Shown piece after piece: positions 1 through 48,426 of a stretch of DNA of 48,426 bases. The translations under genes and the position numbers were made by a program. The notes under the pieces were generated by a model. It was not told the DNA's origin and made no database searches. It was given only the letters and a program-made list of their open reading frames with translations. This DNA is from Brasilonema sp. UFV-L1 (GTDB lineage Bacteria > Cyanobacteriota > Cyanobacteriia > Cyanobacteriales > Nostocaceae). Position 1 is the stretch's first letter. Each line of letters begins with the position of its first letter. Location: contig NZ_QMEA01000036.1 in assembly GCF_012912105.1 (NCBI RefSeq), forward strand, positions 1 to 48,426, given 5' to 3'.

Positions 1-60
1 ACGGGGATTTGAGAAGCCCACACTGACCCGTTAGGGCAGTGTGTGGTAGTTCACTGGTTT
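1..60 (+). mobile_element. Possible right end of an IS200/IS605-type element
   Basis: A stem-loop at about 20-48 pairs CCACACTG with CAGTGTGTGG around a short loop and is followed by GTAGTTCAC. That arrangement resembles the 3' end of tnpB-carrying IS200/IS605 elements in cyanobacteria, where the hairpin is also part of the guide-RNA scaffold. No tnpB is visible because the window starts here. This is an inference from recalled family ends, not from an alignment. Confidence 0.35.
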
Positions 61-241
61 TGAGGAGCAGTCTGAACTAGCCCCTTGAAAGACCGACACG
101 TCAAATACTTAATATATCCTGCCGAAACTGACGAAATCTTCTTGACGCTCTCCATCAACCGGAAACGATATAAATCTTAAGTAGGGTGCGTTACGGCTTT
201 GCTATAACGTACCATGTTATGTAACGGTGAGGAAGATGGGA

Positions 242-1495
242 TCAAGGTTTCCAACCAGCTAGCAGATTTGGGTAAGCAACTGGCGTTGGAAAAATTTTCT
301 GGAAACTAGATTGACGTTGTTGTGGTGTTTCACCAGTCATATTCCAAAGAGTTTCGTAAAAAAAGAAAGAGACTCCCGCAAAGTTGCGTTCTCGTACTTT
401 CTGTACTTGTGTCTGTATTTGTTGCATAGGTATAGATTTGCCTTTTAATCCAGCCATAATTCCTATACTTACTGGTATATGACTCCGTGCTGCTTTCACT
501 TCTGGAAACTCTAGTTCTTTGACGAAGACATTTAAGTCATCTCGGTATAACTGTATAATAAGTTCTTCAACAAATCCGTTTCGTTCCCATGTTTGCCAGT
601 CTGCTAAGAAGGATTCATAGGAAAAGCGTTGAGGATTAGGTGATACCGAGACAAGACAATTTTTTTTCGTCGCTTTAATTGTCTGGAATACCCGTTTCAT
701 GTAGTCAGTTATTTTATTAGCTCTCCAGCGTAGCCATTCTGGGTTTTGAGGATTTGTTGAAGGAGCTCGACCACGATGTTCTTTTTTGTATAAAGCTACT
801 GTGTATGCGTCGTATCCCAATTCAGAAGGCAAGCCAAAATGGTCATCAAATTGAATACCGTCAATATCGTAGTTTTTAACGATTTCAACAATTAAATTTT
901 GTATAAATTGTTGAACTTCTGGGTGAAAGGGATTCAGCCAAACCCGGTTATGGGTACCTTCTTTCCAAATTTTACTACCATCACGACGGCTGGTGAGCCA
1001 TTGCGGATGATTTTTGGCTAATTGTGAGTCAGCAGGTGCCATAAAGCCAAACTCGAACCAGGGAATGACTGTTAAACCTTTTTGATGCCCAACTGTGATG
1101 ATTTCTTTGAGTATATCTCGCCCTTGTAGTCCAGGGGCTGGGTCAAGCGATCGCCCAGTCACTTTTTGTGCAACTTTGCTAGGGTACAGTGTCCAGCCCC
1201 AGTTCCAAACAGTAGGATATACAGTGTTAAAGTTTAGATTTTTCAGGCTTTGCAAAGAACCTTGGAGACGATTACGCTCAAACAGCACATCGCTGTCTAT
1301 ATTAGTTAGCCACACCCCTCGTAACTCAGAGATTGGCGATCGCAAAGGAGTATTTTTAGCGTATGAAGGAAACGAGAGCAGCACTGTACCTACAATGCTT
1401 AAAGCGACTACAAGTGCGAAAAACGCCTGTCTCTTAATTGCTAGAACTTTTACAGATAGAAGTTTATTGCACCATCTCACCAATTTTTTCATCAT
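242..1495 (-). CDS. Family 10-like glycosyl hydrolase (GHL10/DUF187), exported
   Basis: This 417-residue protein probably hydrolyses glycosidic bonds in the periplasm or outside the cell; the substrate is unknown. Residues about 23-46 form a hydrophobic segment ending in SYA, fitting a signal peptide or anchor after a basic start. The mature part opens with ELRGVWLTNIDSDVLF, the usual beginning of the GHL10 barrel, and DIDGIQFDDHFG (about residues 211-222) carries the acidic residues at the barrel ends. Length is typical for cyanobacterial members. Two consecutive ATGs open the frame and either could be used. No operon partner is visible, as the next gene diverges after 415 bp. Confidence 0.85.
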   Translation of the reverse strand: MMKKLVRWCNKLLSVKVLAIKRQAFFALVVALSIVGTVLLSFPSYAKNTPLRSPISELRGVWLTNIDSDVLFERNRLQGSLQSLKNLNFNTVYPTVWNWGWTLYPSKVAQKVTGRSLDPAPGLQGRDILKEIITVGHQKGLTVIPWFEFGFMAPADSQLAKNHPQWLTSRRDGSKIWKEGTHNRVWLNPFHPEVQQFIQNLIVEIVKNYDIDGIQFDDHFGLPSELGYDAYTVALYKKEHRGRAPSTNPQNPEWLRWRANKITDYMKRVFQTIKATKKNCLVSVSPNPQRFSYESFLADWQTWERNGFVEELIIQLYRDDLNVFVKELEFPEVKAARSHIPVSIGIMAGLKGKSIPMQQIQTQVQKVRERNFAGVSFFFYETLWNMTGETPQQRQSSFQKIFPTPVAYPNLLAGWKP

Positions 1496-1910
1496 CTACT
1501 TGTTAAAAAAGTTTCATTGTTCATAAGAAAACTATCAAAAATGACTCAGAGCAATGAGCAGAGGTTGCTCTTTTGCCTGTACATTGCATATCACTTAGTG
1601 ATAGTAATAACATATATTCTAAGTTTTTTTATGTCAAAATCACCCAATCAGGTGATTCATTTGGGTGAAGTATGTTTACAGAGCTTAAATTTACGATAAA
1701 GACTAGGGAACAATAGATAATAATTGTAGCGTTTTTTTTGACATCTGCTTCAAAATAAAGACGTTTTAATTATCCTAAATTCTTCTTATCATTAAGAACA
1801 ATCAATTCTTTTGTTTTGCAGGGAGTTGGTTATCTTTACTGTTAGTTTATTGACTAACATATAGACGTTGAACTTACTACCTCTAGTATGGCTAACTTTA
1901 TTACATTATC
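1496..1910. other. AT-rich divergent intergenic region
   Basis: This 415-bp spacer separates two divergent exported-protein genes and must hold both promoters. It is AT-rich with T runs near 1630 and 1730. A 60-codon open frame at 1517-1699 has no recognisable features and I do not call it a gene. No convincing -35/-10 pair could be chosen by eye. Confidence 0.5.
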
Positions 1911-3596
1911 ATGAACAACCTTCTCAAGAATTATTGTACTACTAAACAAACTCAAATTATCACAGCTTTTGTTTTATCTGGAATTTTGTCTATTGGTGGC
2001 AGTTTAACAGCGATAGAAAGTGCTACAGCTGTTTCGGCAAACTATTTTGCCGAAACAGCTAGCCAAGTTTTAAAAGAAAACATAAAAACAAACAGCTTAC
2101 CGCGTTCAGTGACTTCTGCAATACTACAAGATTTATCTAACAGAGAACAAATCTCCAACAGAAAACTAGAAATTATTGACTATAGTCAACGGACTTGGCG
2201 TGACGGATGCATGAATTTACCTAATCCGGATGAACTTTGCACTCAAGCATTAATTCCTGGTTGGCGAGTTGTCCTCTCGAATGGTGCTCAGACATGGATT
2301 TATCATACTAATAACAATGGGCATTCCATTCGTTTGGCAAATCCCTATATTCTGACAAAAAATCTGCCACAAAACTTTCCAAGTTATATTGAGAGTGCGG
2401 TCTTGCAAGCTGCATACCAACGCTTGAATATGCCTACATCTGGGCTAACTATTATTCAAGCTCAACAGAAGACTTGGAGCAACGGCTGTTTGAACTTACC
2501 AAAATCAGGTGAAAACTGTACCGAAGCTTTAGAAAGCGGTTGGCGAGTTGTTGTCAAAGCAGATGATCAAACATTGGTTTATCACACCAATACAACAGCT
2601 TCCAAAATCAGGTTTAATAGAAAAGAAAGCGAATTTAGTGAAAGCAGGTTACCTGGAAGAGTTAGAGATTCTGTGTTGCGTCGGGCAAGCGAAGAGTCGG
2701 GTTTACCTGAAAAGTCGCTGAGTGTTGTTGCATCTAAACCGGCTCGATGGAATGGGTGCGAAAATCAGACTTCCAATTATCCTTGTGACTCTGCTGTTTC
2801 TGGTTGGCAAGTTATAGTAGGTGCTGGACTAGAACGTTGGGTATTTCTGAGTGATGAGCGTGGTTATCGAATTCAGCTTTCAAAGCAGTATAGTGAAACA
2901 CCCAATGTCAACTTACCCAAGGATATTGCTGAGAGAGTTTTGGTACGAGCCTCTAAGCGTTTAGGAACAGCTATTTCGGAATTACGAATCACTCAAGTAG
3001 AACGAAGAGAATGGCCCGATAGCTGTTTAGGTATAGCAGATCCGCTGACTTCATGTGCAGCTGTTATTGTACCAGGTTGGAAGGTGAGTGTGAGCGATGG
3101 ACAACAACGCTTAGTTTATCGTGTTGGCGAATCAGGTACTGTCATTCTTGATGAAAAAGCGAGCGCAATTGCTGATCATAATAGATTGCTCACGCCAATT
3201 TCCATTCCTAGAAGTGAGTTACCACAACCTTTAGATAGCGGCGTCATTTTTCGGCAAATCTCCAGTGGTGGTTTTGCTGGAAGAACATACGAAACTATTT
3301 TGCTCGACGATGGACGCTTGATTCGTGTTCGGATGGGCGTGAGTAATGATTCTGAACATAGCGATCGCCGCATTCCTCTCGAACAAGTGCAAAGATTTCA
3401 GCAACTGCTGGAACAGGAGAGTGATGAATTCAATAATATGAGTTATCCTGCACCCCAAGGCGCTGCTGATTACATCACGTATACTCTTACCAGCCGCAAT
3501 GGTACTGTTAAATACAACGATATTTCTCAAAATAGCTTACCTGAAAATTTGCGGCTCATACTCAACAGTTGGAAGCGGATAAGCAGTAGCTCTTAA
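1911..3596 (+). CDS. Exported protein with four Cys/Trp-rich repeats, unknown function
   Basis: I do not recognise a named family. The 561-residue protein starts with a basic patch and a hydrophobic stretch (about residues 17-42), fitting a signal peptide. Four repeats of about 80 residues follow at roughly 63-147, 152-236, 245-326 and 333-411. Each begins with LP and a helix, then W-x2-GC (or a close variant), a second Cys, PGW/SGW-[RQK]-V and a final V[YF] strand. The Cys pair in each repeat suggests a disulphide, which fits an exported protein. The C-terminal part (about 435-555) is different: it starts with FRQISSGGFAGRTYE, is rich in beta strands and looks like a separate domain. The gene stands alone and converges on the protease gene, with a strong hairpin between them. 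Confidence 0.75.
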   Translation: MNNLLKNYCTTKQTQIITAFVLSGILSIGGSLTAIESATAVSANYFAETASQVLKENIKTNSLPRSVTSAILQDLSNREQISNRKLEIIDYSQRTWRDGCMNLPNPDELCTQALIPGWRVVLSNGAQTWIYHTNNNGHSIRLANPYILTKNLPQNFPSYIESAVLQAAYQRLNMPTSGLTIIQAQQKTWSNGCLNLPKSGENCTEALESGWRVVVKADDQTLVYHTNTTASKIRFNRKESEFSESRLPGRVRDSVLRRASEESGLPEKSLSVVASKPARWNGCENQTSNYPCDSAVSGWQVIVGAGLERWVFLSDERGYRIQLSKQYSETPNVNLPKDIAERVLVRASKRLGTAISELRITQVERREWPDSCLGIADPLTSCAAVIVPGWKVSVSDGQQRLVYRVGESGTVILDEKASAIADHNRLLTPISIPRSELPQPLDSGVIFRQISSGGFAGRTYETILLDDGRLIRVRMGVSNDSEHSDRRIPLEQVQRFQQLLEQESDEFNNMSYPAPQGAADYITYTLTSRNGTVKYNDISQNSLPENLRLILNSWKRISSSS

Positions 3597-3601
3597 CTTG
3601 T

Positions 3602-3655
3602 CGCCTTATATCCCCGCGCTAAGTGGTACTCCACTTAGCGCGGGGATATAAGGCG
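3602..3655. terminator. Perfect 25-bp stem-loop between convergent genes
   Basis: Bases 3602-3626 and 3631-3655 are perfect reverse complements around the 4-nt loop TACT. The structure lies 6 bp after the stop of the repeat-protein gene and before the end of the convergent protease gene, so it could stop transcription from both sides. It lacks a T tract, and its length and GC-rich arms look more like a dispersed palindromic repeat. Smaller hairpins follow at 3661-3674 (GGCGA/TCGCC) and about 3684-3700 (AACAACC/GGTTGTT). Confidence 0.6.
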
Positions 3656-3720
3656 GGAGGCGACGAATCGCCTCTAAACGCCAACAACCTCCGGTTGTTC
3701 AGTGCAAGGGGTTGAACGTA

Positions 3721-5220
3721 TCACCCACCAATTCCCAAACGCCCAGCTAAACCAGGAGTGAGTGGAAGCAGAGTCACAACCATCAAGAACAAAGCCAAAA
3801 GACCTAAAGCAGCGCGTGCATCATCGGGTTCGCTAATTTCATTTAAGCTGGGACGTTCTAAATCTCGTTGTAAAAACAAAATCACAATTGCCCAGTACAT
3901 TGCTAAAGGAGTACCGAGAGACACTAACGCCAGTACAATTAAAGTAGCTACTGTTGCTCGTCCTGCAGTTTTTCGTCCATAAATCGCTTGGACAATACGA
4001 CCACCATCCAGTTGACCTGCTGGCATCAAGTTTAAAGCAGTCACGACTAACCCCAACCAACCAATGATGACAAGTGGATGTATATCCACCAAAGGTGACT
4101 GTAAAGCAGAACCGAGTATAACCCGTGCCAAAGTTCCTACCAGGATAGAACCAGAGAAAAACTGATTTGGCAATTGAAACAGACTCCCTTTGTGAGAAAG
4201 AAGCAATCCAGCCACCAACATTAATAAGGATACAATTCCCCCAGCCGCTGGTCCTGCTAAAGAAATATCGAATAGTACCTTGCGGTTAGGTAATAATGAT
4301 TCAAAACGGGTAATCGCACCGAAAGAACCAATTTGTACAGCGGGAAGAAAGTAAGGCAAACTGAGGCGAATCTGATGACGGCGGGCGAGTAACCAATGAC
4401 CGATTTCATGAACTATCAAAACAGTTAAAATCCCAGCAGCAATCGGAATAACTTCTTGGAAGCGTTCTGGGTTGTTAAAGAAATCAAAATTCAGCAGTAA
4501 CCCCCCAGTTTCTAAGCTTGTAGCAATTGTTCCCACCAGCAAGACTACAGCAAAAACTTTCTGCGGTAATGTCATCGGACGCGGATCATTGCGACTCGGA
4601 AGCACTATGAAGACTGGTCGCTCATCTGTATTTTCAACTAAAAACAGACGATATTTATCACCTAGACGTTCTTGTAAACTCTCAGTGAGACGGTTGTGAA
4701 CTGCTTCTGGTTCTCCTCTGAGATTTCCTTTAAAGATTGCTCCTTCTTGGTAGGCAATAGTTTCTGTGGTAAAAAAGGTATCAATGCCGAAAATACCTTT
4801 AATGATGTTCAAGTCTTCTTCAGGAATCGGTATGACTTCAAGTTTTAACTGTTCAGTTCCTTCAGGAAGATTGGAATTTTTTGTAGGACTCGCTTTTTCG
4901 GAAGCCTCAGCTTCAATCCTTTGAGTTGCCCGTTGCCTGAGTATGGCATCCTGTCCAGCTGCTCGCAACTGTCTTCCTAAAAAAATGTACACCCCAGCGG
5001 ATGCCACCAACAAGAACAAAATTCCTACTATATTGATGTAAATCCCTGCTGCAAACAAACCAAAAAACAGCAACCAAGGAGTCATCAATACCACCGACTG
5101 TAACCAGGCTAAGATTCCCAGCTTGCCATAAGGTCTGGCGCGATAAAAGCCCCAACCTAAAATTCCGAAAACGACCAGCACAAGAGTGGCAACAATAGGC
5201 GTTTCTGAAGAAGTTAACAT
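3721..5220 (-). CDS. Site-2 protease family (M50) metalloprotease, EGY-like
   Basis: This 499-residue membrane zinc protease would cut substrates inside the membrane; its target is unknown. Two N-terminal membrane segments (about 8-24 and 39-81) are followed by a charged region and by GNLRGEPE (about 165-172), a motif shared with plant and cyanobacterial EGY proteases. The zinc site is HEIGH at 271-275 and the third ligand lies in NLMPAGQLDGGR at 397-408. Further hydrophobic segments fill the rest to the C-terminus. All catalytic residues are present and the length is normal. The gene ends just after a cluster of hairpins. Confidence 0.9.
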   Translation of the reverse strand: MLTSSETPIVATLVLVVFGILGWGFYRARPYGKLGILAWLQSVVLMTPWLLFFGLFAAGIYINIVGILFLLVASAGVYIFLGRQLRAAGQDAILRQRATQRIEAEASEKASPTKNSNLPEGTEQLKLEVIPIPEEDLNIIKGIFGIDTFFTTETIAYQEGAIFKGNLRGEPEAVHNRLTESLQERLGDKYRLFLVENTDERPVFIVLPSRNDPRPMTLPQKVFAVVLLVGTIATSLETGGLLLNFDFFNNPERFQEVIPIAAGILTVLIVHEIGHWLLARRHQIRLSLPYFLPAVQIGSFGAITRFESLLPNRKVLFDISLAGPAAGGIVSLLMLVAGLLLSHKGSLFQLPNQFFSGSILVGTLARVILGSALQSPLVDIHPLVIIGWLGLVVTALNLMPAGQLDGGRIVQAIYGRKTAGRATVATLIVLALVSLGTPLAMYWAIVILFLQRDLERPSLNEISEPDDARAALGLLALFLMVVTLLPLTPGLAGRLGIGG

Positions 5221-5407
5221 CTTTTAACCTTTTTAAACTTTCGCTTCTCAAACCAAGCTTGAGTAAATCAGTGGTTCATGGATATTAATAATTTATAACG
5301 AGGTTGTCACAGAATTATAGCGATTCTTGTTTGAATCAAATACACACCTGATGTGTAGAGAGCATCGATTCTTACTTGGTGACTTCTGACTTGGCTTATT
5401 CAATAGC

Positions 5408-5508
5408 AGGACTTACGAAAACAAACCCGGTTTCTATCAAAAATCGTCTGTTTTGCAACCAAATACGAACGAAGAAAGCGGGTTTCTAGCAGATGGTGCG
5501 TAAGTCCT
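5408..5508. mobile_element. MITE-like element with 10-bp inverted ends
   Basis: AGGACTTACG at 5408-5417 is matched by its reverse complement CGTAAGTCCT at 5499-5508. The interior contains two related pieces, AACCCGGTTTCTA and GCGGGTTTCTAGC. There is no coding sequence. Size and terminal repeats fit a non-autonomous miniature element; I see no clear target duplication. Confidence 0.5.
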
Positions 5509-5513
5509 AAATA

Positions 5514-5547
5514 GTAAAAAAACAGAGGTAGATAACTCTACCTCTAT
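5514..5547 (-). terminator. Intrinsic terminator of the rbcLXS operon
   Basis: On the minus strand an 8-bp stem (AGAGGTAG/CTACCTCT with a 6-nt loop, plus-strand 5524-5545) is followed at once by seven T residues. It lies about 60 bp past the rbcS stop, a textbook Rho-independent terminator position. Confidence 0.8.
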
Positions 5548-5606
5548 GATTAGGGGATAAATAAATGATTTACAGTTGTCTGACAACTAATTCCAACTTA
5601 TGAGCT

Positions 5607-5942
5607 TTAGTATCTGCTGCTATTGGGCTTGTGAACAATAAAGCTAAGAACTTGGCATTGCTTGATGTTGTCAAAACCCACCACGCGGATAAAGTTATTG
5701 CCGTACTGAGAACGGCAAGCTTGAACTTCGTTTAGTACTTCTTGAGTAGATTTAGCACCAAACAGAGGCAGTTTCCACAGAGTCCAGTAATATACTGTCG
5801 GCTCCGAATTCTCGTTAAACTCAATAGCCGGAATGTAACCTTGATTGAGAATGTACTGAATTTGCTTCGCAATCTGAGCATCAGAGAGGGGAGGCAAATA
5901 GGAAAGGGTTTCGTAGCGACGCTCTTTTGGTAAGGTTTGCAT
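5607..5942 (-). CDS. rbcS: Ribulose bisphosphate carboxylase small subunit
   Basis: RbcS caps the L8 core of form I Rubisco in the carboxysome and is needed for full CO2-fixation activity. The 111-residue length is normal for cyanobacteria. The protein opens with the conserved [14 protein letters not shown] stretch, and GYIPAIEF with [12 protein letters not shown] follows in the middle. It is the last gene of the rbcL-rbcX-rbcS operon, 78 bp after rbcX, and is followed by a clear terminator. The spacer to rbcX consists mainly of short heptamer-like repeats. Confidence 0.98.
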
Positions 5943-5954
5943 AAGTAATGATAA

Positions 5955-6040
5955 TGAGTTGCGGTTGATATGAGTTATCAGTTATCAGCTATCAGTTGTT
6001 AACTGTTCACTGTTTACTGTTCACTGTTCATTGTTTGGAT
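5955..6040. repeat. Heptamer repeats (STRR) in the rbcX-rbcS spacer
   Basis: Units of the type AGTTATC and ACTGTTC recur in near-tandem (ATCAGTTATCAGCTATCAG, then CTGTTCACTGTTTACTG). Such short tandemly repeated sequences are typical of heterocystous cyanobacteria. Here they separate two genes of one operon and reach into the rbcX stop region. Confidence 0.7.
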
Positions 6041-6419
6041 CTGATGTTGGTTGGGTTTCTGCTTCAGGACTGGGAACTGATGTATCTATTTGCGTGATTC
6101 GCTCAAGATGCTGGCGACGGTGTTTCATATTGGCTTGCTGAATGCCGGTGCGAACCATTTCGGGTAAGTATTCAGTAACTTGTTCCGCTATGTGTTCTCT
6201 AACAGTCATGATCCGCAAAGCCAAGTCGGGCTTTTCTTGAAACAGTTCCTTAATATATGCTTCTCCATCCTGAATTTTGTCAGCGGAAAAGCGTTGTAGC
6301 CACAGTGCTAAGGGAGGATTTGTTTCGTTGATTTGAGCCAACACCGTTCTCAGTGCCTGATAAGTCAGGTAACTTTGCAGCGTCTTGGCTGTGTCTTTCG
6401 CAATTTGCTTGATATCCAT
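6021..6419 (-). CDS. rbcX: RbcX, Rubisco assembly chaperone
   Basis: RbcX binds the C-terminal tail of newly folded RbcL and helps assemble the L8 core before RbcS joins. I choose the start at 6419 (MDIKQIAKDTAKTL), giving 132 residues, the usual length; the open frame continues 14 codons upstream but that part is not RbcX-like. The all-helical sequence carries the family stretch LTYQALRTVLAQINETNPP and the C-terminal charged helix. The gene lies between rbcL and rbcS, about 95 bp after rbcL, the common order in filamentous cyanobacteria. Confidence 0.95.
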   Translation of the reverse strand: MDIKQIAKDTAKTLQSYLTYQALRTVLAQINETNPPLALWLQRFSADKIQDGEAYIKELFQEKPDLALRIMTVREHIAEQVTEYLPEMVRTGIQQANMKHRRQHLERITQIDTSVPSPEAETQPTSDPNNEQ

Positions 6420-6435
6420 GCTTGACCCCAGCCCT

Positions 6436-6475
6436 AGAATAAGTAAAAAGTCAAAAGTCAAAAGTCAAAAGAAAA
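6436..6475. repeat. AAAAGTC tandem repeats in the rbcL-rbcX spacer
   Basis: The heptamer AAAAGTC (read AGTCAAA in the other phase) repeats about four times, followed by A-rich sequence. It lies between the rbcL stop and the rbcX start, so it is transcribed with the operon. Confidence 0.7.
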
Positions 6476-6514
6476 AAATTATTTTCTTTTACTTTTTAAC
6501 TTTTCACTCTTGCA

Positions 6515-7945
6515 TCAGACGGTATCGACTGCTTCAAACTCGAACTTAATTTCCTTCCACAGTTCGCAAGCAGCAGCCAGTTCAGGAGACCACTTAGCAG
6601 CTTCGCGGATAATGTCGTTACCTTCACGAGCCAAGTTGCGACCTTCGTTACGAGCTTGGATACAAGCTTCTAGAGCGACGCGGTTAGCGGTAGCACCAGG
6701 AGCGTTACCCCAGGGGTGACCAAGTGTACCACCACCAAATTGCAGCACGGAGTCATCACCGAAGATTTCTACCAATGCTGGCATATGCCAAATGTGGATA
6801 CCACCGGAAGCTACAGCCATTACACCTGGCATAGAAGCCCAGTCTTGGGTGAAGTAGATACCGCGAGATCTGTCTTGCTCAACGTAGTTTTCACGCAGTA
6901 GATCAACAAAGCCCATTGTGATACCGCGCTCACCTTCCAATTTACCGACGACGGTTCCGGTGTGGATGTGGTCACCACCAGACATCCGCAGGGTTTTAGC
7001 CAAAACGCGGAAGTGGATACCGTGGTTCTTTTGACGGTCGATAACGGCGTGCATCGCGCGGTGGATGTGCAGCAACAGACCGTTGTCACGACACCAGCGA
7101 GCCAATGTGGTGTTAGCGGTGAAGCCTGCTGTTAGGTAGTCATGCATGATGATAGGCATGTTGAGTTCTTTAGCGAACTGTGCCCGCTTCAGCATTTCTT
7201 CACAGGTAGGAGCGGTCACGTTCAAGTAGTGACCTTTGATTTCACCTGTTTCTGCTTGTGATTTGTGGATAGCATCTGCCACAAACAAGAAGCGATCGCG
7301 CCACCGTTGGAATGGTGCAGAGTTGATGTTTTCGTCGTCTTTGGTGAAGTCCAAACCACCGCGCAAGCACTCATAGACAGCGCGTCCATAGTTCTTAGCA
7401 GACAGACCCAACTTGGGCTTAATCGTACAACCCAACAGAGGACGACCGTACTTGTTCAGTTTGTCACGCTCAACCTGGATACCATGTGGAGGTCCTTGGA
7501 ATGTCTTGAGGTAAGCAACAGGAATCCGCAAATCTTCCAGACGCAGTGCTTTCAGGGCTTTGAAACCAAACACGTTTCCTACGATAGAGGTCAACATGTT
7601 GGTAACAGAGCCTTCTTCAAACAGATCCAAAGGATAAGCAATGTAGGCAATAAATTGATTATCTTCACCGGGAACTGGTTCGATGTCGTAACAACGACCT
7701 TTGTAGCGATCTAGGTCGGTGAGCAAGTCTGTCCATACTGTCGTCCAAGTACCAGTGGAAGACTCAGCCGCCACAGCCGCACCTGCTTCTTCATAGGGAA
7801 CTCCGGGCTGAGGTGTAACCCGGAAAGCCGCCAGAATATCTGTATCTTTAGGTGTGTAATCCGGTGTGTAATAAGTTAGCCTGTAATCTTTTACCCCAGC
7901 TTGATAGCCTGATTTCGTCTGAGTCTTCGTTTGCGCGTAAGACAT
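6515..7945 (-). CDS. rbcL: Ribulose bisphosphate carboxylase large subunit (form I)
   Basis: RbcL carries the Rubisco active site and fixes CO2 onto ribulose 1,5-bisphosphate in the carboxysome. The 476-residue sequence is full length for form IB. Active-site residues are present: K176 and K178 in TIKPKLG, the carbamylated lysine K202 with D204 and E205 in [10 protein letters not shown], and loop 6 with its lysine in GKLEGER (spinach K334). Numbering runs one ahead of spinach. It is the first gene of rbcL-rbcX-rbcS. The 405-bp upstream region contains a leader hairpin and an NtcA/BifA-type site. Confidence 0.99.
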
Positions 7946-8350
7946 GTTTACCCTTCCAAGAAGTCACTCTTTTACTACTTAAAACAAATCACGTTACGTA
8001 CGTCTTCTTTCACCTCACACCTATCCCCTGTCATCGGGGGATAGAATAGGAAACATTTTGTGTTCGGGGTTGCTCATTGCGGAGAATTGTAGTTTCACTG
8101 CAATTATTCTTGACAGAAACCCCAAGATATGTTTTGTGAAAGAGCAACGTTGCACATCACATAATCTGTAGCTTGTTTCACAATATATCAAGAATGTAAT
8201 AAGTTATTCTTTGAATATTTTTAACTTTTATATTTAAATTTGTTATTAAATAAAAATTTAAACATTTTGTTAAGAATACTTTACAAAATGGTTGTCACAT
8301 CATAGTATTCTGTTCCATTAGAAGTGTAGGGTGTAAGAGCAAACAAGCCT
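7946..8350. promoter_or_regulatory. Divergent regulatory region of rbcL
   Basis: This 405-bp region between rbcL and a divergent acetyltransferase gene holds the rbc promoter and untranslated leader. A hairpin in the leader pairs TATCCCC (8022-8028) with GGGGATA (8037-8043). The part at 8190-8300 is very AT-rich. The transcription start cannot be placed by eye; long rbcL leaders are usual in filamentous cyanobacteria. Confidence 0.6.
8167..8182. promoter_or_regulatory. NtcA/BifA-type site upstream of rbcL
   Basis: TGTAGCTTGTTTCACA fits the TGT-N10-ACA form described for BifA (NtcA) binding, and NtcA/BifA has been reported to bind the rbcL promoter in Anabaena. The more specific GTA-N8-TAC form is matched at five of its six fixed positions (GTA-N8-CAC). 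The site lies about 220 bp before the rbcL start codon. Confidence 0.45.
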
Positions 8351-8887
8351 ATGCAAATTCCTCAACTTGAAACCCAACGTCTTATCCTACGAGGATTTCG
8401 TGAGGAAGACCTTGATGCTTACACCGAGATGTGTAGCGACCCCGAAGTTATGCGCTACATTGGTGAAGGGAAACCTTTATCCCGTTGGGAGTCTTGGCGA
8501 AATATGGCAATGATGCTTGGTCATTGGCAACTACGGGGATATGGTATCTGGGCTGTTGAGGAACGTTCTAGCGGTGAAATGATTGGGCGGATAGGCTGCT
8601 GGAAACCTGAAGGTTGGCCTGGATTTGAAATTGGTTGGACGTTGCGGCGAACTTATTGGGGACACGGTTTTGCAACAGAAGCAGCAACGACAGCAATGGA
8701 TTATGCTTTTGGTGAGTTACAGCAATCCCACGTGATTAGTTTGATTCGTCCGCAGAATGCTGCTTCAATAAGAGTGGCCGAGAGATTAGGGGAAAAACTG
8801 GAAGGAAAGACACAAATGTTTGGAAGTGAGGCGGTTATCTACGGCATTCATCGAGAAGATTGGTTCGCAACAATGCAGAATCTTTAG
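8351..8887 (+). CDS. GNAT family N-acetyltransferase (RimJ/RimL type)
   Basis: This 178-residue protein should transfer an acetyl group from acetyl-CoA to an amine; the substrate is unknown. It opens with the usual LETQRLILRGFREEDL strand, has the core stretch FEIGWTLRRTYWGHGFATEA (about 97-116) for CoA binding, and ends with the N-x-ASIRVAERLG motif of this subfamily. Length is standard. Its stop overlaps the stop of the convergent Uma2 gene by 4 bp. Confidence 0.9.
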   Translation: MQIPQLETQRLILRGFREEDLDAYTEMCSDPEVMRYIGEGKPLSRWESWRNMAMMLGHWQLRGYGIWAVEERSSGEMIGRIGCWKPEGWPGFEIGWTLRRTYWGHGFATEAATTAMDYAFGELQQSHVISLIRPQNAASIRVAERLGEKLEGKTQMFGSEAVIYGIHREDWFATMQNL

Positions 8888-9513
8888 CTTCTTTGTTTCC
8901 TTGCCCATTCTCTCACTGCTCGTCGAATTGCTAGCCTTCCAGCAGCACGATTTTGCTCAATCACTTTCGGCAGTTCACGAATTGCTAAATTAGGAAACAC
9001 TAAACTTTTTTGTGCTTCGATATATTCACCATCTTGTAAGTGATAAATCTTCAGTTCACCTGAGTCATAACACCATAGTTCTGGTACTCCCAAACGGGCA
9101 TATATCGGAAAGCGATTTAAGGACTTACTTGTGAGATCTATTTCCAGTGCTAAATCAGGTGGTGGATCTTGAGTCAAATCCAAATCCAGCCTACCTCGAA
9201 TTGCATCCACATTTTGGAAGTAAAAGCAGTTATCAGGTTCAACCCCTGCCATCCGGCTTTCTCTCCTCCAAGTAGTTGAACCCAGACATTCGTATTCCAG
9301 ATTCAATTCCTCAGCAATGTCATCTATTGCGATACCAATAGTGACTTTATAATATTCGTGTTCAGGCAAAGGAGTCATAATTTCTAACGTCCCATTATTA
9401 TAAGCAATACGTGCCGCTCGTTGCTCTCCCAAGTCGTGGAGGAGATTTTCAAACTGTTGCCAACTGATGTTGTAAAGTATCACCCGATCAGCCCGGTTGG
9501 TGCTGGTTGTCAT
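8884..9513 (-). CDS. Uma2 family endonuclease (DUF820)
   Basis: Uma2 proteins have a PD-(D/E)XK nuclease fold and are strongly expanded in cyanobacteria; their cellular role is not settled. The 209-residue sequence shows PPDLALEIDLTSKSLNRFPI (about 99-118) with the acidic and lysine residues of the fold, then YARLGVPELWCYD and a basic C-terminal helix. Length is normal. It stands alone between convergent and tandem neighbours. Confidence 0.9.
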   Translation of the reverse strand: MTTSTNRADRVILYNISWQQFENLLHDLGEQRAARIAYNNGTLEIMTPLPEHEYYKVTIGIAIDDIAEELNLEYECLGSTTWRRESRMAGVEPDNCFYFQNVDAIRGRLDLDLTQDPPPDLALEIDLTSKSLNRFPIYARLGVPELWCYDSGELKIYHLQDGEYIEAQKSLVFPNLAIRELPKVIEQNRAAGRLAIRRAVREWARKQRS

Positions 9514-9585
9514 TCAAATGACCTCCTGTTACCTACTAAAAAAAATTGGTATTGGTGCGTTACACTGCGTTAGCACACTCTACAC

Positions 9586-10473
9586 TCAAATTTTACTATC
9601 AAAGTCTTTGTATAAGTCTTGTAATGCTTCTTCCAAGGAGACAGGTTGATAGCCTAAAGAAAAAGCCTTGGAACTATCTAAAGAAACATCAGATGGTCTA
9701 GGTGCTGCCATCTTTACATCTTGTTGTCTGCTGGCTTTTAATCCATTGTCCGGAAGTTGAAAAATCTCTACTAATAAACGACCAAAATCATAGCGTGAAA
9801 TTCTTTGTTTTCCCCCTAGGTGAATGAGTCCGCTGACTTTTTCTAATGCTAATAATAGTCCTGGCGCTGCAGTTTTTCCGCTGACTGGTGTCCGGAATTC
9901 ATCTGTGAATAAATTTAACTGTTTTCCTTGTTGAAGAGTTTGAATAAACGATTGTATAAAGCTTGTAGCTGTCGGTGTTTCCATCCCAAAGATTAATGGC
10001 ATACGGCAAACAGCAGTTTTGGGATAACGCTCCAGCATACCTTGCTCAGCCATGACTTTTTGCTCACCATAAATATTAATAGGACAGACAGGATCGGTTT
10101 CGCGATAAGGAGCATTGAAACCATCAAAAACTAAGTCTGTTGATGTAAAAGCACAAGGAATAGAATAATCTGCACAAAGCCCAGCAATATTAGAAGATGC
10201 TGTGACATTGATTGCATATGATTCCTCTGGATGAGTTTGACAAAAGTTTGGTTGAGATAGTGCTGCAGTGTGAATAACTGCTGCTGGTTGAAAATCACTA
10301 AATATTTGTTTTAGTTTTTGAAAATCAGTCAAATCAACTTTCAGCATTTTGATGTCTGGAATTTCCAAAGAATGAGAAAAGTAAGTTCCAGAAACTTCCC
10401 ATTCTTGTTTTGCAATCTGGCAAAGATGATATCCTAGAAAACCACTAGCACCAGTAATCAATAGTTTTTTCAT
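9586..10473 (-). CDS. SDR family oxidoreductase, RmlD-like
   Basis: This 295-residue NAD(P)-dependent reductase resembles dTDP-4-dehydrorhamnose reductase (RmlD substrate-binding family), but the true substrate is unknown. It starts with the dinucleotide site GASGFLGYHLC (residues 8-18), and the catalytic Tyr-Lys pair is in NIYGEQK (about 133-139). No other rhamnose genes are nearby, so a role in dTDP-rhamnose synthesis is not supported by context. Confidence 0.85.
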   Translation of the reverse strand: MKKLLITGASGFLGYHLCQIAKQEWEVSGTYFSHSLEIPDIKMLKVDLTDFQKLKQIFSDFQPAAVIHTAALSQPNFCQTHPEESYAINVTASSNIAGLCADYSIPCAFTSTDLVFDGFNAPYRETDPVCPINIYGEQKVMAEQGMLERYPKTAVCRMPLIFGMETPTATSFIQSFIQTLQQGKQLNLFTDEFRTPVSGKTAAPGLLLALEKVSGLIHLGGKQRISRYDFGRLLVEIFQLPDNGLKASRQQDVKMAAPRPSDVSLDSSKAFSLGYQPVSLEEALQDLYKDFDSKI

Positions 10474-10806
10474 ATTTGAAATGTATACTCTAACGCAAAT
10501 AAGCTATGTTAAAAATATCACGGCATTGTGTGTATTTGAGAGCAAACTGGAATACTCAGAAACGATGCGATATGGTCGCCCGTCTGTCCGTATGTCTTTG
10601 GCTGAGGCTTGTTTAGTGCGGATGGCGCAACAATATGCGGTAGTTACACTTAGTCTCAAGTAAGCCCAATCCTCAGCTATATTGAGGTTCGGTGAACAAA
10701 GCGATCGCTTTGTGTTGTTACCTGCGGCTGTTGCTTAACCCCACCCTGTGGCAGATACTATAAAGCAGCTGTTGAACAGCAAGCGTGCTGGTGTCACAAT
10801 ATAATC
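10474..10806. other. Intergenic region with a PIN-domain remnant
   Basis: This 333-bp divergent spacer holds the remnant described separately, a small hairpin CCTCAGCTATATTGAGG near 10670 and a HIP1 octamer near 10702. The pentapeptide-repeat gene promoter should lie at its right side. Confidence 0.5.
10535..10663 (+). pseudogene. Remnant of a PIN-domain (VapC-like) toxin gene
   Basis: The frame reads FESKLEYSETMRYGRPSVR and then MSLAEACLVRMAQQYAVVTL before a stop. The MSLA-[DE]-ACLVRM stretch is the hallmark of the C-terminal half of cyanobacterial PIN-domain toxins, which continue with a TLDSDF-like motif. Here that motif is lost after VTL and the N-terminal half with the first acidic residues is absent. 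No antitoxin gene is visible. I read it as a dead fragment. Confidence 0.45.
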
Positions 10807-12159
10807 ATGCCGATTGAATCCAACTCCAACTCATCCAAGTCTTATAAACAAGAACCTGTTCCTGAAGACAACTTACAACCAGATGATTTCGAGGATGTAG
10901 GTGAAAATTGCCCAATACCAGATGAACTCACAACTCAACAAGCCCTTTCTGCAATTTCAGCCCTGCAATCTCCGCGAAATACAGCAGCCCTTCAACAAGC
11001 GCGTTTCACCTTCCAAGGGCGTACTCAACCTGTAGCAGTAAAACCTAGGGCATTGTTGCTAATTTTAGCGGCGATCGCCATCACCTTTATCGGAATTGCT
11101 ATAAATAACTGGTTCATTGGTATGTTGGGAACACTGCTAGCTTGGCTCATCTCCTTAGCGGTGTTGTTACCCGCAGTCATAAATGCAATACAACAGTGGT
11201 TTTCAGCTCAAGAACGATCGCTGTTTATTGCTTTTTTAGGACTCGTAGCAAGTGTCATTGGCTTTGTGAAGTTTAGCGGTTTAGGCGATCGCATCTTAGC
11301 TGTTGGACGCCAAATCAACTGGGAAGCTTCTGGAACACTCGCAGAATGGTTTGGCGCTTTAGGACAAATTCTGATCGCCATCATAGCCGTCTATGTTGCT
11401 TGGCGACAGTATATCATTTCCAAAGACTTGACTATTCAGCAAAATATGCTGACTGTTCAGCAAAATATCATTACCCAGCAACAGACAATTGATTCTTATT
11501 TCCAAGGCATTTCTGATTTAGTATTGGATGAAGAAGGATTATTAGAAGATTGGCCTCAAGAGAGGATGATTGCTGAAGGACGCACAGCAGCAATTTTGAG
11601 TAGCGTTGATGGAAGTGGTAAAGCGAAAATTCTCCGCTTTCTCTCACGTTCTAGATTGCTGACACCTCTAAAGCGCGATCGCCACCTTGGTCGAGCTATT
11701 CTTGATGGTAATGGTGGTTATGCAGAAGATCGAGAGGCGGGTTTACGTGTCATTGATTTAGGTGTCATGCTTGCAGGAGCAGATCTTGCTGGTACTGATT
11801 TGCGTTGGACTGATCTTTCGGAAGCAAATCTTGTCCGCGCTAACCTCACTAGCTGTGACTTGGTAAAAGCCAACTTCTCCCGAACTATCTTATATGAAGC
11901 AAAACTTGACTGTGCTGATTTGAACGGAACCCGCTTATTCTATGGTTCGGCTGAAACCGCCTCGCCTCGCAGCCGTACTCAACCGCCAAATTATCAAACT
12001 GGCGAACACACAGGCGCTGTTGTAGAAAATGCCGATTTTAGTGATGCTCAGCGAATGTCTGAGTCTATGCGTTACTATTGTTGCGCTTGGGGAGGTGAAA
12101 AAACTAGAGGTACTATCCCCGGTGGTTGTGAAAGAATTCCGAATAAGTTGGCTAGATGA
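10807..12159 (+). CDS. Membrane-anchored pentapeptide repeat protein
   Basis: The 450-residue protein has a polar N-terminus (1-75), hydrophobic segments at about 80-98, 101-124, 135-155 and 180-200, a helical stretch with NMLTVQQNIITQQQTID that may form a coiled coil, and a C-terminal pentapeptide block (about 320-380) with A-[DN]-L units such as ADLAGTDLRWTDLSEANL. Such blocks form a right-handed beta helix used in binding; the partner is unknown. A stretch rich in R, P and T interrupts the last repeats (about 383-405) and looks like an added segment. Confidence 0.8.
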   Translation: MPIESNSNSSKSYKQEPVPEDNLQPDDFEDVGENCPIPDELTTQQALSAISALQSPRNTAALQQARFTFQGRTQPVAVKPRALLLILAAIAITFIGIAINNWFIGMLGTLLAWLISLAVLLPAVINAIQQWFSAQERSLFIAFLGLVASVIGFVKFSGLGDRILAVGRQINWEASGTLAEWFGALGQILIAIIAVYVAWRQYIISKDLTIQQNMLTVQQNIITQQQTIDSYFQGISDLVLDEEGLLEDWPQERMIAEGRTAAILSSVDGSGKAKILRFLSRSRLLTPLKRDRHLGRAILDGNGGYAEDREAGLRVIDLGVMLAGADLAGTDLRWTDLSEANLVRANLTSCDLVKANFSRTILYEAKLDCADLNGTRLFYGSAETASPRSRTQPPNYQTGEHTGAVVENADFSDAQRMSESMRYYCCAWGGEKTRGTIPGGCERIPNKLAR

Positions 12160-12217
12160 CGGTGCATTTACTTTATCATTTGTCAACTGTATTGATGAAA
12201 AAACATTATTACCATGA

Positions 12218-12240
12218 GCCAGGGATTTTTCATCCCTGGC
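12218..12240. terminator. Stem-loop between convergent genes
   Basis: GCCAGGGAT (12218-12226) pairs with ATCCCTGGC (12232-12240) around a 5-nt loop. It lies 59 bp after the pentapeptide-gene stop and 62 bp before the end of glgA, so it could end either transcript, although a directly attached T tract is missing. Confidence 0.5.
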
Positions 12241-12301
12241 GATCACATTCTTGCCTTTGAGCTTAAGTTGATATTATTCTTGGCATTAGCAAACTATGTG
12301 A

Positions 12302-13780
12302 CTACCATTTGTGTCGGATATGGTCGTAAATCTCCACATATTCTGCTCCTGGATTATTCCAAGAATAATCATACTCCATACCTTGAATGGCAAGTTTGCG
12401 AAACTCTTCTGGATTGTTATACCACAACTTCAAAGCACGTTCTAACGCAGATTCAAGAGCATGATAATCTGACTGGTAGAACACATATCCATTGCGTTCT
12501 TCTGGAGGTTTGGTTTGGTCGTAGTCTTTATCAAACACGGTATTAACTAGCCCACCAACTCCTCTAACAATTGGCACAGTACCGTACTTCAAGCCAATCA
12601 TTTGAGTCAGTCCACACGGTTCATAATTACTAGGGACAATAATCATATCTGCCCCCGCATAAATAAGGTGGGATAATTCTTCGTTAAAGCCAAGTTCTAA
12701 ATGAACATCAGGATTACTGTTCAAAAAGTTTTTCTCATGACGGAAATGATTATTAATCCCTGACTCTGTTGCTGAACCCAATAGCACAAATTGTGCTGCA
12801 TTCTGGAGGGCGTAATAAATTGTATGATGGACAAGATGAACACCTTTTTGTTCATCTAAACGACCAATGTAGGCAATAATTGGCTTATCAACATCCTGCA
12901 ATAACAGCCGCTCTCGTAAAGCTTTTTTATTCTTAGCTTTTTCTTCAAAATTGTCTTTGGTGTAGTGAGAGGGAATGTATCGGTCTATTTTAGGATTCCA
13001 AAAATCACAATCAATGCCATTGAGAACACCAGTGAATTTATCTTGGTGTAGGTGCAAAGTATGACCCAATCCGTAACCAATATCAGTGTAACGAGCTTCC
13101 CAAGCATGATGTGGTGAAACTGTCGTTACAGCATTGGAGTAAGTAATGCCCCCTTTCATAAAGTTCAGGGCAAAAGGATTAAAGTTGTCCTGCAGCTTAT
13201 CAGACTGGAAGTAATACGACTCTCGGTTTAAACCTGTTGCCCAAAGAGTATCGACTCCAGCAAATCCCTGATGTTTGAAGTTGTGAATGGTGTAGCAAAC
13301 CCGTTGGTACTCCATCCCATGATATTTGTACATTTCATACAGCATGACCGGAACTAAGCCCGTCTGCCAGTCATGACAATGGATAACATCAGGTCGTTTG
13401 TTACTCTGGAGCAGAAATTCCAAAGCAGCTTTGCTGAAGAACGCAAAGCGCATATTGTCATCGTTGCAACCATAATAGCAGCCCCGATTGAAGAAATTAT
13501 CCCCAGAGTGAGGTTCAATAAAGAAACACAACCGTCCGTGTACCCAGCCACAATAGACTGAACAGTGAATTGCACCGCCATACCAGGGCACCCACAAGTT
13601 CATGAAGGCGTCATGGAGTCCCCAAATGTGGTCATAACGCATGCAATCGTACTTCGGCAGAATGAGTTCGACGCAATGTCCCCGGTTTTCAAGTTCCCTA
13701 CTGAGTCCGTAAACGACATCGCCTAAGCCTCCGGCTTTGATAACTGGAGCACATTCTGAGGCAATTTGTACGATGTACAT
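12302..13780 (-). CDS. glgA: Glycogen synthase, GlgA2 type
   Basis: Transfers glucose from ADP-glucose to growing glycogen in the cytosol. The 492-residue GT5 enzyme opens with IASECAPVIKAGGLGDVVYG, where KAGGL binds ADP-glucose. The C-terminal half carries the catalytic stretch VPSNYEPCGLTQMIGLKYG followed by PIVRGVGGL. The sequence follows the Synechocystis Sll1393 (GlgA2) type rather than GlgA1, from memory of those proteins. The gene is transcribed alone; the spacer to the next gene is 254 bp and AT-rich. Confidence 0.95.
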   Translation of the reverse strand: MYIVQIASECAPVIKAGGLGDVVYGLSRELENRGHCVELILPKYDCMRYDHIWGLHDAFMNLWVPWYGGAIHCSVYCGWVHGRLCFFIEPHSGDNFFNRGCYYGCNDDNMRFAFFSKAALEFLLQSNKRPDVIHCHDWQTGLVPVMLYEMYKYHGMEYQRVCYTIHNFKHQGFAGVDTLWATGLNRESYYFQSDKLQDNFNPFALNFMKGGITYSNAVTTVSPHHAWEARYTDIGYGLGHTLHLHQDKFTGVLNGIDCDFWNPKIDRYIPSHYTKDNFEEKAKNKKALRERLLLQDVDKPIIAYIGRLDEQKGVHLVHHTIYYALQNAAQFVLLGSATESGINNHFRHEKNFLNSNPDVHLELGFNEELSHLIYAGADMIIVPSNYEPCGLTQMIGLKYGTVPIVRGVGGLVNTVFDKDYDQTKPPEERNGYVFYQSDYHALESALERALKLWYNNPEEFRKLAIQGMEYDYSWNNPGAEYVEIYDHIRHKW

Positions 13781-14034
13781 CTCTACCCTCGCTTAACAAA
13801 AATTTACTTTTATTATCCCTTTCATCATGACAGAAAAGATGTATCTATTGGCAAGTCACTTACCCAGTCATTAGGTACAAATTCTTCATCATAACGTGAT
13901 TTGTATCATTTGCTGCCAAATTATTTTGACAAGCAGCTTTTCAAAATCAAAAAATCATGCAAAAATATATCTTAAGTTAGGTTTACAAATATTGTTAAGC
14001 ATATTAAAGCAGTTCAAAATTAAATCAAACTTGC

Positions 14035-14322
14035 ATGGAGAGTAAACTTAGAGAACTCATTGGTCAGTCGAATGTCTGGCTCTTTGTCAAAAGTAGTAAC
14101 GGCTGGTTAAAGAACGTGGAAATTTTAGATGTGAGTTGTGACACCGTAACATTTCGTTACGAACATGAATCTGAGGTAGAAAAAAGGATTTGGGAGAAGA
14201 CTACTCGGATTGACAACATTGCAGAGATTGAAGTTCGTTTATTAACACTACCAAAGGGTGATAAACAAGTCCAAGAGATGAAAAGTAGACTTTCCAAGCT
14301 GCTTGAACAAGAAGAAAAATAA
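14035..14322 (+). CDS. Small conserved cyanobacterial protein (DUF6679-like)
   Basis: A 95-residue acidic protein of unknown function. It reads as a compact beta-rich fold (VWLFVKSSNGWLKNVEILDV, then VTFRYEHESE) followed by a charged C-terminal helix. The pattern of a short strand pair, a WxEK-type turn (IWEKTTRID) and a conserved IAEIEVRL resembles the DUF6679 family, but I am not sure. It is divergent from glgA and followed by an IS605-type hairpin. Confidence 0.6.
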   Translation: MESKLRELIGQSNVWLFVKSSNGWLKNVEILDVSCDTVTFRYEHESEVEKRIWEKTTRIDNIAEIEVRLLTLPKGDKQVQEMKSRLSKLLEQEEK

Positions 14323-14335
14323 GGTTTTTGACACT

Positions 14336-14356
14336 CCCACGGCTTGAAGTCGTGGG
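14336..14356. repeat. Solo hairpin of the IS200/IS605 type
   Basis: CCCACGGCTTGAAGTCGTGGG folds into a 10-bp stem with one G-U pair and almost no loop. Hairpins of this sequence type mark ends of IS200/IS605 elements. No transposase is adjacent, so this is a solo end or a dispersed repeat. Confidence 0.5.
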
Positions 14357-14404
14357 ATTCTTGGCTCAATAAACGCTCTTAGCCAAACTTGTTTCCAACT
14401 TGCA

Positions 14405-16057
14405 CTACCTCTCGACAGGTGTAAGCCACTGTTTAATACTTGCTGGTAACTCAGAAGTAAGACGCAATGGTAATTCAGGTGTAGAGAGAGATTGTGCGTA
14501 CGCTGGTGTGAGAAAAGGTTGGTAAATTTTGGCTTCTGGTGTTAATTGCTTAATAAATGCTAAGCTCACACCTTTGGTTAATTGACGAAGAGATTTAGTT
14601 TCTTCACCTCGCCGTTCTTTGACTATAGTCGTCGCTGCACTTTCTGGATGTATTGGATCGCTAATACTCAAGTGAGTTCCACCAATAGCAGTCAGCAGAT
14701 ACTTCTCACCTCCAAGTTGGGTAAAAGGTTCTATTTGATGTTTCAGCGCTGGAGTCAGGGCGTCTTCTGTTCCGCTTAAGACTAAAACTGGTTTTGTGAC
14801 TTGTGTTAGACCTTTTTTGCCAAAAAGTTTACCAACTAGGGGGTTAAGAGCGATCGCACTTCTAACTCGCTCATCTTTTACTTTCAGTTTTCGCTCTCGT
14901 AAAGAAGTCGCCGAACACTGTAACCAATCACCAGGCGCTTCGCCGATATTTAAAGAATCTTTACAAAATTGACGTAACTGTTCCAAGTTTATTTCTGCTC
15001 CAACCAAAGCTAAAGCAGTGTAACCTCCCAACGAGTGACCGATGACAGTGACTTTTTCAGTGTTTAATTTACCCTGAAGCTGACCAAGTTGAGTATTTAG
15101 TTTTGCCAATTCATCGAGCACAAAGCTAATATCTTTTGGTCGATCAATAAATTCTGTAGCGCTGAGTAGCTTTGCCAAGTTCTGTGTATCTGAAGCTTTA
15201 CTGACAGCATCAACGTTGCTTCCAGGATGTTCAACCGCAGCAACAGTTATGCCATGAGAAGCTAAATGACGCGCTAAATAGCTCAAAAATCGTCGGTTTG
15301 CTCCAAAACCGTGAGAGAGGACAACGAGTGGGTTAAGAGTGTTTCCCTGACTCGAATAAATATCTACAGGAATTATACGGTTGCGCTGTCGGTCATTCAG
15401 GACAATTGTCTGCTCTTGTACTGCTTGATTTCCCAACGCAGCTGGATCAAATGCTGCTTTGAAAGGTATGCTACTTTCAGCAGACAACTCTCGTTCCAGT
15501 AACAAACCAAAAGCTTGACTCTGTAAATTATTTGGATTAAATTCGACCGCCAAACCGACAGCTTTTGTCGCGTCTACTGTAATATTCTCTCCTGGGTAAG
15601 CTCGCAAGAAACTCAATGCGTTAAAACCGTTTGCTTGTCGCAGTGCAAAATTTAGGGTTGCTTTGATACTTTCTGCTGTACTACCTGGTATGACTCCGCC
15701 CAAGGATGATATGAACTGTCTCCCTGCAGGCGATCGCACCAAGTTATCAATAAATCTGTCTGCAACAGCAGGATTGATTTCTAATCGCTTGGTGAGTAAT
15801 TCTCGCACTTGTGAAGTCAGGACTGGTGAGAGAATTTCTAACCCTTCTGGTAATCTCCCAGTTTTGGCAAACTTCTCTAAGTCTACAAGTGCGACTGACT
15901 GCTGAAATGGACCTAGGCGAATAGTAACTGTTTGGGCGGCCATTGTAGAAGGCATTCCCGCACCCCATCCCAAAGCAAGCATCAAAGGAAATAGTAATTT
16001 TTGTGTCCAGGATGCCTTACGCCAATGTTTGCCAAGTTGAAACTGCATCATTGTCAT
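14405..16057 (-). CDS. Exported alpha/beta hydrolase with DUF1400 domain
   Basis: A 550-residue putative lipase or esterase. A basic N-terminus and hydrophobic stretch ending in MAA (about 20-41) suggest a signal peptide. The next 120 residues match the cyanobacterial DUF1400 type (VTIRLGPFQQSVALVDLEKF). The hydrolase fold follows: VVLSHGFGANRRFL for the oxyanion region, the nucleophile elbow GHSLGGYTALAL (about 340-351), and a likely catalytic His in IGGTHLSISD. A start two codons downstream (MMQF) is also possible. The spacer upstream is full of heptamer repeats. Confidence 0.9.
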   Translation of the reverse strand: MTMMQFQLGKHWRKASWTQKLLFPLMLALGWGAGMPSTMAAQTVTIRLGPFQQSVALVDLEKFAKTGRLPEGLEILSPVLTSQVRELLTKRLEINPAVADRFIDNLVRSPAGRQFISSLGGVIPGSTAESIKATLNFALRQANGFNALSFLRAYPGENITVDATKAVGLAVEFNPNNLQSQAFGLLLERELSAESSIPFKAAFDPAALGNQAVQEQTIVLNDRQRNRIIPVDIYSSQGNTLNPLVVLSHGFGANRRFLSYLARHLASHGITVAAVEHPGSNVDAVSKASDTQNLAKLLSATEFIDRPKDISFVLDELAKLNTQLGQLQGKLNTEKVTVIGHSLGGYTALALVGAEINLEQLRQFCKDSLNIGEAPGDWLQCSATSLRERKLKVKDERVRSAIALNPLVGKLFGKKGLTQVTKPVLVLSGTEDALTPALKHQIEPFTQLGGEKYLLTAIGGTHLSISDPIHPESAATTIVKERRGEETKSLRQLTKGVSLAFIKQLTPEAKIYQPFLTPAYAQSLSTPELPLRLTSELPASIKQWLTPVER

Positions 16058-16149
16058 TAGTCATTTCATATCATGAGTTATCAGTAGCCCATAATTTATG
16101 ACTTTGTGAGTTGAAATGCAGTTTCCTGCAAGTCTGGAAACAGGGAGGA

Positions 16150-16376
16150 TTGAACAATCAATTATCAATTATCAATTGTCAATTATCAGTGATCAGTGAT
16201 CAGTGATCAGTTATCAGTTATCAAGGAAGCGCAGTATCAGTTGTCAGTTGTCAGTTGTCAGTTGTCAGTTGTCAAGCAGATTTTTTGTTCTTTGTTTACT
16301 GTTCACTAGTCACTGGTCACTGGTCACTGGTCACTGTTCACTGTTTACTGATAATTGTTCATTGTTCATTGATTCT
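16150..16376. repeat. Large heptamer (STRR) array
   Basis: Successive runs of related heptamers fill about 225 bp: CAATTAT, CAGTGAT, CAGTTGT (about five copies near 16235-16275) and then CACTGGT and CATTGTT. The right part is partly the reverse complement of the left (for instance CAATTATCAA against TTGATAATTG-like sequence), so the region could fold on itself. It lies between the export-protein stop and the hydrolase start. Confidence 0.8.
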
Positions 16377-16404
16377 TGACAAACCTCCCCAGTTTGGGAT
16401 TTTT

Positions 16405-17985
16405 TTAGTATCCGAATAGAGCTCTGAAAACACCTAAAACAGCACTGAAAGGATTTATGATTGTACTAATAGTATCACTCGTCTTGGCTATGCCAGAACG
16501 GTAGACTACCACAACATCATTGTTGCGAAGTATAGGATTTGTTTGCTCGTTAATTCCTGCTGCCAAATCGACTTTTACATTGCGCTTGGTGACAGAACCA
16601 TCCGGATTAAGACGAACTAAATCAACTCTACCCCTGCTGGCTCTCCCATCATTAAACCCACCTGCTGAAAGCAGTGCTTGGTTTAACGTACTATTCGGCT
16701 GAACTTCTTTTATCCCTGGAGTTTTCACTTCACCGACGACATTGACTTGAATCCGTGAAGGAGCCAAAGTCGTAGTTGCTAATTGAGTCGCTTCTGCTCG
16801 GCTGACTTCTGTGGCTCTTGGAAAGGAAATCGTATCTCCGTCTTGCAAAATCACGTCCTGATTGATGTCACCACTATTCAGTAGTTTCCACAGGTCAGCT
16901 TTGATTAATTGTTCACCGCCTGTTCTCGTGGGTCGGCGTATTGTGATATTACGAACATCAGCTTCTGGCGTAATTCCTCCAGCTAGCTGTAGTGCTCGCG
17001 TCAGAGTTGGTAACCCAGTTATACTTGGCGCACCAGTTGTGTTGTTTGCGTTTCCTCCTTCTGCAGTACCTTGGGTGATCAGATAGGTTCCCTGACGGAG
17101 AACTTCACCAATCACTACTACTGTACGAGGAGTGGTGGGATCTGCTGCAAAGCTTGCAGCAGATGCATTTCGTGCATCTGCCAAGGTTACAGCGTTTGCC
17201 ATAGGCACATAGATAGTATCTCCATCTCGCAAGGTAATATCTTGTGGTAATTTACCTGTTCGTAACAGCTCCTTCAAATCGATGACGAGTACTTGCTCTG
17301 AACCGCGTCCTTGCTTACGTCGTAATTCCACTCTTGTCAAATCCGCACTTTGTCTCGTTCCCTGAGCTGTTGTCAACGCCGATAGTACAGTTGGGAATTG
17401 CACACCAGGATCATTTCCTCCGCTTCCTTGTAAGCTGAGAGTATAAGCACCTGGACGTGTCACATCTCCAGCAACGAAAATGTTAATCGGACGAGGTGCT
17501 AAAAGATTAATTGTAATGATGGGTTGTTTGAGATAGCGCTTATACCTCTGAGTAATTAAGTCAGCTGCTTGTTCTGTTGTGAGTCCTAGCACAGATACAT
17601 TGCCAATCAAAGGCAAGTTCAACCCTCCACCCGGAGGAACTTGATACTCTCCTGAATATTCGGGAACTTCAAATACGCTGACTCTGATGCGATCGCCACC
17701 TCCCAAAGTATAGTTTACATCTACCTGTGGTTGTGCTGGTACGCTTTGTTTTTGTGTATAGTCTATATTTATTTTTCTTGTAGGTACGCCTTGTCTTTGT
17801 GTATACTTTGTATTTATCTGTGACGGTGCTGATAAAGGTTGTCTAGAAGTATTTGTATTTATTTGTGTTGTTTGTTTGGCTGGATTCTGAGCTAAGCCAG
17901 TCAGCGGAAAAACGATATTAACAGCAGTTAACAGTAGCACGCCTCCAAATGGTTGGCTAATAAACCTTAACTTTGTTTTATGCAT
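16405..17985 (-). CDS. Polysaccharide export protein with SLBB domains (Wza-like)
   Basis: Probably the outer-membrane or periplasmic channel for exopolysaccharide export. The 526-residue protein has a signal peptide (about 1-32). Residues 40-90 contain repeated units of the kind INTKYTQRQ / INIDYTQKQ / VDVNYTLGGG, the last of which starts the polysaccharide export (PES) domain, DRIRVSVFEVPEYSGEYQVP. Three soluble-ligand-binding beta-grasp (SLBB) segments follow, recognisable by IFVAGDVTRPGAY, VVVIGEVLRQGTYL and VNVVGEVKTPGIKEV. A C-terminal hydrophobic end (NPFSAVLGVFRALFGY) suits membrane insertion. No tyrosine-kinase partner is next to it. Confidence 0.9.
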   Translation of the reverse strand: MHKTKLRFISQPFGGVLLLTAVNIVFPLTGLAQNPAKQTTQINTNTSRQPLSAPSQINTKYTQRQGVPTRKINIDYTQKQSVPAQPQVDVNYTLGGGDRIRVSVFEVPEYSGEYQVPPGGGLNLPLIGNVSVLGLTTEQAADLITQRYKRYLKQPIITINLLAPRPINIFVAGDVTRPGAYTLSLQGSGGNDPGVQFPTVLSALTTAQGTRQSADLTRVELRRKQGRGSEQVLVIDLKELLRTGKLPQDITLRDGDTIYVPMANAVTLADARNASAASFAADPTTPRTVVVIGEVLRQGTYLITQGTAEGGNANNTTGAPSITGLPTLTRALQLAGGITPEADVRNITIRRPTRTGGEQLIKADLWKLLNSGDINQDVILQDGDTISFPRATEVSRAEATQLATTTLAPSRIQVNVVGEVKTPGIKEVQPNSTLNQALLSAGGFNDGRASRGRVDLVRLNPDGSVTKRNVKVDLAAGINEQTNPILRNNDVVVVYRSGIAKTSDTISTIINPFSAVLGVFRALFGY

Positions 17986-18531
17986 ATTTACCTGAAGCTA
18001 CTATTTATAGAGTACTGTCTAAACATTTTAAGCTTGACTATTGTCTTTTATTCAAGTTCCCTAACACTTTTATTTTCTTCAAAAATCTTATTTTTTAGGG
18101 GCACAATTATTGATTGAATTTGAATTTTTAATGAAGTTCATTTAAAGATAGAGAGTTTATCATATTTAATTTTCAATATATTGTGGTTATGATTACATTT
18201 TATCTGATGAGTTTTCTGTTTGTACAAGAGTAAAAACAAAAATATTTTTCACAATCAAATAACACGTATACTCCCTGATTGCCCAAAACAGACCTCATTT
18301 GACGAATGCTCATGCTGAGCGCCTTTGCATACTGTAAAGACGCTAAGTACAACATTGCACAAGTTCGTCGTCTTATAGTTCAGGCGTTGCGCTGATGAGC
18401 GCGAGCGCAGCTACAAGCCCGGTATTGCGATACAAATTTATGAAATGCAATACTAAGGATACACAGACAGAGTTGATAGACAAAATTAGAGTTGAGTTGT
18501 CAAACATGAAATTTAACAGTGTGGGAGTACG
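17986..18531. other. Long AT-rich intergenic region
   Basis: This 546-bp spacer precedes the export gene and follows the ABC ATPase stop. The left two thirds are AT-rich; near 18383-18411 a GC-rich piece with TGCGCT/AGCGCA arms resembles a dispersed repeat. No small photosynthesis gene or tRNA was found in it. Confidence 0.5.
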
Positions 18532-19515
18532 TCACTGTTGCGACTGATTGTGTTTTTGGATCTGTCCTACAAAAAAATCTTCCAAAGAGGGACGAGATAA
18601 ATTCATTGCAATAAGTTTTCCCCCCATGAGACGAAAACTGGCAAGAAAATCATAAACATCGCCTTGGACTTCACCTTGCCAAGAACCATCAGATTGATAC
18701 TCTAGATTGGGAACCCATTTTTTTAGAACTTCCCACTCTCCCCCATAACCTTTGATATGATACGCGTGAGTTGTTCCTAATAGTTCATCAAGCGGACCTG
18801 AGGAAATTAATTCTCCTTGAGCAAGAATAGCGACGCGATCGCAAATTTGCTCAACCTCACTCAGAATATGGCTGTTGAAAAAAATCGTTTGACCTGCGGC
18901 TTTCAGCGCTAGGATCATTTCCCGCATTTGGCGACGTCCCACAGGATCCAGACCTGACATTGGTTCATCAAGAAACACCAATTCTGGGTCGTTAATGAGT
19001 GCCTGTGCCATACCGATACGTTGTAGCATTCCTTTAGAATAACAACGAAGCAGCTTTTTGCGTGCATCAGCTTGCGATAACCCCACCAATTCCAAGAGTT
19101 GAGGAATGCGTTGACGTTGTACCTTTTTAGGAAGTTGAAATAACCCAGCACACAGTTGCAAAAATTCCCAACCAGTGAGGTGATCATAAAAATAGGGATT
19201 TTCGCTGAGGTAGCCGATGCGTTCTTTCACACTGCGATCGCCCAATGGTCTACCTAAAATCAATCCCCGCCCTGAGGTTGGACGAATAATTCCCAGCAAT
19301 AATTTTAACAACGTTGTTTTTCCAGCACCATTTGGTCCGAGTAATCCAAAAGTTTCTCCCTTATAAACTTTTAAAGAACAGCTTTTGAGGGAGACGATTT
19401 TTGAATTTAAAAAAAAGCCTGTGCGATAGACTTTTTGCAACTCAGAAGTTAAGACAACTGGCGGAATACCTGTGGTATCGAGTTGAGAGTCAGAGGCGTC
19501 TGCGACAGACATCAT
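18532..19515 (-). CDS. ABC transporter ATP-binding protein
   Basis: The 327-residue ATPase drives an unknown, probably membrane-encoded, export system. It has Walker A LLGPNGAGKTTLLKLLLG (about 57-74), an ABC signature YSKGMLQRIGMAQAL, Walker B PELVFLDEPMSGLDP and the H-loop FNSHILSE. The C-terminal extension ends in LSRPSLEDFFVGQI, typical of ABC-2-type exporters. No permease gene lies beside it in the window. The start at 19515 gives a normal N-terminus. Confidence 0.9.
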   Translation of the reverse strand: MMSVADASDSQLDTTGIPPVVLTSELQKVYRTGFFLNSKIVSLKSCSLKVYKGETFGLLGPNGAGKTTLLKLLLGIIRPTSGRGLILGRPLGDRSVKERIGYLSENPYFYDHLTGWEFLQLCAGLFQLPKKVQRQRIPQLLELVGLSQADARKKLLRCYSKGMLQRIGMAQALINDPELVFLDEPMSGLDPVGRRQMREMILALKAAGQTIFFNSHILSEVEQICDRVAILAQGELISSGPLDELLGTTHAYHIKGYGGEWEVLKKWVPNLEYQSDGSWQGEVQGDVYDFLASFRLMGGKLIAMNLSRPSLEDFFVGQIQKHNQSQQ

Positions 19516-19882
19516 GTTGTGCTTAATGCAACAGAGAAAATAAGAGGTGAGAACGAATGATCCAGTTGACTGATAATAATAACACCATTATGACCAATGT
19601 GTTCTCAATAGATAAGTAAACAATTCCAGTTTGCTTTGCAGTTGTGAGTATCATTTCCTGATTTTTTGAGTACGCGCCAGTTGGTCAAAATGGGGTCAAT
19701 ACGGTTTTGGCGACAATAATGACTCTAGAACTAGTAAGCTGTTCCACATTTAATTTGCATATTTTGGATTGTCTCTTAAAAAGCTTAATTCCTCCCATCT
19801 CCCCAATACTCGCGCTTACCCTTCAGGGGCGCTACGCATTCGCCTAGCGTGCGCTTGCGCTTACGCTCTCTACCCCATCTCT
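19516..19882. other. Intergenic region with dispersed repeat
   Basis: A 367-bp region between two minus-strand genes. Near 19810-19875 a repeat-like segment (GGGGCGCTACGCATTCGCC and GTGCGCTTGCGCTTACGC) is of the same class as pieces seen at 32270, 39360 and 43950. No gene is visible. Confidence 0.5.
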
Positions 19883-20512
19883 TTAGGGATGAGACATGAA
19901 CTGACCAATACGCTTAAGAACACTCAAAACTTGCTCTAATTCATTTTCTCTTTCCATTGATAAAGCATAGGAACGGCTATACAAAGGTTTATTTTCTCGT
20001 GTGAGTTTAACGAACACAAATTCTCGACCATTCACCAGAAAACCAAATGTAGCTTTGTTGCTCCTAGGATTATCCAGCATATAGGCTAAAGCTTGGGGTA
20101 GCGCCTCCATGACATCGAATTTAGTACTTTTGGATTCAATTACCAATACCCAAAGTTGTTGCTGGATAACTAAGACATCAATATTTCCTCTAACAATAAC
20201 TCCTTCATCTTCAGCAGTTATTTCGATAGAACTTTCAGTTTTAATAGCAAAAGGTGGTTGATAAAATCCTGCGAAATCTAATAGAGGAGATAGCACAACC
20301 ATTTTTACGACTTCTTCTAGGAGATAACGACCGTTAAACAAGTTGAAATAGTTACTTTTCACTCGGTCTAAAGCTCGTTTTTCCTCATCTGTGAGAACAG
20401 GTAAGTTTTCTTGCCATTCGGGGAAAAATTTCGGATTTGTTGTCAGTTGAAGTCCGAAATGTTCTTGGAGTTCTTCTAGACTGATATCTTTCGCTTGAAT
20501 GGTTTGAATCAT
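19883..20512 (-). CDS. Small PD-(D/E)XK nuclease-fold protein (HsdR N-terminal-like)
   Basis: Proteins of this kind are often labelled type I restriction subunit R, but at 209 residues it carries only the nuclease-like part and no helicase. The core is [20 protein letters not shown] (about 109-128), which fits the D-x(n)-ExK signature. There are no HsdM or HsdS genes nearby, so a restriction role is not supported. Its ATG overlaps the hisB stop (ATGA), so the two are likely co-translated. Confidence 0.75.
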
Positions 20513-21177
20513 AACATTCCTTTAGAACTAGGAATTGTACCAGCACGACGCTTATCAATTTCCACTGCCATCCGCGTTGCTCTGGCAAACGCCTTGAATG
20601 TTGCTTCAATTATGTGATGGGAATTTATACCATCTAATTGGCGGATATGAAGCGTCATTTGGGTATGGTTCACCAAAGCTACGAAGAATTCGCGCACTAA
20701 TTGGGTGTCATAAGTTCCGACTCGCTGGGTAGGAATTTGCAAACCGTAGCTTAGGTGAGGGCGTCCAGAAAAATCCAACGCGACTTGAATGAGTGCTTCA
20801 TCAAGAGGCGCAACGAAATGCCCAAAGCGGACAATACCTTTTTTATCGCCAAGTGCCTTGCTAATAGCTTGACCTAGGGTAATACCAACATCTTCGTTGG
20901 TGTGGTGATCGTCAATATGCAAATCTCCTGTCGCCTTAACCTCCAGATCGATAAGCCCGTGCGAGGAAATTTGATGCAGCATATGATCCAAAAAGGGAAT
21001 GCCAGTTGCTGCATTGCAAACTCCTGTACCATCCAAGTTGATTTTGACAGACACATCCGTTTCGCTTGTCGTGCGGCTAATTGTGGCAATACGAGAGTCA
21101 CAGTTTTGTTGTTCGTTCTGTGAAGGGATAATTTGGCGTAGAATAGAGTCTTTGCTGGAGGAATCGCTGATTTGCAT
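20509..21177 (-). CDS. hisB: Imidazoleglycerol-phosphate dehydratase
   Basis: Carries out the sixth step of histidine synthesis, dehydrating imidazole glycerol phosphate to imidazole acetol phosphate; it is manganese-dependent. The protein has the repeated His-rich metal motifs [10 protein letters not shown] (about 89-98) and [18 protein letters not shown] near the C-terminus, with [16 protein letters not shown] between N-terminal strands. I choose the ATG at 21177 (MQISDSS, 222 residues); an ATG two codons upstream is also open. It is monofunctional, lacking the phosphatase domain. Confidence 0.95.
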
Positions 21178-21294
21178 ACACAACCTGGCTTATGCTTAGT
21201 ATGGAATAATGGGTCAGAGCCATTTGCTAATAGTCAATCGCTAATGGTAAATACACAAATAGCACTTATTTATTAGCAAATAGCAATGTAAACG

Positions 21295-22071
21295 TTACAT
21301 ACCCATGATTTCATATCCTGCATCCACATACAGGACTTGTCCTGTTATTCCACTTGCCAACTCACTACACAAAAAAGCTGCGGCATTGCCCACTTCTAGC
21401 TGAGTGACAGTGCGTCGTAGAGGAGCAATTTGCTCCACATGGTGAATCATATCCAAAATACCTCCTACCGCACTAGAGGCTAAAGTCCGAATGGGACCAG
21501 CAGAGATGGCATTCACTCTGATATTTTGTGGACCCATTTCAGCAGCTAAATATCGCACACTTGCTTCTAGCCCTGCTTTAGCAACTCCCATCACATTATA
21601 GTTGGGAATTGCCCGCATACCTCCTAGATAGGTAAGAGTGACGATACTTCCTCCTTGTGTCATCAAAGGTTTAGCATATCCAGCGAGTAGCGCTAGGGAG
21701 TAAGTACTGACCTCTAAAGCCAGATTGAAGCCAGAACGGGAGGTTTGACTAAAATCTCCACTCAGGTCTTCTTTATTGGCATAGGCAAGGCAATGGATGA
21801 GAATATCTAATTTGCCCCACTGATCGCGAATCGTATTGAAGGTAGACTTAACCTCTTCGTCGTTTTGGACATTACAAGGAAGAAACAAGCTGGGGTTTAG
21901 AGGTTCTACCAGTTCTGCGACTTTTTTCTCCATTTTGCCTTTTTCATCTGGCAAATAGGTAATACCTAGGTTAGCTCCTGCTGCGTTCAGTTGTTGGGCA
22001 ATCCCCCAGGCGATTGAGCGGTTGTTTGCAATTCCAGTTACCAAGGCATTTCTTCCGGTCAAATCTAGCAT
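21295..22071 (-). CDS. fabI: Enoyl-[acyl-carrier-protein] reductase [NADH]
   Basis: Reduces the trans-2 double bond in the last step of each fatty-acid elongation round. The start at 22071 (MLDLTGRNALVTG) gives 258 residues, the usual length; seven further codons upstream are probably not translated. The nucleotide site is GIANNRSIAWGIAQ, and the FabI-type active-site tyrosines and lysine lie in the stretch around LTYLGGMRAIPNYNVMGVAK. It lies upstream of hisB on the same strand and is divergent from ntcA, an order I recall from Anabaena. Confidence 0.97.
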   Translation of the reverse strand: MLDLTGRNALVTGIANNRSIAWGIAQQLNAAGANLGITYLPDEKGKMEKKVAELVEPLNPSLFLPCNVQNDEEVKSTFNTIRDQWGKLDILIHCLAYANKEDLSGDFSQTSRSGFNLALEVSTYSLALLAGYAKPLMTQGGSIVTLTYLGGMRAIPNYNVMGVAKAGLEASVRYLAAEMGPQNIRVNAISAGPIRTLASSAVGGILDMIHHVEQIAPLRRTVTQLEVGNAAAFLCSELASGITGQVLYVDAGYEIMGM

Positions 22072-22598
22072 ATAAATTCTTAATGTGAACACTCCTGCTT
22101 GAGCATACTAGAATCTGACACCGATTTGTCTTTGTTTTAAATACTATTTGCAAACAGGATTATTCCGTCAGCTTTTGATACCAAAAAATTCTCCTTAATT
22201 TTTGTTCATTTATGCTCAAAACGTAGTATATGAAAACGATTTCTTAGCAGACAGTAGGTGGTAGATAGTCAGTAGTAGATAGTCGGTATTAGGTAGTCAA
22301 TGGAATTTCTTTCCTATCTACCATATATCACATACTCGCAACTATTTTACACCTTCAACAGGATTACTGTGTCTATTTTTTTTACTTAAGAAAAGTTTGG
22401 AAAAAACTTTTGTAATTAACTGTTAAAAAGGACTAGATCTAAACAGTAAAAATTATGTATCATGATGAACAAATGAAGATGAGCAAAAGAGGTTAAGTAT
22501 AGGAAAGTACAAAAAGGTTAACAATGTGTTCTTGATTTTTCAGGTGTATTCTTAGGAAATCAATTTTAGTTTTTCCGGCATTGGGTAGGGGAAGGTAA
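22072..22598. promoter_or_regulatory. Divergent fabI-ntcA regulatory region
   Basis: The 527-bp region contains a heptamer-like repeat block at about 22250-22310 (variants of TAGATAGTCAG), AT-rich sequence, and the NtcA box described separately about 90-100 bp before ntcA. No gene is visible. Confidence 0.6.
22497..22510. promoter_or_regulatory. NtcA box in the ntcA promoter
   Basis: GTATAGGAAAGTAC matches GTA-N8-TAC exactly. It lies 89 bp before the ntcA start codon. Autoregulation by NtcA is established in Anabaena, so the position is sensible. A good -10 hexamer at the classical 22-23 bp spacing is not obvious; TGTATT near 22545 is a possible but distant alternative. Confidence 0.7.
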
Positions 22599-23270
22599 AT
22601 GCTCGTGACACAAGATAAAGCCCTAGCAAATGTTTTTCGTCAGATGGCGACTGGAGCGTTTCCGCCGGTTGTAGAAACGTTTGAACGCAGTAAAACAATC
22701 TTTTTCCCTGGCGATCCTGCCGAACGAGTGTATTTTCTATTAAAAGGTGCCGTTAAACTCTCCAGGGTGTATGAAGCCGGAGAAGAAATAACCGTAGCAC
22801 TGCTGCGGGAAAATAGTGTTTTCGGCGTCTTGTCCTTGCTGACAGGAAACAAGTCAGATAGGTTTTACCATGCGGTTGCTTTCACATCTGTAGAATTGCT
22901 CTCAGCACCAATTGAACAGGTGGAGCAAGCGCTCAAAGAAAACCCAGAACTGTCTATGCTAATGCTGCGAGGACTGTCTTCGCGGATTTTGCAGACAGAG
23001 ATGATGATAGAAACACTCGCTCACAGAGATATGGGTTCTAGATTGGTGAGTTTTTTGTTAATTCTCTGTCGTGATTTTGGCGTTCCTTGTGCGGATGGAA
23101 TCACAATTGATCTGAAGCTATCTCATCAAGCGATCGCTGAAGCAATTGGTTCGACTCGCGTAACTGTCACCAGGTTACTGGGTGATTTGCGCGAGAAAAG
23201 AATGATTTCAATACACAAGAAAAAGATTACTGTTCATAAGCCTGTGACTTTAAGTCGGCAATTTACCTAA
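22599..23270 (+). CDS. ntcA: NtcA, global nitrogen regulator (CRP/FNR family)
   Basis: NtcA responds to 2-oxoglutarate and activates nitrogen-assimilation and heterocyst genes. The 223-residue length equals the Anabaena protein. The effector-binding beta-roll (about 30-115) contains [20 protein letters not shown], the long dimer helix follows, and the helix-turn-helix is [20 protein letters not shown] (about 172-191), which is essentially invariant in this family. The gene is divergent from fabI and followed by a long non-coding stretch. Confidence 0.99.
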
Positions 23271-23932
23271 ACAAAGTGTACTAGCTAATGAGTAACGAGT
23301 TCTGATTAGGCAGAAAAAAGCCCGAAAAAACAACTCCACAAATGCTAGTCCGCTCAACAGAACGGCACTTTGCAGACTCGGAGACTTCAAGACTCGTAGC
23401 ACTCTGTTAACTTTGAATTGACGAGTTTAGGTAGGACGACTTGGCTGACAAGGAAAGCTGGCAATAGCGCAAGTGTCTGGCGTGGACAAGGAAAAATTAT
23501 TAAAAATTTACCCCTTAAGTCAACCTTGACGCTCTGCTAAGAAGGAACCTGCGCCACAAGCATTGCTCCTCCGTAGGAAGCATGACAAATGTCCCTCTTG
23601 CAAAGTGTATGCTTGAGCTAGAGGGCGCAGGAAAACAACACTCACCAGACTGTAAGCTCTGTCCACAGCAGTCTGTATCCACAAAGCAGTCGTTAGGCAT
23701 ACGCTGAGCACAAGTCCAGGGCATAGTTCAGCCGCTGCTCACCCGAAGCGTAGACAAGGTAACACACAGACAGCGCACTGCAACCGAAAACTGCTGTGCG
23801 TCTACAGATAACTCAAGGCATTCGAGTTCTTTTGAAATGAGGAATAAAGACTGCTTGCTCATCACTAATTTTCCACAGATAATGATTGGAAGTAGTAGGC
23901 TGTATCTGGAAGGATTTCGTCGGTAGCTGAAG
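23271..23932. other. Long structured intergenic region after ntcA
   Basis: A 662-bp stretch without a convincing gene. It contains nested palindromes: CCTGCGCC (23548-23555) pairs with GGCGCAGG (23624-23631), and inside it AAGCAT (23558-23563) pairs with ATGCTT (23609-23614). The GC content is higher than in other spacers. It may be a composite of dispersed repeats or encode a structured RNA; no tRNA, tmRNA or RNase P signature was found. Confidence 0.5.
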
Positions 23933-25414
23933 ATGATCACCGGGTATATCCTAGTAGCAGCAATTTTAATTTTGGGAGGCTTCATTGCCACCGTGGGCGA
24001 TCGCATTGGCACGCGGGTTGGCAAGGCTCGTCTCTCTTTGTTCAACCTGCGTCCCAAAAACACGGCGGTACTGATAACTATTCTGACAGGTACTTTGGTC
24101 TCGGCATCAACCCTAGGAATTTTATTCGCTGCTGACGACGGATTACGCACAGGAGTGTTCGAGTTAGAGAAGATTCAAAAAGACCTCAGGCGCAAGCGCG
24201 AACAGCTCAGCACAACAGCCAAGCAACTCGAAGACACTAAAGGAGAATTAGAACAAGCTCGAAAAGAACAAAAGGCTCAAGAAGAACGCTTGCAACAAAC
24301 AAATCAGTCCTTGCGGGAAGCAAATGCTAAACAACAGGCAACTCAAGTTCAATTGAATCGTACCATTAGCCAACAAGCTCAGACTCAAGCTCGACTTCAA
24401 AACACCCAAAGTCAGCTCAGTCAAGCAGTCACTCAATATAAACAAGCCATAGCAGAACTTCAAAGTGTTGACGACGAGAAAAAAAAGCTATTGGTGGAAA
24501 TTGAACAAAGAAAAGCAGAACGTCAACGACTGTATCAAGAAGCAAAAAAAGCGATTTTGCAAGCCAAAACAGCCATTGAGAAACGCGATCGCGAACTCGC
24601 CAATCGACAGCAAGCCATTAAACAGAGGGATCAAAAAATTGGCCAACTAGATCAACTCATTCAAAAGCGAAATCTAGAAATTGCAGGGCGAGAACAAGTG
24701 ATTGCTCAACGGGAATCTCGCCTCAAAGAATTAGAAACACAACAAGATTATTTGGAACAGGAAGTGACAAGGCTGGAAAAGTCCTATCGTGATCTCCGCG
24801 TGGGTAAACTGGCATTAGCTCGCGGTCAAGTTCTTGCAGCAGCCGTAGTTCATGTTCAACAACCTGTTGCAGCGCGTCAGTTAATCATTCAACTTTTGCA
24901 GGAAGCTGACCGAAACGCTAGCATTGAATTAACTGAACCAGGCACGAATTCAAAGAATCTACAGGTCCTGCAAGTGACAAATGAGCAGGTTGAGCAATTA
25001 AGCAAGCAGATAAATGATGGTCGAGAATACGTAGTGCGAATTTTTTCTGCTGGCAATTACGTCAGGGGAGAGAAGCAGATTGCATTTTTTGCTGATGCAA
25101 CGCGCAATGAAGTTGTTTTTAGCCGAGGAGAAACTATAGCAACAACGCCCGCAGATCCCAGAACAATGACATCTTATCAACTGGGGCAGCGACTGGAACA
25201 GTTGATTTCAGCTTCGCAGTTTCGAGCTCGTAATGCTGGTATTTTAGAAACTATTCAAATAGATGGGACTTTTATTCGGTTTATCGCCCAGGTGAAACAG
25301 TACAACCAGCCAATAGATATTAAAGTTATTGCTGTAGAGGATACATACACAGCTGGACCGCTGAAAGTAAAACTTGTGGCAATCCAGAACGGACAAATTA
25401 TTTTTAGCACTTGA
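23933..25414 (+). CDS. DUF3084 membrane-anchored coiled-coil protein
   Basis: A conserved cyanobacterial protein of unknown function. Two N-terminal hydrophobic segments (about 1-20 and 40-65) flank VGDRIGTRVGKARLSLFNLR, the DUF3084 signature. A long Gln/Glu/Lys-rich coiled coil occupies about residues 77-295, with repeats such as QKAQEERLQQTNQSL. The C-terminal 190 residues form a separate globular part. The anchor plus rod plus head suggests a scaffold in the cell envelope, but this is inference. The ATG at 23933 gives a normal N-terminus. Confidence 0.85.
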   Translation: MITGYILVAAILILGGFIATVGDRIGTRVGKARLSLFNLRPKNTAVLITILTGTLVSASTLGILFAADDGLRTGVFELEKIQKDLRRKREQLSTTAKQLEDTKGELEQARKEQKAQEERLQQTNQSLREANAKQQATQVQLNRTISQQAQTQARLQNTQSQLSQAVTQYKQAIAELQSVDDEKKKLLVEIEQRKAERQRLYQEAKKAILQAKTAIEKRDRELANRQQAIKQRDQKIGQLDQLIQKRNLEIAGREQVIAQRESRLKELETQQDYLEQEVTRLEKSYRDLRVGKLALARGQVLAAAVVHVQQPVAARQLIIQLLQEADRNASIELTEPGTNSKNLQVLQVTNEQVEQLSKQINDGREYVVRIFSAGNYVRGEKQIAFFADATRNEVVFSRGETIATTPADPRTMTSYQLGQRLEQLISASQFRARNAGILETIQIDGTFIRFIAQVKQYNQPIDIKVIAVEDTYTAGPLKVKLVAIQNGQIIFST

Positions 25415-25515
25415 AAAATTAAGGAGTAAGCCCTAGGAAAACATTTTCCCCAACTTTGCGCACGAACCCTGAACAATACTGTACAATCGGATTTTGTTCA
25501 GCGTTATTCAGGTAA

Positions 25516-26097
25516 ATGTTTAAAACACCAAAGGAAGCATCTTCTCATTTTGGAGTCTGCTTACACACACTCAGACGCTGGGAAAAAGCAGGAATCATTA
25601 AAGCAATTAGGACGCCATCAGGTCAGCGACGATATGACATCACGAGCTACACGGGCATATCAACAAACGGAGGAAGCAGGGCAATTATCATTTATGCCCG
25701 TGTTTCAAGCCGTGGACAAAAAGCAGACCTTGATAGACAGATTGCTGTCCTTAAAAACCTCTACCCAGACTCAGAACTTATCACAGACGTTGCCTCCGGA
25801 CTCAACTTTAAAAGACCGGGACTTAAAGCCCTTTTGGGACGAGTGCGTGAAGGCGATGTCGGACTTGTTGTGGTTGCCCACCGTGACCGACTCGCCCGTT
25901 TTGGGTTTGACCTCATTAAGTGGTTTATCGAACAAGACAACGCAAAACTCCTGGTTCTCAACCAAGACAACTTTTCTCCAGAGCGAGAGATGGTTGAGGA
26001 CATTCTTGCCATTGTCCACGTCTTTTCGTGTCGATTGTACGGATTGCGAAAATACAAGGCTGCAATCAAAGAAGATCAGGATTTATCCAGAGCCTGA
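25516..26097 (+). CDS. tnpA: IS607 TnpA, serine recombinase
   Basis: Moves the element by serine-recombinase chemistry. The 193-residue protein has a MerR-like helix-turn-helix (EASSHFGVCLHTLRRWEKAG, residues 7-26) and a resolvase catalytic domain starting with IIIYARVSSRGQKADLDRQI, with the nucleophile Ser in RVSS (about residue 64). VAHRDRLARFGFDLI supplies the arginines of the active site. It appears intact. Its 3' end overlaps the tnpB frame. Confidence 0.93.
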   Translation: MFKTPKEASSHFGVCLHTLRRWEKAGIIKAIRTPSGQRRYDITSYTGISTNGGSRAIIIYARVSSRGQKADLDRQIAVLKNLYPDSELITDVASGLNFKRPGLKALLGRVREGDVGLVVVAHRDRLARFGFDLIKWFIEQDNAKLLVLNQDNFSPEREMVEDILAIVHVFSCRLYGLRKYKAAIKEDQDLSRA

Positions 26098-27199
26098 GTT
26101 GCATAAAGTCTGGAAGAAATGGTTGGCAGCGTGCAGGTATTGTTTCAACCAAGCAATATCAATACAGCGTAACTCAAAGACAAAAATAGGAAAGCTTAAG
26201 CTGAGAAACATGGTGATGCAATCTGACTTACCCGATTGGGTTAAACAAGTGCCATGCCATATTAAACAAAACGCTGTCTTTGACGCTCATCAAGCTTATT
26301 CTGCTAGCCGAGATGCCAGGTTCCGCTCTGTTCGCAACCCACAACAAACTATTAAGTTCAATAACTCAAACTTTGCTAATGGAAAGTGGTATTACAACAA
26401 AACAAAGAAACTAAACTTTGTCGCGAGTGAACCAATACCAACAAGTTGTGAGCATGGGACTCAACTAATCTATAAGCGTGGTGCGTGGTTTGCAGTGTTT
26501 CCAGAACCCATGCAAAGAAACGATTCTGGGTCTAACAAATTAATCGCACTAGATCCAGGTGTAAGAAGTTTTTTGACTGGGTATGACGGGGACAAGGTAA
26601 TAGAGATAGGCAGTCGAGATATGGGAGGAATCTCCCGATTATGTCAACACCTAGATAATTTGATTAGTCGCTCAAGTAAAGTTAATTCAAAACGTCGTCG
26701 AGTCATGCGACGTGCGGCTAATAGACTGCGGAGCAAGATACAGAATTTAGTTAATGAAGTTCACAAAAAGACAGCATATTATCTAACTAGTGAATATCGT
26801 GTCATATTCCTTCCTTATTTCGAGTCTTCCCAAATGGTAGCCAAATCTGGAAGAAAGATACGGTCAAAAACAGTTAGAAGTATGTTAAGTTGGGCGCATT
26901 ACCAATTCAAATTAACCATAAAACATCAAGCATCAAAGCGTGGTAGCGTGGTGATTGATGTGAGCGAAGCGCATACATCCAAGACCTGTGGTGTATGTGG
27001 TCATCGACATGCAAAACTTGGTGGAAATAAAATTCACAAATGTCCAAATTGTGGAACCCAAACACTAAGAGATGCAAACGGCGCACGTAATATTATGTTA
27101 CGTGCTTTGAGGGATACCTCCTTTACTGTCAATCAAGATGGTATTGCTATCGTTTCATTTGGTTCATTGTTAAACAATGTTCAAAAATGTTCAGCGTAA
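26006..27199 (+). CDS. tnpB: IS607 TnpB, RNA-guided nuclease
   Basis: TnpB is the ancestor-type of Cas12 and cuts DNA guided by an RNA from the element's right end, helping to retain the IS. Recognisable sequence starts at about 26070 (KIRIYPEPELHKVWKKWLAA). The RuvC residues are all present: D in ALDPGVRSFLTGYD, E in IFLPYFESSQM, and the last D in RDANGARNIMLRAL. The zinc finger CGVCGHRH...CPNCG is intact. The start is unsure: no ATG lies at the right place, so a TTG at 26006 or a CTG at 26060, coupled to tnpA, is chosen. The open frame also runs back to 25550, but that part is antiframe to tnpA. Confidence 0.85.
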   Translation: MPLSTSFRVDCTDCENTRLQSKKIRIYPEPELHKVWKKWLAACRYCFNQAISIQRNSKTKIGKLKLRNMVMQSDLPDWVKQVPCHIKQNAVFDAHQAYSASRDARFRSVRNPQQTIKFNNSNFANGKWYYNKTKKLNFVASEPIPTSCEHGTQLIYKRGAWFAVFPEPMQRNDSGSNKLIALDPGVRSFLTGYDGDKVIEIGSRDMGGISRLCQHLDNLISRSSKVNSKRRRVMRRAANRLRSKIQNLVNEVHKKTAYYLTSEYRVIFLPYFESSQMVAKSGRKIRSKTVRSMLSWAHYQFKLTIKHQASKRGSVVIDVSEAHTSKTCGVCGHRHAKLGGNKIHKCPNCGTQTLRDANGARNIMLRALRDTSFTVNQDGIAIVSFGSLLNNVQKCSA

Positions 27200-27362
27200 A
27201 TGTATCAGAATATGAAAAATACTTAACTCTCAAAGCTGTCCAATCATATGACTAATTGTTAATTTTTAAGAATCTATAGTCAAAAGTCTGTAGTCCAAAA
27301 CCTATTGACTTTTGACTTTTGCTTCTTCGGGTATGTCCTGAACTGACGGCTAAATTTTTATT

Positions 27363-27818
27363 ATGACTCTCCGTGAATTCTTGCCAACTCAACCAGCTAT
27401 CTTGGGTTTCGACCCAGGTCGTGATAAATGTGGTTTAGCCGTGATGGGAGTTGATAGGCAACTATATCATCACCAAGTTGTCTTGGCAACTGAGGCGATC
27501 GCCACTATCATGTCGTTACGTCAACAGTTCCCCATTTCTTTACTCGTCATGGGTGACCAAACTACGGCAAAACGCTGGAAACAGCAACTACAGGCTAAAT
27601 TAGCTGATCCATTGAACATTATTTTAGTGGATGAGCGTTACACCAGTTTAGAAGCACGCGATCGCTACTGGCTAATGTATCCTCCCAAAGGACTTGCTAA
27701 GCTTATACCACAAGGCTTGCGACAACCACCACGACCAGTAGACGACATTGTAGCCATCCTGCTTATTGAAAGATATCTTAATCGTTTAACCGAATCAGTC
27801 GTCAACAATAAAGAGTAA
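27363..27818 (+). CDS. YqgF/RuvX-like RNase H-fold nuclease
   Basis: A 151-residue protein of the pre-16S rRNA processing / Holliday junction resolvase-like fold. ILGFDPGRDKCGLAVMG (about 13-29) carries the first catalytic acidic residue, VMGDQTTAKRW follows, and VDERYTSLEARDRYW and DDIVAILL hold the others. It is more diverged than canonical YqgF, as the cyanobacterial variant is. Without the IS607 element it would sit near the DUF3084 gene in the same orientation, an order I recall from other cyanobacteria. Confidence 0.75.
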   Translation: MTLREFLPTQPAILGFDPGRDKCGLAVMGVDRQLYHHQVVLATEAIATIMSLRQQFPISLLVMGDQTTAKRWKQQLQAKLADPLNIILVDERYTSLEARDRYWLMYPPKGLAKLIPQGLRQPPRPVDDIVAILLIERYLNRLTESVVNNKE

Positions 27819-27925
27819 AGAAGGAAGAACATAGCAAGTCTTAATTCTATGAAATATAGTTCTATTTTCCAAGGCGTACTTCATCCATTAAAGAACTGCT
27901 ATGGTTCTATCTTCCTTTTTCTTTT

Positions 27926-28222
27926 TTACAATTGAGCTCGAATAGTGAAAGCATAGTCTCCTCCTGGTTCGAGCTGGTAATCTCGTTGCTCTAAAAAGCG
28001 ACCGAGGGGTTCTTTGATTAAAGCACGTCCTTTATAAGGCGTAACAGAAAGTTCTCCTCGACGGAAATGCCATTGGAACTGCCATTCAAAGTCACCTGCT
28101 GTGACTTCACCTTCAAGAAAACCGTGTTGCCAGGATTGACGGGTAATCCTAACATGGGCAGTAGTTTCTGGTAAACGTTTAGCACTCACAATGCTGTGTG
28201 TCAAGTGAAAAATGAAAGCCAT
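27926..28222 (-). CDS. DUF3146 family protein
   Basis: A small cyanobacterial protein of unknown function, 98 residues from the ATG at 28222. The conserved part begins at RLPETTAHVRITRQSWQHGF and continues with GDFEWQFQWHFRRGELSV and LEPGGDYAFTIRAQL. A GTG at 28189 would give 87 residues starting just before this block and is a plausible true start. The gene is transcribed alone. Confidence 0.8.
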   Translation of the reverse strand: MAFIFHLTHSIVSAKRLPETTAHVRITRQSWQHGFLEGEVTAGDFEWQFQWHFRRGELSVTPYKGRALIKEPLGRFLEQRDYQLEPGGDYAFTIRAQL

Positions 28223-28533
28223 TTTGTTATAGCTTTACATTTATTTAAAATACCTCAAATACACTAATGAGAGTGCCCATCCTACGTTGGATTCGCCAGC
28301 ACTATCGTTTGAGGTTGGGGAGTGTCAACACAGTCCTAGTGATTTTAAACAAGTCAAACGACTTCAGTCGTGCAGTTCTCTAGATATTGGGATGGTAATG
28401 CAGCCGCTATTTCGCTTGTGCGGCTGTTTTGATTTTAGATTTGTGATGTAGCTGTTGAGTGTACTCGTTGAACTGTCCTAGATTTTGGATCTGTGATTCA
28501 TCCACAACCCAAAATCTAAAATCCAGTTAGAAA
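28223..28533. other. Intergenic region with hairpins
   Basis: A 311-bp stretch between the end of pnp and the DUF3146 start. CAGCCGC and GCGGCTG at about 28399-28426 form a stem, followed on the plus strand by TTTTGATTTT. ACGACTTCAGTCGT near 28349 is a second small palindrome. Repeats of AAAATCTA-type near 28430-28525 look like short tandem repeats. No gene is visible. Confidence 0.5.
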
Positions 28534-30690
28534 TTACCGATTGACTGCTGCTGCTTCTCGCGCTGCTGCTGCTTGCTCTGGGTGAATACCTAGGCGGGTA
28601 AGATTAATTCTGCCTTTGTTATCGATTTCCCGGACTTTCACAATCACTTCATCGCCAACTGCGACTTCATCCTCAACTTTGCCAACACGGTAGTCAGCCA
28701 GCTGCGAAATGTGGATCATTCCTTCTTTACCAGGAAGAAATTCTACAAATGCACCTATCGGTATAATTCTTGTTACACGACCTACGTAAACATCACCTTC
28801 ATTGAGCTTCCTTGTCATGCCTTGGATAATATTCCGTGCCTTTTTCGCCTTGTTTTCATCCACAGCGGAAATCGTCACGGTGCCATCATCTTCAATGTCA
28901 ATTTTAGCACCTGTTTCTTCAGTGATACCCTTAATCGTTTTGCCTCCAGGTCCGATAACTAGACCAATCATGTCTGGATCAATCCGGATAGTCAACAGAC
29001 GTGGGGCATAAGGTGACATTTCGGCGCGTGGTTGATCAATTGTCTGAAGCATTTTCTCCAGAATGTGCAACCGTGCGGCTTTGGCCTGGTTGATGGCTTG
29101 GGAAATAACATTTAAGGACAGACCGGAAATTTTCATATCCATTTGCAGGGCGGTAATGCCTTTATCCGTCCCAGCAACTTTAAAGTCCATATCGCCCAAA
29201 AAGTCTTCTATACCCTGAATATCAGTCAGGACTCTGATTTCGTCGCCTTCTTTAATCAGACCCATTGCAGCACCACTGACGGGTTTGGAAATGGGTACGC
29301 CTGCATCCATCAATGCCAGTGTCGAACCACATACTGAACCCATTGAGGTGGAACCGTTAGAAGAAAGCACTTCCGATACCACCCGAATCACGTAGGGGAA
29401 TACTTCTTTGGGCGGAAGCACAGGTAAGAGTGCTCTTTCTGCTAGTGCCCCGTGACCGATTTCCCGACGTCCTGGGGCACGTAAGGGTTTTGTTTCCCCA
29501 ACAGAGAACGGAGGGAAATTGTAATGGTGCAGGTAGCGCTTTGCCTGATCCGTTTGCAGATCATCAGCGAGTGATTGAGCATCTCCTGGTGTACCCAGAG
29601 TACAAGCGGATAAGACCTGAGTTAATCCCCGGTTGAATAAACCACTACCGTGGACTCGTTTTGGTAAAATGCTCACGTCACAAGACACAGGACGTACTTC
29701 ATCAAGCTTGCGACCGTCAACGCGAACGTTATCTTCAATGATTTGACGGCGCATGAGCTTTTTGGTAAGCTCTTTGAAGGTATTATCTACAGCTTTACTG
29801 TTTTGTGAAGCAGCAACGCGAATAGGGTCTTCTTCTGAGAGTTCGGCGATCGCAACTTCAACTGATTCCTTGACTGCATCTAAAGCCGTATCACGCTGTG
29901 TTTTGTCGAAATCAAATTGTGACAGAATCTTCTTAATTTCAACAGCCGCGCGATCGCTTATGTAATTTTCCAGCGTCGAGTCTACCTCTGGTGCCTCCTG
30001 TACTGGAATTTCCAGACCAATTTCAGCAATGAAATCTTGCTGCGCCCTAATTAAGTCCTGTACAGCTTCGTAGCCAAATTCAATTGCTTCGATAATGTCT
30101 CTCTCTGACAGTTGATTTGCTCCTGCTTCCACCATGATCACACCTTCTGGTGAACCGGCAACTATCAAATCCAGATCTCCAGCTTCAATTTCTGCGTAGG
30201 TGGGGTTAATGATAAAGTCATCTCCCACCAGACCAACACGAACTGCGGCCATCGGTCCGTTAAATGGTATCTTAGCCATAATGGTAGCTATCGAAGCACC
30301 TGTGACTGCTAGCACATCAGGTGGTACCAACTCATCCATTGAGAGTGTGAAGGCAACAATTTGCAGGTCGTCTCGCAACCAAGACGGGAACAAAGGACGT
30401 AATGGACGGTCAATTAAACGGCTAGTCAGAGTTGCTTTTTCTGGAGGACGACCTTCTCGCCGCAATAACCCTCCGGGAATTCTACCTGCCGCATATAGTC
30501 TTTCTTCGTAATCTACTGTCAAAGGAAGAAAATCGATGCCTTCTCTGGCTTGTGAACGCGTAGCCGTCACCAAAACTGCTGTGTCCCCAGATTCTATCAA
30601 CACTGAACCACCAGCCTGGGGAGCTAGATGGCCAACCTTCAGTCGAATATCCCGTCCGTCAAAGGATATTGACTTCTCAAATTCTCCCAT
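28534..30690 (-). CDS. pnp: Polyribonucleotide nucleotidyltransferase (PNPase)
   Basis: A phosphorolytic 3'-5' exoribonuclease that also makes heteropolymeric tails in cyanobacteria. The 718-residue protein contains two RNase PH domains (about 1-230 and 310-540), the second with [17 protein letters not shown] and [23 protein letters not shown] domain follows with [16 protein letters not shown], then an S1 domain with [20 protein letters not shown]. Length is normal. The upstream 800 bp to the helicase is non-coding. Confidence 0.98.
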
Positions 30691-30886
30691 TCAGTTTTTT
30701 TTCCTTCTATGCACGCTATTCTCTCTCTGTGGCAATCCTAACATTTATGCCCTATGGCTGGCGTCAGTGACGGAAAAGAACTCACCAAGTCAGTTGTCAG
30801 AATATGCCTTACGTATACGCTATGCAAACAGAATGTATCTAAATTCTATATGATTTGTGAATGAGTCAGCCGGTTCGGTGTCCCCT

Positions 30887-30926
30887 GTTTTTATTTAGAT
30901 CCCGTTTTTAAGGACGGGGTCTAAAT
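30887..30926. repeat. Palindromic repeat, first copy
   Basis: TTATTTAGA-TCCCGT pairs with ACGGGG-TCTAAATAA through a centre TTTTAAGG, giving a near-continuous stem with G-U pairs. The core CCCGT-TTTTAAGG-ACGGGG is a variant of the CCCCGTCCTTAAGGACGGGG palindrome in the intein. Confidence 0.7.
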
Positions 30927-31027
30927 AAGAAGAACACAGAACGCAGAACGCAGAACACAGAATATGCCCAAAGGATAAATTTGGGAATTTCATAAACAAA
31001 GAATTTTTTTGGTCTCCATAATGAAGT

Positions 31028-31060
31028 CCCTGTCCTTAAGGACGGGGTCTAAATTAGGGG
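31028..31060. repeat. Palindromic repeat, second copy
   Basis: CCCTGTCCTTAAGGACGGGG followed by TCTAAATTAG is the same element with one mismatch in the left arm. It lies about 430 bp before the helicase start. Confidence 0.7.
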
Positions 31061-31174
31061 CTTGTGCTTTCTAACTGTGTAACCCAGTTGCACGGAGTTT
31101 GGCTGGCTATCAATTGGTGCTTATAGTTAATTCTAAGTTCTGCAAATATGCTGCGCAAACAGAAGAAAAAACGG

Positions 31175-31275
31175 TATAATGAGAAGCTATTAAGAATAAG
31201 AAAAAAATCTGTACAATTGGGTGGAGAGTAAAAGGTAACAGTCCCTCCACCAAAATACGAAGCTTTGGTGAATCA
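31175..31275 (+). promoter_or_regulatory. Candidate promoter and leader hairpins before the helicase gene
   Basis: TATAAT at 31175-31180 is a perfect -10 hexamer, although the -35 is weak. Downstream, GGTGGAG (31220-31226) can pair with CTCCACC (31245-31251), while CACCAAA (31248-31254) can pair with TTTGGTG (31264-31270). The two stems share bases and exclude each other. The arrangement looks like an attenuator or switch, but no known riboswitch class is recognised. Confidence 0.35.
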
Positions 31276-31490
31276 GCACTGTAGTCCTTGTTTCCCGCGC
31301 TAGATGGCTTTTTGTGAAATGGTCAACAATTAGATGGTGGTTTGAATCCCTACCAAATTGCACTCTGAGTTGCTGAGTTGGTGAATTCTTCTTCAAGAAC
31401 ATGAAAAAATAAAATAATCTAAGTTAGTTCCGAAATGAGAAAATAAACCTTTAAAAACTTAAATTTCACAAAGCTCTGAGTAGTTATTAA

Positions 31491-34400
31491 ATGGCAATTT
31501 TACACGGTAGTTGGTTAATAGAAAGTCAAGACTGTTTATTTGTTTGGGGAGAGACCTGGCGAACTCTTGGAACAAATTCTAGTAAAAGTTCATTGAACGA
31601 TGTGTCAATACATCCTCTAGCAATGACACCATTAGAATTAGTCAAGTGGTTGCATTCACGTAACATTACAATTGCGAGAATGCCACAAACAAAACATGTA
31701 GAGACATTGCATATAACCTCAAGACAAAATGGGAAAATGCGCAAAACAGCCACCGCTGCCGATGTGAGTTTGCCAACCCACTCCCAAATTGTTGCTCTAC
31801 CAACTCATATTTTGGAAAATACTGACGAGGGAGCAGTTAAAAATTTTCCAGCCCATTCTGCCACATTTGATTCACTAAATCAAACTCCGCAGTATTTGCA
31901 ACCGTGGGTTGTCGAAGGTTTTTGCCTCAATCCCGAACAGGCAATACAATTCTTGACTTCGTTACCTCTAAATGTGACTAATGAAGAAGATAGTTTTTTG
32001 GGAGGAGATTTACGCTTTTGGGTGCAGGTTGCCCGCTGGAGTTTAGATTTAATATCGCGCAGTAAGTTTTTGCCTATTATTCAAAGGCAACCAGATTATT
32101 CCGTAGTCGCCAAATGGCAAGCACTTCTTGATAGCGCCCAAGATGGGACTCGTTTAGAAAAATTTTCTCAATTGATGCCATTAGCTTGTCGAACTTATCA
32201 AGGCAATGGGGGAAGTGAGAAAGATAAGGGAGATGAGGGAGAAAACAATTCAAAATCGCGTAGCGTCCTGAGTGTTTGCGCAGCGCCTCCAAAGGGGCTA
32301 GCGAAGGATCTAATTCAAAATTCAAAATTAGGAGTTTCTTCCTCATCCTCCTCATATCCTCACATAAACTTACCGCTCGAACCTCAAGAATTACTGCTGG
32401 GATTTCTTAACAGTACGATAGATGCCCAAATACGAGCAATGGTGGGTTCCAAACCTGTGCTGGAAACCAGAGTGATGACGTCTTTACCAGCGACGGTGCG
32501 CCAGTGGTTGCATTCTCTGACGGCTACCTCTAACACAGTCAATACCGACGATCCGTTTGGAGTAGAACGATTAGAGGCGGTGCTGAAAGCTTGGACTATG
32601 CCTTTGCAATACCAAATAGGAACGAAAAACCAGTTTCGTACTTGTTTTGTGTTGCGTTCAAAAGAATCAGCAGGGGAAACTAATTGGACTTTAGCTTATT
32701 TCCTCCAAGCAGCTGATGACCCAAATTTTATAGTGGATGCGACAACGATTTGGAACCATCCTTTAGAAAAATTTGTTTATCAAAATCGAACAATTGAACA
32801 ACCGCAAGAGACTTTTTTACGAGGTTTGGGATTGGCTTCACGATTGTATCCACCAATCGCAGCCAGTTTAGAAACTCCATATCCTCAATCTTGCCATCTC
32901 AACCCAATTCAGGCTTATGAATTTATCAAGTCTGTGGCGTGGCGGTTTGAAGATAATGGTTTGGGTATTGTTTTACCTCCTAGTTTGGCAAACCGCGACG
33001 GCTGGGCGAATCGTTTGGGTTTGAAAATTACTGCCCAAACCTCAAACAAAAAGCAGGAACGCTTGGGTTTACAAAGTCTGTTGAATTTTAAGTGGGAATT
33101 GGCGATTGGTGGACAGACTATTTCCAAAGCAGAATTTGATCGGCTGGTGGCGCTTAATAGTCCATTGGTAGAAATTAATGGCGAATGGGTGGAATTGCGA
33201 TCGCAAGACATCAAGACAGCACAAACCTTTTTTGCTTCTCGCAAAGAACAAATGGCGCTGTCTTTGGAAGATGCTTTGCGTATCAGTACAGGAGACACCC
33301 AGACTGTTGAAAAATTACCAGTGGTTAGCTTTGAGGCGTCTGGGGCTTTACAAGAATTAATATCTGCCCTGACGAATAACAAAGCAGTCGAACCCTTGCC
33401 CATACCCACTAGTTTCCAGGGAAAATTGCGACCTTATCAAGAACGTGGGATGGCGTGGCTTTCGTTTTTGGAACGTTGGGGCTTGGGTGCATGTCTGGCG
33501 GACGATATGGGTCTCGGTAAGTGCCTAGTAAATGATACATTAGTATACGTAAACGGAGGACTACGCACAGCAGAAGAAATTTGGCAGACCTATGCCGGAG
33601 AAACAGAGTTTGATGGCGAGGGATTCTGGGCTGACCCCACTGAGAAATTACTCGCGAATTCTATAGATGAGGAAACTGGTAAAATTGTACAAGCCCCGAT
33701 TCGGCAATTGTATCGACAACAAGTTTGCGAGAAATTGCGAAAGGTCACGCTACAAGACGGTAGCAGTATCACCATCACTCGTCGTCACAAACTGCTGACA
33801 AGCAAGGGTTGGACAAATGAGCTAAAGGTGGGTGATTATGTCTGTGTGCCTGCCAAAATGCTTTGGGAAGGTCAACCAGAAGACCCTGATTTGGTCAAGT
33901 TTCTTGCTTGGCAGATTGCTGAGGGAAATGAACCACTTGAGCATTTGGGGTCTGTTCGCATATCTCAGAAAGACAAACAAAGGTTGCAAGACTTGCTAGA
34001 AACGTTCCAGCGTATAGGTGAACGGTATAATCTTAAGCTCAATCGACCTGTTGTCTGTCCTTATAGTAAAAGAGATTACTATCAGCTTGTGGCACATAGC
34101 AAAGCCTACCGACTTTTCTTGGAAGCTAAAGGGTATAAATGGGGCAAACTGTCAGCAGAAAAATCTATTCCGCCCTTTATTATGCAGGCAGACTTGGATA
34201 CTGTACGGATATTTTTACAGAACTACTTCGATGCTGAGTCTGCTGTCGTTTCTAGTATGCGGAGTATCGAGATTGCCACAGCTTCACCGCAATTGATTCA
34301 GCAACTTTCTACATTACTGCGACGCTTTGGTATTTGGTTACGAATATCGCCCAAGCAGAAGTGTGCTACTAATGGAACTCGTACTTTACGCACTTATTAT

Positions 34401-36392
34401 ATCGGTGTAATTGGAGGAAATTCTGCCCGGAGATTTTTGCAAGAAATTGGGTATGGCATTCCAGAAAAACAGGGGAAGTTAGAAGAAATTTGTCAACGGG
34501 AGAGCAATACAAATGTTGAGGGAATTCCTGCTTCTGATATTGTTGCCCAAACAGTCACAGCAACGGGGTTACCTTTGCGGCATTTTGGAATGCACAACAC
34601 GGTTTACATTAATGGTTCACAGCAATTTTCTAGGAATAGCTTGCAGCAAGTTATAGCTGGGATGAACCGTATTATAGGGATAAACCCCGTCCTTAAGGAC
34701 GGGGTATTCGTTATAGGGATAAACCCCGTCCTTAAGGACGGGGTATTCGTTATAGGGATAAACCCCGTCCTTAAGGACGGGGTATTCGTTATTAGTGGAG
34801 AAGCCCAACAGGAGTATCAGTTACTAAAAGCTTCTAAATGGACAACTCAAACACTTGAAGCTTATGCTCGCTTAGATGTAGAACAGTTAAGCTTAACACG
34901 GCAATCTGTGCAACATCTTCTCGACCAGGAAGTTTTCTATTGCAAAATTGAAAGCATAGAGGATGTCGAGTATGAAGGTTGGGTTTATGACTTTGAAGTG
35001 AGTGAGCATCATAATTTTGTTGCTAACAATATTATTTGCCATAACACCATCCAATTCATCGCCTTCCTCTTACACCTAAAAGAACAGGAAACACTAGAAA
35101 AACCAACACTGCTTGTTTGTCCAACTTCAGTTTTAGGAAACTGGGAAAGGGAAGTCAAGAAATTTGCCCCAACACTGAAAGTTCTCCAATATCACGGTGA
35201 CAAGCGCCCTAAAGGTAAAGCGTTTGTAGAAGCAGCAAACAAGCATGATATCGTCATCACTAGCTACTCGCTCATTCACCGCGATGTCAAAACCTTGCAG
35301 GGCGTTTCTTGGCAAATTGTTGTTTTAGATGAAGCACAGAATGTCAAAAATTCAGAAGCCAAACAGTCACAGGCTGTCAGGCAAATAGAATCTACATTTC
35401 GGATTGCCCTCACAGGAACACCCGTAGAAAATAGACTGCAAGAACTCTGGTCGATTTTAGATTTTCTCAATCCTGGGTATTTAGGAAATCGGCAATTTTT
35501 CCAGAGACGTTTTGCGATACCAATTGAAAAGTATGGTGATGCTGCTTCGTTGAATCAATTGCGTTCCTTAGTTCAACCTTTTATTCTGCGTCGCCTGAAA
35601 ACTGACCGTGAAATAATTCAAGACTTGCCAGAAAAGCAAGAGATGACTGTATTTTGTGGTCTGAGTGCTCAACAAGCTCAACTGTATCAAAGAGTGGTGG
35701 AAGAATCTCTGGCTGAGATTGAAGAAGCTGAGGGATTGCAACGCAGAGGAATGATTTTAGCTTTACTTGTGAAACTAAAACAAATCTGCAATCACCCATC
35801 GCACTATTTGAAGCAAGACACATTGGAACAACATCATTCTGGAAAACTTCAGCGTTTACAGGAAATGTTGGAAATGGTGATAGATGGTGGCGATCGCGCT
35901 CTAATTTTCACTCAGTTTGCAGAGTGGGGTAAGTTACTCAAACCATATCTGGAAAAACAAATAGGTCGAGAAACATTGTTCTTATACGGTAGTACTCAGA
36001 AAAAACAACGTGAGGAAATGGTAGACCGTTTCCAACACGACCCCCAAGGACCACCAATTATGATTTTGTCGCTGAAAGCAGGTGGCGTAGGATTGAATCT
36101 CACACGGGCAAATCATGTTTTTCACTTTGACAGATGGTGGAACCCAGCAGTAGAAAATCAGGCAACAGACAGAGTATTTCGTATTGGTCAAACGCGCAAT
36201 GTGCAAGTCCATAAATTTGTTTGTACTGGGACTTTAGAAGAGAAAATTAACGACATGATTGAAAGTAAGAAACAACTTGCTGAACAAGTCGTTGGTGCGG
36301 GTGAAGATTGGCTAACTGAAATGGATACAGACCAACTCCGCAACTTATTAATACTTGACCGTAGTGCAGTTATAGAAGAGGAAACAGAATGA
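31491..36392 (+). CDS. SNF2-family DNA helicase/translocase with an intein
   Basis: A 1633-residue precursor that, after splicing, gives about 1125 residues. The N-terminal 640 residues are the domain common to bacterial SNF2 helicases. The Walker A region CLADDMGLGK ends at residue 677, and the Thr that completes GLGKT is residue 1186; the 508 residues between are the intein. The extein continues with PTLLVCPTSVLGNWEREVKK, the Walker B VLDEAQNVKNSEAK, RIALTGTPVENRL and the helicase C domain with FDRWWNPAVENQATDRVFRI. It overlaps the SWIM gene by 4 bp (ATGA). A low-complexity insert sits at about residues 240-285. Function in repair or chromatin-like remodelling is inferred from the family. 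Confidence 0.93.
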   Translation: MAILHGSWLIESQDCLFVWGETWRTLGTNSSKSSLNDVSIHPLAMTPLELVKWLHSRNITIARMPQTKHVETLHITSRQNGKMRKTATAADVSLPTHSQIVALPTHILENTDEGAVKNFPAHSATFDSLNQTPQYLQPWVVEGFCLNPEQAIQFLTSLPLNVTNEEDSFLGGDLRFWVQVARWSLDLISRSKFLPIIQRQPDYSVVAKWQALLDSAQDGTRLEKFSQLMPLACRTYQGNGGSEKDKGDEGENNSKSRSVLSVCAAPPKGLAKDLIQNSKLGVSSSSSSYPHINLPLEPQELLLGFLNSTIDAQIRAMVGSKPVLETRVMTSLPATVRQWLHSLTATSNTVNTDDPFGVERLEAVLKAWTMPLQYQIGTKNQFRTCFVLRSKESAGETNWTLAYFLQAADDPNFIVDATTIWNHPLEKFVYQNRTIEQPQETFLRGLGLASRLYPPIAASLETPYPQSCHLNPIQAYEFIKSVAWRFEDNGLGIVLPPSLANRDGWANRLGLKITAQTSNKKQERLGLQSLLNFKWELAIGGQTISKAEFDRLVALNSPLVEINGEWVELRSQDIKTAQTFFASRKEQMALSLEDALRISTGDTQTVEKLPVVSFEASGALQELISALTNNKAVEPLPIPTSFQGKLRPYQERGMAWLSFLERWGLGACLADDMGLGKCLVNDTLVYVNGGLRTAEEIWQTYAGETEFDGEGFWADPTEKLLANSIDEETGKIVQAPIRQLYRQQVCEKLRKVTLQDGSSITITRRHKLLTSKGWTNELKVGDYVCVPAKMLWEGQPEDPDLVKFLAWQIAEGNEPLEHLGSVRISQKDKQRLQDLLETFQRIGERYNLKLNRPVVCPYSKRDYYQLVAHSKAYRLFLEAKGYKWGKLSAEKSIPPFIMQADLDTVRIFLQNYFDAESAVVSSMRSIEIATASPQLIQQLSTLLRRFGIWLRISPKQKCATNGTRTLRTYYIGVIGGNSARRFLQEIGYGIPEKQGKLEEICQRESNTNVEGIPASDIVAQTVTATGLPLRHFGMHNTVYINGSQQFSRNSLQQVIAGMNRIIGINPVLKDGVFVIGINPVLKDGVFVIGINPVLKDGVFVISGEAQQEYQLLKASKWTTQTLEAYARLDVEQLSLTRQSVQHLLDQEVFYCKIESIEDVEYEGWVYDFEVSEHHNFVANNIICHNTIQFIAFLLHLKEQETLEKPTLLVCPTSVLGNWEREVKKFAPTLKVLQYHGDKRPKGKAFVEAANKHDIVITSYSLIHRDVKTLQGVSWQIVVLDEAQNVKNSEAKQSQAVRQIESTFRIALTGTPVENRLQELWSILDFLNPGYLGNRQFFQRRFAIPIEKYGDAASLNQLRSLVQPFILRRLKTDREIIQDLPEKQEMTVFCGLSAQQAQLYQRVVEESLAEIEEAEGLQRRGMILALLVKLKQICNHPSHYLKQDTLEQHHSGKLQRLQEMLEMVIDGGDRALIFTQFAEWGKLLKPYLEKQIGRETLFLYGSTQKKQREEMVDRFQHDPQGPPIMILSLKAGGVGLNLTRANHVFHFDRWWNPAVENQATDRVFRIGQTRNVQVHKFVCTGTLEEKINDMIESKKQLAEQVVGAGEDWLTEMDTDQLRNLLILDRSAVIEEETE
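32204..32345 (+). repeat. Repeat-derived in-frame insert in the helicase extein
   Basis: The coding sequence here carries a GGGAGATGAGGGAG-like run, TTCAAAAT repeats and the palindromic piece GCAGCGCCTCCAAAGGGGCT. It encodes a Ser/Lys/Gly/Asp-rich loop of about 45 residues unlike the rest of the domain. Similar repeat pieces occur at 43950 and 19820. Confidence 0.6.
33522..35045 (+). other. Intein in the SNF2 helicase (residues 678-1185)
   Basis: The insert begins with Cys (CLVNDTLVYVNGG, block A) and ends with VANNIICHN followed by Thr, the standard intein ends. RRHKLLTSKGW is block B. Two LAGLIDADG-like segments of a homing endonuclease are present, FLAWQIAEGN (residues 804-813) and FLQNYFDAES (908-917). 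YEGWVYDFEVSEHHNFVANN is the C-terminal splicing region. The frame is open throughout and 508 codons long. Inteins at this Walker A site of SNF2 are known in some cyanobacteria (Trichodesmium, from memory). Confidence 0.93.
34672..34788 (+). repeat. Three in-frame copies of a 39-bp palindromic unit
   Basis: The 39-bp unit begins TTATAGGGATAAACCCCGTC and occurs at 34672-34710, 34711-34749 and 34750-34788, apparently identical. Each contains the perfect palindrome CCCCGTCCTTAAGGACGGGG. Translated in the intein frame it reads IGINPVLKDGVFV three times. It lies after the endonuclease part and before the C-terminal splicing region. The same core palindrome is at 30895 and 31030. Confidence 0.95.
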
Positions 36393-37225
36393 CAAATGAT
36401 ACCCTTCAAGCAAGTCGAGAATGGTGGTCACAACGGTGGCTGGATTTGTTGGATTCCTATCGTTTTAAAAAACGTTTGGAACGTGGAAGAATTTATGCGC
36501 GTCAGGGAAATGTTCTTAGCATTGAGTTTCAAGGTGCAAAGGTATTAGCCAGGGTGCAAGGTTCTGATACCGAACCATACAAAGTTTCGTTGTCTATTGA
36601 CCCCTTTAGCGAGGAAGAGTGGGGTTATGTGGTTGAAACTATGTCCCAAAAGTCAATGTTTGCTGCAAAACTGCTTGCAGGAGAAATGCCTCAAAATATG
36701 GAAGACGTTTTCACGGCTAATGGTCTTTCCCTATTTCCTTTTACCTTGTCTGATGTCCATAGTAAATGCTCTTGTCCTGATAAAGCGAATCCCTGTAAAC
36801 ACGTTGCTGCAGTTTACTATCAGTTAGGTGATCGCTTTAGTGAAGACCCATTTGTTCTTTTTCAATTACGCGGATACACAAAGGAACAAATTATCAGTGA
36901 TTTACGTCACTTACGAACCAAAAAGACTGAAACTTCTGAAACTGCACTTGCTGAAGTTCAAGAGTCAACTCCACAGAAACAATTCTTTGTAGAGATAGAA
37001 TCATTTTGGCAATATAATGAGCCTTTAGAATCTTCATTAGTTGTGATTGCACCATCAACAAGCGAAACAGTTTTAGATGTGTTAGGTTCTATTCCCTTGG
37101 CAAAAGAAGAAGAAAATTTAACAAAATTAACTGCTGCTGATGTCGTTATGAAGTATTTAGAGACAGTCTACAAAGATGTTAGCCAAAGAGCTGTTTTAAT
37201 AGCAATGAATGTTGGAGAAAGTTAA
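36389..37225 (+). CDS. SWIM zinc-finger family protein
   Basis: A 278-residue protein whose SWIM motif, CSCPDKANPCKHVAAVYYQLG-like (about 128-148, ligands C-x-C...C-x-H), suggests DNA or protein binding. The N-terminal part (ARQGNVLSIEFQGAKVLARV) is the usual strand-rich region before the motif. Its start codon overlaps the helicase stop (ATGA), so the two are translated together. SNF2 and SWIM proteins are a recurrent pair in bacteria and probably act together. Confidence 0.9.
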   Translation: MTNDTLQASREWWSQRWLDLLDSYRFKKRLERGRIYARQGNVLSIEFQGAKVLARVQGSDTEPYKVSLSIDPFSEEEWGYVVETMSQKSMFAAKLLAGEMPQNMEDVFTANGLSLFPFTLSDVHSKCSCPDKANPCKHVAAVYYQLGDRFSEDPFVLFQLRGYTKEQIISDLRHLRTKKTETSETALAEVQESTPQKQFFVEIESFWQYNEPLESSLVVIAPSTSETVLDVLGSIPLAKEEENLTKLTAADVVMKYLETVYKDVSQRAVLIAMNVGES

Positions 37226-37481
37226 ACAGAGGAGAAGATAGGGAATTGATCCTAAGCTTCTCAAAAAATCAAAATAAATTTTGAATGAGCGAATGAGCGA
37301 AGGCGTAAATTTTGAATTGTAGTTGTGGAACACTTTCCCCGACACTCACAGTAGGATGTAGCTTTTGGGTACTGGTTGCGGAACTTCTGTTTGTATAATT
37401 TGTCTGCTTTTTGTATGCTTTGATAATTTTGTTTATAAAGAATGGAATGCTATAAAAACAGAGTAATCCAGTCGAACACAC

Positions 37482-37781
37482 ATGGAACTTCAAACCAAAA
37501 TAATTACAGTAGAACTGACTGATGGTACAAGTGTTAGAGTTGAAGCGACACAGATAGGCGATCGCAAAATCAATTTTCAAGCCCGACCTTTTGAGGAAGT
37601 CACCATTGCAATTGAATCTCTTACCAAAGAAATTGCAGAAGCATTACATAAGGTTAAGCCAGATCGAGCAAGTGTAAAGTTTGGTGTAGATATTGCCGTT
37701 GAATCAGGTAAACTCACTGCTTTACTGGTAAAAGGTTCCAATACAGCCAATATAGAGATTACCTTAGAATGGGGTCAATAA
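37482..37781 (+). CDS. Trypco1 domain protein (CU044_2847 family)
   Basis: A 99-residue protein with the trypsin-co-occurring domain 1. KPDRASVKFGVDIAVESGKL, followed by ALLVKGSNTANIEITLEW, is the characteristic C-terminal half. This domain is known from predicted bacterial conflict systems, usually near trypsin-like proteases or STAND/TPR proteins. Here none is adjacent, so it is an orphan. The start is at the ATG following AACACAC at 37475, with no better alternative. Confidence 0.8.
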   Translation: MELQTKIITVELTDGTSVRVEATQIGDRKINFQARPFEEVTIAIESLTKEIAEALHKVKPDRASVKFGVDIAVESGKLTALLVKGSNTANIEITLEWGQ

Positions 37782-37852
37782 TTGCTAGCTAGAAGATGTA
37801 AGGAAGCCTGTAAGCCTTCTATGGATATGACAATTAACTCAACTAACCTAAA

Positions 37853-38734
37853 TTATTTTAAGTCTCTCAAAGTTTCTTGAACCATTAAAACTGACTTCAC
37901 TGATCGCCTTACCAGATTTCCCTCCAAATCCACTTTTCCATAAAAGGTCTTGCCGTCGTAATAAAGCGAAGACGAGCTTCCGCCATCCAAATTCATTGCT
38001 TTCTCAACACCAAGAGTTTTCATAAAATTAGTTAACTCTGGTAATGACATTCCGGAGCTAGTGGGAGCTTTTTGCTTTTGAGCGACCATCACCAAGACAA
38101 TTGTACCATCACCAGTCATACCAATAGCACTTCGAGCATTAGGTTTAGTGCTGCCAAGAGCATCTCGTCTCTTGGGGATATCTACAAATCCCTCTTGCAC
38201 GGAGGTTGATTCTGGCAATAGTTGCGGACCACCACCAAGAGCATCAACTAATTGACAACCTGTTGGTGTAGACTCATTGTGAAGATCAATAGAGTAGCGA
38301 ACAGTTTGCTCGCACAAATATCGCCGAAATTCTGCACGATTGAAAATCTTATTGAGGTAAGGTTTGAGATCAGGATTGTTTACTAATCGTTCATTGTCTT
38401 TAGGATTAGCGATTAGCTTGCCTTGTTGAAAAATAATGGACGTTGTTTTTTGGTTTACTGGGTCAAAAAAACCTGCATTGATGATAGCAACTGCTCGGTA
38501 CTGATTGGCAAATTCCACTACTGTATTTAGACGTGACGACAATGCAGGAGTTACCATAAATTGCCTACCAGATGGAATTCTCAAAACATGAACGACGCTG
38601 TTTGGTAAATTACGCTGCTCATATTTAATGGTTTTGTTTATTAAGTTTGTTTCTTTTGATGTCGCAGTACGAAAAGAGAAAAGCAGCACAGTTGCACTGA
38701 CAAATACTCCTGCTAGTATCCACATTTTTTTCAT
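37853..38734 (-). CDS. Phosphodiester glycosidase family protein (NAGPA-like), exported
   Basis: A 293-residue protein of the DUF2233/NAGPA fold, which removes GlcNAc from phosphodiester linkages in the best-studied member; here the substrate is unknown. The N-terminal hydrophobic segment (about 5-22) is a signal peptide or anchor. Key motifs are AIINAGFFDP (about 82-91), the Cys-rich stretch before ALGGGPQLLPE, and the glycine/serine motif MNLDGGSSSSLYYDGK near the C-terminus. The gene is convergent with the Trypco1 gene. Confidence 0.88.
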   Translation of the reverse strand: MKKMWILAGVFVSATVLLFSFRTATSKETNLINKTIKYEQRNLPNSVVHVLRIPSGRQFMVTPALSSRLNTVVEFANQYRAVAIINAGFFDPVNQKTTSIIFQQGKLIANPKDNERLVNNPDLKPYLNKIFNRAEFRRYLCEQTVRYSIDLHNESTPTGCQLVDALGGGPQLLPESTSVQEGFVDIPKRRDALGSTKPNARSAIGMTGDGTIVLVMVAQKQKAPTSSGMSLPELTNFMKTLGVEKAMNLDGGSSSSLYYDGKTFYGKVDLEGNLVRRSVKSVLMVQETLRDLK

Positions 38735-38863
38735 GCACTTTCGCCTCGACTTTGCCCAATAGATTATACCCTTTGAGCTTAGGCGATCAATCGCATGACT
38801 GATAATGGTTTGCTACGATAAAATCCATAGACTAGAGCTTTATTCCTAAACCACCATATATTT

Positions 38864-39274
38864 ATGACGACTACAGGAACACTCGAAACCCTGTTAAAAT
38901 CTTTTCCAGACCATACACAACTGCCAGAGTTAGACGGCACATTTGTTAAGAATTTTCAGGAACACCCACAGAGTCTTCTTTTAACCGACGGGGTAATTTC
39001 CGTCGCTATAAGCCGGGATAGCAAGACTCTGGTGAGTGTGGGTTGGGACAAAACTATCAAGATTTGGAATCTGCAAACCGGAGAGTTGAAATCTACCTTC
39101 ACCGGGCATACTGAAGCGGTTAGTTCCGTCACCATAAGCCCGGATGGCAAGACTTTGGTGAGTGGGAGTTGGGACAAGACTATCAAGGTTTGGCGAATCC
39201 CGCAGGGATTTGAGGATTTTAGATTTGAGGTTGCTGCACTTGGTTGGCAATGCTTGGCAATTTTGGATGACTGA
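38864..39274 (+). CDS. Short WD40 protein with Uma2-like N-terminus
   Basis: Residues about 45-85 and 86-126 are two WD40 repeats (SKTLVSVGWDKTIKIWNLQT and GKTLVSGSWDKTIKVWRI). Two repeats cannot close a propeller, so the protein is truncated or must pair. Residues 1-44 (LKSFPDHTQLPELDGTFVKN and then FQEHPQSLLLTD) look like the opening of one group of cyanobacterial Uma2 nucleases. The last 20 residues read into repeat DNA. I regard the ORF as a recombined fragment rather than a working gene. Confidence 0.5.
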   Translation: MTTTGTLETLLKSFPDHTQLPELDGTFVKNFQEHPQSLLLTDGVISVAISRDSKTLVSVGWDKTIKIWNLQTGELKSTFTGHTEAVSSVTISPDGKTLVSGSWDKTIKVWRIPQGFEDFRFEVAALGWQCLAILDD

Positions 39275-39700
39275 TGGTGCGAATGAAAACCCGCACTCGT
39301 TTTCTCTACTCTTAACTAGTGAGGATCTTTTTTGTTTATTGGCGGATTCGCTGGGCGATAGCTTAGCTTGCCTTACTTTGCAAAGCACACGCTACGCGAA
39401 CCGCAGATCGCCTCCTCTACAATACGAAGTCGCTCGAACCTAAGAAAATTTCATAATTATATAGGTTTTGGATATAGGTTTTGACACTGTGAATGGTTTA
39501 TATTTACCGAGTAAGTGGCATTAGATATGGGAGGAAGCGCTGCATAATTGTGAACAACTGACCCTCTAGTATCATCATCAATAGACGTGAATGTCACTTA
39601 CTGGCATATAAGAAGTCATCATTTCTGCTAAATTGCAAGCGTTACAGTCTAAACTGAAAATCCGTCTTCCGGAATACCTCTAGCTTTAAAATAAGCAATC
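39275..39700. other. Intergenic region with repeat-like sequence
   Basis: A 426-bp stretch between the WD40 fragment and serA. Around 39340-39415 a repeat-like piece with GGATTCGCTGGGCGATAGCT and GCACACGCTACGCGAACC is of the dispersed-repeat class. The serA promoter should lie near its right side; no exact motif was identified. Confidence 0.5.
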
Positions 39701-41281
39701 ATGTCTAAGGTTCTTGTCTCCGATCCAATTGACCAGGCTGGGATTGACATTCTTTCCCAAGTTGCCACTGTAGATGTGAAAACAGGATTAAAACCAGAGG
39801 AACTCGTAGAAATCATTGGTGAGTACGACGCGCTAATGATTCGCTCTGGTACCCGCGTTACCAAAGAAATTATTGAAGCTGGGACGCAATTAAAAATTAT
39901 CGGTCGTGCTGGCGTAGGTGTGGATAATGTCGATGTTCCAGCCGCTACCCGCAAAGGAATTGTAGTCGTCAATTCTCCAGAAGGAAACACAATTGCTGCG
40001 GCAGAACACGCGCTGGCAATGATGCTGTCTTTGTCTCGCTACATCCCTGATGCCAATGCTTCAGTCAAACGTGGTGAGTGGGATCGTAAAAGCTTCATCG
40101 GAGCCGAAGTCTACAAAAAGACTTTGGGTATTGTCGGCTTAGGTAAAATTGGCTCTCATGTTGCTGCTGTTGCTAAAGCAATGGGAATGAAACTGTTAGC
40201 TTTCGATCCCTTCATCTCCACTGAAAGAGCAGAACAAATTGGCTGTCAATTAGTGGATTTGGAGCTATTGATACAGCAAGCAGACTACATCACGCTCCAT
40301 ATTCCCAAAACTCCAGAAACGACTCACTTAATTAACAGCGAAAGATTAGCAAAAATGAAACCCAACGCCCGCATTATCAATTGCGCTCGCGGTGGGATTA
40401 TTGACGAAGAAGCATTAGCAGTTGCTCTCCGGGATGGTAAAATCGCCGGTGCGGCCCTGGATGTGTATGAGGCAGAACCATTGGGCGAGTCCTCATTAAA
40501 GTCACTCGGACAACAAGCTGTTCTCACTCCACATTTGGGTGCTTCAACAACAGAAGCACAAGTTAATGTGGCAATTGATGTTGCCGAACAAATTCGGGAT
40601 GTGTTGTTAGGACTTCCCGCGCGTTCAGCAGTGAATATTCCCGGATTGAGTCCCGACGTGATGGAAGAACTCAAACCCTATATGCAGCTAGCAGAAACTT
40701 TGGGTAAGCTGGTGGGACAGTTGGCTGGTGGACGAGTAGAGTTGCTCAACGTCCGACTACAAGGTGAACTGGCAACAAACAAGAGTCAGCCTTTGGTGGT
40801 AGCATCATTGAAAGGTCTACTTTACCAAGCTCTGCGGGAACGGGTTAACTATGTTAATGCCAGCATTGAGGCAAAAGAGCGCGGAATTCGTGTGATTGAA
40901 ACGCGGGATGCTTCGATTAAAGACTATGCTGGTTCCCTGCATCTAGAAGCAACAGGTTCTTTGGGAACTCATTCTGTGATAGGTGCTTTGTTGGGTGATG
41001 GTGAAATCCGGCTCACCAACTTGGACGGTTTCCCGATTAATGTTCCTCCTAGCCAACATATGTTATTCACCCTGCACCGTGATATGCCGGGAATTATTGG
41101 AAAACTGGGTTCCCTACTTGGCAGCTTTAATGTCAATATTGCGAGTATGCAAGTCGGTCGTAAAATTATTCGTGGTGATGCAGTGATGGTTCTCAGCCTT
41201 GATGATCCCTTACCTGACGGGATTTTACCAGAGATTACCAAAGTGCCTGGAATTCGTGATGCGTATACAGTAACACTATAG
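39701..41281 (+). CDS. serA: D-3-phosphoglycerate dehydrogenase
   Basis: The first committed enzyme of serine synthesis, oxidising 3-phosphoglycerate with NAD. The 526-residue length is that of the long form with an extra regulatory domain. NAD binding is at [20 protein letters not shown] (about 146-165). Catalytic residues lie in [14 protein letters not shown] (Arg), [11 protein letters not shown] and the His of [12 protein letters not shown]-terminal ACT domain ([20 protein letters not shown]) follows the ASB domain. Short tandem repeats separate it from prmA. Confidence 0.97.
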
Positions 41282-41345
41282 GAGTCAGGAGTCAGAGATC
41301 AGAAGTCAGAAGAAATGATTTCTCCTGACTCCTGAATTCTGAGTT
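41282..41345. repeat. Tandem GGAGTCA repeats with inverted arm
   Basis: AGGAGTCAGGAGTCAGAGATCAGAAG-type units (each run shorter than 20 bases) are followed by CTCCTGACTCCTG, so the block can fold into a stem with AGGAGTCAGGAG. It lies between the serA stop and the prmA start and may act as a terminator or simply be an STRR. Confidence 0.6.
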
Positions 41346-41352
41346 CTTTATT

Positions 41353-42336
41353 ATGACAAACACTTGGTGGGAATTACAAATTTTATGTGAGCCAGACCTA
41401 GAAGATTCAATCTTTTGGCGGCTGGAAAATTTTGGTTGTCGCGGAACAGCCCGTGAAAAAAAAGGAAAGAACTTTTTGGTTAAGAGTTATTTGCCGCAAT
41501 TCCAGGCAGAACTTCCAGATTTAACTGCACTCTCGCTCTTGTTGCGTCAAGATGCTCTATCTATGGGGCTTTCTGTACCTGTTGTGCAGTGGGAGGTGAT
41601 TGATGAGCAAGATTGGGCGAGTAGCTGGAAACAACATTGGGAACCTCAGGAAATAGGCGATCGCCTGCTCATTAACCCTGCATGGCTACCAGTCCCTGAA
41701 AATTCTGATCGCCTCATCCTTCGCTTAGACCCAGGTGTTGCATTTGGCACAGGCGCTCATGCGACGACACAATTGTGCCTGGAATCCCTGGAAAGACATT
41801 TGAGTCAGGTTTATAAGTCTTCGATAGAGAAGGACAAAGAAAGCCAAGATGTGGTTATTGCAGATATTGGGTGTGGTTCTGGTATTCTTTCCATCGGTTC
41901 ACTCCTCTTGGGAGCGAAGAAAGCTTATGCAGTAGATGTTGATCCCTTAGCAGTCAAGTCAACCGCAGAAAACCTCGCACTCAATGGTATAAGTTCAGAA
42001 CGCTTGGTTGTAGCGGAGGGTAGTTTAGACGTTTTGACAAGACTGCTGGAACAACCTGTTGATGGTATTGTCTGCAATATTTTGGCTGATGTCATTATAA
42101 ATTTGATTCCAGATTTGAGTGCGATAGCGCCAGGTAAGCCTGCCTCTGGGAGGGTCGCCCATGAGGGTACTAACCTTAGTCCAATTACCAAACACAGTAC
42201 TTGGGCTATCTTTAGCGGCATATTAGTTGACCAATCTAAAGCCGTCACAGATACTTTAGAGAAATATGGTTGGATTGTTGCAACTGTGTTGCATCGCCAA
42301 GAGTGGTGTTGTATTAATGTACGGCGTTCCTGCTAG
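41353..42336 (+). CDS. prmA: Ribosomal protein L11 methyltransferase
   Basis: Methylates ribosomal protein L11 with S-adenosylmethionine. The 327-residue protein starts with the PrmA N-terminal domain ([20 protein letters not shown]). The SAM site is [20 protein letters not shown], followed by [20 protein letters not shown]-like region is VCNILADVI. Between DLSAIA and [12 protein letters not shown] about 23 residues are extra ([20 protein letters not shown]), apparently encoded by an inserted repeat. This makes the protein longer than usual, about 300. Confidence 0.93.
42131..42198 (+). repeat. Repeat-derived insert within prmA
   Basis: A GC-rich piece with GCCTGCCTCTGGGAGGGTCG, GCCCATGAGGGTACTAACC and following bases encodes the extra residues in PrmA. 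It keeps the frame. GGGTTA/GGGTAC-type repeats with similar wording occur at 43300-43330. Confidence 0.55.
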
Positions 42337-42454
42337 TATCGCATAAAGGTTGGCTTCATCCTAAAATCACTTCTGTTAGATGAAATTGATGGTGGAATTA
42401 TCATTAATTATTGAATTTTAAAGGCTTGCTTTCCTTATTGGATAGTTCATCATT

Positions 42455-42477
42455 CGGCGTTGCATAATTGAAATATG
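42455..42477. repeat. Extra copy of the IS1-type left inverted repeat
   Basis: GGCGTTGCATAATTGAAATA just precedes, in the same orientation, the left end GGCGTTGCATAATTGAAGTA of the IS1-family copy. It suggests a tandem duplication of the end or an adjacent lost copy. Confidence 0.7.
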
Positions 42478-43678
42478 GGCGTTGCATAATTGAAGTATGA
42501 ATTAGAGCGTTAAGCGTAGCTGCGCCTCCGGCAATCGCTATGCAGTGCCGCTACATTTTTCCAAGACTTAACCGGACAACCTATTGCCTAACGGCAACGC
42601 TACGAATCGGGCATGCGTAGGCGGGTTTATCTATCAATAAGTACGATAACTCTCGAATCACCGCCTACGCATGCCCAAGGTGTGAATCAACTCATATTCG
42701 CAAGAATGAAACAAAAGGTAGTAAGCACGCATCACATATGTGTTAATTGTGGTCGTCAATTTATAGATTCTTATGAACATCAAGGTTACTCAGAAGAATT
42801 GAAAAAAGAATGTTTAGAAATGTACCTTAATGGCTCAGGATTCCGTGCAATTGAGCGCGTGAAGAAAGTACATCATACGACCGTAATAAATTGGGTTAGA
42901 CAGGTGGGAAATCTGTTACCAAAGTCCCCAGAATATAATGAGATACCGGAAATTACTCAGGTTGATGAGCTTGAAACTTTTGTAGGTAAAAAAAAACAAA
43001 ATTTGGTTGACGCATTTGGGCAAAGACTAGGAGCCAGCCTTTGTAATGTGTATCTCTCTTCGTAGTCGGTTATTCGTTGTAGTACGCTCGTGCTCATTTT
43101 CACAAGGAGTAACCCCGCGTGGACAGCAGTCAATAAGCATATTCCGGTAGTTCTAGCTTGGGTTTTAGGTGATCGTAGTTCTGAAACTTTTAAGCTTTTA
43201 TGGCAGATTATAAGTTGTTGGCATTCTTATTTTTATGTGACAGATGGTGAGACAGCCCTGCAAGAAAGTTTCCTTCTGTAGGGGAGTGCGAACCCGTTAG
43301 GCGCAGCCGTGGCGTCAGCCATAGGGTTACCCAGTTTACCCTTGTTTTATCAGTAATGAAGACCATATTGTGAGCCAGCGCGTTGCGGGGGTTCCCCCCG
43401 TTGAAGCGACTGGCGAACCCGTAAGGGTCAGCAAAACTTATATGACGAGAGTCGAAGGCGAAAATAGCCGTTTTAGGCATTATCTGGCTCGACTACATCG
43501 TAAAACTTTTTGTTACTCTAAGTCCGAAGAAATGCTGGAACTATCTATTCGATTAGTAATATATTATCTCAAGCACGGTTCAGTGGCGCTGCGGGCGCGT
43601 AGCGCCCGCAAGCTTGAGGCGATTGCCGGAGGCGCAGCTACGCTTAACGCCTAATTCATACTTCAATTATGCAACGCC
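42478..43678 (+). mobile_element. Decayed IS1-family insertion sequence
   Basis: Left end 42478-42538 and right end 43619-43678 are inverted repeats of about 60 bp with a single-base indel; the outer 24 bp start GGCGTTGCATAATTGAAGTA. The inner part of each end (GCGTTAAGCGTAGCTGCGCC) is a dispersed-repeat sequence. The transposase inside is broken by several insertions, and a 16-bp inverted repeat GGGCATGCGTAGGCGG (42609-42624 and 42661-42676) sits at its start. Confidence 0.8.
42613..43654 (+). pseudogene. Broken IS1-family transposase
   Basis: Pieces of an IS1-type transposase lie in order but in changing frames. The zinc ribbon is CPRCESTHIRK (from 42672) then CVNCGRQFIDSYEHQGYS (42739), one frame apart. 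VDELETFVGKKK leads into a run of nine A (42988-42996). After a 110-bp insert (43010-43119), WTAVNKHIPVVLAWVLGDRS and WQIISCWHSYFYVTDG follow. A second insert (about 43250-43333) and a third (about 43376-43432) precede KTYMTRVEGENSRFRHYLAR. It cannot make an intact enzyme. Confidence 0.85.
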
Positions 43679-44357
43679 AAAAATCCGCTTGTGGCATGAG
43701 CTACACTTACGTAAAGCTTCAACACATCCAATGTCGCTAGTATTAGTTAAACGCTTAAAAGAGGATGGTACTACACGAGTGGCCAAACCAATGTGGTTGG
43801 CTTTTATTGGTGAGTCAATGCCCCCTTGCACTGAAATTTTACGGCTTTACTTGCGACGGTTTGCTGTTAACGCATTGTCCCCTAAAAAATCAGGCAGCCT
43901 TATGACAACGAATACCCGACTACGCCGACAGATCAATCAGACGTTCAGCGTTAGCGCAGCGCCCCTTTTGGGGCTAGCCTGCCGTTAGGCATAGGCTGCC
44001 TGATTTTTTCACGTGTTAGACCCCGTGACCATTGGTATCGTTTTGCTCCCGCAACGACTGCATTGGACATTACCCAAACTCTCAACTCTAGAACAATCTG
44101 ACAGGTGGACTAACCTTATGCCATTAATCACTTGGCAATTATGGTTAGCACGGGATATTGTTAAAGATAACCCCCTGCCTTGGCAGAAAACAGACCTTAA
44201 GTTGACGCCTGGAAGGGTTGCACAATCTATGGGGGGAATTTTAGCTGTGATTCACACACCTGCTATACCTCCAAAACCACGCGGAAAATCTTCTGGTTGG
44301 AAACCAGAACAAACACGCAAACGTAGAATTAACTACCCTATCGTTAAAAATCGTTAA
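43679..44357 (+). pseudogene. C-terminal fragment of a DDE-type transposase (NF041680-like)
   Basis: WHELHLRKASTHPMSLVLV, RVAKPMWLAFIGESMPP, LYLRRFAV, then, after an insertion, DHWYRFA-PQRLHWTLPK in a shifted frame, then WTNLMPLITWQLWLARDI and LTPGRVAQSMGGILAVIHTP. These strings match the C-terminal half of a transposase family common in cyanobacteria, from memory. The N-terminal half is missing to the left of the IS1 copy. The insertion at about 43870-44023 and an extra C near 44048 break the frame. Confidence 0.75.
43884..44009. mobile_element. MITE with 18-bp inverted ends in the transposase fragment
   Basis: AAAAAATCAGGCAGCCTTAT at 43884-43903 is the inverted repeat of ATAGGCTGCCTGATTTTTT at 43991-44009, with a one-base gap. 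Between them is a dispersed repeat (GCGCAGCGCCCCTTTTGGGG with flanking bases). It interrupts the transposase between FAV and DHWYRF. Confidence 0.75.
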
Positions 44358-44764
44358 AAAAAGCACAAAAAATCGAACTCAAAAACAACCGTTACCCGCT
44401 TAAAAACTTTATTTTTTCAATTTCTATATTACTTCTGCATTACGCGCATCAAATTCTTACTGTTGCGCTGTTTTGTTGTGTCTTAGTCTAAAGTCCAGTA
44501 TTTCAGATAGCAAATTTGATTTAGTTTATCAATCAAAATTAGCATTTCTTAGCAAGACTTAACTCATTCATTCATGAAAAACAGTAAACATAGATTAAAA
44601 CTAATAAATTTAATAATCATTCGTTAAGCTCATCGGTGAAAATTAATAGTAAGCTGAAATCAATAAACCCTAGTTAAAACATTAGGTAACTAGGCGTAAA
44701 TGAACTGAAATGTCATTGTCATTTGTCATTTTTTTCTTGACTTATACTTAATGACTCTTGACTC
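44358..44764. other. AT-rich intergenic region
   Basis: A 407-bp spacer before the universal stress gene. It is strongly AT-rich, with short direct repeats such as GTCATT (44710-44730) and TTGACT (44738-44770). No gene or RNA was recognised. Confidence 0.5.
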
Positions 44765-45664
44765 ATGACTAATGGCAAATCCTCCAAGCAACCTGAAGAA
44801 CAAGACGTGATGATGATAGAAAAAATTTTGCTAGCTGTCTCTGGGTTGGGTCATGCAGAAGAAATGCTCAAAACTTTGACAGATGTGCCTTCAATCCAAC
44901 GGTCAAAAGTGACAGTTTTGCATGTTGTTCCTGACCGATATTCTGCTGAAGCCATGACAACTAAGTGGGAAGAAGGCGGTAAGATTCTGGCGAATGCAAT
45001 ACAATATTTGAACTTAGATCCGAGCAAAGTTTCTTCAATTTTGCGACAAGGTGACCCGAAACGTGTTGTTTGTGAGGTAGCGAACGAAATCGACGCAGAC
45101 TTGATTATTATGGGTTCACGTGGACTCAAGCGGCTGCAATCGATTCTAAGTAACTCAGTCAGTCAGTACGTTTTCCAATTATCTTCTCGTCCCATGTTGC
45201 TGGTCAAAGATGACATTTATGTCAAAAAAGTTAACCGCATTATGGTAGCAATGGATAACTCTGATGCGGCAAAACATTGCTTGAGTTTGGCTTTATTCCT
45301 CCTAAGAGATATTAAAGGAGGTGAACTGCTTCTGGCTAATATTAATACAGATTTACGTGGCAAAGAATCTGAAATCACTGAAATCACTCCAGAACAAAAT
45401 CCTGTTTTCGCCACAGCTTATGCAGAAGCGAAGAAATATGGCGTGCAAACTCGTTGTATAACTAGCAATGGTAAACCAGGTGAAGAAATTTGTCGCTTAG
45501 CAGATGAGTGGAAGGTTGATTTACTATTGCTCGGTTCTCCAGATCGCCGTCCTTCAATAGCTAAAAATTTGGTTGATATAGATCGACTTTTGGGAGCTTC
45601 TTTATCTGACTATGTTCGAGTGAATGCAACCTGTCCAGTATTGTTAGCGCGGACGACGGGTTAA
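44765..45664 (+). CDS. Universal stress protein with two UspA domains
   Basis: A 299-residue tandem UspA protein. Domain 1 (about 17-152) opens with MIEKILLAVSGLGHAEEML and ends with DLIIMGSRGLKRLQSILSNS, the nucleotide-binding G-x2-G-x(9)-G-S-like segment. Domain 2 (about 158-297) opens with NRIMVAMDNSDAAKHCL and ends with LLLLGSPDRRPSIAKNL and CPVLLAR. Domain 2 lacks the classic GS(V/T) end and may not bind ATP. The first ATG at 44765 gives 16 extra residues; a start at 44810 (MMIEKI) may be the real one. Confidence 0.9.
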   Translation: MTNGKSSKQPEEQDVMMIEKILLAVSGLGHAEEMLKTLTDVPSIQRSKVTVLHVVPDRYSAEAMTTKWEEGGKILANAIQYLNLDPSKVSSILRQGDPKRVVCEVANEIDADLIIMGSRGLKRLQSILSNSVSQYVFQLSSRPMLLVKDDIYVKKVNRIMVAMDNSDAAKHCLSLALFLLRDIKGGELLLANINTDLRGKESEITEITPEQNPVFATAYAEAKKYGVQTRCITSNGKPGEEICRLADEWKVDLLLLGSPDRRPSIAKNLVDIDRLLGASLSDYVRVNATCPVLLARTTG

Positions 45665-45689
45665 AGTTACTGCGGTTGATAAACAAAAC

Positions 45690-45718
45690 ACCCCTACACG
45701 AAAAGTGTAGGGGTTTTT
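45690..45718. terminator. Bidirectional intrinsic terminator
   Basis: ACCCCTACAC (45690-45699) pairs with GTGTAGGGGT (45705-45714), followed by T residues on the plus strand and preceded by A residues that become T on the minus strand. It lies between the stress-protein stop and the psbM stop, ending both transcripts. Confidence 0.85.
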
Positions 45719-45743
45719 CATCTTAATTTTAACAAAATCAGCC

Positions 45744-45857
45744 TTAATCTTTTTTCCCTTCGCGGCTAGCAGTTTGGATGTAAAGAATGATTAAAAAAAC
45801 AGCAGGAACCAAAACGAACAAAATGCTCGCCACGAACCCCAGGTCATTAACTTCCAT
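45744..45857 (-). CDS. psbM: Photosystem II reaction centre protein M
   Basis: A 37-residue single-span subunit at the photosystem II dimer interface. The reading frame starts [19 protein letters not shown] and continues with a hydrophobic helix and [12 protein letters not shown], matching the PsbM pattern. It is too short for normal gene finding. The ATG follows CTTTCC. The gene converges on the stress-protein gene across a terminator. Confidence 0.95.
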
Positions 45858-45999
45858 GGAAAGAAAGCCTCTCAATGATGTCCAGTCAACAATCTTAGGA
45901 TACCATTATCCTGGCTTCAAGGAATTATTTGTTACGAGTTAAGAGTCTGAGTTTAATATCTTTTTTGACTCTTGATTTTCAACTCCTGATTACTTACTG

Positions 46000-46296
46000 T
46001 TAAGGCTTTGTAACTACACTCACTGGACCATTAACTAAGGTTTGACAAGCAAGACGGCAGTTTTGAGGCTTTTTCTTCAATAATCGATTTTCCGCATCTG
46101 TGCGGGGTGAAAGGTTTTCTATTCCTTCGACGACTTCGATAACACAGCAGCCACACTGACCATACCCCCCACAATTCATCATCTTGCCAAAGACTTTATA
46201 TATATCTATGTTGTTTTGCAAGGCTTTCTGCCGTAGATTCGCACCATTGGCTGCTACAACCTCTTGATTTTCTTTCACAAATGCAATGTTACCCAT
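46000..46296 (-). CDS. [2Fe-2S] ferredoxin-like protein
   Basis: A 98-residue soluble electron carrier. The cluster ligands are in [11 protein letters not shown] (C-x5-C-x2-C pattern, about 42-52) and the last Cys lies in [16 protein letters not shown] near the C-terminus, typical of a plant-type or adrenodoxin-like 2Fe-2S fold. It is not the main PetF sequence. It lies upstream of psbM on the same strand, 142 bp away. Its electron partner is unknown. Confidence 0.88.
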
Positions 46297-46472
46297 GCCT
46301 CATACCTCTTTTACTGTAAGCCTAAACTCAGAAGGACGTTTTGACTTATTTTAAGACTAATTTATTACTTATTATCTTAATATATTACTTTTTGTTAAGT
46401 ATTATAACTTAAGTGAGACAAATGAAAAGGACATAAAAATTGTGGTCTGAAAGTGTCTCAGAAAAACTCTCC

Positions 46473-46515
46473 ACAACTAAAGTGGGATAGGTAATACCCA
46501 TCCCACTTTAGTTGT
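46473..46515. terminator. 16-bp stem-loop after psbK
   Basis: ACAACTAAAGTGGGAT (46473-46488) pairs perfectly with ATCCCACTTTAGTTGT (46500-46515). On the minus strand it comes 46 bp after the psbK stop, followed by GTGGAGAGTTTTTC. It probably ends the psbK transcript. Confidence 0.65.
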
Positions 46516-46561
46516 CATATTTTCATGATGGTGAAGACGCGATTAATTGCGCCCAGTGACC

Positions 46562-46699
46562 TTATCTAAAACCAACGGCTGCTTGCCAAACAAAAGCCAG
46601 CAATAAGAAAAATAGAGGAATCAGTGGTAGAACATCTACCAAAGGATTGAAGATTTGGTAAGCTTCAGGCAGTTTTGCTAACAACAATGCTGCTTCCAT
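46562..46699 (-). CDS. psbK: Photosystem II reaction centre protein K
   Basis: A 45-residue photosystem II subunit. The start [20 protein letters not shown] contains the propeptide-like leader and the mature [20 protein letters not shown]-type core, and the end is [10 protein letters not shown]. It lies just downstream of tgt on the same strand, the order psbK-tgt known in cyanobacteria. The frame is too short for routine gene calling. Confidence 0.95.
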
Positions 46700-46758
46700 A
46701 ATTTTTAAAATCCACCTATCAACACAGCTTTCAGAATTGACAAGTATCTTAACACGGT

Positions 46759-48426
<1,668 letters not shown>

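Follow-up and report, generated by a model that had tools for sequence, protein, structure and literature searches.

How did three identical 39-bp units, each built around a palindrome, come to lie in frame inside the intein of a helicase gene in the cyanobacterium Brasilonema sp. UFV-L1? An earlier note on this locus had suggested that a dispersed element inserted into the intein and was later duplicated there, and that its length reflects selection for splicing. We followed up this proposal in the window (the whole stretch of DNA analysed, 48,426 nucleotides, from a draft assembly of 8.3 Mb in 337 contigs) and in related genomes. The units are quite likely copies of a tiny dispersed hairpin mobile element of filamentous cyanobacteria that was gained at a TTAT site and tripled locally, and its features suggest a Y1 transposase as the likeliest means of mobility. 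The host of the units consists of two nested features:

31491 to 36392, + strand: SNF2-family helicase gene, interrupted in frame by an intein (1633-aa open reading frame; SNF2-rel_dom 3e-75, DUF3670, Helicase_C)
33522 to 35045, + strand: intein of 508 aa, DMGLGK/C...CHN/T, with a LAGLIDADG endonuclease domain (Pfam: Intein_splicing 1.2e-22, LAGLIDADG_3 1.6e-14)

The intein insertion point is the helicase Walker A motif (DMGLGK/T), and intein residues C1, T86, H89, H507, and N508 are present here and invariant across 45 sequences. The residue that follows N508 is Thr, in agreement with the expectation of a downstream Cys, Ser, or Thr. Judged by its sequence, the product is a LAGLIDADG-type intein that is encoded in one open frame and has its splicing residues intact. 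Structure prediction gave a model with a mean pLDDT of 82, and comparison of this model with solved structures returned intein endonucleases as the top matches, with the TliVMA intein (7qss) first (E 1.2e-21) and PI-PfuI (1dq3) third. Relatives of the intein with 57-63% identity over the best segment (L181-L183, L185-L187, L195, and L198) come from MAGs titled Methanosarcinales, ANME-2, Methanophagales, Chloracidobacterium, and Oscillochloris, which is a possible sign of broad horizontal transfer.

Within the intein, positions 34672-34788 hold the three units, which are translated in the same 1633-aa frame as IGINPVLKDGVFV three times over, just as the earlier note had described. Tandem Repeats Finder reports the array with a period of 39, 3.1 copies, and 100% matches. 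The units, their palindromes, and two relatives elsewhere in the window are as follows:

34672 to 34710, + strand: unit 1, TTAT-AGGGATAAA-palindrome-TATTCG (repeat detection in the sequence)
34711 to 34749, + strand: unit 2, identical to unit 1 (repeat detection in the sequence)
34750 to 34788, + strand: unit 3, identical to unit 1 (repeat detection in the sequence)
34789 to 34792, + strand: closing TTAT, which forms the junction pair with the TTAT at 34672-34675 (the nearest orthologue has a single TTAT in its empty site)
34685 to 34704, no strand assigned: perfect 20-bp palindrome of unit 1, CCCCGTCCTTAAGGACGGGG (pattern search)
34724 to 34743, no strand assigned: perfect palindrome of unit 2 (pattern search)
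34763 to 34782, no strand assigned: perfect palindrome of unit 3 (pattern search)
30900 to 30919, + strand: intergenic imperfect relative with 3 mismatches (pattern search; flanks TTTAGA..TCTAAA)
31028 to 31047, + strand: intergenic imperfect relative with 1 mismatch (pattern search; flanks TGAAGT..TCTAAA)

Each unit is made of 35 bp plus a TTAT, so that the distance from one TTAT to the next is 39 bp and every unit contributes 13 codons. That each unit carries the perfect palindrome (at 34685, 34724, and 34763) had been noticed before, though not with these positions. The same palindrome had also been claimed at 30895 and 31030, but the sequences at those places are the imperfect relatives at 30900 and 31028, and their flanks are unlike the flanks of the intein copies. 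With up to three mismatches allowed, the palindrome has five matches in the window, against which 100 shuffles average 0.00 matches. As single-stranded DNA, one unit is predicted to fold at -10.7 kcal/mol (z -3.4), a stronger hairpin than that of shuffled sequences. A search of 30600-35100 against Rfam gave 12 matches, every one below the gathering score. The intein copies were also considered as intrinsic terminators; their stem-loops pass a loose rule, but the tail ATTCGTTATA contains no T-run and the candidate was set aside.

Comparison with inteins at the same site provides the evidence for insertion. A search of 59 genomes recovered eight full-length orthologous inteins in other genomes, and all eight lack exactly these 39 codons; the search also recovered two natural mini-inteins at the SNF2 site with no endonuclease segment, one of 213 aa (L034, genome G028) and one of 221 aa (L035, genome G017). 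A wider scan of a collection with one genome per species found 56 loci, from which a pattern extracted 43 full inteins and dropped 13. The units are present in none of the 43, a set that overlaps with the eight orthologues and has several records in common with it; 41 show a plain gap, and two (L192 and L194) also lack the surrounding segment. The closest intein relative within the genus belongs to genome G002. In the nearest orthologue the empty site reads ATT ATT and contains a single TTAT, and the filled site has a TTAT at each edge. Because the units are absent from all compared inteins and the element is present elsewhere in the genome, they are, with near certainty, an insertion of a dispersed hairpin element, and this part of the earlier proposal is borne out.

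The element is indeed scattered well beyond the intein. The genome of the window contains 20 copies of the palindrome with up to three mismatches, eight of them exact, and a reversed-pattern control found no match. The exact palindrome occurs in four of the seven genomes of the genus and, across the family, in 15 of 217 genomes and 10 of 56 genera, with the most copies in G103 (13) and G118 (11). The distribution across the family is patchy. Two exact palindromes also appear (L265, at 880 and 4641) on a 10.9-kb contig from a viral collection. Copies that were fetched with their surroundings fall into at least two flank types. Among 17 copies with flanks of the intein type, a set picked by a motif written after the copies had been seen and containing the window's own three units as well as two loci that look orthologous (L013 and L023), the left edge is TTAT in 13 and near-TTAT in the other four; the background nearby is 0.006 per position. 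A clean comparison comes from a copy in genome G003 that lies outside any long open reading frame (L014). Its empty allele in genome G001 (L212) lacks exactly 42 bp directly 3' of TTAT, and the filled and empty alleles leave room for a target duplication of at most 1 bp. This 42-bp element is itself nested in another repeat (L014:1430-1581), and the two halves of that repeat (query 181-248 and 290-332) recur at dozens of sites across the genus. A genus-wide search for an empty site of L005 matched, besides L005, only the element itself and one 47-bp stretch.

Other protein genes have taken up the palindrome in frame as well. A PEP-synthase-like gene of G001 (PPDK_N and PEP-utilizers domains) carries exactly 39 bp, or 13 extra codons (KEDPVLKDGVYIY), in frame; the insert is absent in six of six congeneric orthologues, and its junction is ATAA, which is TTAT on the opposite strand. 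Four TnpB-like frames (L022, L106, L107, and L132) likewise contain the palindrome in frame. The frames of L132 and L107 are longer than their nearest relatives by only 6 and 8 residues, with a few residues changed, and that of L106 had no close relative among the sequences compared. In L107 the frame runs for 296 aa from the ATG and stops before the TnpB-like stretch does, and this gene is probably broken further on. In the tnpB of L022 and L069, a second copy of the element at the 3' end supplies the stop codon; the L069 copy has no TTAT at its junction when compared with related copies. A further frame that holds the element (L121) looks Hsp70-like by eye. The palindromic insert has been kept in frame in an intein, a PEP-synthase-like gene, and TnpB-like frames, and the event in the intein is not a one-off but recurs in a gene of a sister genome.

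What the reading frame says about selection is a separate matter. When the 39-bp unit is read in all six ways, three frames are free of stops. Since the insertion is 39 bp long by nature and half of its frames are open, an in-frame event is an ordinary outcome for this element, and the frame alone is therefore no proof of selection for splicing. The tripling, too, keeps the frame by simple arithmetic because the unit length is 39. The earlier argument from length to selection for splicing is consequently not established, as the same insertion size of 39 bp recurs in the PEP-synthase-like gene. The necessary part that selection must play is to purge those insertions that harm the protein. Across the intein as a whole, dN/dS against four relatives is 0.12-0.17, which indicates purifying selection, though the measure does not single out the period since the insertion; such selection is what one would expect if the host gene still depends on splicing. 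The site itself appears accommodating. In the model, the insert has a pLDDT of about 30 and lies between helices 371-385 and 427-433, and the corresponding position adjoins the endonuclease deletion in the mini-intein of G028 and is itself deleted in that of G017. From the model and the mini-inteins the insertion site looks tolerant; it falls at a joint within the C-terminal portion of the endonuclease region, in line with the earlier suggestion of a tolerated site. A more ambitious idea is that there exists a family of frame-neutral selfish hairpins that insert in multiples of three, have half of their frames open, and so spread through coding DNA with little damage. The insertions are 39 or 42 bp and the tandem units 39, 42, or 30 bp, and the few cases outside long open reading frames are also multiples of three (42 bp in L014, 42 bp in L016, and 30 bp in L135). 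Such lengths outside open reading frames would suggest that what has been selected is the element itself rather than the individual host proteins. We regard this idea as doubtful for now.

The multiplication of the inserted unit can be read in more than one way. One copy probably entered and then became three in place, whether through slippage, through recombination among the 39-bp repeats, or by re-insertion behind a new TTAT. Local duplication after a single insertion is the simplest course because the units are identical and the other fetched copies differ in their flanks; re-insertion is possible too because a TTAT follows each unit. Tandem pairs are also found elsewhere, with 42-bp units in genome G006 (L016) and 30-bp units in the window's own genome (L135), where the near copies at L135:1769-1818 are accompanied by two further copies within about 0.8 kb. 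The window also has arrays of 7-bp repeats at 5969-6036 and 16157-16368, a type that is common in filamentous cyanobacteria. The copy number of three comes from the assembly, and short tandem repeats within a 337-contig draft could be miscounted, in which case the strain would have another number of units. We consider such an assembly error very unlikely given that local multiplication recurs in the L016 and L135 pairs and that the 117-bp array is shorter than the usual sequencing read; the existence of the insertion is, in any event, independent of the unit count. It is more improbable still that the repeats belong to the intein natively or through co-option, for instance as a linker selected for control of the endonuclease or of splicing. 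They do encode a regular peptide and keep the frame, as a native segment would, yet they are absent in all compared inteins, their core is the same as that found in unrelated proteins and outside long open reading frames, and the segment is predicted at very low confidence.

The insertion and local tripling of a dispersed hairpin element lead to the question of how the element moves. In the mechanism that we suggest, a Y1 (HUH) transposase of an IS200/IS605-type element would act in trans on the single-stranded hairpin, which would be inserted 3' of TTAT, as is supposed for palindrome-associated (ends-only) elements; comparison with the empty site shows that the intein gene did gain the element at a TTAT, with 13 codons per unit and no shift in frame. 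The odds of this route are about even, and it is favored because of the hairpin, the TTAT site, and a partial likeness to an IS605 left-end hairpin. A candidate source of the enzyme is at hand, as Y1_Tnp (PF01797) matches occur in all seven genomes of the genus, including 12 in the window's own. TTAT stands at the junction in the three clean filled/empty comparisons (the intein, the PEP-synthase-like gene, and L014/L212), with L069 as the exception. The hunt for a parent IS covered 37 loci (32 fetched tnpA loci and five IS605 loci). In one IS605 group of the genus, the left-end hairpins (AAACCCCGTCCTTCTAGGACGGC in L072) match the element with scores of 12.5-16.5, where the control maximum over 38 stretches is 10.5. 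Altogether, 13 of the 37 tnpA/tnpB loci exceed the control maximum, a count that includes the element's own L069 copy and one IS twice (L072 and L240). The lowest score in the IS605 group (L070, 12.5) is not distinctive because L235 and L243, which have no such left end, also reach 12.5. Among the 37 loci, a clearly related left-end hairpin is confined to the one IS605 group, whose right-end hairpin differs by eye, and the search turned up no complete IS that carries this hairpin at its two ends. Genomes G004 and G005 have a left-end-like hairpin and no exact palindrome, which counts against the Y1 route, as do the L069 junction and the two cases with TTAT at either edge, for which a 4-bp duplication would serve equally well. 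A TnpB-like stretch lies near the element at six of 58 loci, none of which is the intein locus, as set against about 1% of stretches expected by our own estimate (25 tnpB matches per 8.3 Mb at a stricter cut-off) in place of a formal null. At L022 the tnpB stops inside the palindrome, which raised the possibility that the palindrome forms an IS605 right end; this was rejected as four other copies of that tnpB have no palindrome. In the window itself, a TnpB-like gene of 549 aa with a Cas12f1-like TNB domain lies at 25550-27199, with the nearest copy of the palindrome about 3.7 kb away.

Two other routes have to be set beside the Y1 transposase. The element could be a classical MITE for which a DDE transposase makes a 4-bp TTAT target-site duplication. 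TTAT does flank the insertion on either side in both the intein and the PEP-synthase-like gene, the core flanks of L012 pair in part, and the arms can be read as short inverted repeats. Yet the clean 42-bp empty site of L014/L212 has a duplication of at most 1 bp, and the left edge, with its 13 copies at TTAT and four at near-TTAT, does not present the varied target set of such an element; this explanation strikes us as rather unlikely. The other route starts from the small dispersed repeats (SDR) of Nostoc and relatives, which are of a similar size class to the element. They come from a similar lineage and are cited as very small mobile repeats of cyanobacteria (PMC4390886, PMC3116915), and if the element were one of them, its spread would be unconnected with IS200/IS605 and would follow an RNA-based or unknown route. 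The strict TTAT site and the partial likeness to the IS605 left-end hairpin speak against this assignment, which we judge unlikely.

Whatever the enzyme, the hairpin seems to be a tiny selfish DNA that is able to lengthen proteins without breaking them. With its empty sites it offers a clear natural example of how a very small hairpin element can lengthen proteins, by 13 codons with every unit, and this in a lineage distant from Rickettsia; in the intein, one selfish element sits inside another. The helicase intein and the PEP-synthase-like enzyme each have filled and empty alleles within a single genus, which makes the cost of insertion directly measurable. Should the hairpin be moved by a Y1 transposase, it would count as a very small substrate for enzymes of this class.

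Several known systems come close to what is found here. The host intein is predicted to have the same fold as LAGLIDADG inteins of the TliVMA/PI-PfuI type, which do not have the 39 element-derived residues. Elements of the IS200/IS605 group insert 3' of a tetra- or pentanucleotide, use hairpins, and make no target duplication, and hairpin-bearing inserts inside IS605 tnpB (Halanaerobium) and an ends-only element have been described (PMC7290912). The ends-only elements (PATE) resemble ours in the hairpin, in insertion 3' of a fixed tetra- or pentanucleotide, and in the supposed mobilization by TnpA in trans, and differ in that here there is one hairpin only and no parent IS with the same ends among the 37 loci. 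REP sequences with their RAYT are short palindromes tied to IS200/IS605-type transposases in several bacteria, some of them inside open reading frames (PMC3733652). In contrast to the GTAG- or CGTC-tagged REP, the flanks of our element show by eye no GTAG or CGTC at the unpaired end, and CGTC lies inside the stem. Closest in behavior are the Rickettsia palindromic elements (RPE), dispersed palindromic DNA of about 105-150 bp that lies in frame in unrelated protein genes and adds a recognizable peptide (PMC2229807, PMC10969869). The cyanobacterial element is likewise a palindromic insert in frame in unrelated protein genes, but it measures 35 bp plus TTAT, belongs to cyanobacteria, and prefers a 4-bp site. 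These RPE and REP papers (PMC2229807, PMC10969869, and PMC3733652) make no mention of inteins. In the open-access literature, no paper was found for the exact core or three shorter pieces, and no report was found of such an element, or of a palindromic in-frame insert, in an intein; a paper that came up for an element nested in an intein deals with a fungus. The earlier note had called the arrangement unusual, which holds for an intein within that literature and does not hold for proteins generally, since in-frame palindromic elements are known in Rickettsia. The kind of element is already familiar from the Rickettsia palindromic elements, and it is the setting that is new.
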